In this document: positions 1-64,000 of the stretch, in pieces
Layout of the letters: every line of letters starts with the position of its first letter
How positions within the stretch are numbered: the first letter of the stretch is position 1
Source of the DNA: Capitulum mitella
Lineage: Eukaryota > Arthropoda > Thecostraca > Pollicipedomorpha > Pollicipedidae
Assembly (NCBI GenBank): GCA_030062745.1
Contig: CP099854.1
Coordinates: 4,439,301-4,503,300, forward strand
Length of the DNA stretch: 64,000 nt
Reading direction: 5' to 3'
Position numbers and translations under genes: made by a program
The notes under the pieces: generated by a model
Database searches by the model: none
What the model was told of the DNA's origin: nothing
What the model saw: the letters and a program-made list of their open reading frames with translations, nothing else

Positions 1-3000
1 GTGCACAGCCCGCACGGCAGGACAGCGCAGGGAGAGCATCGTTTACCCACGGGCTTCAACCGTGAGACAGCACCAGCAGCACAGTGTTACCAACCCACAC
101 AGCAGAACAACACCGGAAAACGAAACCCAACATGGACCCCGACATCTCCGGCGCCAAAGGATTTCGCTTCGGATGATAACTTTTTCGAGCCTGGGAATTT
201 GTGTTTTCAATTACAGGGCTGCGGTCAGACAAGCGGCGAAGTAAGTCGACCGCAGACATTCCACCGGTCACGGCTCAACGTAACGAAGGCGCCGGCTAAG
301 GCCGACCGTCAGGCGGCGCAGTCCACTTCCTGCAGAGCGCCGCCGCCGGCCAGGGCAGCGGCGGCGCTCCCGTCCGACCGGCGAACGCCAGCGCGGCCCC
401 GCCGTCCGTGCATTCCGCCAGCGCCAGGCATTCCGTCGACGCCAGTGGGTCGGAAGCCGCGGTACCGCCGGCCGCGGTGCCTGGAAACGCTGCCATTCGT
501 CGAGGGGGTCGCCTCGGGCCCGGTGACGTCACCTCGTTTGTTTACCTTCGGCGCGCCTGGAAGAGCGCGGCTAATATTGACCGGCCGACGAGACGCGTGT
601 GCGGCTCTTGACAGACGCGCCCGCCCGCTGCGGGGGCCGCTACGGGGGGGGGGGAACAGCACGCGAGGTCGCAGTCCACCGGCCAGCCCACTCTCCCGGC
701 AGTGACGTTGACCACCGGCCTGCAGTACTTCATGCGGGTCAGCGAACCCATCGTGCCCGTGATGCCTCCGGACCTCGTTCCCAGCGGCGCGGCGGCCCCG
801 CTGCCTGAGCACGAGCAAACCAGCGCAGCAGAAAACCAGCGAACCAGCACAGCAGCTCGGCGGACGAGTACGGAAATAATGACACGGCCGGCCTCGCAGC
901 GTGCTGAATTCGCGTGCAGCGCCCAGCTGACTGTAGGCGAAAGCAGCTCACGTGAGTTGGTTCAGTTAGTTCCCCCACCTCCAGTGTTGGAAATTTGGTT
1001 CCTGTTTCTGGTGTCCGAGTATGATTTTCGTTTTGGAGCGCAAAATTCTGCAAACAGTAATGCTGGTTTAAGTTGGCATTCTTGGTGTATGTCAGTTATG
1101 ACATCATACCTGTTTCTTACTGAATGGGAGCACTCATTTCTTTCGCAGAGTTAGCAATTCATCAGCATGATTATAACGTCGCTTTTTGATAGAGGCACAG
1201 GATCAAACCTGTGGAGTGCAAAATGTTTTTGGAGCACATGTCTCCTGGTGTTTTTTAACACGACGAAACACGACCTTTTCCAACCTTGCCCGTCTCTCCG
1301 CCCAAAGCAGCGCGGCGCGGTAACTGACGCCCCAGCACGGTCGCCAGTTCAGCCAGGTCGCAGCGAACCGTGAACCGACGCATCTGGGCCGGCAATCTCG
1401 CCACATATGTTTACGCTTTCGTATCGCGCCTGCGGCAGGCGCTATCGCCTGCAATTACGTAGCCTTGGGCCGGTTCAAACAGACGCTGAAACCGGATGCG
1501 CCGACATCGCCGCGCAAAAAAATAACAGTCCACTGCCTCGGGAGGAACACGAACTCTTTCCGAGGTCTGCTCCAACCGTCCAGTGCATGCCGTTACGTCC
1601 ACTGCCGACCAACAAACTGGGCTGTGACACGGACTCATTGCGTTATGAAATGTTAACAGCAGTCAGGGCAGTTCTGTCTCGTCCGCAAAACAGTAAAACC
1701 AGCAACACGCCTTGTGTGCGCGCATGAATAAGCTCCATTTCGTTCCCGCTTGTATCACTAATTTCCCTTTATGTGTTTCACAGTGCAATGCTCCTGAACG
1801 TGCTCATGCTCTCTCCTGCTGCACGTATACGAAGCTGTACGATTGGGCGTTCAACTACCTTCGGGTCGAGGCTCATTTCGAGTCTTTTTGACCGTGGATT
1901 GCCGACAGAACTGACTGGAATTGGAACCTCTTTGAAAAGCCAAACATGTGATTTTTCGGCCATGGACTCAGACAATGGACCGTGCGCACGTCAGTGAAGT
2001 AATTTCACTGTGCATTTACCCAGCGACGGCAGCCTGCAAATGACCCTTTTATGCAAAAGTCCGCGTTATGACGTATGAGACATTACGAAAAGATGAACTG
2101 TAATCAAAACACGGAAAAATACATTTCTGTTTCGGGCTGATACGGGACACGAAAGAACGGGCCATACGTCAGTGCAACTTTTGATGCTAAAAGGCTACGG
2201 CTTCTGAGCGATATTGAAGTGGAATCGATAAGAGGTTCGAGGATGAGTGCATGCTTCGCTTCCAGGCGGTGCGGCGCCCGCGCTGCGGGCCGGCAGCGTT
2301 TGGCCGTCGGTACCGACAAAACACGGTACATGAAGCTACACTGTGGTGCATTTTTCAAGGCACTGGGATCTCTGGATCTCCAGCACTACACCCAGGCCTC
2401 GAAGACGCTTCGAAACGGCTTTTCCACATAGCCATCACTTGCGCGTAGCCCGTGCAGCGCGCAGTAGAGCGTGCTGTAAACCGTGCGGTCCGGCATTCAG
2501 TTCCCGTTCCAAGCTGACGCGTTTCGAGCCGAGCCGATCCGTGGTTCTCGAGAATCCTCGCCAGAATCGAAACGATGCTTTTCCTGTTAATAAGCCTCCT
2601 TTTACACGCTATATATTTGCACGACGAATTCCACGTGAAGTGCGTAATACGCACCAACGACGGGTCGCAGTGGGACGAAAATTAGCCGAAACACTGGCGG
2701 AGCGCGAGGAAGTTCGAACAGCGCCCGGCACGTGCCGATCCGTCAGCACGTTTGGGCCCTAGACCGGAGCAAAGATTTCACGACTGGTATAGGGAAGTGA
2801 CAGCACTGCTGCCTGAAAAGCTATGTGGAGGAAAACGTTTGCAAGCTGACGCATTGCAAATGCTGCTACATGAAAGTCAAAGATCTCAGCTATCTTCTGG
2901 CGGAAAAGTCATTATTTTGTGCCCTGTAGCTGCCAAGCTACCAGCCTTCAGAAAACATCCCGCACGGGCTGAGTCGGGCCTCTCAATTTGACCTTTTACC

Positions 3001-5600
3001 TGTCAGTTGAAGTCAAGGCCCTATCTATGGTTGAAGCTGAAGCTGAGTAGAAGTTCAGCTGAAGTAAGACGCACTCGGCCTTTGGTCTCGGTCGTTCTAA
3101 CTGTAGACAACATCCACAACAATGCCTTTGGAAAACAATTCAGAAACCCGCTTTTTAAGTCCCACTTCCAGAAGCAAGAGTGTCCTTCCATGACCATATG
3201 ACCAAATTACGTTGGATACGAAGTCTGAATGTTCAAAGAAAACATTAGGTCAGATCACACGATTCCCCGCCGTTCTGTTTTCTTGAAGTTTCAGCTCACA
3301 CCGCTGTTAATCTGCTGTCGTAACCAGAATCTCCACAAGGAGAAATAACAAGCTTGTAGCGCCCAATGAGATCCCGGGTTTCTTTTTCTAAAGATTAAGG
3401 AGGCTAAAAACACACACAGCGCTGCGCAGTTTGATGTTTCGTCGGAGAATCAGTGTCAATTGAGGACAGCCGTCCTGTATGGCTATGACGTCAGCGGGGA
3501 CGTCGTTGTAACCGACACAAATGGTCCGAAACGGACGCCCCTGACCATCAGCGGCCCTGGCCAAAAACAGACGTCCCAGCAGCCATCCAAATGGTCCTCG
3601 ACCCCGACCAAGCCAGGCCGCGTCAAAGCTTCATCTCCTGGACCATGGGTGGAGCTGTGATACAGAAGGAGATGCACGTGCATCCCGATCCTACAAAATA
3701 CATTAAAAATGCGTTTATGGCAATGTGTGGGAAGAACAGAACCCAGGATGGCATTTCCATCCTAATAAATTTCCTCCAACCTCCGTTCCTGCCCTGGCAA
3801 AGGCGCGATGAAACGTGACGTCACCAGAAACTAACTCACCGTCCTTGTCTCGGAGGTGAACGACGCAGAACGTCCGAAAGAATTCCTGTTCCTTGCATGC
3901 TGAATGTGGTAGCTCAGAAGATTAACCAACATGCTTTGCTGCCTGTTCGGGGATTATCTGCTGATTTGAGTCCTGTTTTGTTTTAATTTGTTTCGTTTTT
4001 ATCTTTCGTCCGTAACAGTTTTCGCAAAGGATATGCAATGGTGCTCAAGGTGAGTTTCCCGTAACATACGGAGGAAGATTGGCTTTTAGTACCGTTCTGC
4101 ATTAGCTAGGATACAATCTCGTGGAAAGTTCAAAACACGTCATCGGGGCAACTTTTCCTGCGCCAGTCTACTAGAGTTTATGAGACAAACAGACACATGC
4201 AAATTTACAGTGTAACAGAGGTTTCCTTCGCTTCAGTTGTCCATACGACTGATGTTGAAGTTATTGATAAAGTTCGTTCCTAAACTCGGAATTCGATAAA
4301 TCTGGGTGATTTTATGACTAAAGTTAAAAAACGTTTTGTTTTGCGGGTAATTTAAAACGGATCTGTTCCATGTCATATCCTTTGGTCGTTTCTCTCGAGG
4401 GCGTCTTACATACTAGAGACCACTTTCCAGAAGTGACGGCATAGATTCCCCGAACATTTCGACAGGTAACCTTGGGCGGGCACGTAACTTTCTTAAACGG
4501 ACTACGGGTGCCACCACATGCATTATATTGGGGACTCATCACTGTGGTCCTCACTTCACAAGGTTCCGTGTTAAACTGACCGATTTTTGGGTGCCCAGTC
4601 AGCACTGGCGGCGACGAAATAGCCGCAAAAGAAAACAAAACTACCCGCCCCTGATCAAACGCCGAGGGGTGTGGAGACCGGCCGGTGGCCAGCGGCCCAC
4701 ATCAGTCCATTCCAGGACCTGCCGCTGGACGAGGCGACGGCCCGCGGTACATGGTCGACGCACGGAGTCCAAACGGTTACCCATCGAAACGCTGCCTCCG
4801 GGGTGGCCGCGTTTCCCGGCGGCCAGTGACCCGAAGCCAGGCGGCGCTTGACCTGGTCCAAGACCCGTGACCCACCGGCAGACCTGATCGGCGCAGGACA
4901 CCGGGAAGGCAGCGACCGGTGACCCCGTCCCGGCCGGTCCTCCTCCCGGGACCCACCACCCCCGAGGTCACGACCCCGCCGCTGCGCGCACACGCGTCAC
5001 GGCCGCCCCTCCTGTCCGGCCTGGGCCCGCCCCTGACGACAACAGGCCCGGGCTGGCAGCGTGCCAGCTCCCGTGCCGCCGCCTCCGAGCTGGGCCGGCT
5101 CCGCACCTGGCTTCCTGGGCCCACAGCCCGGACCGAAGCTCGTCCGGACCGGCTAACGGGCCCGGCACGCGGCTGCACGCCATCTGCCCGACCGGAGCCG
5201 CCGCAGCCCCGGAAGTGCCCCACTTCGACTTTCTAACGGAGCCCATTACGGCGCGCGGCATCTCACAGGGCAGGTATAGGGCGGCGGCCCGGCCACTCAG
5301 CGGCGGCCTTCCCAGATTTGGCCGATTCCGAATTTACGGTTTGGCATAAAAAGGAACTGACCAAAAAACGCAACATCTTTGAAAGCCAGTGAAACCCGTT
5401 TACCTGTCAGGCCGGCACGCTACGGACGAACCGATTCGCCTTGGCAGGTCACGTGACCGTGTTCGGACGGCGCGATTGGCCGACAGACGGCCGCTCGGCC
5501 GCCCTCCCCTCCTCAGCTGGTCGCCCCGCGGCCCCGGGTCAAAGGTCACCGGGCGCACGTGCTGCCCGTCTGCGTCCGGTGCGCCTCAGGGCTGGCGGTC
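1..5600. other. No supported gene; CpG-rich blocks in unique sequence
   Basis: CpG-rich blocks lie at about 250-960, 1300-1500 and 4640-5240, separated by AT-richer sequence (about 2960-4600). Open frames in the GC-rich blocks run on both strands at once and show no recognisable domain. A short block on the plus strand near 702-830 follows a plausible acceptor and has a protein-like hydrophobic pattern, but there is no matching donor or homology. Perfect TGACGTCA palindromes occur at 524, 3486 and 3816. Confidence 0.5.
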
Positions 5601-5624
5601 TCCAGAGGATCACGCTCGCCTTAC

Positions 5625-5672
5625 GGTGTCCCCAGGAAGGGCATGTGAAAGAGGAGGACCACATAGAGCAGA
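5625..5672 (-). CDS. Candidate 48-bp internal exon, hydrophobic segment
   Basis: On the minus strand a strong pyrimidine tract (cttcttgcgctcctag) ends directly at base 5673. The donor GTAAGG begins at 5624. The 48 bases between them read, in one frame, as a hydrophobic membrane-like stretch (LLYVVLLFHMPFLGTP). I do not recognise a family, and 16 residues can be hydrophobic by chance. The splice signals are the main support. No neighbouring exon could be joined to it, so it may be a false positive. Confidence 0.2.
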
Positions 5673-5699
5673 CTAGGAGCGCAAGAAGAAGAGAAACTG

Positions 5700-8600
5700 G
5701 CCTGCTGGAGACAGCAGAAGGTCGTCCGGAACACGAAAATACGAACCCAAGAACAAGTTCGCTTTTCACGTCCGATTTCGGCCTTTAGTTGTCCCTATCC
5801 GATGACGACGGCAAATGCGTGGCATCAGACCTACCTACCTCTGTATACCGTAGCTCACCCATCTTGCCAAATTGCGTAGGCACTGCTCAAGATATCTTTA
5901 CTTTCAGGCACTGCTCTCCTAGCCCTGTAGTGTTCTACGTACAAGGCAGCCGACGTGGCGACATCGTCACCTCCTTTGGCTCGATTGGTACGCGTGAGAC
6001 GCCAGCTCCGACTGACGCCGTTAGCTGTCTGTATGGCTTCTCGGCAGCGCCAAGCTGGGCGCAGATACACACCATTCATCCCGAACAGCGGAAAGGTCGC
6101 AATGCCGGATTTCCGGCCACTGTGTGAGAGACCTTTGATTCTTCGACTATGACACGTCACCGGCAATCAGTCGTGTGGCGCTGGCACGTCCGGCCAAATG
6201 GGTTCTGCTCTTTGACGGCAGATCAGACACCTGACACCTTGCCGTACGGATTCTGCTCTTTGACGGCGAATGAACCGAACCCATGGACGCCGCTGTGCGG
6301 TCTTCCTAGTCGAGAGGTGCGACGCTGCTTACAAACTACATCGTAGACGCGAGATAAGAGGGAGAGGAAAAAATCGCGGGAGGCAAAGAGTCGAAACGAG
6401 AACAGGAAAAAAAGAGACGACACGAGGCGAGACGAAAACGGCAGCCAGGTACGCAGGGAAGCATTTCATTCATCTTTTCTGTGTTTTATATGTTTCATCC
6501 CTGTTTACCTTTCACTCCACCCCTCTCCGGAAAACACTGTGTACGTCCCTGCACTACACGTGAAAAATGAGTTTCATGGAATGCCGACTTCTGGCATGAT
6601 TGGGAAGTAAAAGCGCCCTGTTCATTTGCACGCCCATTTAGCCCGCCCCGACTGGGGGGACAGCTGACCGCCCCCCCCCCCGAGATTTTTCTGAGATTGC
6701 GAGAGGACGAACAAACACAGAGCCACGAAACTTTGCGTACCTTTTGCTTATCATCTTTACACCTTGTGTCAAAGTTTTGACCTCAGGTCAAGTCAGGTGT
6801 CTCACCTAGGTCAGGTCAAACGGACCTACGTCCAAAAAGTTTAGCGCCCTGTAACTTTTTCGCAAAACAAGATATCGCAATAATACTTTCAGGGATTAGT
6901 GATCCTGATAGATGCAACAAATCTGCTACCTCAGATTTTCCGGAATTTCCCGGGTCATTGGCCTAAGGTTAAGCCCATTTTCAGGACGTCATGTCGCCGT
7001 TTTTTCGGGAATTGACGGAATATTTCAGAACATTTTTTAGTGCGGAGTGAAGCAGATATCTAGTTAACGTCACCGGGCAAAGTATCAATGACTTCCATGC
7101 TTTGACCTGAGGTCAGGCCACGAATAACTGTAGTGAGCCGAAATGTACCATCGTCAAAATCAGCGATGAATTACTCAGAATGGGTAGAAAATGGCGGAAC
7201 TGGCTTGCACAGACGTAAGTAATACCAAGAACCTCAATAAGTTTTAAAAAATTGCATATTTTGGGAATAAACAAGCTCTCGCAAATAAAGCTCGGCCGAT
7301 TGTGTAGATTGGTAACTAATGAATTTTTCTAAAATTTAAGCATGAAAAACCATCACAAGAACCAATAAGATCAATAAAATTCAAAAGGGTAGGTTTTTCG
7401 CAAAAATAAAGGAACGCTAAAATTAGTTCCGTTCATTTCTTACTGCGTACGTCTGTGGCGCACGCCGACAGCCGGCGTGAAACTTGCCGTGTCTTTAACT
7501 CAATGTTTCGGCGTATATATTGAACAAATCCGAGAAATTAGATGTGTATCGGCATTTACGGACCTTTACTTGTGCGCTGTGGCTTTACCTATGCGTTATT
7601 AGTCACAGCCCTTGAAGTTCAGGCCGTTTCTCGGTCTCATGCAGTCGGCTATGAGAAAATGTACATAGGACATAAATTGCTTACATGTTATGTAAAACTA
7701 AAAAAAATGACCAGTTTCGAGCTCTACTCGTCACAAGCGTTCCAACGGTGTGCTTATTTTTGTCGTGCGACCAACTGTTCGTGAGTTACAGGGCTGACGG
7801 CCAACTGCCCCCCCCCCCCCAGTCGAGCGTGATCGTCGCCGACCGGTGGTCGTGCGCAGGTTAAATCATGGCAGCTATTCGAATTTTCAGATTCCCATTT
7901 GTTTACCAATACCTGGTTACATAATTTTGCTACATAAAAGTCCATGGAAGCAGCTGATTTTCATGATAAATGTTTAGCGTGCCGTCAATACAGCACACCC
8001 GGGTGGTATTACGGCCTTTTGGCCAGCTGCCAGCTGACCCGCGAGTGAACCGTCCAGCGCCGAAGCATCTCGAACCCGTCTTGCCAGGACGGGGAGATCC
8101 CACCGTCCGAGCCAGCGGTCACACCAGCCCTGCACGTTAACAAGACGGCCGAAGAAGATACAGCAGACTTCTTGCAGCATGAGCTTGTGGAGTGTGGGTT
8201 ACCCGAGCTTCACCCTCTCCCCCCCCCCGCCACGCCCTCCCGCCTGTGAAACAGCCGATGAGCAGGTGACATGACGGTTGGCTGAATAGTACAGACCGCG
8301 GATCGGATGGGCATGGTGTGGTGAATATCAGCCGAAGGCTGACACCGGGGGCGTGATTCTCTACGCGGTTCGGCCAGGGACGTCGTGGCCGGGGGTGGGG
8401 GGACAGGGAAGACAACTGCCTGTTACTTTTTTTGTGGCAGCATTTAACTATTATCCTATGGCGTTGCATGGAATGGGAAGAGGCAAAATCACGTTTGCCC
8501 CCCCTCCCCCTCCATTTGCCGTCTCCCCAGAGGTTTCACCGATCATGAAAGCGTAGTCAGCAGACGGCCGACCACTAGCCGTCAGGAGGGCCTGGTCTCT

Positions 8601-9780
8601 CTGTCAGGTGCTTCGGACTAAGGCTTTTACAGACGGCCACCAGTCGCCGCAGGACCAGCGAGATGTGCTCCGTGTTGACCACTCTCGCGGAATCTCGCGA
8701 AGTGTCGCTTTCCGCGAAATTATGCTGCCACCTGCCGAGCGGTTCTGTACTGCGTAAACTCAGCCCGTCTTCCTGGAGGCCCAATCCACTGGCTGCTGTT
8801 GAGTGCTGGAGGACGTGGCACAGCTGATTTCTTGAGTCACCCTCATTATTAGCGCGCGTCTCCGGAAATTCACTCTATTGGTTATGTACTGGTCATCGAT
8901 ATAATCTACAGCGGATTATATGGAGAGTTGTATGTTATCTTTCGTTCAGCATAATCCAATGACTCATTGATCCCTGAAGAGCAAAAAAAAATGGATAAGC
9001 CTCCTGTAGCCGACCTCATATCCAGAGATCGCCCACATGAAAAGAGGATCAGACATTTAAAGAATCGAACAAATCGATACCACTTGCGGAGACAAGACGA
9101 TATTGCCAAATCCGGCCAGGCATGAACATTTCTGTCTCCTCCGGAATGCGATAAGCGGACATGGAAATACAAGGCAAGGAAGTGCACGCCATGGCGCAGA
9201 AAATGGTGTTACGTTAATGACGGCAAAGCCGTCATGGCTCGTATTACACCGCAGTGCCGGCACCCGTGTCATCCAAGTAAGCTATCTACCAAACGGGGGA
9301 GAACATTCCATTAGCAAACCCGGTTGGACTAGCATGCTTTCCATGGATATGCCTGTGTGTAGCTGCTGACAGGGCAGGTAGGGCAGGCTGCGCCATACTG
9401 AGCATAACTTCCAAGTTGAGTACACGGTGTTTCCCAGTAAGGAATTACCACGGACTGACGGACTCAAGGGAACATCGTATGCAGATTTTGATATTTGCAG
9501 AAGCACACCTGTCACCTGGAGGAGACAGGTGAGCTTCAGGGACTACTCCCGTCTCAGTTATTACAACAAATCCAGCAGGATTCTGGCCGTGGGAGGAACG
9601 ACGTGGAATCCGCTTTCGAACCCTTGCCAAGCTCGATTCCGCAAAACATAATTTTTCGTCGTCCCGAAATCCATAAATAAAGGGAATAACGAAAAAAACA
9701 ATGACGTGCTGCAGGTATCACGCCCACCTCCTTGGAAGCAGGTAGTAGGTAGCAGTAGTAGAAGAAAGCAGAAGTTAGAT
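5700..9780. other. Intergenic or intronic sequence, no gene seen
   Basis: Open frames here are short and unconserved. Contents worth noting: a 19-base direct repeat (gattctgctctttgacggc and a near copy) around 6205-6266; a dispersed repeat at about 6750-6900; C homopolymers near 6671, 7810 and 8220; AT-rich sequence at about 7000-7550. Confidence 0.5.
6750..6900 (+). repeat. Dispersed repeat, copy 1
   Basis: This block contains a CAGGTCAGGTCA core, then a degenerate CTACGTCCAAAAAGT and a CGCAAAAC motif. The same order of motifs occurs at about 55870-55995, where the CAGGTCAGGTCA core is followed by AGACCTAAAAGTC and ATCGCAAAAC. The two copies are diverged but alignable over at least 100 bp, so I read them as old copies of one interspersed element. 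No coding sequence or termini are visible. Confidence 0.45.
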
Positions 9781-9783
9781 ACT

Positions 9784-9885
9784 AGAAGATACCTCCTGAA
9801 AGAAGAAGTAGAGGACAGCAGAAGATGCCTCCTGCAAGAAGAAGTAGAAGACAGTAGAAGATACCTCCTGGAAGCAGAAGAGAGC
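9784..9885 (+). repeat. 36-bp minisatellite, three copies
   Basis: Three tandem units begin with AGAAGATACCTCCTG or AGAAGATGCCTCCTG at 9784, 9820 and 9856. They are purine-rich on the plus strand. A second, 33-bp duplication (CCAGGTTTCACCAAATGG and CCAGGTTTTACCAACTGG) follows at about 9893-9958. The unit length is a multiple of three, so open frames run through it, but nothing else suggests coding. Confidence 0.85.
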
Positions 9886-10329
9886 ATCCATCCCAGGTTT
9901 CACCAAATGGCATTTCGCTACCCCAGTCCAGGTTTTACCAACTGGCACCTCGCTTCCCGTTTCCCGATTGGATCGCGAATCCGTTAGCTTTCTTCGAAGC
10001 CATCTCGAAAGTTTGCCAATTTTAGCGCGCTCGCCTGTTTGCCGGCCCAGTTCCACGTTTCGAGAAAGCGGCGCAACAGCGCGCCGGTTTCTCTCCGCGC
10101 TGTCCTGCGCTCCGGTGAATGGCGAGTCGGTTCACCCGAGTCAGACCGGCAGCCGCTGCCCGACACCGGCCGAGTCTCGGCATCACAAGGGATCTGATCG
10201 CCGCCGAGATTGCGCCGAGCAGCCGCCTTTCACCGCGCCGTGGCGCGGGGTCGCCGGCGTTACACAGAGCGTCCGCGGCCGGGCACGGGCGCCCGGCCGC
10301 TCCGGCCGACCGGCAGCCGGAGTCCACAC

Positions 10330-10680
10330 AACGGCACGCAACCGCCGCAGAAACCGACAGAAATTGGCAGGAACCTACACACAACCGCCGCAGAAACCTA
10401 CAAAAACCGACACACAATCGTCGCAAAAACCTACAGAAGTTGGCAGGAACCTACATACAACCGCCGCAGCAACCTACAGAAACTGGCAGGAACCTACATA
10501 CTACCGACGCAGAAACCTACAGAAACTGGCAGAAACCTACAGATACCGATACTAAACCACCGCAGAAACCCACAGAAACCTATGGAAACCGACGCACAAC
10601 CGTCGAAGAAACCTGCAGTAACCTACAGAAACCTTCACACAACCAACGCAGAAACCGGCCACACAACCATCGCAGCCTGA
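10330..10680 (+). repeat. Minisatellite, about 18/36-bp units
   Basis: Degenerate tandem units of the type AACCTACAGAAACTGGCAGG followed by a CCGCAGA-type segment run through this block. Spacing alternates between about 18 and 36 bases. The open frames across it (on the plus strand, rich in Q, N, T and P) are products of the repeat. The array abuts a CpG-rich block at 10050-10330. Confidence 0.8.
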
Positions 10681-10699
10681 TCCGGAGATCTACAGAGAC

Positions 10700-11700
10700 C
10701 AACACGCCGACTGCACCGAGGTGTCCCTATTCCCGACACTGCTGTGATTCCAAGAAACCGGGAAAAAAACATCGACGCTACGTCCCCTTACCGTCCCACA
10801 GCTGAGAGGTCACAGTTCCAATTACCCCGCATGGAGAGACATAGATTCCATCTTCTTTCGAAGCAAATAAGCGTGGCCCAGGTCCGTCCAGTCAGCCGCA
10901 ACGGACCAGCAATCGTTGCCGACAAAATGGCGGAAAACCGCTTGTCCCCCACCGCAGTCAGGCGGGCTAGCGACGGCGACCGTGACAAGCGTCCGCTACT
11001 GCGGCCCGCGGACGGTACAGGAAAGTCCCACGTGGTGCCACGCCCCTGGCCGACCATACGTGGATCGGATCACGGCTAAAAACGGACCGACTCGAACGAG
11101 GGCCGTTTGTCGCTCGGAACAGGATCGGTCGGCGACCGCGCACGGAGTGTCTCGTGAGGACTCGTAAGAGCTTCAACAATGGGCTCACATCAGTCGGCCA
11201 CCCACTACAGCCACCGACCCCCTCTCTCATCCCCTCCCCTCCCGCTCCCCTCCAGCCACAGTCTGGAAGTCAGCGATCACGTCCCAGTCGCTGTCAGATC
11301 CGGGCTCGGCGCCGTCCCCCCTCCCTCCGCCCTCCCCCCCCCCGGCCGGACTCCAACGCCCACGCGCGGCGCCGAGTCACGACTCGGCCGTCGACTCCTC
11401 ACGCCACGGCCGGACTCGCGGCCGGCGGGTGCCCTTGGGTGACCTTGGCCGTCCCTGGTGCGGCCGCCCGCCGGAGTTCGCATCTGGAGGGAACTCCGGC
11501 GGTGAGCGAACTCCACTCGGAGTGCCGACGGCTCAGTCTAAACGCGCCGGCCCTTCCGGCGAACTCGCTGCCTGATCCTGCCGCGCGCTCAGGACGATCC
11601 TCTTTCTCACCATGCCGTCAACCAGCTCCCAGATCGGCCACGTCAGCAGTTCGTCGCCGGGCGCGGGTTCTCTGAGCGACTTAGCCTCCCCCCAACTCGC
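10700..11700. other. CpG-rich stretch, no gene recognised
   Basis: This stretch is very GC- and CpG-rich from about 10960 to 11680 and open in several frames on both strands. None of the translations matches a family I know. It lies just downstream (minus strand) of the phosphodiesterase-like exon and its donor-like array, so it would be intronic in that gene model. Confidence 0.4.
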
Positions 11701-11710
11701 GACCACCACC

Positions 11711-12112
11711 GAGAAGAAGTCCCTGGTGACCTCGCCACCCACCTCATGAAGAGGCCCTAGGTGACCTCACCACCCGCATCATAACCTAATCTGGTCAACA
11801 TGCCACCTACATCATGAAAACGTCCTAGCTGAAACCGCCACCTTATTCACGGCGATGTTCTTGTTGAGTTCGCCACCAACCTCACGAAGAAATCCGTGTC
11901 AGACTCGCCAAACACATGAACGAAGACAGACACACATGCCTCCCGAAGAAATCACTTACAGACTCACCACCTAACTCGTAAAAGAGTCATGAGCAGGCTC
12001 ACCAACTACCTCATGACATGGCCCCTGGTGTTTGGCCCACCAACCGCCCCACGACGAAGTCACTGGCGGGTTGGCCACGTACCTCATGAAGAAGTCCTTG
12101 GTGAACTCCGGG
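11711..12112 (-). repeat. Tandem array of 5' splice-site-like units
   Basis: About ten to eleven degenerate units of roughly 35 bp. Read on the minus strand, the best units contain a copy of the end of the PDE-like exon followed by a donor-like sequence, such as CTTCATGAG then GTGGGTGG at 11738-11752. The exon-proximal unit is the real exon end and donor (CTTCATGAG then GTACGTGG). Units farther from the exon are more diverged, for example ATGATGCGGGTGG and GTGAGGTTGGTGG. The array therefore seems to have grown from the exon/intron junction itself. Confidence 0.75.
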
Positions 12113-12311
12113 TGGTCGTCGAGCCAGGCCTCCACCTCGGCGGCATCGACGTCGGCCGGCAGCCGCGAGCCCGACTTCGGCCTGCGCAGGCGCGCCTCCG
12201 ACTCGGACTCGGACTCGGCCGGCGCGGCGACTCGCTCCGCGGCGGCGTCCGGCGGCGGCGAGTCGCCGCCCTGCTGCGCGGCCAGCGCCGCCAGGTCCGG
12301 GGCTCGCCATA
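12083..12311 (-). CDS. Exon of a PDE5/6/11-family phosphodiesterase, N-terminal part
   Basis: This exon would encode part of the region before the GAF domains of a cyclic-nucleotide phosphodiesterase. That enzyme class hydrolyses cGMP, and in PDE11 cAMP too, in the cytosol. The 229-bp block is bounded on the minus strand by an acceptor (CTGAC, then cccgcccctgtctcggcag) and a donor (ATGAG then GTACGT). The frame has about 75 codons: an Ala-rich start, an acidic serine run (AESESESEAR), then AAEVEAWLDDHPEFTKDFFM. VEAWLDDH matches the N-terminal motif I know from PDE5, and the HPE...M-R part resembles PDE11. The frame has no usable start codon and a stop just upstream of the acceptor, so an earlier exon is needed. 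The acceptor is phase 1 and the donor phase 2. No GAF or catalytic exon is seen in the window, so subtype is undecided. Confidence 0.62.
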
Positions 12312-12917
12312 CTGCCGAGACAGGGGCGGGGTCAGGTCATTCTGCCGAAACATGGGGCAGAGTCAGGTCATGCTATCGAGACAGGGTCAGGTTATACAGT
12401 CGAGACAGGGTGGGCGAGGTCAGGTCGTACTATCGAGACAAGGTGAGGGGAGGCGAGGTCAGGTTATACTGCCGACACAAGGGGGTAGGGTCAGATCATA
12501 CTGCCAAGACAGGGGGCAGGGTCAGGTCATACTGCCACGACAGAAGAGGGCAAGGCCAGGTCATTATGCCAAGACAGAGGGCAGAGCCAGGTCACACTGC
12601 CAAAACATAAGGCAGGGTCAGGTCGTATTGCCGAGACAGGGCAAAGTCAAGTTACACTGCCGAGACAGGGGGCAGGTTGTACTGCCGAGACAAGGAGGAC
12701 GGGATCAGGTTATACTGCCGAGAAAGGGAGATATAGCCGGGTTATGCTATCGAGATAAGGAGACACCGCGAGGTGATAATGTCGAGACAGGGAGAAAGTG
12801 TCAGGCTATACTGCCGAGATGGGGAAACGGTCAGGTTATACTGCCGAAACAACGGTCGGATTATACTATCGAGACAGGGTTAGGTTTCACTACCGAGACT
12901 GGGCAGACAGTGCCAGG
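12308..12917 (-). repeat. Tandem array of 3' splice-site-like units
   Basis: About twenty degenerate units of 24-39 bp, most near 31 bp. Read on the minus strand a typical unit is TGACCTGACC, a C-rich stretch, then CCTGTCTCGGCAGTA. That is a branch-point-like CTGAC, a pyrimidine tract and a CAG, in working order and spacing. By eye about sixteen units keep CAG or TAG at the acceptor position. The exon-proximal unit is the presumed functional acceptor of the PDE-like exon. A 348-codon plus-strand open frame across this array is a by-product of the repeat. Confidence 0.85.
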
Positions 12918-12919
12918 CC

Positions 12920-15900
12920 GGCGGAAATGCCATCAAGACTGCGACAACAGACAGCAGCGTTTGACTGGGCCAGCGCTGTCATTCAGGCGAAGGAGGGGAA
13001 GCCCAGAGAAAACAGCACCGGATCACGACGGATGAGAGCACATCACAAGCCTTATTCCTTGCGGCCCAATGACGCGACTGATACATACCAACACTGTGAT
13101 TATGGGCGTAACTCCACGCCGGACTAAATGTTTGAAAACCACTGTCACACACACTCGGGACAAAATAGAAACCGAGAAGTCGAGGACAACCCGCACATAA
13201 CAGCATGTGCATAAACGTGCGGATCAAAGAAAAGATAACAACTCCAGCGAGAGACTGACAAAGAGAAAGTTATGCCAAAAAACAAAATGGCTGTCGATGG
13301 AGTTCTGGCTCGGAATATGAACCAGTAAAAGAGGTCGTTTAACGCCATGAAAACCTCATAGATTTCGGCACAAAATGACATCCCTGACGACTTTGTCGGC
13401 CACACTCCTGCCGAATTAGCGCGCATGGCACGTGCCGATGTAACCAGCATATCTCCCGCTTACAACGAGGCTCTTCGTCCATGGCTATCTGCGGCTGGCA
13501 TCTGCGTGCCGGGTGGGAAGCCCACGTTCATGGTCGCCGGACAGCACCGCTGGGTCACAAACTTCCATCCCCACACCGTTATCTCAGGGATGATCGGGCT
13601 GTCCCGGGCTTTTGTGGCCAGAATTTTCGGGGCTTGCCAGGAGACACCGGGGCCATTAGTCAGAAAAATATACAACAGTGGCGTGCTCGGCGTCCAGACA
13701 GCTTATGCAGCACATGGATTTTCGCAAAAGAATCCGCGGCCTGCAGGACAGCGGGTGCGCGAGCCTCACTGTAAATCATCCAAACGTCAGCCGAGCCTAT
13801 TAGACTGGAACTTTTCCTCCCCAGACGTGAACCGCAGGTACGCCACACCGCTGAGGCAACCAAAGCTGTATTGGGGTTGGCCGTTCGGCGTGCATTGTCG
13901 GCCTGTCTACTGGAAAACGGCCTGTGTTTTTTCGTGTTTGTGACTGGGCTTTCCCAGAAAGCCCAGCCGATGCGAAGACCATCTGGTGGCCCCGAGCGAT
14001 GCCAGCCTCAGGAGGACAGCATGACGTCACTGGAGCCACGTTCGCACGGCCGGAGTCGGCGGCGGACTGCGTTCAGCTGGCGCCAGACCGGCGGGATTCG
14101 GCCCGGCGACGTTGACGTCGTCGACGTCGGGACGTCGGGACGTCGTCGTCGGGGAGTCCACGCGGGCCCGCCTGCGCCGACCACGACGTTCGAGAAATAC
14201 GTCACAGACCGTCCCGACCGCCCCCGGCGCAGGCTCCGCGTGAACCGACGCCGACAGGCCCCGACAGTCTGTTCCCACCCCTGGAGATGCTGGGGCGACT
14301 TCTGTCCCATAATGCACAGGCCTGGGCCACCCTGTTCCCGGCAGAAGGCTCCGGATCCTCCTCCGCTGCCCCTTGGTGGGTGGCCCCGGGCCACGCTGTC
14401 CGTGGTACCCCGTCTCCAATCCTCCCTCTTATGCCAGTTGGCGAACAGCCCTGCATCAAATTTTTTCTAGTGTCAGGGCCCTTCTTGTCCCTTAACAGAC
14501 CAGCATGGGCCCCCTTCCCCCGTAGCGGTCCTGAGCCTGCCCACACTCCTCTACAGACGGTCGCATGCCCTGCACGCTGGGAAGTCCCGCAGTACGCCGC
14601 AGCTCGTGCTTATTAATTCTAATGAGCTGTCACGAGTCGGGCGGACGGTGACAGCTTCACAGCTTCAGCCGCCGCAGCTCTCATCCGGCAGGCTGTATTT
14701 ACCCTGGGCTGCATCGTCAGCCAGGCTACGTATACCCCGACTTTCACCATCAGTCAGGCTGCATCTGTTCGCCCGCTCATCGCAGCTTCTGGGGCCTGTC
14801 CAGTACGGTCCGCGCAGACGACCGCTCAAAGATACAGCATGCGGTACAGTAAAGTCAGGGAGCGGCATGCCGTGAGGTTAGAATGTCACTTCCGCGACGT
14901 CAGGTTGATGAGAACGAACTAAAAAATTACAACAGAACGAAGTCGCATGCACCTTTGTGCTATGTACATAGCCAATATTAGGACAATGTTTACAGGGTGC
15001 AGATTCAGATCTCTTTGTAAACTGGCAGCCTGAACTGGTGCTTTGTAAACTGGTGCTTCACAAACATCACATCGCAACTCCAGAATGGGCAGCAGACTGA
15101 TGATCTTGATGTGCAATAAACCAAGAAAATAATTAAAAGGCATTCTTACAACGGGGTAGATGGATCATTGTGAGGGCAGATCATTGTGAGGTTATTTGTT
15201 TATTTTGGAAACAAAAGAAATGATTTCACGCAGTCCAAGAACTTTGGATAACAAAATGCCCTCAAGTGAAACAACTTTGAAAAGCACCCGGAATTCTGAC
15301 ACTGGTTCGCAGTGAATCCAACTGGTATGTATAACTCGGCGCGTCTGGTTCCGGCCGAGTGAATCCAGCTCGGTCCAACCAGGCGAGCTGGCACCGACGA
15401 AGACGTCCGTAACGCTCTCGAAGTCGGGTCGAACCCCCGTGGAACTCAATGTCGTACGCTTCCACGAGGACCGGAGCTCACAAGGGTTCTGAAAAGGACC
15501 CGAACTCTGCCTTGCGCAGGTCACGAGTCGGACAGGTCACGAGTCAAGAGCCTTGGAGAGAGGCTCCAGCACCGCCTCTGGCGCCGCCGACTCTGCGTTC
15601 ACCCGACACCAGGCCAGTCGCCTCAGCGTCGTCCGCGCTGACGCGTGCTGTAGCCTGCCTGCCGACCCATTCCTCCGCCGCGTCTGACCGCAGCGGGGCA
15701 ACGCTGACCGGAAGCCGTGCCGCACGACAACCGGCCGCCGCTACCACTCGGCGCCGCGCTGGCCCCAGCGCCGTCCCCGGAACACCGGGGTCACGTGCAA
15801 CGGAAACCGCGCCGTCGATCGCATCAGAACACCGTCGATTCGGGGAACCAGCACCAGATCTTTCAGCAGAAGCCACATCGGGAAACTGCGCCGTTTAAGC

Positions 15901-17240
15901 ATAAATCAGTGCATCACGGGGATATTTCATCAGTATCTATGTAAGACGATCTCGCGTCCCGTCACTAGGCGCTCGTCTGAGACTTTTGCATGTCAATGAT
16001 GGCATAAGCCGAGGAAAACGTTGCTCGAAGTAGGTTAAAAATAGCACTCCAGGAACGTCTCAACAAACGTAGCCTTCACAGAATTCTGCTGTCTTTCAAG
16101 ATCACTCAATCCTGTGTCCCGCTTTTTGAGTACTGGCGTTTTGATGAAAGTTATTCTGGATACTAGCGGCATCTCGACGTGTAGAAAAATAACGGCTCGC
16201 CGATAAACCAATCAAGATGCACGAGCATTTGCAGACGAACTGCCGTTTAAACAGCACGCCCAACACACCACCGGCTGTCACAGTGTTGGCAGCAGGCGGA
16301 CAGCCGTAAAGCTAATACCGCGCGAATGTCGTGTCAACAGGCCTGTCAGGTTCAGCTGACTGAGCTTCTGACCGGGCTGGATGTGGCTGTCGCACGCGGT
16401 CGTCCCCCCACCCCCGGTCTGCCCGACGCCCGCCGGCATCAAACCATTGATCTTGTCATATGACTCACAGCAGGGCTAGAGATTTCCAAAAACTATTTAG
16501 GGGGGGGGGCGCAAAGGTTTCCAGACCGTTTCTACCCAGACACTGACACAGGCATAACGTTAATATCCCTAAATAATGAGGGATACGAGCCTCCTCTAAC
16601 GCCCGGTTTTGCCTTGGGCGAAACCGGGCGAAATCGGACTTTGCCACAACTTATAGCCCTGGGCTAAGACTTTTGACATTTTGTGGGTGTTCTGGCACCT
16701 CAATAGTGATCAGACACCTTCAAAGACTTATGAATTCAACATGGGATCAGATGCGGTACGCACCCACCACAATTCGGAGTTCCCGAAGTCAGTTCTGACG
16801 ATCGCTAAAGATGCCCAAATCAACCAACAATTCCATATACCTTCACCTTCAAACTATTAATCTGAGAGAAGAACTAATTTGTCAGGCGTGTTGGGCGTCT
16901 ATGATTACCCCGGAGGCCAGTTTCCTTCAAAACTCGAGTGATGAATGTGGTCGCTCACTCGTGGAATTCCCCACTGACCACAGCTCTCCATCTCTTTCTC
17001 CTTCCGACGGCCGATGACCTTTCCCGTGACCGCAATGTTTTCCCGTCGCACAGGGCCGGGTCATAATTCATCTTTACGTAAGCTGCATCTTACATAACTC
17101 GGACACTGGTGTGGCGCCGTGAAGCCCGGCAAATGACTCCCTGTCCCACAATGGTCGCTCGAGTGATGAAAGCGACAGGCTCACGTCATCAACGGGTCCC
17201 GCTTAGGCGGGCTCCTCGGCGGTGATAATTCGCCGCCTCG
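12920..17240. other. No supported gene
   Basis: Mixed-composition sequence. A 172-codon open frame on the plus strand (13425-13943) has no recognisable domain or splice context. CpG-rich blocks at 14010-14260 and 15440-15880 are open on both strands. A perfect TGACGTCA lies at 14022. Short degenerate repeats of a CATCAGTCAGGCTGCA type occur at about 14690-14770. In the favoured gene model this is intron. Confidence 0.45.
16480..16620 (-). repeat. Dispersed repeat family A, copy 1
   Basis: Read on the minus strand this block has ATTAACGTTATGCCT, then AGAAACGGTCTGGAAACC and a C-rich run. It matches the copy at 45040-45240 (TTAACATTAGGCCTTTGGC, then GGAAACGGTCTGAAACC and a C-rich run) and is related to copies at about 42905, 47540 and 49370. 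No open frame or terminal repeats are visible, so it is probably a non-autonomous element or a fragment of one. Confidence 0.5.
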
Positions 17241-17246
17241 TTAAGC

Positions 17247-17382
17247 GCCGAGGAGACGAATGAACTGAATCCAGCGCCCATTCACGCGCGTTACTCAATG
17301 GCTCCGACCTCTGGCGAGGAGATGAATGGACTGCACCCAGCACCCATTCACGTGCGACACTCGAATGGCTCCGACCTCTGGC
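17247..17382 (+). repeat. Tandem duplication of about 68 bp
   Basis: Two adjacent copies start at 17247 and 17313. Each runs from GAGGAGACGAATGAACTG or its variant GAGGAGATGAATGGACTG to AATGGCTCCGACCTCTGG. A third partial unit begins at 17383. The copies differ at several positions, so the event is not very recent. Confidence 0.8.
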
Positions 17383-17994
17383 GAAGAGAGAAATGTTCCT
17401 GTTTCACCTCTGAAGTCCGACAGCATGGCACTGTGATAACAGCGCGCTGCGCTATCGTGACAAGCGCAGCTGCGGCTCGTATTTCATTTTGTTTTAAAGG
17501 GCAGGAGAGCAACGATTTACAAAGCCAGACGGAAAGCCAAAACGGGATATGCTCCCACTGCAAGTCGGTCAGAGTTAAGATTTCAAACAGTATGATGTTC
17601 GTTGTATGCTGTCTGCTGCTGTTTGTGATGTCTGGTATCTGAGGTCTGTCTGTGACTAGTGACCGGTGTCTGGTATTTGCTGTTTGTTGTTTGTCGTTTA
17701 CTGTCTGGGCCCTGATGATCGAGGTATCGTGTCTGTTGCCTGGTCTACAATTTTGTCGTCTGTTGTTGGTTTCTGGTGTCCGATGTCTGTTGTCTGTTGT
17801 CTGATTTTTCTACTGACATGATACAGATGACAAAGCTCGGCGGCCACAGAGTCACCAGACACCACGCTGTCGTTGGCATTAGCTCCAACCCACACAACCT
17901 CAGTTCTCACGGATCAGCTGTGACCCACACATCAGCTGTGACCTGCACCACATCAGGAAGGGGGGAGGGGCAGTGCTGTCGGATCAGACGAGTC

Positions 17995-18280
17995 ATCAGT
18001 CTGCCCGTCCGGATAGGCCACTGCCCGGAACCTGTTCGCCCAGACAGGACACTGCCCGAAGCCTGTTCACACGGTCAGGACCTGCCCGAAGCCTGTGCGC
18101 CCGGACAGGGCACTGCCCGAAGCCTGCCCACCCGGACAGGAAGCATGTCCGCCCAGACAGGACACTGCCCGGAGGCTGCGCACCCGAACAGGGCACTGCC
18201 CGAAGCTTGTTCGCACGGACAGGGCCTGCCCGAAGCCTGTTCGCCAGGACAGGGCCGCTGCCCGGAGGTGTCCGCCCGGA
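17995..18280. repeat. 31-bp minisatellite, about eight units
   Basis: Units follow the pattern CACTGCCCGAAGCCTGTTCG followed by CCCGGACAGGG. Copy length varies between about 22 and 32 bp. Both strands are open through it because the unit is CpG-rich. On the minus strand most units end in CTTCGGGCAG, and on the plus strand in CGGACAG, so AG ends recur, although the preceding tracts are only weakly pyrimidine-rich. Confidence 0.85.
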
Positions 18281-18299
18281 GAGAACGCCACCGGCGGGC

Positions 18300-20470
18300 A
18301 CAGAGGTCACCAGGGCTCAGGTCTCGAGAGATAGCTCAGCCGCGTGACAGATTTACGGCTGATTTCGGAACACCGCGGTCCTCGCGAGAGCTCACAGCAG
18401 TATCAGAGGCGGCCCCAGCACTTGGTCACGCGACCACGCCGTGCAGCGGCGAATTTCATGCTGATCGGGAAGGCCAGCCGTCCACACCGAGCTTCATCCG
18501 AGCGCATCAGTCACATTCGTGAAGACGCGGCGAAGCGAGCCCAGCCAGGTGTAACGTCACGTCACGTGTGGGCTTCTCAGCAGACCCCGTCCCGCCGCCC
18601 TCTCCCCACCTCCCTTCGCCCGGTTCCTGAGAACTCGGAAAGATGTTTTCGGGCAACCACGTTCTCCGGACGACCCTGACGCGTTGTCACGCGATTTCTT
18701 CCCTCGTGGGGAACAGCTGGTCCAGCCACCTTGTCTCGTATCTTCGCCTCCTGTGTAACAAATCGAATGTCCAGCTGTGTAGGACATCACATAAGGTGAC
18801 CACATTTTCTGTCCGCAAGGGACGACAGAATACGTTTAGGGGTCGAAGGAAACATACGTCCAGAATATAAGTCTACATGTGATAAACGGGGACAATGGAT
18901 GGAAATGGTTAAAGATCATGAGAACAGATATTGCGAGGAGTTAAACGTCGGGTAAGAGACCTATTTGCTTTCTGCAACAGCGTGCAGATACGAAATTGCG
19001 GTTGTGCTCATGAGCAGGTGAAAACGTCCGACTGAGTGTAGTGTAGCGCAAGAAATCTGCTCGTATGAAAGCCATCAAAACTGACAGCGAAACGTCCTGG
19101 CAAAAGTACTGGGAAATGAAAAAGTACCTATAATTCCAGATACGCCCGCTAGCGACAACATACTGCGCTGCAGGCGAAAATTGGCCGCGTATGCTACGTA
19201 TTGTCTCCACAGAGCTGAGCAGCTGTTTCGCGTTCCATTCCTGCACTGTAAATCTCTGCCGGTCAGGACACGCTCGCAGCAGCGGAATGAACGTCACAAA
19301 CCCGGGCTCCGCGCCAGTTCAAGCGTGCAAGAAAGGCCATCAGTTACAGGCCAGAGTGCGAAATGCCGACGGAGTGAAAACCCCCTGTCGCCCAACAGAC
19401 GGCGAAACATTCCACCGGAAGGAACCACGGCCACTGCGGCCGCGGTACCACGGCGTCACAGCAGGCATCACGGCCTGAGCTCCAGCATCACAGCGGGAGC
19501 CGCAGTGTCACAGCGGGGAGCCACAGCACCACAGCGGGAGATGCCCGATCACGACGGGGCTCGCGCCCGCCCCTGCGGAACACGCCACCGCGGCACACCG
19601 CCGCCGAGGCCGCCGGACGGCTGGACGCCGCGGCAGAAACCACGGCAGAAACCACGGCAGGCGCGGCAGAAACCACGGCAGGCGGTCACGGCAGGCGCGG
19701 CGGCTGCTGCCTGGTAACAGGGTCTGACGGCCGGCAGGGGGCAGGCACAGGGCCAGCTACGGCGGCTCGATCTCACACAGTGTCAGCCCACCTGCACTGA
19801 CAGGGGATTCCTACAATCAGTACCGGGGACATGGTAGGTTAGAGGAGTCAGCAGGCCCCCTCGCCGTTATATGTGTACACATATCCGATATATACTCATA
19901 TATATATATATATATGCATATATACGTATATATATATATTTACATACATGAACATATGTTTATAGATCACTACCTTTACTGTTGAACTGGTATGGTCGAA
20001 GTCTTCCGAAAATCGGCTATCACCAAAAATGATTTGTATAAAAGACAAATATTTTTTGAAGAAAAGCAATGTATCCTAGTCTTACAAGGTCTAGGTGTGC
20101 TATTTAGCACGGTTAATATCCCCTCATCTGCCATAAACTGGCAAAAGTTGCATCAGGCCTTTTTATTTCAGGTTCGATCCCCACCCGTTACAAAAATTTC
20201 GGCTGCGCCAGCGCACCCGACCAGTCGGCGCTCCACTGGGTCTGTCAGCAGTCTGCCAGCAGTCCGCCTGGCAGACCGCGGACAGACTCCGAGTCCACGC
20301 TCGATCGAGCCGTTCCCGGTCTCCAGTCGCCGTGTGCCGGCAATGTCACGTGACGCCGTGACGTCAAGACAATGTCACGTGACGTCACGGCCGCTCGGCG
20401 CTCTTCCTCCCTAGTCAGGTGCCAGCCGACCCGCCAGCCAAATACCGAGTAGCGGGCGACCCCAGCCCAC
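18300..20470. other. No supported gene; short repeats and an AT tract
   Basis: Contains CAC/CAG-rich short repeats at about 19430-19540 and 19635-19690 and an imperfect AT/TATG tract at about 19885-19945. Two perfect TGACGTCA sites lie 31 bp apart at 20359 and 20390 in a CpG-rich block. Open frames are unconserved. Confidence 0.45.
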
Positions 20471-20479
20471 TCTGCCAGG

Positions 20480-20720
20480 ACGGGCAGATCAGGACGGGAG
20501 ACCAGGACAGGAGACCAGAGTGAGGAGACCAGGAGGGTGATCAGAACGGCCAGACCAGGACAGGGTGCACAGGGAACGAAGACCAGGACAGGGCGACCAG
20601 GGAAGTCAGGCCAGGACAGGGAGACCAGGGCGGGGAACCACGGCGGAGGGAGCAGGACAAAGACATCATGACGGGGTCGCCAGAACAGGGAGATCAGGAC
20701 GGGAAGACGAGACGCAAGAC
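20480..20720. repeat. GACCAGGACAGG-type minisatellite
   Basis: Tandem degenerate units of the type GACCAGGACAGGGAGACCAG. The minus strand is strongly pyrimidine-rich (CCTGTCCTGGTCTCC repeated). The 175-codon minus-strand frame across it is a repeat product. A smaller ATGCTTTAAAC repeat (three copies) follows at 20939-20984. Confidence 0.8.
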
Positions 20721-22338
20721 CCGACACAAGACGCCTGAGCCAAGAGGTCGTGCGTCCTAACTCAAACAACAAACAAACGGCGGAGCTGCCGATCGCGGCC
20801 CTCCGTCACGTCACGGCTCTGCGTCACGGTGTGGCGGCCGGCGCGACTGTCACGCGACAGTGCCGGCCGGGTCGGACGTCACTGGCGGCAGAGCGGAGTC
20901 CACCCCTACAGGATGCGGTGGCCGGGGGTCCGCACGAGTATGCTTTAAGCTTTAAACATATGCTTTAAACGTATGCTTTAAACAACACCTGCCGTTTTCT
21001 ACTCCACCCGTGGACCTTGACGGCGACCACCTGACGCTGACGGGCGAGAGGCAATCGCCTGCTTACAAATGCACCTGGCGATGGTGGGTGCCACACTGCG
21101 ATGAAGGCCGTGTTTCGCAGGTGTTTTACGCTGCGCCGTGAGTTTTTCGTGTACTGCGGCTTCCGTGAGGAAACGACGGAGGAAAATGCAACCGTTTTGC
21201 CATTGCGGTGAATCGGGACAGATTTTCCCTGATACGCCTCACGAAACAGCGGTTCTGGCGACCCTAAAGTCCCGGAAACGACCACTTCCAGCAGAAACAT
21301 CACCACACCTCGCCGCTCGGCACCGGGCCCGGCCGGCGCCTCTGCGGGGGGGGGGGGGCGGAGGGGGCCGAGGTCGCGGGTCAGGGGGACTCAGAGGGAG
21401 CTGAGCTGGCCGACAACGCAGGGCTGGCCCCGCCCCGGCAGCCAGGCCTGTCTCTGACCGGCCGGCCGACGGGAAGACGGCGTGACTGGCGCGACTCGTG
21501 CGAGGCGCGAGGCGCGAGGCGTGACGGCCACGGCGCAGCGTCTGGCTGAGCCGAGAAACCTGGGCTCTGCAGAACCCGCCTGTGGGTGTCGTTTTGAAGG
21601 CGCCTCACCATCTTCAATATGACAGGGTGCCCCAGAAGATATCAGCTTAACACGAGACCGTATGGGGTGGGTGACCGCGACGATTTGGAGCTGCCAAGAT
21701 GACGTACGAGCGGGCACCCAGTCCACTTCAAAAAGTTACATTCCTGCGGCACCGCCACAGCCGAGCACGTGCCTCCGGTCAGCACGTGGTTCTGATACCA
21801 GAGACGGGTCCACACATATTCGGGGACAGCTGTATGGCGGGTTTACCAGGTTTGAAATGTAACATGGCACAAGCCATGCGTTGTAATGTGTGCCGCTGTT
21901 ACACCGTTTGGCAAATTTACGTATAAATGCGATCCCTCTTTAATTTTGTGTAAGCACACATGATTAAAGCGGTCGCTTTACGCTATAAAAAGCACACAGA
22001 TTTCAACATTAACTGACACGCTTTCGCTACAGGGGTAGGCGATTATCCCACAGAGGACCTGTCAAAATATATGTTTTTTGTGGCGTAAACGACCCTGTTA
22101 CTCTTCCGTACTTCGAACAAACTTAAACGAAACCCACCAGCGTAAAACGCCGTCACGAAACAACGCGACTGTCATCCGACCGGCTTTTGTGCACACCAGC
22201 CGACGACCTGAGGTCAGCGGACCACCAAACGACCTCCTGAGCCCGCCCCTGCCGCGGCCCCAGACGGCGGACCTCTGCCGTGGGGGGCGGGGGTAGCGGG
22301 GGACGGGACAGCTCAGCGTCCCGGCCTGGAACACTGAC

Positions 22339-22465
22339 CCTCGTCAATGGCCAGGCCCTGCACCCAGTCCGTGTCGGGGAAGTCCGCAGGGTCGCACGCC
22401 GCCGCCGCCGCCGCCTCCGACGCGGAAGACGTGGCCGCCGCCGCCGCCTCCGACCCAGAAGACAT
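22339..22465 (-). CDS. Candidate alternative first coding exon, Ala-rich
   Basis: The minus-strand frame starts at an ATG with G at -3 (gcggccgctATG) and runs 42 codons plus one base. It ends with GACGAGG at 22339, followed by the donor GTCAGT. The N-terminus is a duplicated SSGSEAAAAA/SSASEAAAAAA segment, then CDPADFPDTDWVQGLAIDE. The Ala/Glu part reflects a CpG-rich tandem duplication, while the end is more complex and looks like real protein. I recognise no family. The phase-1 donor fits the acceptor of the PDE-like exon, 10 kb downstream on the same strand, where the junction codon would be Val. Membership of that gene is inference; it could be the first exon of another gene or an open CpG-island frame. 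Confidence 0.4.
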
Positions 22466-22960
22466 AGCGGCCGCTTCGCCGAGGGTGGCAGAGGCGAGGG
22501 CGCCGCAGCAAGACAGCCTGCCTGCTACCCGGGGGTCACTGTCCCGCGCGATCACTGATCACTATCCCGTTCACGGCCGCCGACCGCTGTCCCGTGCACG
22601 GCCACTAATCACTCTCTCGTGCACGGAGCCGGCCACGCGCCACTCGCCTCCAGGCCAGCACTGTCGGCTTCCTCCGCTTAATCAGACCCTAAGTAATCCT
22701 CCACCCCCGCCCCTCCCCACCCCCAACCCCGGCCCCCGGCCGGCGGGAAGCGCGCATGATCGGTAGCGGACGTGGGTATTCCGCCCAGTCTGGCCAGCCC
22801 GAGTCTATTTCGGGCGCCGTAGGCGTCAAGCGGATTAGGCCGGTCCTCGCTGGCCGCAGACCGCTGGTCAGCGGCCAGCGAGTCCGGATACGGCCGGTCA
22901 GCCGGACAGCCGGACAGCCGGACAGCCGGACAGCCAAACAACTGGACAGCCAGGCAACCG
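22466..22960 (-). promoter_or_regulatory. CpG-rich 5' flank of the candidate first exon
   Basis: The region just upstream (minus strand) of the ATG at 22465 is CpG-dense and free of recognised coding sequence. It includes a small CCCGTGCACGGCCAC-type repeat at about 22565-22640. A perfect CRE/ATF-type palindrome, TGACGTCA, lies farther upstream at 23229. No TATA box is obvious. This is what a CpG-island promoter would look like, but it is not demonstrated. Confidence 0.3.
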
Positions 22961-23170
22961 CACAGCCCGTCAGCCCGGCAGGCAGGCAGGCAGGCAGGCA
23001 GACGGACAGACAGACGGACGGACGGACGGACGGACGGACGGACGGACGGACGGACCGACCGACCGACCAACCGACCGATCGACCGACCGACCGACCGACC
23101 GAACGACCGACCGACCGACCGAACGAACGACCGACCGACCGACCGAACGACCGACCGACCGACCGACAGA
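22900..23170 (+). repeat. Compound simple repeat: CGGACAGC, GGCA, GGAC, CGAC
   Basis: Successive short tandem blocks lie side by side: an 8-bp CCGGACAG repeat at about 22905-22935, GGCA units at about 22977-23000, GGAC units to about 23053, then CGAC units with CGAA interruptions to about 23167. On the minus strand the CGAC part gives a frame of Arg-Ser-Val-Gly repeats, which is not a gene. The plus strand carries G/A/C but almost no T over 200 bp. Confidence 0.95.
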
Positions 23171-23830
23171 GATGACTGATAGCCGGACAGCGGGCACAGG
23201 ACGTAGGACAACCGGCTGTCGTGCTGACTGACGTCACAGCCAACGGCACTTCGTCGTCCTGTGTTTTGAAACCGGCACTTCTCCAGCCCGCCATGATCTT
23301 GTGACGACGCGGCGATTCCGGTTACACCCGGTGCAAAGTGGAAACGGATATTAGTCGGAAGTCTTTTTAAAGTGCGGCTTCTCAGCGCTGCCGAGAATGA
23401 ATCATGAAAGGTCAGCTTCCCAAACACACATGTTCCAGGAAGGTTTATTCCGTCGCGCTGCGACCAACTGGTGGAGTCGGGCTCCAGTGCAGCGGCGTGA
23501 AAACAAGGTGCAGGCGGCGTGATAAGCACAAACGTCCAGCCTCTGTAAATCTGCTGATTCTCCCCGACAAGCCATTTCCGGCGGCGGCGAGAGCGAGGCC
23601 GGCGAAACATTCCGAAACCAAGCCGTGTCGAACGTCGTTAAAACGCCACACCGCCGGGCCTCATTTTCGGCTCATTTCTTGTCGGGCACTTCGGCACATT
23701 TCACGGATATTATCCGTTTCAGTGAAGCTGGGCGGGGCGGGGGGAGAGAAGGAAGAGGGGGCTCTAAGGTTCGTATCGAGCTGCTTTTAAAGCCACGCCC
23801 AACCGTATGACGTCGAGCGCCGCAAACAAA

Positions 23831-24018
23831 GGCTGCAGGTCGTCTGACCAGGCTGCAGGTCGCCTGACCAGGCTGCAGGTCGCCTGACCAGGCTGCAGGT
23901 CGCCTGACCAGGCTGCAGGTCGCCTGACCAGGCTGCAGATCGTCTGACCAGGCTGCAGGTCGTCTGACCGGGCTGCAGGTCGTCTGACCGGGCTGCAGGT
24001 CGTCTGACCAGGCTGCAG
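23831..24018. repeat. 20-bp minisatellite, about nine units
   Basis: Nearly identical units of GGCTGCAGGTCGTCTGACCA with C/T and A/G variants at fixed positions. Low divergence suggests recent expansion. The minus-strand frames through it are repeat products. Confidence 0.95.
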
Positions 24019-24034
24019 CCCTGACTCCGGCGTC

Positions 24035-24110
24035 ACACTGGCGCGCAGTGAGGGTTGAACCCGGGACCTTTCCGGCCCCACCGCCAGCGCCACATGTCGG
24101 CACCTCCGAC
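24035..24110 (-). repeat. tRNA-like SINE head remnant
   Basis: Read on the minus strand, TGGCGCTGGCGG resembles an RNA polymerase III A box and GGTTCAACCC matches a B box. The spacing is shorter than in an intact tRNA. It directly abuts the 20-bp minisatellite. I call it a truncated tRNA-derived element with low confidence. Confidence 0.3.
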
Positions 24111-24611
24111 AGCGTCGACGGCCGGCCTGATGTTGTCACGAGCTAAGGACGGCGTCCGGTAACGATTTAGGTGCGGGCTTGGAGCTGAGCAAACTGCATT
24201 TAATGCCACATACCCCGTACCGAAAGAAGTCCACATGCTATTAATTTTTAGGCGACATGAGTACATGAGATCAGGCATAAGTGGGCGAGAACTATGGAAA
24301 GGCGTTCTGGTCCGCTATTGGACAAGGCACTCTGGTGTGTTAGGACGCCGTCCGGGAGTTCAAAGCCTGGGCTAGGGGCAGAGGTGGATGAAACTTTGGT
24401 GCTGCCGCGGCACGCGTAATCTTGCAATTTAGCATGGCCTGGGGTAAAGTAAAACGCACTGCCCTGATGTCGTCTATACCGTACCAAGAGCGCCCGGAGC
24501 CTCCACGGGGGCTGGCTGACGTGGCTGCTTCATTCAACTGCGTCTGGCCCCCTCTCGCTGGCCAGGCTAAACGCAGCAAACCCCGTGCACGTTCCACATT
24601 CCGTTCCATCG

Positions 24612-24712
24612 CCGGTCCGGTGATGCCCGCTGGACAGAGGGGCGCCGGTCCGGTGATGCCCGCTGGACAGAGGGGCACCGGCCCGGTGGTGCCCGCTGGA
24701 CAGAGGGGCACC
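24612..24712 (+). repeat. 33-bp minisatellite, three copies
   Basis: Three units of the type CCGGTCCGGTGATGCCCGCT followed by GGACAGAGGGGCG. The second and third differ by only a few bases. A run of 13 C follows at about 24826. Confidence 0.9.
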
Positions 24713-24959
24713 GTTCCGCCGCACGGTGCGCCGGTGGAGTTTCCAGCCCGCTCCAGCCTCCTCTGAGGGTGCGGCACGCTATGCGTGACCGTTTGAAATG
24801 ACTCACCAAGCCGCGGTCCTCTGCCCCCCCCCCCCCCAGGATGTCCGGCATGATGTCAGCGATAGGTCCAGTCCAGCCGTCTTACTGACAGCTGGCGGCA
24901 CCACGTGGCTCGATCGGGTCACGTCAGTGTGATGGGTTACAAAAGCAGCATTGGACTAT

Positions 24960-26075
24960 GGTGTGACGTCATACAATCGGCTGAAACTTTCACTCTAGTG
25001 ACGCCACACAGCCAGGTCGTGTGAACGGTGTGACGTTATATAAGCAGATCAAGGTGTTAATGGTACGGCGTCACAACCAGATCAGACTATTAGTTTATTC
25101 GCAGCAACGCGGACGACGTGGAATCCATGCCGTCGACGTCACCCATGACGTCACATTCCAAATATTCTGCGCGTTTTGATGTTCGCAGCGACCCGAACGA
25201 CGACGATTCTACGAGACGTCACGAAGGACCTTTGTTGGAGGCGCAGAATTTTTGTCCGTTAGTCGGTCAAGATTCGACAGAAACGGTGCCACAGCTTCAT
25301 TTATGAACCGGTTAGGTCACGCGCAGTTTCAATGGTTACAGCGCACGCATAGTGCGAGTGGATCAAGACCACCAAACACACGTGCGGATCATGCATTGGA
25401 AGTGACTAAGGGGATAACTGGTTATTGTGTAAGTAACGCTACAAATATCTGAAGGAACCTGCCAGGAAAAATAGGAGCCAAGGGCGACGCCAAGTGTTAC
25501 GTCATTTTTCGGGCAGCCAGTTAGTGCACTTAACGAACATTGGATCTTTGAAGATTCAATCGTTTATTCAAACTCTTGAAATGCAGCAAGCCCGTAACCG
25601 GTTCACTCTAGTGCATGATGCTCAGGTGTATATTGTCAGTGACTGACAGACAGGCTCGTCGTGCGTGGGCGGTTACTGCCATCAGTCTTACAAAATTGTA
25701 CACAAAAAGCTGACCGCGAACACTGATAACAACGGTTCTTTGTGACGTCACGGAGAATAGAATATTCTTCCCGCGCTGTGAACACGCTCTTCGTGACCAA
25801 CATAAAGTCCCACATTCCTACTGGTCCACATCGGAGCTATGAATTAAGCAAGATCCCTCTTTTATCGTGTAGTGAATACGTAGCTGGGGAGGATGTTCAT
25901 TTCACATACGACCGCTTTTTGACAGGTCTACAGTTCATGCATCATGCATAGCAGAACTGTCAGGGACAGCTCAGATCAAGTGAATCAATGTCACTGCTGC
26001 TGAATTTGACACCAATAGTGATGGCGTCACGTCGCGTCAGTGATGAAGAGCAACACTCTGATCCGTGACGTCACG
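24960..26075. promoter_or_regulatory. Cluster of four CRE/ATF palindromes with a TATA-like site
   Basis: Perfect TGACGTCA occurs at 24964, 25146, 25743 and 26066. A TATATAAG lies at 25037, just after a half-site TGACG, and an open frame of 59 codons starts at ATG 25127 on the plus strand (ends 25306). That peptide has no recognised domain, so the TATA/CRE arrangement may be fortuitous. The stretch otherwise contains no gene. A short AGGTC repeat lies at 26094-26122. Confidence 0.3.
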
Positions 26076-26539
26076 CTAAAATGGGACTTCTCATGTCAGG
26101 TCAGGTCAGGTCAGGCCAGGTCTACACCAGTCGCCACACGCCGACAGACCGATGCCTGGTGTCAGTCCATTGTTCGTTGCTCCAACATTTCAGTTTAGCC
26201 TCTCGCAGCGTCGACTAACGTTACCAGGCGCCGGTAATGCCATGAGTCCCATCACAGGCAACACTAGCGACTAACGTTACCAGGTAACTCTAGGGGATCG
26301 CGCTTTCGAAAACACAAGGTCGCTATTGCCGTATAGCAGCCGAACAGTGGAGGGACCTCTGGCTTACTGGACACCAGCGCACTGGAAGTCGTCGTCTGAG
26401 ACTCATGACTGAGACATGACTGAGACACATGACTTTCGCCGCCGGTTACCGGTTCCAGCGGCCGACTGGTACCAGGCGGTCCGTTCCAGACCGCGGGTTT
26501 CCCCCTGAGCCCCTCAGCAGGACAGGTCAACACTCCCTC

Positions 26540-26785
26540 CGCCGGTGAGCTCGGAGCTCATCTCTGTGCTTCCCAGACGCGAGGTCGAAGATTTCCAACG
26601 GGGTTTCCTGGTAGGGCATTGGAGATAGCTGTTGTACTTTCCAGGCAGAAGCCCGGAGATTCCTGTCGTATTGTCCAGACATGACCTTAGACATTTCTGC
26701 CACGTTTTGCGGACACGAGCTCCGATCTTCCCGCCGTGTTTTCCAGGTGAGCTCAGGGATTCCTGCTGACCGCCGCGTCTGTTCC
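26540..26785 (+). repeat. 34-bp degenerate array with TTCCAG ends
   Basis: About seven diverged units of roughly 34 bp. Several end in a pyrimidine-rich stretch plus CCAG, for example TTGTACTTTCCAG and CGTGTTTTCCAG. Two GTGAGCTC donor-like sequences lie at about 26558 and 26747. It is continuous with the 20-bp array that follows. Confidence 0.55.
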
Positions 26786-26786
26786 T

Positions 26787-27169
26787 CACGGCAGCTCGCC
26801 TCCTCCGTAGTTTCAGCGTCTCTCGTAGTTTCAGCGCCTCCTCCGTGGTTTCAGCGTCTCCGTCGTTTCGGCGTCTCCTCCGTAGTTTCAGCGTCTCCCC
26901 TTAATTTCGGCGTCTCCTCCGTAGTTTCAGCGTCTCTCGTAGTTTCGGCGTCTCCTCCGTAGTTTCAGCGTCTCCCCTTAGTTCCGGCGCTTCCTCCATC
27001 GTTTCCGTGCCCCCTTCGTAGATTGAGCGTCTCCTCCGTACTCCCGGCGTCTCCTCTGTCGTTTCGGCGCTTCGTTTCGGCGTCTCTCCGCGTGGATTCA
27101 GCGACTCTCCCGCCATTTCGGCGTCTCTCCTCGTGGTTTCGGCGTCTCCTTCTCCGGTGTCGCGATCAG
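26787..27169 (+). repeat. 20-bp pyrimidine-rich minisatellite with TTTCAG ends
   Basis: About nineteen units of the type CGTCTCCTCCGTAGTTTCAG, ranging from 13 to 21 bp. Each unit is a pyrimidine tract, and many end in CAG, so on the plus strand the array is a row of potential splice acceptors. The final unit ends at a CAG directly before an exon-like open block at 27170. Confidence 0.85.
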
Positions 27170-27358
27170 TGGCGCCCTCTGTCTGTCCTGCTCACTCAGC
27201 TCATCCGCTTCCTTCCGACGTTATCGGCCCCATCCGCCGATGACGCACCGCTCGGTCCTCAGGCGTCAGACTCGGCGGAGACATTCGGTCGCATAACATC
27301 GGGCACAGCTGTCTCTGCGCCAGCTCTCGGCCAAGAGCACGGACAGGGAGGGGTGTAG
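27170..27358 (+). CDS. Candidate terminal exon, unknown product
   Basis: After the CAG that closes the pyrimidine array at 27169 the frame is open to a stop at 27358, about 62 codons. It begins WRPLSVLLTQLIRFLPTL, then becomes Ser/Ala/Pro-rich. The first part looks like an amphipathic helix. There is no good donor and no polyadenylation hexamer close by, and I recognise no family. It is listed because of its position after the acceptor-like array. Chance openness in GC-rich sequence is a real alternative. Confidence 0.2.
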   Translation, partial: WRPLSVLLTQLIRFLPTLSAPSADDAPLGPQASDSAETFGRITSGTAVSAPALGQEHGQGGV

Positions 27359-27444
27359 AAAATTACCGATGTTTCATAGGTCCATTTTCCACATTTAGAG
27401 GGCAAATACTGAGTTTGTGTAAGAATGCTTACAACGCTGCTATG

Positions 27445-27445
27445 C

Positions 27446-27528
<83 letters not shown>

Positions 27529-27529
27529 C

Positions 27530-27564
<35 letters not shown>

Positions 27565-27588
27565 ACTTTCTATCTATCTTTCTATATG
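27445..27588 (+). repeat. TATC tetranucleotide microsatellite
   Basis: Almost pure CTAT repeat of about 28-30 units with one CTAC interruption near 27527 and a degenerate TTTC/TATA tail. Likely highly polymorphic. Confidence 0.98.
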
Positions 27589-30483
27589 CGCCTATATGTA
27601 TATATATAATTATATGTATATACGTACATATAATGCAGGCGCACAGCGCCCACCACACATGTTCTGAGGCGCATTTAAAGACTGACGGCAATGCCACCGC
27701 TCTCCGAATCAACCGTGACCCGGTCACTGCCGGTCACTGCCGGGACGGTGCGCTCCAGGAGGAGGCGCACGCGAATCGGGCACGAGCTGCGGCCTCTTGA
27801 CAGTCGCCGGGCGGACTTTCCTCGATGAAACGCCCTCTCGCGCACAGCATTACGACACAACACAACAGCGCGACGGGCCGTCAAAAATCGTAACATAAAT
27901 CCGTCAGTGCATCAGTATCCGTCAATACATCACAGTCAGAACCGAGAGGCAGAAGAGACGATCCGCCTCGGGACGGTCACCGCCGGAATCGAGGACAAAG
28001 CAAGAACAGGAAGCGGCAAACTTTGACACGAACAATGCCCTGAAATTCCATCGACCTACAGTTGAGAACGAAAAGGTGGGAATCAACACTAAGTACAACA
28101 GGGACAGCCCTGATTCCTGGGGGAACGAAAGGCGAAGGCACAACCGTGGCCGCAGATCTTCAGGAAGGAGATCAGAGCACTTAAGGAGGTTCCTAGGTGA
28201 CCTTCGTACCCTCAGACGTGCTTTGCTGGACCCCAGCGTCCTTCTCCCTGAGAGCCTCTGGCGCGGCTCTGCGGAGTTTACGGCACCTGTGTCGGAAGCA
28301 CCAGTCTTCTCCCAGTCTGCCACCGCACCAGAGTCATCCGCACACTGTTGTCTGTGTGGAGTAACGACCGATACGCCTATACGGCACGGCGTCGCCGGGC
28401 CGCTCGGGGTGACGGGACAGGGCGGACATCCGGCAACAAGGGGGCGGTCAGAGCGGCTCTGACCCCCCCCCCCGCCACAGACGAGCCCGGGACACGACCT
28501 GGCAGAGGGGGAGTCCAGACAAGAGCCGGGAGGCAGGGAATTCAGACACGGAATGGGAGGCGAAGACAGGGGCCCAGACAGCCGGACGAGAGCCGAAGAC
28601 AGCGAGTCCAGACAGGTGGACGCGTGGAGGCCAGGCGTCATGTTGCCTCCACGAACAGGGCGGAAGATCGACCGCTGCAGGAGTGCTCACGGAGCGCAGC
28701 AGTGAGGGATTTCGACGCGCGAAACCGCAAAGATCCCCGTTTCCCACCTTCGAGCATCCCTTCCCAGAGGTTTCCTTCCCAAGAGGCAGCCGGACGATGC
28801 GGCTTCGGGTTTACCGCAGCAACGGAAAACGGAGAATGACGCGGAATGCAAAAGGTCAGCTTCCTCATGTATCCGAAGTCGGACTTCTGTTGCAATCCTC
28901 TTCCCTTCACCCATGTCGCAAGAAGCTTCCAGCGATGAAGAAACAGCTCCCCTGGTCGAAAATCACGCGATGCCATTGCTTCAGTACGCGATAAACGGTA
29001 AACGGTTTCTGTTTTAGTGTACGATTTACTCAGAAACCGATCACGGAGGAGCCCATTAATGTAAGCACTAACTAATCCGCTCTTTCGGGGGCATAGCCGG
29101 GAAAAAACCAGCGCTGTTTTGCAGTTTTCTCCGACGTAGCACGAGGCTTTCATCTCTGCCTGCACCTCACGGAAAAGTTGACAGGAATATTCCACCTCGG
29201 TCGACTTTTCAGAGGCAATGTCCGCTGGCCGCTAATTGTCCCTCATCGCGTTATTCCGAAGTCTATATCTGCCGATGACTCGTGCTGCGTCATCACCAAT
29301 GACCGACGTCATAGCACAGGTTTTGATTACGCACATTTTACGCCTCTGAGTACTTCTCGGTGCGCGCTGAACGGCACGCATTGAGTACTTTGAAACACAA
29401 AAATGCAGTTATTTACAACTTGTGCTACGGCGTCGTCCACTGGCAACGACGCAACGCGAACCACCCGCTTCCTTTCACCGGTCTGCGCCGACTGACGTCA
29501 CGCACCTGATAACACGACTCGAGGAAACGAACATCAGCAGTTCGCCGAATGCCTTCGCATTTTAACCGCACAAGTACCGAGACACGACGGACATCAAACG
29601 TCGATTTCTAGGACCGCGAGTCGCAGGCCGGTTACTCGCGGTTCACGGCGGAAGGCGGCCTGCGAGTGAGCAGGTGCCGGCACCTGGCCGTCACCAGCCG
29701 GACCGCCTCCCGCTCGTTCTGTTTGTTTAACCCGACAGATCGCCCTCTAAGTCCGCCGGTTGTTCGGCTGCGTCAATAGACAGTCGGAAGCGGGATCACA
29801 GCCGCCGGCACCGTCTGACGAGGCGGCGCTGAAAGACGGCGCCGCGGCGGAGGCAGCCTTGCAGTTCTGCCGTTGGCGCCCGGTCTGACGCGGCTTACGG
29901 CCGCGGCAGAGACGGCAGAACGCAGCCGAAAGATTGTCAGCTGCAGGTGGAATTATCTTCACAGACCAGAAACGTGACTAAAACGCCCGCAGCGAACCAA
30001 ATCAGGCAGGCGAAACATGCAGCAGCGAGCAGCCGGACGCGAAAATGAAATGGGCCTTGCATCACTCTTAAATCAAAATATTCAGCGATGTTACCGCCGA
30101 TGCCCACTTATGGCTGATCGCATGGCGTCCTCAGGTTCTCCGGAAGGTCTGCAGAGGCATCCCTCCGTTTTTCCAAGGTACACGAAACAGGTTCCGCAAA
30201 ACGCAAAACCAAACAAGGCATAACACTTTCATCAGCACCTGTCCAACTCCCATTTCGTGTCACGATGGACTTGTGACTACACGACAGATGCTATTTCCGG
30301 CACCTGTACGGGACTGAACAGGGTGAGCACAAAGGTCTGGGAACGCCGGCAGAACACCACGCTGGCGCGGTCTGAGCGCCGTGTCGATTCGCATGGCCGC
30401 AGAGGTTCGTTAGGTCGTGCCGTGCAGCCCTGCGACACGGCCCCCCATGACTCATCAAGACTTCTGGAGCCCGCGAAATGTTT

Positions 30484-30565
30484 CTGCCTGCTCCGGGATT
30501 CGAACCCAGCATTTGCGACTGGCCAGTTCCTGCGGGCAGTACCAAACGCAGCATACATCTGACGT
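30484..30565 (-). repeat. tRNA-like fragment with B box
   Basis: On the minus strand GGGTTCGAATCCCGG is a full B box with a short pairing arm, preceded by CTGGCCAGTCGCAAATGC. The A-box half is not convincing. This fits a degraded tRNA-derived SINE head. A true tRNA is unlikely because no cloverleaf can be completed. Confidence 0.4.
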
Positions 30566-30704
30566 TTCGTTACGGAGAATGGTCTGTCTCTAACACATGT
30601 TTTGAGCCGAGATAGCCAGATAGCCACGCTGATCTGGAATCTTTGAAGAAAACTTGTCATATACATTCTGTCTCAAAACTCGTCAATTACAGGAAAGGCG
30701 GGGG

Positions 30705-30768
30705 GGGGGGGTGTAGTGGTTACCGTGTTCGCCTTGTGATCGGCCCCAGTTCAAGTCCGGATAATAAA
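30705..30768 (+). repeat. tRNA-Val/Asp-like SINE head
   Basis: GTGTAGTGGTTACCGTGTTCG is close to the 5' half of an animal tRNA-Val (A box). AGTTCAAGTCCGGA is B-box-like. The acceptor stem is missing, replaced on the left by a run of 12 G, so it is a retroposon head or pseudo-tRNA rather than a working tRNA. Confidence 0.45.
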
Positions 30769-33498
30769 ACATTTCGCCGCCCCTCGCGACAGCGGGCGTG
30801 AGACGGTGTGACACGAAGTGGCCACGACAGTCGAGATCGTATATAAATAATCCAACAACGAGCCTCCACGCCTGCAGAGGTTCAAAGCAATTTCCCACGG
30901 TTTTGTCCGGCGTCGTATTCAGCCGTGACCTGTTTTCAGCTGCCGCATGACGTCAAGGGTGGGCGCAGGCCGAAAACATTCTCAGAAGACCGGCATTGTG
31001 TATTATCAGCTGATGACTACACAACTCAGTTTTAAAGTAATTACGCGTTTCGATGTTTAAGCAGACTGCGCAGAAGAACAACTGGTGGGAACGATTTTCA
31101 GACTTTTCCACGACGTTTTCAGACCAAACAACGCAGCAAAGGTGAAGCAAGGAGGAACATTTCCTTTGAAATTGAAGCGTCCACCTGCAGCGAATACAGG
31201 ACAAACGAGCAAAAAACGAACCTTGTTCGTAACCGCCGCGGTCGAGCCTATGCAGCGTGGACTATCGTGCAGGCGTTGTATATCATGTACATCACGTAAT
31301 ACGGACGTCACGCTGCCTGAAGTACTGGACGGCGAGCAGACAATGAAGTCTTGCTTTGCGCCGGGATACTGGCGGACTTCATGCAGAGAACACAGAGAGG
31401 AACGCGCGGACGGTAGAGCACGCACTCCTGGGTATCGGAAAGAAATTCTGGCTCGGTTCCGCGGTTCTGCGGGCAAAAAACCCGCGGTTCGGGATTCCCT
31501 TGCTCCAGATGGCTTTGCGAAACTAATGAGGATCTGAATAGGATCTGAGACCGTTGTCTTTGAGTTAGCGCCATCGGCCTGATGCCAGTCTCTAAAGAAG
31601 TGGGATGTCTAGAGCCTCAAAGCCCCCGCGTTTTCAGCTATGTCCAAGGGGACGGACCGAACACAGCGACTGAAGGCACAGACACTGACAAGGCGGAAGA
31701 CGCACCCCAGCAGATCCTCCCATGCCTCCGCAGTCGGCATCATGCAAACAACGCCGAGACCTGCGGCGTGCGAGGAATTTCGCGTCCGCCGAATGCTGGC
31801 CATGACCGTTAGAGCTGAGGATTTCCATGCGTTTTGGGATTCAAGCCCAGCGTGGGTGAATTCGGATTTGGATTCGGGTTCGGGATTCGAATGGATTCGG
31901 AGCTCTGGGAAGAAATCTCGACATTTTTAGCGTCGTGTTGTTTCTTCTTAAGTTCCCATTGCGATGGTGTGGAATAAAACCAGTAACCACAACCGTTGGA
32001 TTCGACCATAACTGATGCAGTGTGGTACAACGCCAGACGGCGACTCAGTCCGATGCAGCACCGACATAGACCTGGTGCAATTAGTTTGAAGAAAATGTGA
32101 GCCTCGAGCGTATCGCAACGGATCTCTTGGCATATTTAAATAGCGGCTTCCAGGATTTGACTGTGGTTTTGGGATTCGAATCATGATCTCCGAGGTTCGA
32201 ACTCTCGTTTTCAGGGTCCGGAGAGTCGCAAGATCCGAACTTACTCGAATCTTCTCGAATCCTGCGAGTCCGCATCCTCGGCTCCAGCGGCCGTCAGCGT
32301 CGCCGCCCGACGCCGCCGCCTGTCCTTCGAATTATGAAGCAGCAAGACGCGCCTGACGGCGGCCCGGCTGGCAGGCCGCGGCTACATCTGGCATGCAGCG
32401 GGTGAGCTGCATGCTAATGTATTCCCGGCCGGCCGCGGCACGCTGTGTGTCAAGGCTCGCTGACGTTTGCCGAGTCTCGGGACGGAGTCAGCGATGGCTC
32501 TTCCGTCCGGGATTATGATCCAGACGACTGCGTCCAGTCTGGGAGGCCGCCCCGGACGTCACGTCGCATGATGTGACGTCGCTGTGCATCAGCCAAATCA
32601 CCCCGCATCGTTCGGTTCCACGTCACGTCACATCATGCCATATCGCGCCAAATTACATCAGCCAAGTCACGCCGCACGGCTCCACGTCACATCACATCAC
32701 GCCATCTCACGTCGACCTGCATCACTCGCATCAGTTTAGATCGCATGATCGCATCCTACGTCACGTCACACAACGCCACATCCAGTTGCGTCACGTCAGT
32801 CACACCCGTTCACATACTCGTTCGTACCGCACGCCATGCCGCGCCACATCAGTGTGCTTAACCTCACACCACCTCTCGCCACATCAGCCATACCGCTTCC
32901 ACTTCGTCTTTCCCCCACCACAGCCCTCACGTGACATCATGATGACGGGGTGCGGTCGAAGGCGTGACTCCACCGTCCCTCGTTATCTCAGGACACCATG
33001 GCCTGTGACAAAGGCGCGCCGCCAACCCTATGAGGTCACGGGGAACACCCTCTGTCGCAGGCTGAGGTCATCGGACACGGCCCGTTGGCGGCAGACGGGT
33101 CCCGAGACCGCGTTCTGACCCGTCACGCCGGCCGTCACGCCACGTCACGCCGACCGTCAGGCGATGTTCTGCGACTTTCGCGGTGTTCACGTCGTCTGGC
33201 GTCGACGGCTGACATTTCACAGAAGTTGAGAGCGGAAGATCGCCCGACCGAAACAACGGCACGACATCCGCCGAGACAGCGACAGACAGCCGCTGACCCG
33301 GCTCCGAACTTTAGTTTTACCGAAACTCTGACCTCAGTGATTGGACATGGCCGAGTTAGTGCTCGAAGCCCGAGCTCAGCAGAAATTGTTGCGGCGACTC
33401 ATGCCGACGGTCCACATAACTACAGGGCCGGCCATAACTAGAGGCGATCTCTGAACGAAATCCGACACATCAGGCCGTCATCCGGCGGATCTCCGCAA

Positions 33499-33660
33499 CT
33501 GCTCAGAAACCCCTCCAACCGACACAAAATCCCTCAAACTGAGACAAAACCTTTCCGACTCCGACAAAACCTTTCTGAGATAAAACCCCTCCGACTGAGA
33601 CAGATAACTTTCGGACTCAGACAAAACATCTCCGACTGCGACGGATTTCCGACTGATAAC
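33499..33660 (+). repeat. 22-bp degenerate minisatellite
   Basis: Units of the type CTCCGACTGAGACAAAACC repeat about seven times with single-base changes and indels. Beyond it (about 33780-34250) a looser CTGTCGCCATCTG-type repetition continues. Confidence 0.75.
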
Positions 33661-34570
33661 CCCTCAGGTGACGAACGACTCAAAAACTCTCCGACCGACA
33701 GAGTCTGACTGACGGTGGCTGCCACCGACTGCTGACGGACCCTGAAGGAGGCAGGAATGCTCCAGAAGAGTGCTGAACTCCTGAGGCCAGGAGCCAGCCC
33801 AGCCGTCAACAGAGCGCCCGTCACATCGCATACCTGTCATCGCCTTCGCATCTGTCACCGTCCGGTATATCCCACGATTTCTCGCACCCGTCGCCACATG
33901 ACGCCTATTCATATACGAGTATGTCATGTCTGCCTCGACCAGTAATCTGTCACCATGAACCACAGAATCTCAGCTCCGTGGCACACACCTGCCATCAACA
34001 GAAACCTGTTGCCATCTGTCGCCATCTGACACACCACGGCCTGATTCGGTCGCAGGCATCAACCTGCTATCGTAAGCCGTCTTAATTAGCATTCCTCGAT
34101 CTCCAACGGCGCGACCGGCTGTCAACATCAGTTCCCAACATCCACCTCCGAAATCGGCTGTCAACAACACCTGTCAACTTCGGCGCCACCGTCCCCGTCC
34201 CAATTAGCACCTCCGTTTTTCAGCCGTCAAAATCAGCTGTTACCTGCAGGCGAGCCCCTCGCCTTGGCCAGCTGCCAACGTCAACGGCAGCCACCAGCCT
34301 GCTTACTTGTTCCCAGCCGCCTCCGAAACAGGGCCACTTGAGTGCCGACCATACACCGCTTCTCAAGTCCTTTGTTTGACGCCAGTTTCTGAGATTTTCG
34401 GGATTCGCTTCGCCCCGTGCGCGAAGCAAATCTCGGCATGCCTGCACGCCCATTACAAACGCATGCCTGCACGCATGCATGCGGCGTCAGACGGTGGCGG
34501 TTGGCCAGAACCGGTCGGAAAGGTCAGTAGGTCGGCGAGGTCAGGTCACTCGGACCGGTCTGGCCTGCCG

Positions 34571-34602
34571 AGCAGCAGCAGCAGCAGCAGCAGCAGACAG
34601 CA
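34571..34602 (+). repeat. CAG trinucleotide repeat
   Basis: About ten CAG units. On the minus strand it is a CTG run leading into CTCGGCAGG, so it could act as a pyrimidine-containing tract before an acceptor if transcribed from that strand. Confidence 0.95.
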
Positions 34603-34609
34603 GAACGTC

Positions 34610-34745
34610 CACCACCGGCCGGAAAAGCGGCGATCTGGGGCGTCCCCGATCCCCGGCTGTTCTTCTCGTAGCGGGCCGGGGGGGCAGGGGGGGGGGCAAT
34701 GTTGTCAAACTCAACGCCACGAATGCGGGTCCGCCCGCACCACCG
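34610..34745 (-). CDS. Candidate exon after an acceptor-like array
   Basis: On the minus strand the acceptor CGAATGCTCCCTCCAG ends at 34746 and is followed by an open frame. It begins RWCGRTRIRGVEFDNIAPPP and continues Pro/Gly/Ser-rich (for example YEKNSRGSGTPQIAAFP) up to the CTG repeat. The composition is protein-like and less repetitive than its surroundings. No family is recognised and the donor is unclear, so the end is approximate. It lies between the two candidate first exons, on the same strand. Confidence 0.25.
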
Positions 34746-34754
34746 CTGGAGGGA

Positions 34755-34935
34755 GCATTCGAGAGAAGCAGAAGAACCCAGCCGGAGGAGGTAGCAGACT
34801 TCGGCCCGAGGACGAGGACGATGCAGGACTGCGCCAGAGGCGGCAGCGGAGTCCAACCGGAGGAGACGGCAGAATCGCACTGGAAGAGGCGTCAGAATCT
34901 CACTAGACCAGGCGGCAGAATCAGACCACATGAGG
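34755..34935 (-). repeat. Degenerate array of acceptor-like units
   Basis: Read on the minus strand, units of about 25-32 bp repeat ATTCTGCCGCCTGG-type sequence. Several end in a pyrimidine run plus CAG, such as ACGCCTCTTCCAG and CCGCCTCTGGCGCAG. The array leads directly to the acceptor at 34746 before an exon-like block, as in the arrangement upstream of the PDE-like exon. Confidence 0.55.
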
Positions 34936-35681
34936 GTCGCAGGGGTCCGGGTTTCCGCCGCCTGGTGGTGCCACGAGCGGGCGGGGTCAGGGTCCCACTC
35001 AGTTCTGGGTCAGGGTCGGTGCCTGCCGTTCGCGGCCGTGTCCCTGCTGCCGTGTCCGTGCTGTCGCGTCCCGGCCGGCGATAATTTGTTCCAGCCGCGT
35101 TCACCATACTGCTACAGCTGCCCCTCACCCTCACCCCCCTCTACGTTTGTCCGTCAGCCGTTCGGAGGTGCTGGTGAAAACAGGTTCTTTTGTTTACCGT
35201 TTCTGTGTACTGCTCATCCCGAGCCGCACACGCGAATGAACGTTCGTGCAGGCATTCAAATACGCGGGAAATGGCCACCAAAAGAAAACCTTGGCGAAAG
35301 CCTTTCGTTTTTTCGGAAAAACGCGGAAACGAAAACTTCATCTACATCACGGCGGAGAGGGCGGCGGGCAGGAAAACGATCGCAGCTTTAAAGCCATGAC
35401 CAGAGCTGCGAGCGCCGGCACGTTTCAACCTGTGGTCTTCAAGGACGAAGATGCGCCCGATGCGACGGCCACACCGATACTTTCGACTCACCTTATGCTA
35501 AGCTTACCCTGAACCCCACCGCATGCTTCCGCTCTCATCTACAGTCACGCACGTTGAACATTTCTGTTAAGCCCGATAAAGGTTACGCTGTTATCTGAGA
35601 CCGAACGACAGATGGTTTCGTACCTCACGATAATATTTGTGATCACGTCAGCATTTTAATATTTGTACTTTCTTGCACGTG

Positions 35682-35730
35682 TTTAGAATTTACGCAGGTA
35701 TCGTTACCTTCTAGGAATAGATCTATCTTT

Positions 35731-35789
<59 letters not shown>

Positions 35790-35829
35790 GGATTTAGACT
35801 TTACCCAGGAATTGTTACCTTCTAGGAAT
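35682..35829 (+). repeat. TA microsatellite inside a 37-bp direct repeat
   Basis: A pure TA tract (35733-35788) is flanked by two copies of a 37-bp sequence: TTTAGAATTTACGCAGG through TTACCTTCTAGGAAT at 35682-35718, and TTTAGACTTTACCCAGG through the same end at 35793-35829. They differ at only a few positions. Confidence 0.9.
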
Positions 35830-36289
35830 GGGTCCAGGAACAGGATTGCTACCTTCTCCTGTTTTATTACTGCCATTAGTACCATCTGCTATCCCATTCT
35901 CATCCTTGCCTTCCTTTTTCAGGTAATTAGTTATTTGCCTGATGTATTATGTCGTCCGTGACGTATTTACATTAAGCGATAGTTCAACTGCACATATCTA
36001 CTGATGAAATTGTTCGATTTCCAAGGCAACACTGCAACGAGAACTCAACACGATCAGGAAGTGCAGTAGATTCCGCCGGGACGCCCGGGGACCTTCAAAG
36101 CCAGCAGGCGGTCAACAGTTCAGCGGCATCGGCAGCGAACGCCAAACCACAGTGCCGGGGACACGGGGAGATAATTAACCGCAATCCGCCGAGCCGCTGG
36201 GAGGTTTAACGGCCACAGCGAATAAAACTGTCCATGTGTGTATCATCGGTTACGGACGTAAACCGTTACCGAAGTACGCCGGCTGTTGA

Positions 36290-37340
36290 TCAGTTCGGAC
36301 CACTCGTCGAGCTACGCGTGTGGAGGAGGGACGAGGGAGGGGCGCTGAGACATCGACGCCTCTTCTCCCAGCTGCGTGACGCGTCGTGCCTTGCACGGCC
36401 CGCTCTCAGAACAAAGACGGTGGCGAGCTGCGTGATTCCGAGAAGTCCTCCGCGACCGCCGCGGCGCAGCGCCAAGCCGTGACGCGCCGGCAGACAGCTG
36501 GTGCACCGTCCGCCGGGTCTGTTCGGCGCTTCAGCCGTGCACCAGCCTCCAGCTAGCCTGAACTTCGAACCGACGCGTGTTCAGCACAAGCTGGCGGCCC
36601 TCGGCGGCTTTCGGCTGGTGAAATCAAAAGCGGCTGCGCTGTCGCAGCCGCCCCGCCCAGCGCACTCACCCATGAACTTGCGTCGACGCTGGGCCGGGTC
36701 CTGCTGGCCGACCGGCACCTCCGTGCGGTGCCCCATCACCACCATCGCGGCCGGCTGGCGAGGCACCGCGCGCGCGCACCGTACCGCTCCCACACGCCCG
36801 GCCGCCGCCGACGAACTGGCCCTGCTGGCCGCTGGCGGTCTGAGCCGGGCAGGCGCGCGTCCAGGGCGGCAGAGCAGGGGGGAGCGCCCGTGCCGCCCCC
36901 AGGCCTGTCTCAAACCGGACCTCAGCGGCGTGCTTGGACAGGAGCCGGCCGAGAGGGCGGCGAGCGCTCCCGAGGGTACCGCGCTGAGCTCGCGCGTGTC
37001 GTCCCCAGCCGGCGCCGCCCGTCCCCAGCCGACGCCTCGTCGTCAGCTGACTGCGGCGGCCGCTGCGCCACGGGCGACGGCGGCTGCCCAGCTCTGCAGC
37101 GCGAGGCCGCCGGCGAGGAAGCGCCGCCGCAGCGCGCTTCAGCGCCGCCAGCGCGATGACGCATTCTGTTCAGCCCGCAGCGCTGTTGTTTCGCTTTTTT
37201 CAGCCCGCAGTACTGACTCGTCCGTCAGGGGCTCGACTCAACGCGTCACCGAGCAAAGCCGGCACTCGCGACGCGTCTTACCGCGCTGGAGCGGCGGTGG
37301 CCTGTGAAGCCGGCGCGTGCGCTGGAATGGGCGGATTCCG
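36290..37340 (-). promoter_or_regulatory. CpG-island-like region around the distal first exon
   Basis: This is the densest CpG block in this part of the window, extending upstream (minus strand) of the candidate first exon at 36670-36745. Open frames run through it on both strands (268 codons on plus, 110 on minus), as expected for high GC. No TATA box is evident. It is a plausible CpG promoter, by inference. Confidence 0.35.
36670..36745 (-). CDS. Candidate distal first coding exon
   Basis: The minus-strand frame starts at ATG 36745 in a good initiation context (gccgcgATGG). It encodes 25 codons plus one base and ends in a consensus donor (TTCATGG then GTGAGT, intron from 36669). The peptide is MVVMGHRTEVPVGQQDPAQR followed by RRKFM. 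I do not recognise the family. A second in-frame ATG lies at 36736. The donor is phase 1, like that of the exon at 22339-22465, and fits the phase-1 acceptor of the PDE-like exon. Alternative N-termini from separate promoters are known for PDE5 and PDE11, so this could be a second one. The link is inferred only from strand, order and phase. Confidence 0.42.
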
Positions 37341-37349
37341 CGATTAATT

Positions 37350-40070
37350 CCGCGATGTCCCAGCGCGTGTAGAGGCAGCGAGGCTGCTTTTTTTCTGTCG
37401 CCGCCTCACTGGCCTAGAACAGGCCCCGCGCATGCTGCCAGACATCCATAAATGCACGCCGCGCTTTGGTCAAGGACGTCTGCTGACGCACTGACCTGAG
37501 ATCACAGTCTCATGATAGTAGCACTGTTGACGTTGACAACCAGCAGACCACTGGCTGGCTTTGGTGAGCATAGGAGCACAGAGTTGGGGTGGGCGGGGTC
37601 CGAACCTTCCCTTATGGCTGCAGAGTGAAAATTATGTTTTTACACTTTAGAATAATGAGGTGTTTCTCAAAACGCTTTGTGTCACACATAATGAATAAAT
37701 ATGTTGTGACGTTCTTCAAAAAAATCATTTAGTAAACTGTCGGTTCCAAGCTGAGAATCGACATCCCTAATTCCGTTAGTAAACTAAAGAAATGATTTTG
37801 TGGGCTACGACATCACCATTAATACAAACAACCTTTGGGGTACGGTGAGAGGCCGTGTTGTTTTCGCATGTCAACCATGCACAGATCTACGTCTGGGCAT
37901 TTCACCAGGCCATCTCAGAAATTAATCATTCCTACATAACGAAGTTATGACGTAGCCATTGGTAACTTCGGCCACCGATGGCCCAGATGGGACCCGGAGG
38001 ACTCTTGATTAGCTCAATCCGGGCGTGCTGGCTCCCGCAAGTGGTGTCTACTGCTCATAGTTGCGCGAGACTGCGGCCTCTAACACGTAAATCGCCGACG
38101 AATTTCGGGAACGATCGGTCTGACGAGCTGTTGTAATACGATTTGCCGGGTTGTAGCATCACGCTTGAGCTGACATTATCAGGCATCGTTGTGGCGCCCC
38201 CTCTGGCATCCATAAAAACTCTGGAAAACATTACCTCGGCCGACCGACACGCGGGATTTCCCAAGGGCACCTCTGGGCACAGTAGTGCATTGGCTGACGA
38301 TAGCGCTTGGCTGTGAAAACCGCTGACATCAAAAATCGCCTTACTACCACTCGGTGTACGACACTAAGGCCAGACGGACTTGTAGGTTTTTTTAAGACGC
38401 AGTTTTTTTAAGGCCTCCATAAGCCAACACGCGCGTTGCACAGTGGTAACTGAGCTAGGGCCAATTGCATAAGCTGTTCAGACTTGCGTTTGATTTCACT
38501 TCGGGGGACCGATTCCGAATCAGCCTCAAAGCGAGCTAAATCGATTCTTATTCTGGTCAACGCCGTTTTCCGAAACCGAATGCACTGCCATTTTGACTGA
38601 AAACGAAATGGGTGAATTCCAGAATCAATTTTGCAACGATCCGTTGGATATGATTTAGTTATTGGAATCGATTTTAATTATAGTTTCGCAGACAACCGCG
38701 TAAATTCAATTCTGACCCCGATTCCGCACTTATCAGTGGAATCGATTTTGATTCTGATTCTTGCCTGGACGGAATCGATTTCGGAGTCGATGCTGATCCT
38801 GATAGAATCGCGAACAAGTCTGGTGTCGTTCACTGATGATGCTGATAATTATTCCTGCCGTGATTTGAGATAGAGGCAGTTCTTGGATCTCGAAGGAATG
38901 CAAGGTTATCCCCGTGTTGTGTTGAACCCCTCGTTGACCTGGGCGGGTCATTGCGTTATCTCAAAAAGGTCATGACCCTCCCGGAGCAATGCAATATCCA
39001 GGTGATGCAACACGCAACACGTGCCCCGGTCGGCTTATAATCCGACGCAAAACGAGGACAACCTGAATTCCACCGGGATCCCGGCACATGCCTGGCTGCA
39101 GGATTGTTCAAGGATGAGATGTTACGGCCTGGCGTCGAGCTTGAAAGCGTTAGTTGTGGGAAATTTATCAGTGAACGCTCGCTGTTCACTTGGTCGGTAA
39201 GCGGGAAACTGGTCCAGTAGGGACCGGGAGGGCTCACGAAAGCAATATTACATACGTTTTGTCGCGGGGAGCATATCCCTACTGCATGGACAAAACTCAA
39301 CTCAACCTCCATATCGGGAGTGTAAAAATTTTACGGACGACAGGCGTTTCCGCAGCTTCGTCTGCCGTGTCGAGGCGCTCGTGTTAGCTCTGTGATCCCG
39401 GCAGGCTTGCCCAGGTCCCGAACTCGTCCGATCTCAGCGCCTTCACGGTCCACTGCATGCCGTTCACTCGGCCATGCGTTCCATCCGTGAACCGGGGCCA
39501 GTTTTTGACGGGGTACTTGACTTACGAGTACACCTTTTTATTCGCCGCCTTGCGTGCTGTTTCGCGTGGCGAATCGATGCTGATCTGCACGAAAATTCGC
39601 GTTGCAACGTGCCGATATGCAGGCGCGGATTCAGGAATTTGCCGAGTGAAAGAGCGCATTGATCACAATGAGGCTCATTTCAGAACGTTTCCCTGATACT
39701 CCAGCGGACTCACTTTACGCCGTTCGCAGCAGCAAAGCCAGGGGGCAGTCCTATAGTTCCATGACCTAGCATCACCACTAATACTGGTCACCATTTAGCG
39801 CAAATTATTCACTTGTTTTACCGCACTGGGTTTTGATGACCAATAGTTCCCTTTGATTTTGTTTTTGGTACGTGCATCGTCTTCCTGGCCCTTTCTCACC
39901 TGGGGGAACCTGGCCACGCTGCTGTCTCCTTGGATCCGTCCCTGCTGAGGTCATGACCTCTGGTCCCGCCCTCCGGCTTCGCAGATCCGGCTGCCGTTCC
40001 ACATGCCTGCTCAGCGCTCTGACATCTCATAAATGGCAGGGGGGGGGGACGGGAGCGGGGGCTGGGGGCA
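37350..40070. other. No gene seen; degenerate GATTC-type repeats
   Basis: AT-richer than the region before it. About 38505-38820 holds many loosely repeated GATTC/GAATC pentamers (for example GGAATCGATTTTGATTCTG), a local low-order repetition rather than a clean tandem array. Otherwise no structure was found. Confidence 0.45.
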
Positions 40071-40079
40071 GATGGCCAC

Positions 40080-40410
40080 GACAGCAGGCCACGCCAGCCG
40101 CGGCCCAGATCCGGCCCAGATCACACCGACATCTGGATCAGATCCAGTTCAGATATGGCCCAGATCCGAGGCGGCTGAGTTGTCCCGATCTGTTCAAGGA
40201 TGAACTAAATCCGGTCAGGATCCTCTCAAATAAGATCAAGATGCGGTGCAGCTGCAGAGCATTGCAAAGATCCAGGTCCAGATCCGGTCCATATCCGCAC
40301 AAAATCCTTTCAGGATTCATGTAACATCTCAAGTCACTGCAGAGATCCAGTCAGGGTGCGGTGGAAATCCAGATCTGTTCATGAATCAGATTTGTTCCAG
40401 AGATAGATCT
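40080..40410. repeat. Degenerate CAGATCC repeat
   Basis: CAGATCCGGCCCAGATC-like units recur irregularly about every 10-20 bp. The block is rich in GATC/GATCC and has no clear unit boundary. A short GGGACAGAGACA-type repeat lies further on at about 40970-41090. Confidence 0.65.
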
Positions 40411-41564
40411 GTTCCAGATCTGCCCGACATCTGGTCATGTTTCGGTCCTAAGCTCACGCTCCCCAACTTCGGTTTCGATGGACCTTCTCTGGGATATCCA
40501 GCGCAGAGCCGAACTTCAGCTCGGATCACCGAAACTGTACAAAGACCAACCGCACAGAGGTCGGCGGTCGAGATCGCAGGGACACGCGTTTCGTCACATC
40601 TGGGTTTGTTTAAAGGCGTGTTCAGCTGCGGAGGGGAGCGGCAGAACCCGTAAAGATGTGGTGGGAGAGATCGCAGATTGCGGGCTAAGTCTTCTCGTGC
40701 CACGCCGTGGTACTGATGCCTGAAGTTCGTAAAACTCCACTTGTCTCATTTTCCTCCCCCTCGTCCTCTCTGTATGTGTCCGTGACTGTTACTTAAGGTT
40801 TGTTTAGCGCTGGCTGTTGGGCGCCAGCATTTCTCAAACGTCGCCCCCGTCGCGATGTTCTTAAGCCAGCGACATGCATTGGAGTTGCTGCATGAATGGA
40901 CCGTAATTATCTGCTCAGGTTGGGAGGATCTCCACGCCCACGGCAAGGGCAGAAACAGGTGTGACCCACTGGGACAGAGACACGGAGAGACGAGACAAGG
41001 GCAGAGAGGAAGCACTGGGACAGAGACAGAGAGAGACGGGACAAGGGCGAACATAGATAGATAGGAAGCACAGAGACAGAGACACACGCAGGAGGCGGAG
41101 AAATCGCGGCGGAGAGCCAGGCCGGGATCAGAGGTTCTCCTGAGTGAGTGGGTGAGGTATCTGGGAAAGGAAACCCAACACTCTCCCGCCGTCTGCAGAC
41201 CACCCAGGGTCGGGTCACGTTCAAGGATGCCGGAGAGCATTTGCTCCATGCTGCAGGGATGCTTTAAGCCAAAAGGGGAATGATTAAGTCAACAATGGAC
41301 AAAAGACAGAAAAAACGTTTTTTTGTAATTTTTCAAAAATCAACTGCCGACACATATGTATTGCATAAAACACTTCACGCAACATGCGCTTAACAATACA
41401 GCACGCGCTAGAGCGCGTAAAAGAACTCTGAAACATCCCCTACACCTCTGGCGCTCAGGCTCGGCGCGTGCCTGACTGCGCGGTATTGGGTTACGTGAAC
41501 GACGCAGAACCACCCCCGCTGTTCCAAGGTTTCACAGCGCCTCGCCGGGGCTCTCTCATCGCGA

Positions 41565-41790
41565 CTAATGCATGGTAACAGTGACGAGCGAATTGCTGAA
41601 GGCGCTAAAGGTCACGACCTTGAGACAAACCGCAGAACTGGCCGCGCCGACGACGAGACTCATGAATAACCAGTGGCGACGCCCAGGGGAGGACGACGGC
41701 GGCGACCCCCTCTCCCGGAGGTCGACCGGGTCCCTGGGGCCGCCGGCGGCGCCGAGACGGGCAGGGGCCAAGGGATGGTCAGAGGTCCTG
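41565..41790. other. CpG-rich block open on both strands
   Basis: On the plus strand the frame reads RRPGEDDGGDPLSRRSTGSL; on the minus strand it reads DPVDLRERGSPPSSSPGRRHW. Both look like disordered protein, and neither has a complete pair of splice sites. It lies at the end of the 41.8-42.5 kb array, on the side where that array's acceptor-like units (minus strand) would point. Coding status is undecided. Confidence 0.25.
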
Positions 41791-42545
41791 AAACAGCCAC
41801 AGGCCGTGAGATAGATAGATGGACCCTGGGAGACCCTGGTATGATCAGAGGCCCTGGGACTTTCAGTGGTCCTGGGACTGCCAGGGATTCTGAAACGTTC
41901 AGGGCCCCCGAGACTGTCACGAGGATGAGGCAGCCGGGAACTCTTGAACAGTCAGGGGTCCTAGGACAATCAGGGGCCTGAGACGTCCATGAGCTACGCG
42001 ACGGTGAGAAGCCCTGATTCAGCCAGAAACCCTGAAGCAGCCGGAGGCCCCGGGGTGGTCAGAGCCCTGGGACGGTCCAGGGTCCGGGGATGGTCGGGAG
42101 TCCAGGAATGGTCAGGGTCTTGGGATGAGCCCTGATTCATTGAGGGGTCTGAGACGGGCAGCGGAATGGACCCTGGAATGGGCAAGGATCCTGGGACCTT
42201 AAAGGCCGGAGATGGACAGGACCCTGAAACAGCCAGGGGCCTAAGGATAATCAGGGGTCTCGGGGGAGTCATGAGTCCTGAGATAGTCAGGAGCCGTGAG
42301 GTGGTCTGATTCTCAGAAACAGCCAGTGGGCCTGGAACGGCCAGGACCTGCACACGGTCAGTGCCTCTGGGACAATCATCATCCTCGAGACAATTAGGAC
42401 CCTGCGGCTCTGGAACGGCCAGGACCTGCACACGGTCAGTGCCTCTGGGACAATCATCATCCTTGAGACAACTAGGACCCTGCGGCTCTGGGACGGTCAG
42501 GAGCCCTGGGACTCAGGAGCCCTGGGACTGTCGGAAACGCTGAGA
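41790..42545 (-). repeat. Long degenerate minisatellite with a recent 78-bp duplication
   Basis: Units of about 20-30 bp on the plus strand follow CCCTGGGACGGTCAGG. On the minus strand many read CTGGCTGTTTCAGGG, CCATTCCAGGG or CCCGTCTCAG, that is, pyrimidine tracts ending in CAG. Within it, 42339-42416 and 42417-42494 are two 78-bp copies with only about three differences, so this part expanded recently. Confidence 0.85.
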
Positions 42546-42549
42546 CAGT

Positions 42550-44100
42550 GATGTAGTGTAGTGCAAATATAGTAGTAAAATGGATAAATTGAATGCATCG
42601 GTCATGGAGCGCTGAAACAAGTCTCCAATTTATTATTACTTGGTGGTAAGTCTCACAGTTGCCAACCGTACCGATGATTTAAAGGGAACCAAGACGGGGA
42701 GCCTCGTTCATCACACGCCTGCAATGCGTTTTATTGGTTTTAGTTCGACGACATGCGGAAATAATGTTACGCTGTTCTGCCGCAGTTCGGTTCAGAAACC
42801 AGCTCTCGCATCATGCAAAATCGGAAATGACGCCTGGACTCGAAAACGACTCCTGCATTAATCGGTCTGTACGAATTGTCCGTCATTTACGAGACTGGTA
42901 CACAAACATGGCTGGCAAATCCGGGGATAGGGGGTCCGGATTCCCCCTCCCCCTGTTATTGAAGAGCTTTAACATTAGCATTATGGCAATGACTGGAAAA
43001 AACGGTCTAAAATCGTATATGGACCAGTGAATAATTTTCAGATGTCTCCAGCCATGCACACGCAACATATCTGACTACGGATAATCTCTGTTATGGCTTT
43101 ATTATGTCAAAAATTCAGTTTGGAGATCTACCTAATTCTTACGACTTCAGCCGAAAGAACGCGAAAATGCAAGCTTTCACCTTGACACGTGATCTACGGC
43201 GATGCCGCACCGCCGACCTTCGTTAAAGACATCTTCGCGGCAAATGTTTGTGTGCAGCAGATCTCCGCGCTGATTAGTCGCCAGTCGATCCAAAAATACA
43301 AAATCAGAGAAACATGTAAAAGTGAAACAAGAAAAACATGATTAAAAGACGTATGAAATATCTAAAAATGAGATAAATGAAAAACACTGTAATTCAGCAA
43401 AACTGGTAGATGTGGAAACAGAAATGGAACAAAATGACAAAAACTAGGAAATCCATACAAAGTACACAAGTAAAATACAAAGTATAAAGCAGACAAAGAA
43501 GCAAAACACATCACAATTAAAACCAATAAACAGGAACATGGAAGATCAGTAGGGGTTGCATAAAGTAAAGGAAAGAAAATGCCACTTCTGCGACAAAGCT
43601 TTAGTAACCTAACCTAATCTACTCCTTTGGCAGCTGACATTCATTTTCTGCTTCTGTCTTATTAAACTGCATTCTCAGGATGGTATTTCATCATTTTATT
43701 ACTAGAGAAAACACGTCATTCAATATTTATATATGTATACACAATTTTTCAAACGGCATCATTTAACAGTTTTAACCGGAAAACTAGAAAAGGAAAGCGG
43801 TTTTTAAAGTTTTTGAAACAGCATCATTTTCACATCTATGACAATATGCCTGAAATGCCGAAATATGTTTGGATAGTCATTGCAAATATTATACATACAT
43901 GTACATGACGTTATTTAACCACTTCAATATTTGTGTAGTACCTTTACAAATGATCATGGGAAAAAATCGCCCTTAACAACACCAGGTTTTCGCCGTGACG
44001 TAATGCTGATCTTCGGCCGCAGATGCGCACGGTTACAAAGCATGGTGCGGTGCGATTACGGTTTTGTTATTATTATTTGAGAAACTAGAGCGCCTAACGG
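42550..44100. other. AT-rich sequence without a gene
   Basis: Contains dispersed repeat family A (about 42905-43030). About 43280-43600 is A-rich on the plus strand (AAAACACTG, ACAAAATG and similar), possibly old retroposon debris but without a definable unit. Confidence 0.45.
42905..43035 (+). repeat. Dispersed repeat family A, copy 2
   Basis: CATGGCTGGCAAATCCGG, then a C-rich run, AGCTTTAACATTAGC and TGGCAATGACTGG. It matches 45040-45240 in order and spacing. Confidence 0.55.
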
Positions 44101-44550
44101 ATTTAATTTTCATAATCCGGCTTAGTCCGGCCCGTTAAGTCCGGGGTCCAATCCATCTGCAATCCTCCTTCCCCCAAAATTCCTGAATCCGGCCCGGCTC
44201 AGTCCGTAATAGCAACAGTATGCGCATAAAAATTCGCCCCAATCCGTATTCAGGCTTTCGCTGCTGTCATTTTCGATGACAAATATATCAAATCTGAAAA
44301 TGTTAAATTGCTCCCTTTCAACAAACTATTTATATAAAAGTTGTTATCTTTCAACAAATTATATATACAATAAATCCCTTTTGACAAATAACAAAACCAG
44401 TTAGCGTTTCTTGAAATTGAATTGCCTTACAGTCCGTCCAATTCCTGTGGCCTGAGAAATTCTAAAATCCGGTCTGGTCCTTATCCATATCCTACTTGAA
44501 TTTTCTGGTCCGGTCCAATCCGCAATCCGCGGATTCATCCAATCCGTGAA
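44100..44550. repeat. Degenerate AATCCGG/TCCGGTCC repeat
   Basis: Many diverged copies of AATCCGG, GTCCGG and CAATCCG occur in clusters at about 44115-44215 and 44440-44545 (for example GGTCCGGTCCAATCCG). There is no uniform period. An AT-rich stretch separates the clusters. Confidence 0.55.
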
Positions 44551-44978
44551 GCGCTCTACGAATATGTTATAAAATAAATATCATAAAATAAATATAAATA
44601 AGTTCCGAGTACAAGAGAAAAAACACATGATATTGTTTAGAATGGTGTTGATTATATAGGCGCTGCGTCCAGGTGGAGGGTGTACAATCTCCAAAACCGC
44701 CAAAGCATCTTAGAAGATAATGAAAATCTACACAGTGCGTACCGAACCAAATGTAAAGAAGGGACAGGAAACTGCATGGTTCGTGCTGTATCACTCCACT
44801 GTTGCTCTGTTCACCATTCCACATCAGTCACATTATATGGTCCTGGTGTTACTGATGCAAGCGCTCTACGAGAAGACACATGCTCTCCTTCACAAATTAG
44901 AGCTACGAAGGTAAGAGTGCGATATTCAGAATCACAAACTAACACAGGTGATGTCAGATCCACCATCTCATGATGAAC

Positions 44979-45038
44979 GGGCGCAGACCAGTGGCGTAGG
45001 GCGCAGACCAGTGAGCATGGGACGCAGACCAGTGAGAC
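44979..45038 (+). repeat. 20-bp tandem repeat, three copies
   Basis: GGGCGCAGACCAGTGGCGTA and two close variants stand head to tail, immediately before copy 3 of dispersed repeat family A. Confidence 0.9.
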
Positions 45039-45039
45039 T

Positions 45040-45245
45040 TACCAGCATGGCCGACAATCCCGTGAGGATACGAGAGGGTCTACTCCTTCTCCAATAATTT
45101 AGCGTACCTCCATGGCTGACATATCTCAGGGATTTTAACATTAGGCCTTTGGCAATGACTGGAAGGAAACGGTCTGAAACCCTCTGTGGGCCCCCCTCCC
45201 TTCCTAATAACTGTCGGAAATCCCCCGCCATGGTCACCATCACGT
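45040..45245 (+). repeat. Dispersed repeat family A, copy 3
   Basis: Longest copy in the window. CATGGCCGACAATCC, then TTTTAACATTAGGCC, TTTGGCAATGACTGG, GAAACGGTCTGAAACC and a C-rich run. No coding potential or clear termini. Confidence 0.55.
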
Positions 45246-46891
45246 TCACACGGTATGGTCGCTAATGGCGCACGATTTAACGTTCCGCTTGTCCATTTTC
45301 TGACGTTTCCAAATATTTCTTAGAAACTCGCCGGCGCGGTAAACGTGATCGGCGGCGTTCCTTTTTTAGCCGGCCGAACTTATTTCTGGAAATCGGCCAC
45401 AGAAGAACATTTCCTTAGAACCGTACAACGGCACGGACTAATGGTGCGGGCTTACGTTAAGTGGCAATTCATGCTGCATCGTCGATCTGTCCTGGCATCG
45501 ATGGACTGGTCAGATGCAGTACGTCCGTTACCGGTGATGCCGTAGGTTGAGTGAACCCGACTTCACACAGCAGAAAAGAACAGCCTGGTGGCTCGGCCTG
45601 ATCCAGCAATATTTTTTCCGGGTAATAACTTTAGTCGTTGGAAACCGAGTCGAGACGTTTTCATTAGATGACATAACAATCTGGAGGGTTTTGCGCTTGC
45701 ATCTACAATGCGTTAGCTTCCTCAACATCTTCCGTCCACATAACTCTTCTGAAAGAAGTGTTCTTGCTAGTTCAGACATTTTCTTCCACATTGTTTTGGA
45801 ACCGCTCCGTAATGACTGTGAACAATGTCATGGCCGCACGGTGATTAAATTTGCAAGGCCTAGGCCCAAAACATTGAAAGTGGGCGATAAATATCCATTT
45901 CTTTTGTGAAATGCACGCGGGTAAAATCACTTTGCCAAACATTGTTTAAAAATTTCCCTCCAGGTGTGAAGAGAAAAGTGGGGGGCCGCGCTCAAGATGC
46001 CACCCCCCCCCAGGCGCCTTTAGTTGGTTTATTTTACCGGTATGATTTGCTGATTTACCTGATTTACCGGTTTGATTTTTGATTTACCGGTTTGACTCTG
46101 AATTGCCGCCGTCAGCCTCTGTCGCAGCACTCCTGCCACCCAGAACTCTGAGCTTTTGAGGATCCCTGCGTCGAAATGTCGTCAGAAATGTGGACCAGAA
46201 GTCCCAAATTACCCATCGATGCTCCCATCTCGAGCAGCCGCCTCCACATACCGCTCCAGAGCCGAGCGGCAACAGGCTGCTGAATATTGCGCCAGTCTGG
46301 TTACAGCGCCATCTATGTCCAGATATTGAACATCTCTTTCGTTATGCTGCCGCCTGGCTGTCGGCGGTTGAAGGATGCAAACGGGCGCCTGGAAATTGAT
46401 TTGCATTTATTTTGGCTACTTTGGTTAATGCTTAGGGTTACCCCTTGTTCTTTTTAAGGCAAAGTTAAGCCAAAAACTTCGGCCATTAGGAGAGAGAGGA
46501 GTGAGTTGGGACAACAAATTCCATGTCCCCGCGAAACAGTAATAAAATTATTTTACAGCCAGGGAACTGAAGCGGTATGATTCGAAAATCGATGTAGAGC
46601 TAAAAGACTAGCAGCTCGGTATGATTGCCAGAAAGTGCTTGAATACTGGAATGAAGGGAATGTCATCTCGTCCCTCCCCGCCGTTAGGGTACATATGAAA
46701 CGAGAAGATATGGAATACGTTTAAGGGAGATACGGAACGCATCACTTAAGGCAATGGCAGATCCCCTTGCACTCAACTGTACCCTTCCCGTCCACCGTCG
46801 GACCATGCATGATCGGAGAGAAGGCTCCAGCTAACTATCGCGGAGCCTCTTCCGCCCTAGGAGAAAAGATGTTGGCGAGGAACCTGAACAG

Positions 46892-46920
46892 TCCACCAGA
46901 AAGGGACGCTTTCTGGTGGA
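46892..46920. other. Perfect 12-bp stem, 5-nt loop hairpin
   Basis: TCCACCAGAAAG, loop GGACG, then CTTTCTGGTGGA. It does not match the histone mRNA 3' stem-loop, which has a 6-bp stem. No known RNA family is recognised. Confidence 0.8.
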
Positions 46921-47539
46921 GCCTCCCCAGAGGTGTTAGCCCTGTCCCTTAGAAGAAGTCTGGCTGGGTCACTGATTTAAAAGGAAGCCAAGCGTTATAT
47001 TTTCTGATGCCAAAGTGCTAACTTTGGCGTCTGTTTTTCAGCGACTACTGATCCGCGGCCGCGTCCATACGCCACGGGAGAACAACGCTGTTTTTACGTA
47101 TATAACCGCATTTATTTCATTGCATGTTGTATATGCGCGTCATTTATGAACCTAACGACAGATTTTTCTGTTCATAAATGTCTTGAATGGTATCGAAAGT
47201 GAGCTGTAACCATTATACCATGACACCTTGCCACCAAAGAAAGTTACCTAAACGTCGACCATTACGCAATACATAACTGATTTAAATGGCCACAAATGAG
47301 TTGGCATGTGGCGGATCTGCCACACGCGGCTAATCGAAACGGGTTGTACTTGGTAGAGACCCAAGTCTGCTCCTGAACCTGCCTCACCGGATACGTTCAG
47401 TGGTCCAGGAGGAACTGCTGTGGTTTTGTCTCCGCTCACGCATACCCAGTCTGCACGCGGCTGAGCTCAACAGGTTGGACTTAGCGGAGACCCAAGTCTG
47501 CAAACGCAACTGAAGAGCTTGTCGTCAAGGGCACGGGAA

Positions 47540-47665
47540 GCAAGGGATCGGGGGGTAGAGGGCAGCTACCGTAACCTTCTTAAAATTCAACAGTCACCCT
47601 AAGGGCGTAGACCGGAAACCATTCACCCAAAATGTTTTTTGTCCCCTCCCCCGCTGTCGGAAAGT
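47540..47665 (+). repeat. Dispersed repeat family A, copy 4
   Basis: TTAAAATTCAACAGTCACCC, then AAGGGCGTAGACCGG and CATTCACCCAAAATG. It aligns with the copy at 49370-49490 over about 65 bp and more weakly with the other copies. Confidence 0.45.
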
Positions 47666-49369
47666 TCCTGCGCCCCTTCTTATTGTCGCCTTGATAAAGT
47701 AAATCATCTGTCGGTGAAGCTGAACGGCAGCAGTCGTACTGATGCACGAGGTGCTCTTGGACTGTGTGCTGTACGAGGTACCACGAAAACCTAGATCAGC
47801 AGATCGCCAGGCTGTCTAACATTTCTCCTTTGTCTCTTGTCATAAAAACATTTCTCAAGTGGCCTACACACATCCTAACGGCTGCTGCATTTACCAGATC
47901 TTGCATCCTAATGGCAAAGGTACGGCGTCTCGTGTCCCCACTTGGACGTGGTTCCGCATAAGATTCTCTAGTTGAGATGCGTGGGGGAGGGATAGAACGC
48001 GTTGCTACTCTCCCCGGCCATTTGTTCCAGCTCTCCCAAAAAGACTTTTTTCCAGCAAACATGGCGACCTCAAACACAGCATTCGAATTTGCAATGCCGG
48101 TTATGGCGAGTAAGCAGCACCAGCGTGGGGTTAGTTATCAACCAAGAGTACAGGATCATAGGCACCTTCCTTAGGATATGACAGACCTTGTTAAGCGCCG
48201 AGAAGAGAGAGCGATGCCCGCAAAAACGAACATCACGTCCTCAGGCCCACAGCCCGCCGGCGGCACTGAGTTTTTCAGGCTGCATTGGCGCGAGCGGATG
48301 TGATAATCACGTCGCTGGGCGCGGAGTTTTCAATGTTCGTCCTGTTACTGCGGTGTGAGCGCCGTTGTAAGTCTCCCTCGGTCAGCTCCCCCCGCTCTTC
48401 CCTACAGCGCTGGTGTAAAGAGGACTCTGCTCTCACGTTTCCAATCGGGTGTCAACACTCGACATTGATCTGTTTTCCCCGGCGCAGCCCAGTTAACCAC
48501 TGGCATGGCAGAGCGCACACACGAGCGGTGGGGGCGTCTTGCCTCCGGTCAGTTATATTATTCCGGGTGGTTTCTGCGGTGTCGCGGCGCCGCAGCCTCT
48601 ACGCAGGTTATCGCAAATTACGACGGCTGGCTTTGGCCCAGAACACAATGACGGAAAGTGCGTTGCGTGGTTTGCGCTCACCTGATGGAAGCGGTATTGT
48701 GTGACGTTTGTACTTTTCCGTATCTCCACCAGTTAACGCATTACTCTAGATCCATACCATTTCGCTTTCCTTGCGAATCTTTCTACTGAGAGCTTGCACC
48801 GAGGATTTGACAAGCGGTGTCATTTTGCAAAACTTTGCACACCGGTGCATGTGACCGACGCATGCCACTGAATGCGCCAGTGGTGGGGGGGAGGGGGATA
48901 CTTCATTGCTAACTGCGCCAAGTCCAGGCCCGTTGTCTTGTCCGTAAGAGCTTAAGGGGGAAGATACTACAGCAACTCTGTTGCCAGCAGCTCTGATGTA
49001 GGATTAACCACGCTGTGGTTCATTTACGTCTCAGTTCAGTCCGGACCAGTGTTCCGGGCTGGTTGGTTAATCAGTTCAAAAGTTCAGAGCACGAGAGACG
49101 CAGTCATATATTTCTGATGTATAACTGCTTAACTTGCGGTCTTATTTGTTAAGCGTTGCAGCTGTGGTTGCTCCGAAAATATTTTTTTTTTCCGGGATGG
49201 CCTCAATGAAAAGGTCGTTTCACTTCAGGAAGGCGTACCTGGTCAACGCACAGATTCTTTGGGCACCATGTGAACTAATCCCAAGAAATTCGGACAGGTC
49301 ATTTACAGATGCCAAATGTACTTCTAGGAGGAGCATCTAGAGTGAGGGCATTTATAAGGGCGTGTGAAG

Positions 49370-49490
49370 TACGCGGGGGGACGGGGGGGCAAGGGGCCGT
49401 TGCTTTCCCCAACGTTTTTGAAATTTAACATTGACCCTATGGGCGTTGATTGTGAAGAATTGACCCAAAGCGCCTCTTTGACTACCCCAA
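49370..49490 (+). repeat. Dispersed repeat family A, copy 5
   Basis: A G-rich run, then TTGAAATTTAACATTGACCC, ATGGGCGTTGATTG and AATTGACCCAAAGCG. Closest to copy 4. Confidence 0.45.
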
Positions 49491-49936
49491 CCCCAACTCT
49501 GGAGGAGTTCCCACACCCTTGTGACATTTCGGAACAAATGCCAGCCAGCGGTGATGAAAATTTGACAGCTGTCAAAAGGTTGAGCTATTTCATGCACACC
49601 AACAAACTATTTCAACCACGTGACGGTTTTGAACTTCGGAAAACAAATTGCAACATTTCATTAGAATATGCGACATTTGATCACTCACTGGTACGCAGTA
49701 ACACCAGGGGCCCAGCCAGGATTTTCTTAAGAGGTGCCCGGATCAGTGTGACCTGAAATCGTACGAAAACCGCCGCTGGGAAGACGATGTGCAATGATTT
49801 TCACAAAAAATAAAGGTCTAAGGAGGGCTGGCCCCCTCCCCCTTTTGGATGCGCCGGTTGATAACACGGATGAAAATAGGAAGGCTTATATTTTCCAAGT
49901 ATAAAGCAAAGCACGCGTTGCTGGCCTACCACGGCC

Positions 49937-50237
49937 AATCCCGGTAGAACAATACGACCCCGGTAGAACTGCGCGATTCCGGTAGGGGGCATGATCCCAG
50001 TAGAATTGTGCGATCCCGGTAGGACACTGCGTTCCCGGTAGAACAGTACGATCCTACTGGAACAGTACGATCTTAATAGAACTGTTCAATCCCGGTAGAA
50101 CACTACGTTCCCGGTAGAACAGCACGGACCTGTTGGAACAATGCGACCCCGGTAGAGCAGTACCATCCCGGTAGAACAGAAAAATCTCGTATCACAGTAT
50201 GATCCCGGTAGAAAAGCATGATTCCAGTAGAACAGAA
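49937..50237 (+). repeat. 19-bp minisatellite, about 15 units
   Basis: Units of the type ATCCCGGTAGAACAGTACG with variants (TTCCAGTAGAACAGAACG, CTACTGGAACAGTACGATC). Copies are moderately diverged. It has neither the palindromic repeats nor the unique spacers of a CRISPR array. Confidence 0.9.
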
Positions 50238-50239
50238 CG

Positions 50240-52590
50240 CGGCACGCGGAGTAAACACGAGGGAGGGCATGAGCTCGATATTGGCAGGGACATATTTGGT
50301 GATGCGCTGCGCTTTCCCTGTAGGTATTTCACAATATAGGCCTGCGCCCATTACCGCCGATCTTCTCGGCCCTTCAGGGAAACGCGAGCAAATAGCACAG
50401 CCGCACCTGTTTGCTCTCATACGATGTTCTTCTTGGTAATGTAATTATGTGGTATAAATAGCAAGCTGGGCTTGCCCTAAACATGAGGCGGACCTTATAA
50501 TGCAATATTCTGTGGTCAGGTGTAGCTGCAGTCAGGATTTCATGAAGTGTAAAAGCGGCTTTTAGCTCTTGTTACATTTGTTCTGCTACAGTCAACGCTT
50601 ATTTTTCAGATTCTACTGAATCAACTTAGCTGCATACCAATGCCACCGACACGTAGATACGCCACAGTAATATTCCTGAGAAATCTCTCCTCAATCTTTT
50701 CTTGATTTTGACACTATTACTAGCTCAACTGTCGATATTCATGGCAGAGAAATGTGATGTCTTCTGGTGCTTCCGGAACCAGAGCGTTAGATACTTCTTG
50801 GCAGCACGTCTTCAGACAAGAAGGGGCGTGATGAATTTCGTCACGCGGAACGGTGCTCCCATGGTAGCCATAAGCGTCAGATGCCGACTTGGTCTTTGCC
50901 GGTGAAGGAAGTTTTACGTGGTGCTTTTGCAGTGGGCAACGACATGCTATAACTAATACACAGTTCAAGTTGAGGTTGTCGTGCTACAAGCGGGCATAAA
51001 ACTCCCATCGGTGCTGAACCACTAAGCAATTTAAACGGTCTGGCTCTAAACTCGATCAGAATGGTGTTCTCGGTGCTCCGATCAAAGTAAGAGGTGTTCA
51101 GCTGCCACCTGATCTTGTTGAACAAAAGTTGGCAGTCCCTGAGTACCAGTAACTGGACAGGACAGGACAAACTCCCATACTCGAGTCAAAGTTAGGATTG
51201 TTCAGCGGAAAGTTCGAGCTGCTCAGCAGAAACTGATGGCCGCTATAACACGAGTAACTTAATCGAAAACTTCACTTTTGTTTTAGACCTCCTGCTGAAA
51301 TTTCAGGAAGGTGGGTTGTCAAGCAAATCCCGCACACAGCCACATCAGGTCCACGATCGTGGTTTGACACATACCCCCCTCCCCCCAGTAAACACTTCGA
51401 CACTTGACATATTCCCCCCAGTAAACACTTCGACCGCTGAATGACTTATCACGTACAAAAGTTTCTCTTCTCCTTCCTTCATGGTAGAAACCTGAGACAT
51501 TGCTCCATAACGACATGGAGACAGCGACCTCATCAGGGGTTCCCGGATGTCGCGTGACTCAGCTGGAAAAGCTATCCGGGGAGACATGCAATACGTCGTC
51601 GCGAGGTGTGCCAGTTGCCTGGCAGCAGGCGGACGACGCGTTTTCATCTGGAGAGCGGAACCTGGGTTATTACACGACTGTCAGCGTCGGTTAGAGGTTG
51701 CCAGACGAAAGGTCAGGGTGCATTAGGTTTTCATCCTCTACTCACTAATGCAATCATATCCAGATGGCAACAGACTCGGGTACCTGTGCGGGCGACTCCA
51801 ACAGGCTGGAGAAATTGAGAGCAAACAATGGTAAGTGTATTTCGCTTATCATTCTGGATCTATATCACGCTGTTCAAAGGAAGCGTCATTGTCGGCCTAT
51901 AAAAACTCCGGCGATCATAAACACAGTTGTTTAGAGTTCGGACAACTGGCATCGAACAACTGGTACCGAAAGCAGTGTTAACGTCGTGCCGTGCGGTTTG
52001 GGCCCCCGTAGGAAAAAAGTCATCACGAGCACAATCTGCGATGCACGCGACATAGGCCACCTCTCGCCAGGAAGTGCAATGAATCGGTTCGGGGATCACT
52101 CGATCGATTTGTGCGGAGGGAGGTTCACAGTGGTTCACAGAGGTTCACAGAGAGAGGTTCACAGCGGCAGTGCGTGGTGGGAGGGAGGTGGAGTATTTAC
52201 AGAGAGGCGATTGTAATCTTGTCCGTAGGGATACATTATCCTGGTAACCCTGACAGCCTTCAGACTTTTATGTCGAGTCATTTTCAAGAATGTACAAACT
52301 GATGATATGCGGAACGAATAACGTTTCACGCCAACCGTTCACTGAGGCGTAGTGCTCCTCACTCATTAAGTCTGCTCTGCCAAATTGCATGATGCATTAT
52401 GGCGATGGTGTGGTTAGGGCGATGCTTGCCTGTTCCTGAACGTGATGTCTGTATGTGTGAATGACGGCAGACAAAAAAGGTTTTGAAAAAGGCATTTTTC
52501 CAACCGGCCGCTCGTCGACTCGACTAGCTGGGAGTCGGGTAGAACCATTCAAAACCGTTAGTCGCCATGGGCGAGGCTGCTGAGCTTGGA
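50240..52590. other. No supported gene; short direct repeats
   Basis: A 36-bp direct duplication containing CCCCCCAGTAAACACTTCGAC occurs at 51380-51438. GGTTCACAG is repeated about four times at 52128-52170. The remaining sequence is unremarkable and no exon was recognised. Confidence 0.45.
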
Positions 52591-52594
52591 AAAT

Positions 52595-52845
52595 CATTGG
52601 CCGGCCGCAGACCATTTCACTGAACCCTGACCAATCAGACCGCTGCGGACGAACAAAAAAAATGTAAACTGCGAACCAATCAGCGGCCGTTCTTCGCCGT
52701 GACCTAAACGGGCTGTTCACGTCCAATTGGCTGTGTTCATTTGCGCCGAATGATTCGTGCGTGCTGGGCGCCCTTGACAACCATCGTTCGGTAGACTTCT
52801 TTTGAACCCCCTAAATTCGCGACCGCTACCAGGGGCTGACGTCAT
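52595..52845. promoter_or_regulatory. CCAAT-box cluster with a CRE palindrome
   Basis: CCAAT or its complement occurs at 52596, 52631, 52676 and 52723-52730 (the last as the overlapping palindrome CCAATTGG). Two are in the extended CCAATCAG form preferred by NF-Y. A perfect TGACGTCA follows at 52837. NF-Y sites at such spacing are typical of TATA-less promoters. No exon was recognised on either side, so the target gene is unknown. Confidence 0.4.
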
Positions 52846-52928
52846 TATCGTTTACACAGACACGTAAAGAACGATGCAGTCGCCTTATGCAAAAACTTTC
52901 CATCGTGTATTTAGGGTCATGACCTACG

Positions 52929-53256
52929 TTTTTTTTTGCCCAAAATTTGGCCCGAATGCGTTGAAGTGGGTGGCGCTGGGATCAGCGTCCATGCTAATCC
53001 GAACTTGCTGCTGGACCATGAGCCCGCCAACCAGGCGGGTTCCAAAATATGAAACAATTTTCCCCAGGCGCCCACCCAGACAGCCTTTAAGGATCTGTAT
53101 CGTGCCGAGGAACTCCACGACACGGCGAGACCGGCTGATCCTTTCTGTCTCGGGCCAAATACAGGCGCCCGTTCTGGGACTCGAACCCAGAGCCTGCCAC
53201 GCACCGACTCTGTTGTCCGGCTGCTTATCCACCAGGTCACAGCGGCGACATAATTG
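52929..53256 (-). mobile_element. tRNA-derived SINE
   Basis: A non-autonomous retroposon read on the minus strand. The 5' head is tRNA-like: an A-box-like TGACCTGGTGGATAAG, then a B box, GGTTCGAGTCCCAG, at tRNA-like spacing. A body of about 230 bp follows (including GCCTGGTTGGCGGGCTCATGG) and a 9-base poly(A) ends it at 52929. Copies of this type depend on LINE machinery in trans. No target-site duplication is obvious, suggesting an old insertion. Confidence 0.75.
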
Positions 53257-53259
53257 GTG

Positions 53260-55640
53260 CCTGAGTGAAAACATCAAGCGGTCTTACCATCACCATGATT
53301 TTTTAGTTAGTAGTGTTTTAATTAGGGTCTCTGAATGCATATTTCACACAAACCGGCATGTTGCAAAGCAAACTTGGATCAGGTCACAAGCTCGTTGACC
53401 TTGGCCTTTGATGACCTTGACCCCTACTGACCGTGGCTTTGGTCTTGATACATCCATCACTTATGCCCGAATGACGTCGCCTGATTGTGTTGAAACGGTA
53501 ATCTTGAAACGCTAGTTCTTTCACAAAGTTCCCATTTGTCGGCGACAACGGTTATTTTCGTTATATTTCCTTGACTTCAAACGCTATAAATTTCAAAAAT
53601 TGCCGGCCGATTTTCGATTTGTTTTGCGTCAATCGACGAGCTTTTCAACTGAAGAAACGTCTCAAAGTAGCAACAACCAGCTCGGATTCGTTCTCGAGAT
53701 TTTCAAGAAAAGCATGATGGGGGGGGGGGGCACAAACAGACCCCTCTTCCAATGCGGTGTTAAACCACGAGCGCGGGGCATTTTAAAAGCATCGCTCGCT
53801 CCGACCAAGAGTGATCACCGAAACGGACTGTGACAAAGTTTTCGGCTCCGGACGTCGTTCTCTGAAACGTACAGCGCCGAGTCACGCCCCCGGCGGTATC
53901 GATTCTCACAGCATGAGTCATTCCCACTGTCACGCCGGCGCTTGGCGCCATTTTACAGCGGCGCGCGGAATGCCGCGTGCGTGAGAGGCGGCGCGATAGC
54001 TGCCGCGGGACGACCGACGACTGGAAATGACTGCTTTATCGGCGCGTTATCCGCCAGCTGGCGCAGGAGCGGCCAGAGCGGCCGGCTGTGTCGACGGTAC
54101 ACCACGTACGGTACACGGTACGGTATGTACGGTAACGGTACACGCGCGTCCGGCGCAGAGTGGTGCTCGGAGGCGGAGTGCGGCGACCGCCGGGGTGTGC
54201 GCTCACAAGGAGGCGGCGTCATTTGGCACTGATCGCAGCGGGTCGCAGTCACAGAGATCAGTTAAATGGTGTCAGGATGAAGCATGGCAGTCACGTGCCG
54301 TCTGAATCGTACGTAGCTGTGAATGTCTGTGAGATACATCTCATCAATTAAAGCTGAGCAAAAAATGGGAAGACACTGGCCAAATTCAGCAATATTTCGT
54401 TAGAACAAGTTATTCATGTTGAGCAGCACCCAACTTTGTGCTTCGCCAGTACAGTCTGATTCCGTTTTGTACTGTCAGAGTCCTGTAGGCCCGTCAGCCG
54501 CTTTCCATCTCACGGGTGGTTCGCCAGGGCCGAGGTGGCGGCGAACACTCATGCAGAAACGGATACTTGTGGGCTTGCCCCTGGTGATCGTTTGGCCGAT
54601 CAAAGTACAGCTGTTGTGCCCCCAAGCCCGTTTCGCGGTCAACACAATTCCAGGGCTGATCAGATCCAGTAGTCCAGCAGGTCAACGTTTCAAAAACCTG
54701 AGAGAAGTTGCGTGGATAAGAGCTGTGACCAAATTCCAACGGTATGGACTTGATTACAAAATGTGCTTAATATCAGCCTGAACTACATCGTGTAAAATCC
54801 CTGACTGTGGGCCGTATGTAGCAGTTTGCATATTGACAGTTTGGTATCCATGTTTAACAGGGGCTTATTGTGTCCCCGCTGATGTTTGCACATTCCGGAC
54901 CTCGTGCCGCTCTCCTTGGGTACTTCCCTCTCTGCATGCCTGACGTGGAAGCAAGGGTGAGTTCTGGGGCGCCCTCAAAGGGATGCCTCTGCCTGTTTGG
55001 CCGAGATGACGTGGGATTTGAGATCACATGTGAGATCGAAACCACTTTTCGTCGCGTACAACACCGCAACGTATCCACTTCATCATCCGTCGCCAGCGAG
55101 CCGAAGACCATTCTGCACGTCTTACCAAGCCTTCCTGAACCATTCCCGAGCGGACAGTTGTGCCACGTTCACAGCCCCCTCACCCTCCAAGGACTGACCC
55201 AATCCTGTCGCCCCGCCCCCTCCCCCTACAAAGGCTGATTACGCCCTGCCGCCCTCCCCGTCCGAGGACTGACTCCGCCCTGTCGCTCCGTCCTCCCCCT
55301 CTCCCAGGCCTGACTCCGCCTCTGCTGCAGGGGCCGAGTTATGGCACGTCATAAAGCCGGCCTGTCGCCAACTGCTGTTTGCACGTCCGGCGACGACCGA
55401 CGCCGAGAGCCGGACGGCGGTCACGGAGGCAGCAGGGCAGGCGACACCCGGGGCGGACATTGCATACATTCAAATAACAAACGACCTTCAGTGTAACAGG
55501 AGATGATGTATTGTATTTAACGAAGCCCCTGGGTTTTTCCTTGCCAATTCCAGGCTTTTACGCAGCTTCACGAAACGGTCACTTTCCTAGCTATTCCTTC
55601 TACGCGCCGTGACAAAATTTCGAAATTCATTTGCCAGGGA
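53260..55640. other. No supported gene; CpG block with GTAC-rich palindromes
   Basis: A CpG-rich block lies at about 53930-54240. At 54095-54150 it contains a run of GTAC/GGTAC motifs (CGTACGGTACACGGTACGG) that can self-pair. A G run occurs at about 53709. Open frames here are unconserved. Confidence 0.45.
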
Positions 55641-55869
55641 CGGAGCCAGGCAACGTTTTGGAGGCACCTCAGGTCATTTTTGGCCATGTTGAGGAAAAAA
55701 AATGGCTGCCAAAAACGGAGTTTTTAAGATAGAACTTAAAACTTTATAGAATATATACAAAAGTGGCAATGTGCATATGTAATTTTGTTTGTCTGAGGTC
55801 ACTTTACAAGGTCAGGTCAAGGTCCAAAGTCAAAATTTTTTTCGCAAAATTTCGGCGCCGTTCTTTCAA

Positions 55870-55995
55870 ATGCCAAACCCGGAATATATAGACGTAGAAG
55901 ATGCCCCACTGGTATCAAGTTTCAGCTGATATCAGGTCAGGTCACGGAGCTAGACCTAAAAGTCAGTGCACGACCCTATATCGCAAAACCAAAAA
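55870..55995 (+). repeat. Dispersed repeat, copy 2
   Basis: Counterpart of the block at 6750-6900: ATCAGGTCAGGTCACGGAGC, then AGACCTAAAAGTC and ATCGCAAAACC. It sits in AT-rich sequence containing GGTCAAGGTCCAAAG-type repeats. Confidence 0.45.
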
Positions 55996-56712
55996 ATGAA
56001 TTTTTGAATAGAGTGAATTTAATCGATTAAAAACGTTTACAGATAATATTGAATGCACACGACATCATTCCAGGGACCCCAAGGTCACTGGAGGTCATTT
56101 AAGGTCAAAGGTCACAAGTTGATCTGAAAACGTGTACCATGACAGTTCCCCTTTTTATATCCCTGGCACCGCCTATGCTAACATTATACAAACATTGTAA
56201 TGCGATTTGACTCTTTAGCATAACATGACTAGCGGAACTAAAAAAGTGTTTTGGCCTCTTTTGTTCATTCCGTTATTGGAAAACTAATCCCCCTATTTTG
56301 AAACCCGTGAACGCCCATGAATTTTCCCAAAATTTCAAATTTGCATACTTATGGTAAAAGCCCTATCCAAACTCTCGATTGATGCCAGTTTCATCGAAAT
56401 CGGTCCATAAACAACGGAGTTATAAGAAGTCAAAAAGACCCCCCATTTACATTTTGCCCCCCGTATCCACAAATTCAAAATTTTGAAAATTTCAAAATTA
56501 TAAAAATGTAGTCACGTCGCGGCAAATCGATTGCCGTTTGTTGCGAGAAATCGGAAAGAGTTCTCGAACTCAGGGGGGCAATCCGCCCCCTGCCGGGAAT
56601 CGGCCATACCGTCTAGCCCTCCGGGAATAGGGTTAATGGCATTGTACTAAGACGTTACCGGTGATATCCCTGGCCGAAACGTTGAGTTTAATATATTTTC
56701 GATTTGTAACTG

Positions 56713-56715
<3 letters not shown>

Positions 56716-56767
<52 letters not shown>
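56716..56767 (+). repeat. TA microsatellite
   Basis: Pure TA dinucleotide tract of about 26 units. Confidence 0.98.
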
Positions 56768-56768
<1 letters not shown>

Positions 56769-58316
56769 CAGTACAATGTCTCCGATATTAACGGTCGTTT
56801 ATTAATTGAATGCATACAATGCCTAAAACCGGGAATATTGAACAGCCTTTCTTCATGACATTCAAACAGGGGCAGATCCAGGAATTTGACCGGGCGGATT
56901 TTACAGCGGCGCCAAAACGATATCGCAGGGCGCCGAAATCGCACTGAAAGGGCGCCAAAATGAAGCCGGAAGGTCGCTAGACTCGATTGCAATAACGCGT
57001 AAATCGCACGAGACGTTCAACCACGCATGTGATGGGCGGCGACGAAACGGCTCACGAAGGTGTTTTGACCCGTACGCATCTGAAGACGGTAAATTCCATG
57101 TTATATATGGGTTTATCGTATTATACATGTGGTATATTATGGCTGTTTTCTCTGTGTTACGAGGGTGCCTTTTCATCATAGAGACTATCATGTTCTATCA
57201 CAATAACGCACGATATCACAAGTGAGCTCTTTAACGATAGAGCACCTTTGTATTTGAAGACAAAGCTCGTGCTTAAAAAAAATGAATGAGGCAACAGTAT
57301 GAACGTGAGGTATGACTCTGTACCCCTGTTTGATAAGGGAGCCATTCCAACAACAGGAGACCCATTCCAAAACGCTGGTGCCTCTTTGATGTTCCTGCGG
57401 CGTTATTTCGAACAGTCATTTGTTTTGCTGCTTCAGTGGGTTGCCTTTGTCTTGTTAGGAGTGCCTTTTGAATAACGGGACGTCATACTCCATCACAGAA
57501 GCGCCCTCTTGCGTTGGAAACTGATGAAGACAACGGAGATCTGCTTGACTGGAAAACACGCCATCACCCTGCATAAAACTCACTATTTGGAGTTTTTAAA
57601 TTAGCACAGCTCCACTGTGTTTTGAAATTGGCAGAAAATTGACACAAAATGAAAACACAAATATCCAATGATTAACACCTGTCCCATGTGCTGCAGCCTA
57701 CAGAATTCGATTGCGGTGTATCGAGGACGTATGCGGGGAATGATGGTGTAACATGAACAGTAATAACGTACATTAAGCACAAGAATGATGTGTAATCCCC
57801 CCTTTTAACAGGCGCCAAGTCACGGTTCACACCACTTGCCGTCGCTCATAAGATGGTGGAATCACCGACGAGTTCCTTGCCCATCATTATGTCCGTCCTG
57901 TGGTCATTACTGACCTCCGCTGGTTAGTAACAAGTAGCGTAGATTGTCGGTGCAGTGACCATGTCAACAGCTGGACAAAAAATCGTACCAGGTACAGAAC
58001 AGAGAGGACGGCTGGTGCAGCAATGTCAGCCGTCGAGGCCGCGCCCTTGGCTTGGCTCCGAGGCCTCTGGCTGGAGGCCCACTGAGTGAAGCTGTAAACT
58101 ACATTTTGGCGACTGAAGTCAGATTTAACAGAGCAAAATAGGCAGCTGGTGCCTGCTCTCCCTAACATTGACAAATGCTACAAGGACATAGGGGCATTAG
58201 GATATGGTATGCTCAGTTATAGCAAGATGGGTCCGTTTGTTAGCACAACATGAATCACGGCTATGTAGTATGTACATATGTATCATATATATGCCATATA
58301 TATATATATGTGTGTG

Positions 58317-58318
<2 letters not shown>

Positions 58319-58377
<59 letters not shown>
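58319..58377 (+). repeat. AT microsatellite
   Basis: Pure AT dinucleotide tract of about 30 units, preceded by an imperfect CATATATATG/TGTG segment from about 58262. Confidence 0.98.
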
Positions 58378-58380
<3 letters not shown>

Positions 58381-60059
58381 GGGTAACCCGTTTTTCATTT
58401 TCTTAAGTTTTTCCCTGATGCGTTTTTATGTGTTTTCAACGTTGTCTCCAAATATAACCTTAGATTTAAAATTTTCGAAAAAAACTGGCCGCACCGGCCG
58501 TTTCAAGTTTTTCATTTTCCTCATTTTTGCATGTTTGGCTAGCTATGGCATAAGCCATAGAAGGAAAAGGAAAAAATGGGCATTTAGCGAATACATTAAT
58601 TTTTAATCAATACGTTGGTGTTAGCATGAATCGTCTATCTTCATCTGGTCGCTGGCAATATCGGTCAGAAAATTGTCTTTCCGTAGTGGTTCGGCCACCC
58701 GGCAACAGGTGGCGCTAGTGTATCTTAACGACGGACCGTCGTTACAGCGGCGTTAGTTGTGAAAATCGCGGCTGTGACAGGGCCTACTTCAATATGTTAA
58801 CTGGGGGGAAATGTCCCCCAGTCCTACACTTTGCCTCCCCCCAGTCAAGAGCCTTTGCACATACAAAGGAAAAAGGCAGCCAGGAGTAGAGCAACCACTG
58901 CGGTAACCGCTGTGCAGCGTAACCATGGAGAGCATTCCATAAAGCGCTCCGCGCGAGAGGTCTCGTGAAGCAGCATCTTATCAACGAAGAATATTTTGAA
59001 TCATTGAGTTACGTGGGAGCACACCTAGAAGCATCAGTTTATGGTAGGTACTGCAGGCATACCTAGTGACCGTTGGCGGGCGTGTTTGGTAATTGGTACG
59101 CCGGCATCCCATGCCGCGATTGTCTCATGGGCGGCCAAGGCGTTTCATTGCATTATAAGCACATTAAAGATGATGGGGCAGGCGACCATGTTTCACATGT
59201 TAAAACGCAAGAAAATTGAAGGATGAGCTGGTGGTCGGCGCGGTTTTGCTGTGGTGGGAAAATGTTAATATGAATGTGGTAACAGTCCAACAGTGCTGTA
59301 GTCGTCGTCCTGATCTGAAAACCCTGCTAAAATCCCAGCACCCAACTGGTAGAACTTCACTAAGTTTAGCGGCTAAACCCGAGTTTTACGCGAGGAAAAC
59401 AAAAAAATTGTCAGTCACATATTAAAACCGTCACTCTTGCTGCTCCCTGTGCATGGGTTTTTGCATCCCATGGCATGCTTCATTTGTTTCACCAACGTGG
59501 CATAACCCAGACTGCAGATCACAAGTGTTGACGATATCTCAATAGGGCGGAGCCAAGGCGAATATTTAAACCTCAGGTGGCTTTTTTTATTTTGGGGCCG
59601 ATAATCTGGAAATGGGCAGTTTGTTTCGCCTGTGTTGGCGCAGCTTTTGCACTTTTGCATAGGGCTGAAAATATATTCGCCAAAACCTGGTGGGGAACTG
59701 TATTTTGGGGATAGATTAGATCAACAGAAACTATCCCGGACAGGCAACCTGCTTCCCCATTAAGGGGAGAATCGAAGCTGCCCCAACATCTCGTCAATAT
59801 CCCGGCCATCGTTTACAGACTGCGACTTCTAATATAACAATTTTATATAGCAATTATATGTTTATGTAACACTTTTGAAATACCATACCTGGCCATGCCA
59901 CGGTGACCCACGGTGCCGGTCTGGTAATTTCTCGCGCGTTCGTAGACGCCGGGATATTGTAGGACCGCCGGCGGCAACCTGCGTCAATGCAGAAAGTACC
60001 TTTTGTGGCGGAAGTCTGCATGACTGCGCCACGACAAAAAAGCCGAGATCTGGTTCATC

Positions 60060-61485
60060 GGTGCTCCGGTCGAATCACTGCCAGGAAACAAGCAGCCTTC
60101 GCGGGGAGAAGTGCTGCGGGGATATTTTCGGCCTCGCCGGGCGTATAAGCTTACCCAGAGGGAGGTCGAAACTCAGATCGCCCGCGAAGTGATGAGGGTG
60201 TGGAGCAAAGCCCGCATTCTCACTGCACCGGAGCGGAACGTGATAAAGAAGCTCAATAGGACGTTTGATCAGCACCGAGCTGTCATCAAAGGCAAATGCT
60301 GGATGTCCACCCCGGAAATTGACAAGAAGAAGGAATTTAGAGATAGCCTCAAAAACCCTCTTGACATTGTCCATGTCGGCACCATTACGATCATCAAAAC
60401 CAAGAGGGCAAAGACGTTCTCCAGGCCCCAGGGGAACCAGGTCGCCGAGGCGTCACGGTAGTATTCGATAAGTTTCTTTCTGGGAAGGAGGGAGGAGCTC
60501 TTCACCGACAACAGCAGGCCGAAGAAAGGGCCCGCCGTTGGACTGAACAGCAGACCGAACAAGAGGCGACTGCATAACTGGAATGCTCGACTACCGACAA
60601 CACACAGCTGACAGTTCAGGATGACCTGCAACCATTCGTCACGTCTTCTCTTTCGAAGCGGCCCTGCAGGAGGGCCAAGAACATCGCCACTCCTGGTTTG
60701 GCAACAGCCCTCGATCGGACCAAGCTCAGTGATCACTCTGCAATCCGCTTCCCGTCGGCGACGGCTTCGGCCCTCGGCCACGACTCCTCTGAACTGGCGA
60801 TTACAGAAGCTCGACCAGGCGGGCGCGTAGATCGCAGAGGAAAGCCATTGCGGACGAAATCTAGCATTCTTTCTCCGCGCCACCCAACCTGGTGGTCCAC
60901 TGGGACGGCAAACTGTTCCCTGCCGATGGAAAGGAAAAGGTGGATCGACTGCCTGCCATTGTAACCGGTCCAAGAAATGCCGCCAAGCTCCTCAGTGTTC
61001 CGAAGTTTGCAAGCGGAGTTGGAGCAGCGCCAGCCGACGTTGTCGCGCATTGTCTGGAAGACTGGGTGTTTCGGACAAGGTAGTCGGCATGAGCTTCGAC
61101 ACCACCTTTAGCAATACTGGACGAGTTGTGGGAGCAAGCATACTTCTTCAGCAGAAGCTTGGGCGACGGCTCCTTCGCTGCGGTCGTCATCATATCTTCG
61201 AAACTGGTGGCAAAGGCGGCTTTTTCTATGCGCTTCAGTCCGTCGGCGTCAACAAAGACTTCCTTGCCGTCGATCCTGCTCATTAGGAGACAGCACCTGG
61301 CTACAAGAACGCTAAGGAAGTCTTGCGCGGGATCGCGGTAGTTAGCGACTTCCCCGAACGAGCTGTGGCTCTTATCCATGCGTACGACGAGGTACTGACG
61401 AAGGATGAAAGGCAAAAGCAGTACCTGCTGCAAGTCGTCGAATGTCATCGTCTAGAATCCCGAGGCCAAAAAGAGGGTTAAAGCA
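60060..61485 (+). pseudogene. Decayed transposase-like gene (VHWDGK/FDTT family)
   Basis: Remnant of a transposon-like protein family found widely as uncharacterised predictions in invertebrate genomes. Its motif order suggests an RNase H-like, possibly hAT-related, transposase. Conserved blocks occur in order: EVMRVWSKARI (about 60185-60220); TPGLATALDRTKLSD and SALGHDSSEL (about 60690-60800); VHWDGKLFP (from about 60892); DRLPAIVTG, then VPKFASG; SFDTTFSNTG (about 61092); RHHIFE (about 61185); and TKDERQKQYLLQVVECHR (about 61395-61450). Frame changes near 60460-60660, 60890 and 61080, and stops after several blocks, show it is broken. The acidic residues in WDGK and FDTT are still present. 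It converges with the second relic downstream. Confidence 0.75.
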
Positions 61486-61489
61486 TCAT

Positions 61490-62525
61490 TCCCACCTAAG
61501 CCACACTACTGCCGACAGAGAATGGAGTTGCCATGGAGAATGAGTTCTTGCTGGGGTAGATGGAATAAGTGTTCTTTGACTTTAATGGGTTCTGAATGCA
61601 CAAAAGGCGGCACAAATTTCATGAAAATAAACAATCCAGCACAAACGGCATACAGTCTTCGTGTAAAAGTGGTAAAAAGTGTTGGACCAAGGTCATATTT
61701 TGCACGCATGATTCCCTCCCAGAGCTGCAACGATTAATGAGAGAGCACTCTGATAAAATCTTCCTTGTAATTCGCCTTTATATATATATAAACATACATA
61801 TATTCCCTTCCTTAGGAAAGTATACATATTTATATATGAAGTCGATAAAATCCAACGAGGAGAACGCAGATGCCAGGGGGGGTGGTCTCGGTCAGTGCCC
61901 CTCGTTCGCAGCGCTGCCCCCGCAGTCATTTTTTCTTAAAATAGGCCCTTGGCTGTGACGAAGGCAAAAATGGATTTACCTGCCAGCAGACGTGGTGGTA
62001 GCCCTCCATGATAGGCGCCAATGGGCCAGATAACACCACACGATTATCCATTGTGGCTGTCAATAAGCGAGACAGAGTCATCTCAGATGCCACCGGCTCA
62101 CTCAAATCGTACATAACTATGCTTACCTACTTACCGACTTACTCACTTACCCACTGACTCATGTATGGTACCCTTCCATACCTTTTATCGCTCCTTCAAC
62201 GTTCCTGGTATGCTGGGATGTGAATAAACTTTTCATTTATCATAAGGGACTAGAGGTGTAGTACTAATGGCAACCTTTAACTGACTGTTACAATCCGAGA
62301 GCATAATGCAACATTTGTTTGCGACGTCATTTTTATTTAAATCATAAAGGCGATGACAGACGTGACCCTGGCTAGTGCTGTGGCTAAGGTGGTGGCGGAT
62401 CCAGTGGTGGAGGCGACGGAAGTCACGACGGTGGCAATGGCAACGGGACGGCCGCAATGTCATTAGCCACGGGGCAGCGACAGCAACGGCGGTGACAGAG
62501 ATGTAGGTGTCGTTTTACTCTTGCT
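61490..62525. other. Spacer between two transposon relics
   Basis: No gene recognised. Contains a short imperfect TA/CATA stretch at about 61777-61840 and a CTTAC-type repeat at about 62123-62150. No terminal inverted repeats for either flanking relic could be made out by eye. Confidence 0.4.
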
Positions 62526-62529
62526 GGTA

Positions 62530-63960
62530 TCAGAAGTTGACTTTGGTGACCTGGCCTGGAAAATGACGTCGGAAAACTCTCTTGTTTTGAGCATGGCCAT
62601 CTCGGCGGTGGGTACCAGTGACGGCGGCGGCTGCCTCGGTCGTCAGCTTCACCGCGCGCTCCGTCGACTGCACGTGACATGGCACGCCGGTCTTCAGCGG
62701 CACTTGTAAGCACCTGTCGAGCTCAGACTCTTCCGTCAACTTTACACGTGGTGGCTCGATGTCGCTTTCCGCGGCGGCGCGCCTGACGTCGACCAGCTCG
62801 GTGTACTTCTGCGCGTGGAAGTTGATCTCCGGCGCTTTGAAGCTTCGGATCATCGGGCCCGGACGACGGCGCTGACGGATGGAGCTGATCAGGTTGACCG
62901 CTTTGGCTCTGTTGCCTGGTCTGCGTCACCTAGCATCGCAAGGACCGCATTTGGAGTGCGCCATGGAGGAGTTCCTGGCCATGCTACACTGCGCGGTGGC
63001 CAGCGAGACGCCGCTGACGTGTTGCCGCTGCCGCCGCATCTGGTCGACCAGGTGACCTGGCGCGTCCACAACGTCCCACCTGTGCTTGATGCTGATGACC
63101 GTCACCAAAAAAACAGACCACGTGTCGAGGCTGGGTAGAAAGCGCGTCGGATGGGTGTGGGACAGACATGATGCACCGCAGCAGGCGGCTCTGAGCCGTG
63201 TACCTCCTGGCCATGCATAATTTGCCGCGTACTTTTTTCACGACGCCATTTGCGTCGCCGGTCACCACACTCTTCGCGCACTGGTACAGCAGTTTCATGT
63301 CAGAGTTCATGTTCCCCTCTACAGCGTCCGGCAGATCAGGGAAATCATCACATCGCAGAGGCTCGAATGTTTCATGGCAGAAGCTGAGTGTGTGGACACA
63401 CTCTGCCAGGAATGGCAGTGTGTACGGGCCCCGCGATGCGTTTGCCTATCGGGCCGGAAAAGGTGGTCGGCCCAGCGGTCTGGCCATCGATCTGACGAAA
63501 GACGGCGCGATATGGCAGCTCAGCTTGATGACAAAGGCACACAACCCTGCTCAGTGGCCGACCGGCAATCTCTTCGAACTTAGCCAACCATCTACCCCGC
63601 CAACCCACAACCTGGTTGGTGCCCTTACCGCCAACAAACGCCACTTTTCCCATATCAATGCCACGCTCTCCCATAAAAGTACACGGCTTTTGTGCCACTG
63701 TTTCCCTTGTACGGCTACCATCACAGCTAAAATGACCTATATGAACATCGTCTGGGTGCATATTCACAGACACGTTATGCACGGCACTCTTTACAGATTT
63801 CTTCGAGCCAGCCTCAGGCACGATCTCCTTTTTCTTTTCATCATCACGTCCATCACAAAACACAGCACAGCACTGTGAGGCGTTCATGCTCACACCTTTC
63901 ATTTTCTCTTTCCTGGTCTTATCACTGGCCCTCCGCACTTTGGTTTTTGTGATGGCATTC
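62530..63960 (-). pseudogene. Decayed transposase-like gene (ELP-R-H / SGPIG family)
   Basis: A second transposon-derived protein relic, related in layout to the first but from a different subfamily. In minus-strand order: CAVFCDGRDD (about 63865); GKVAFVGGKGTNQVVGW (about 63640-63590), where members I know have GCDGT-N-NTG, so a key Asp is lost; VCLCHQAELPYRAVF, IDGQTAGPTTFSGPIGK (about 63550-63460); ARRYTAQSRLLRCIMS (about 63215-63170); ISIKHRW (about 63090); VLAMLGD (about 62930); and the C-terminal PEINFHAQKYTELVD and VPCHVQSTERAVKL blocks (about 62830-62630). The N-terminal part keeps a 200-codon open frame; frameshifts follow at about 63370, 63130 and 62900. It may start near or beyond the right edge. 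Confidence 0.78.
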
Positions 63961-64000
63961 CTCCCCCCCCCCACTATGCAATCGAGACTGAAGACAGTAT

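Follow-up and report, generated by a model that had tools for sequence, protein, structure and literature searches.

A coding exon on the minus strand of the Capitulum mitella genome lies between two tandem arrays, each of which repeats one of the exon's own splice sites together with the sequence around it. The exon and both arrays are located in a window of 64,000 nucleotides, the whole stretch of DNA analyzed here, and positions given without a contig refer to this window. The features of the locus are as follows:

12083..12311, minus strand: coding exon, the first identified of a PDE5/6/11-type gene, from the PDE frame, the join to exon 2 and codon-position GC
12312..12313, minus strand: presumed functional acceptor AG in the exon-proximal unit, splice-site model score 12.7 (78th percentile of 63 acceptors modelled from the same genome)
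12081..12082, minus strand: presumed functional donor GT, exon-proximal, splice-site model score 8.9 (45th percentile of 76 donors modelled from the same genome)
12312..12917, minus strand: acceptor-side array, 20 units of about 30 bp, from wraparound parsing
11694..12082, minus strand: donor-side array, about 12 units of 35 bp, the first unit starting at 12105 in the exon, from wraparound parsing

The focal exon and its gene

Judged by its sequence, the gene is a PDE5/6/11-type phosphodiesterase, in which GAF domains are followed by a PDEase_I catalytic domain. With the other PDE exons of the genome as tblastn queries, GAF and then PDEase_I exons were found on the same strand and in the same order further along C16. 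A PF00233 match is also present on C16 and includes two TGA codons where it overruns the exon. The Pfam GAF search returned four places in the genome and zero on C16, and a Pfam scan of eight open reading frames of the window gave none above the curated cut-off. The focal exon alone matches PDE5 weakly (E 0.86 in a PDB search with the PDE frame, another row being better), so its PDE identity rests on the gene context and the join to exon 2.

Exon 2 was sought in the approximately 23 kb from the focal exon to the first GAF exon; the scan required an acceptor with the expected K-A codons behind it and an open stretch of 20 codons or more. It gave one site, C16:4438723, located 578 bases beyond position 1 of the window. 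Its phase-2 join to the focal donor completes an AG|G arginine codon and gives the product FFM-R-KATRQMIDAWL. The stretch across the join, VEAWLDDHPEFTKDFFM-R-KATRQM (FFM-R-KATRQM), is what we take to be a PDE family motif. Exon 2 itself (G000:C16:4438616-4438723, minus strand) sits between arrays on both sides, and its donor units carry GTCAGT.

In the PDE frame the focal exon is TA|TGG CGA GCC ... ATG AG| and reads WRAPDLAALAAQQ...VEAWLDDHPEFTKDFFM. Its GC3-GC2 value of 0.40 resembles that of known exons, whose 10th percentile is 0.31. Upstream, the frame meets a TGA at 12339, with zero in-frame ATG codons between this stop and the exon. Splicing must therefore be the way into the exon, and the exon-proximal acceptor at 12312 is the plausible point of entry. 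An ATG at 12310 was considered as an initiator and ruled out, since it is not in the PDE frame. Downstream, the frame ends in a stop at 11973. Given in-frame stops on either side, PDE is encoded by the innermost splice pair only. The preliminary description took the acceptor and the donor closest to the exon to be the real ones, and the two stops together with the phase-2 join bear this out. The pair is thus presumed functional from frame and homology, and we infer on the same grounds that the innermost sites are the ones used in the RNA. It is very likely that the focal exon is real.

The two arrays and their decoy sites

The acceptor-side array spans 12917-12308 when the exon bases of its unit are included, and its consensus is about CCTGACCCTGCCCCTGTCTCGGCAGTATRA. 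Each unit consists of a branch-point-like CTGAC, a pyrimidine tract and CAG|TAT, and the AG is present in 15 of the 19 decoy units. Since the units hold only about four exon bases (TATR) in addition to the AG, this array is mostly intron-derived. The donor-side array, 12105-11694 with the exon-proximal unit counted, has the form TTCACCAAGGACTTCTTCATGAG|GTAGGTGGCGAG. Its units hold the last ~21 bases of the exon and the donor, i.e., both exon-edge and intron sequence, and the homologous GT is retained in 7 of 11 decoy units. The earlier count of about twenty acceptor-side units agrees with the parsing. For the donor side, the unit length of about 35 bp stands, and the count is about 12 instead of about ten. 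TRF, proposed earlier as a check, picks up both arrays in pieces (12308-12671, 12673-12851 and 11713-11782).

Local alignment of each exon edge against its own flank, compared with Markov-shuffled flanks, gave z values of 10.5 for the donor and 7.4 for the acceptor; among the outer donor-side copies the best reaches a score of 19, and the highest value in 100 shuffles was 11. The paired, junction-derived arrays reported in the preliminary description are confirmed, clearly on the donor side and less so on the acceptor side, where the units are mostly of intron origin. Relative to their consensus, the units of the two arrays diverge at ~19% and ~27% of positions. Identity to the exon-proximal unit drops with distance in the acceptor array (rho -0.57, p 0.011), and no such outward gradient is seen in the donor array (rho +0.40, p 0.23). 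The proposal that both arrays had grown outward from the exon therefore holds for the acceptor side and fails for the donor side.

A prospect raised earlier, that the same repeats occur widely away from exons, was looked for in the 477-Mb genome. The DNA search, which covered close copies, gave only self matches for both arrays. It excludes close copies only, because common words were skipped and a diverged relative on C8 was missed. At this locus (G000:C8:28929043-28929819, 5044-5820 of L005), a partial, stop-containing copy of the focal exon is found with a related donor-side array, with ~320 bp of other sequence between them. The exon is 81.6% identical to the focal one, and the array and flank are 68-71% identical. 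The relative thus adjoins a decayed copy of the same exon. Elsewhere in the window, four arrays with 92-96% matches were observed at 23001-23167 (GACC), 23830-24018 (20-bp unit), 27446-27585 (CTAT) and 42332-42502 (78-bp unit); no exon adjoining them was recognized from the GC pattern or the eight open reading frames.

Many of the outer sites resemble genuine ones. Splice-site matrices were built from semi-automatically collected sites of the same genome, 76 donors and 63 acceptors. Around the focal exon, 11 outer acceptors and 5 outer donors reach at least the 5th percentile of these sites; for comparison, 400 bp of intron background contain about 2.4 acceptor-like and 1.0 donor-like sites when these thresholds are applied. 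By this small self-trained model, one outer acceptor and two outer donors outscore the real focal sites. Three of the five decoy donors (12002, 11967 and 11770) use a GT shifted inside the unit. Use of any decoy that passes would bring a frameshift or an in-frame stop into the PDE frame. At other exons the same threshold gives 7 decoys at L051, 17 at L077, 14 at GAFa2, 3 at L017 and 1 at L022, and four decoy acceptors outscore the real acceptor of the L077 exon.

Junction repeats at other exons

The survey comprised 100 entries. PDE/GAF loci supplied 33 of them, a further 30 were the best of 129 kinesin matches, and 27 were the CCT matches, out of 61, that fell in four stretches selected for their density of exons. 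The remaining 10 were exons of C16, chosen because of the focal exon. One entry (L032) is the same exon as C16 c1, so that the entries represent 99 exons; L044, below the Pfam cut-off, was excluded. An ungapped 30-mer scan misses diverged arrays and misplaces some junctions, and local alignment with shuffles was used instead.

At z>4, matches of an exon edge to the adjoining flank occurred at 19 of 200 junction sides; intron-interior positions gave 12 of 188, and coding-interior sequence aligned to the same flank gave 2 of 190. Outside the focal gene, the corresponding values are 13/178, 7/166 and 2/178. Junctions are thus duplicated more often than coding sequence (p 0.006 outside the focal gene). 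The difference from introns is not significant, either outside the focal gene (p 0.26) or over all entries (p 0.27). Four of the 12 intron-interior positives share their array with a junction positive. When such stretches are set aside, the comparison becomes 19/200 versus 8/188 with the focal gene included (p 0.047) and 13/178 versus 6/166 outside it (p 0.16), and on these two values a modest excess at junctions may exist.

Controls were run on the 90 entries that remain when the ten C16 rows are removed; exon c1 of the focal gene stays among them as L032. At z>5, 11 of 180 sides matched their own edge, none matched a reverse-complement query and one matched the edge of another exon. At z>4, the numbers were 14, 4 and 1 of the 180 sides.

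Inspection of the alignments by eye gave 11 junction-derived sides out of 178 outside the focal gene (7 donors and 4 acceptors), distributed among the PDE, kinesin and CCT families. They fall on 11 of 89 exons, so that about one in eight of the exons sampled has its own splice site in tandem copies. These 11 sides differ from the 11 that pass z>5:

Donors: L022, L033, L051, L077_3846, L078_4120, L078_6382, L079_182
Acceptors: L017, L071, L077_2782, L079_1877

Dropped from this curated set were L032, which belongs to the focal gene and whose array ends short of the exon, L076_3991, where the match resembles another coding stretch, and the weak L077_1448. L078_217, also weak, passed z>4 in the repeat run only. 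L022 had z 4.0 in the first run and fell below the cut-off in the repeat; it was retained for its alignment. L069 and L078_5072 also align across the donor and, being below z>4, were not counted.

The exon share of a unit ranges from ~6-7 nt (L071, L077_3846) to ~34 nt (the L077 CCT exon) and ~39 nt (L017). Clear acceptor-side arrays spanning the junction were found at L017 and L077. The L077 CCT exon is the most striking case, with about a dozen units of ~55 bp, most of which repeat the first ~34 bases of the exon behind a pyrimidine tract and CAG. The L017 array and part of the L077 array consist of nearly identical copies. Of four arrays tested, three show identity to the exon-proximal unit falling outward (focal acceptor, L051 and L077), the focal donor array being the exception. 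The focal gene has such repeats at further exons as well: GAFa1 has one extra copy, GAFa2 and GAFb are also affected, and inspection by eye adds exon 2 and c4.

The turnover of such arrays is illustrated by two inverted kinesin paralogs located 60 kb apart, L051 (C3:976365-976751, minus strand) and L052 (C3:1036513-1036905, plus strand). Over 391 bp, which include the junction at which L051 has an array, the two share 99.5% identity, and no array was detected at this junction in L052. The only further blastn matches between the two are two flanking stretches at 92-93% and matches of 28-29 bp between L051 array units and the exon end of L052, which has GC where the donor GT is expected. Comparison of the two sequences suggests that array turnover can be quick in this pair. 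The focal donor array is older, since the decayed exon copy on C8 bears a related array.

A separate observation concerns R&R cuticle proteins, a family that marks the genome as that of an arthropod and for which it has at least 150 matches (150 of 627 candidates scored), with clusters at G000:C9:23426933-23578197 and C10:28582373-28748071.

Origin of the arrays and choice of splice site

We propose that the arrays are near-neutral minisatellites spanning exon-intron junctions ('mirages'), tolerated because the splice sites nearest to each other across the exon are paired, and we regard this account as probable. When a short tandem duplication straddles a junction, one splice-site copy would stay beside the exon and a second would lie at a greater distance from it. 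Under exon definition, in which the two sites closest to each other across the exon are paired, the second copy would leave with the intron, and for this reason the duplication would be nearly neutral. Slippage or unequal exchange may then expand it into the intron, and the exon-proximal copy would be held by selection on the protein, as the frame supports. Since tandem duplications are abundant outside coding sequence, some exon edges would be caught, the focal exon at both ends. The higher duplication rate of junctions relative to coding sequence, together with the lack of a significant difference from introns, fits a general tandem-duplication process filtered by coding constraint. The earlier suggestion of a route by which minisatellites start at junctions is, in our judgment, right. 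Neutrality needs an effective proximity rule, because some decoys outscore the real sites at the focal exon and at L077. Nearest-across-exon pairing is reported to hold for sites flanked by large introns, and short introns to favor pairing across the intron (PMC9225289).

The decoys could themselves be functional, either by diverting transcripts to frame-broken, NMD-prone products that regulate PDE output or by buffering loss of the main sites. The focal decoys whose scores fall in the range of the modelled sites, and those above threshold at L051, L077, GAFa2, L017 and L022, would be expected in such a case. However, the GT/AG letters of the decoy units in six arrays are kept no better than their neighbors (109/128 versus 1900/2342, p 0.29), and selection therefore neither maintains nor removes the decoys detectably. 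Moreover, all passing focal decoys disrupt the PDE frame, and the close paralog L052 is without a detected array at the same junction. We consider a function of the decoys quite unlikely. On the frame and decoy-letter results, two uses envisaged in the preliminary description, splice-site buffering and a supply of alternative junctions, are not supported. It is very improbable that the arrays are ordinary intronic minisatellites merely abutting the exon. The small exon share of the focal acceptor-side units would allow it, as would the abundance of intronic arrays (70 TRF rows in the 64-kb window, overlapping rows included). But the alignments refute it for the donor side, whose units carry the exon end; longer exon pieces are repeated at L077 and L017, and the swapped-edge control gave 1/180. 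An assembly artefact might be suspected from the nearly identical copies at L017 and in part of L077, but we attach almost no weight to it, as the focal units diverge from their consensus and a decayed relative of the donor array is present on another chromosome.

A junction-specific process, for instance breakage or slippage tied to transcription or splicing, could instead seed minisatellites at splice sites. Consistent with this, both donors and acceptors are affected in three gene families, three of the four arrays tested show an outward gradient, several arrays occur in one gene, and the comparison with introns reaches p 0.047 after same-array stretches are set aside. However, the uncorrected comparisons give p 0.27 over all entries and p 0.26 outside the focal gene, and the nominal excess leans on a gene that was picked because of the finding. 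Such a process is unlikely in our view. Against the near-neutral account, the presence of arrays at both ends of the focal exon and at other junctions of its gene suggests a local hotspot or another cause.

Compared with known systems, the near-neutral mirage arrays proposed here are of a recognized type. The human IFI6 (6-16) minisatellite is a single short-unit array at one donor, which provides multiple splice donors that are reportedly used in the mRNA. It shares with the focal arrays repeat units that each hold a donor. Unlike IFI6, the barnacle arrays have long units, occupy both exon ends, and appear from their sequence to leave the outer units unused. The preliminary description knew of no comparable system, but the amphioxus 'mirages' are of the same kind. 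These are reported as tandem repeats across exon-intron boundaries in Adh3, troponin C, the globins BflGb6/BflGb9 and PGBD5, located at acceptors or donors, with many copies retaining AG/GT (PMC3087553, PMC3902484). Apparently regular splicing and allele-length differences are also described (PMC3087553, PMC3902484), and the repeats are said not to disturb regular splicing (PMC3087553). The focal arrays are like the mirages in having many copies that keep AG/GT and, clearly so on the donor side, in spanning the boundary. They differ in belonging to an arthropod, in flanking both exon ends, in reaching 20 units, in being known from sequence alone and in having been found by a survey of unrelated gene families. 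In the literature searched, by title or opening abstract and with partial coverage, we found no report of an arthropod mirage. What is new here is therefore the arthropod host, arrays at both ends of one exon, their length, and recurrence in three gene families.

The structure is real, recurrent and of a known kind. As mutation it is ordinary; its use lies in the natural experiment that it offers on splice-site choice. The selection of one splice site from several near-identical neighbors has long been a question, and engineered duplications are the usual means of studying it. The natural cases described here are graded in copy number, strength and age, and could be read directly by RNA-seq. 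They also suggest that mirages are not a peculiarity of cephalochordates. On a broader view, for and against which we find the case evenly balanced, exon junctions would be a general source of minisatellites in Capitulum mitella, and thousands of exons, by extrapolation, would face near-identical competing sites from which the spliceosome reliably takes the innermost pair. The mirage state would then be independent of that in cephalochordates and would constitute a natural large-scale experiment in exon definition.

Junction arrays also bear on gene annotation and on intron gain. In intron gain by tandem duplication, as in potato RdRp, the duplication is reported to make a new intron (PMC4974935). 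Both cases involve a tandem duplication bearing splice signals within a gene. Unlike in potato, the arrays of Capitulum mitella lengthen existing introns and leave the exon unchanged.
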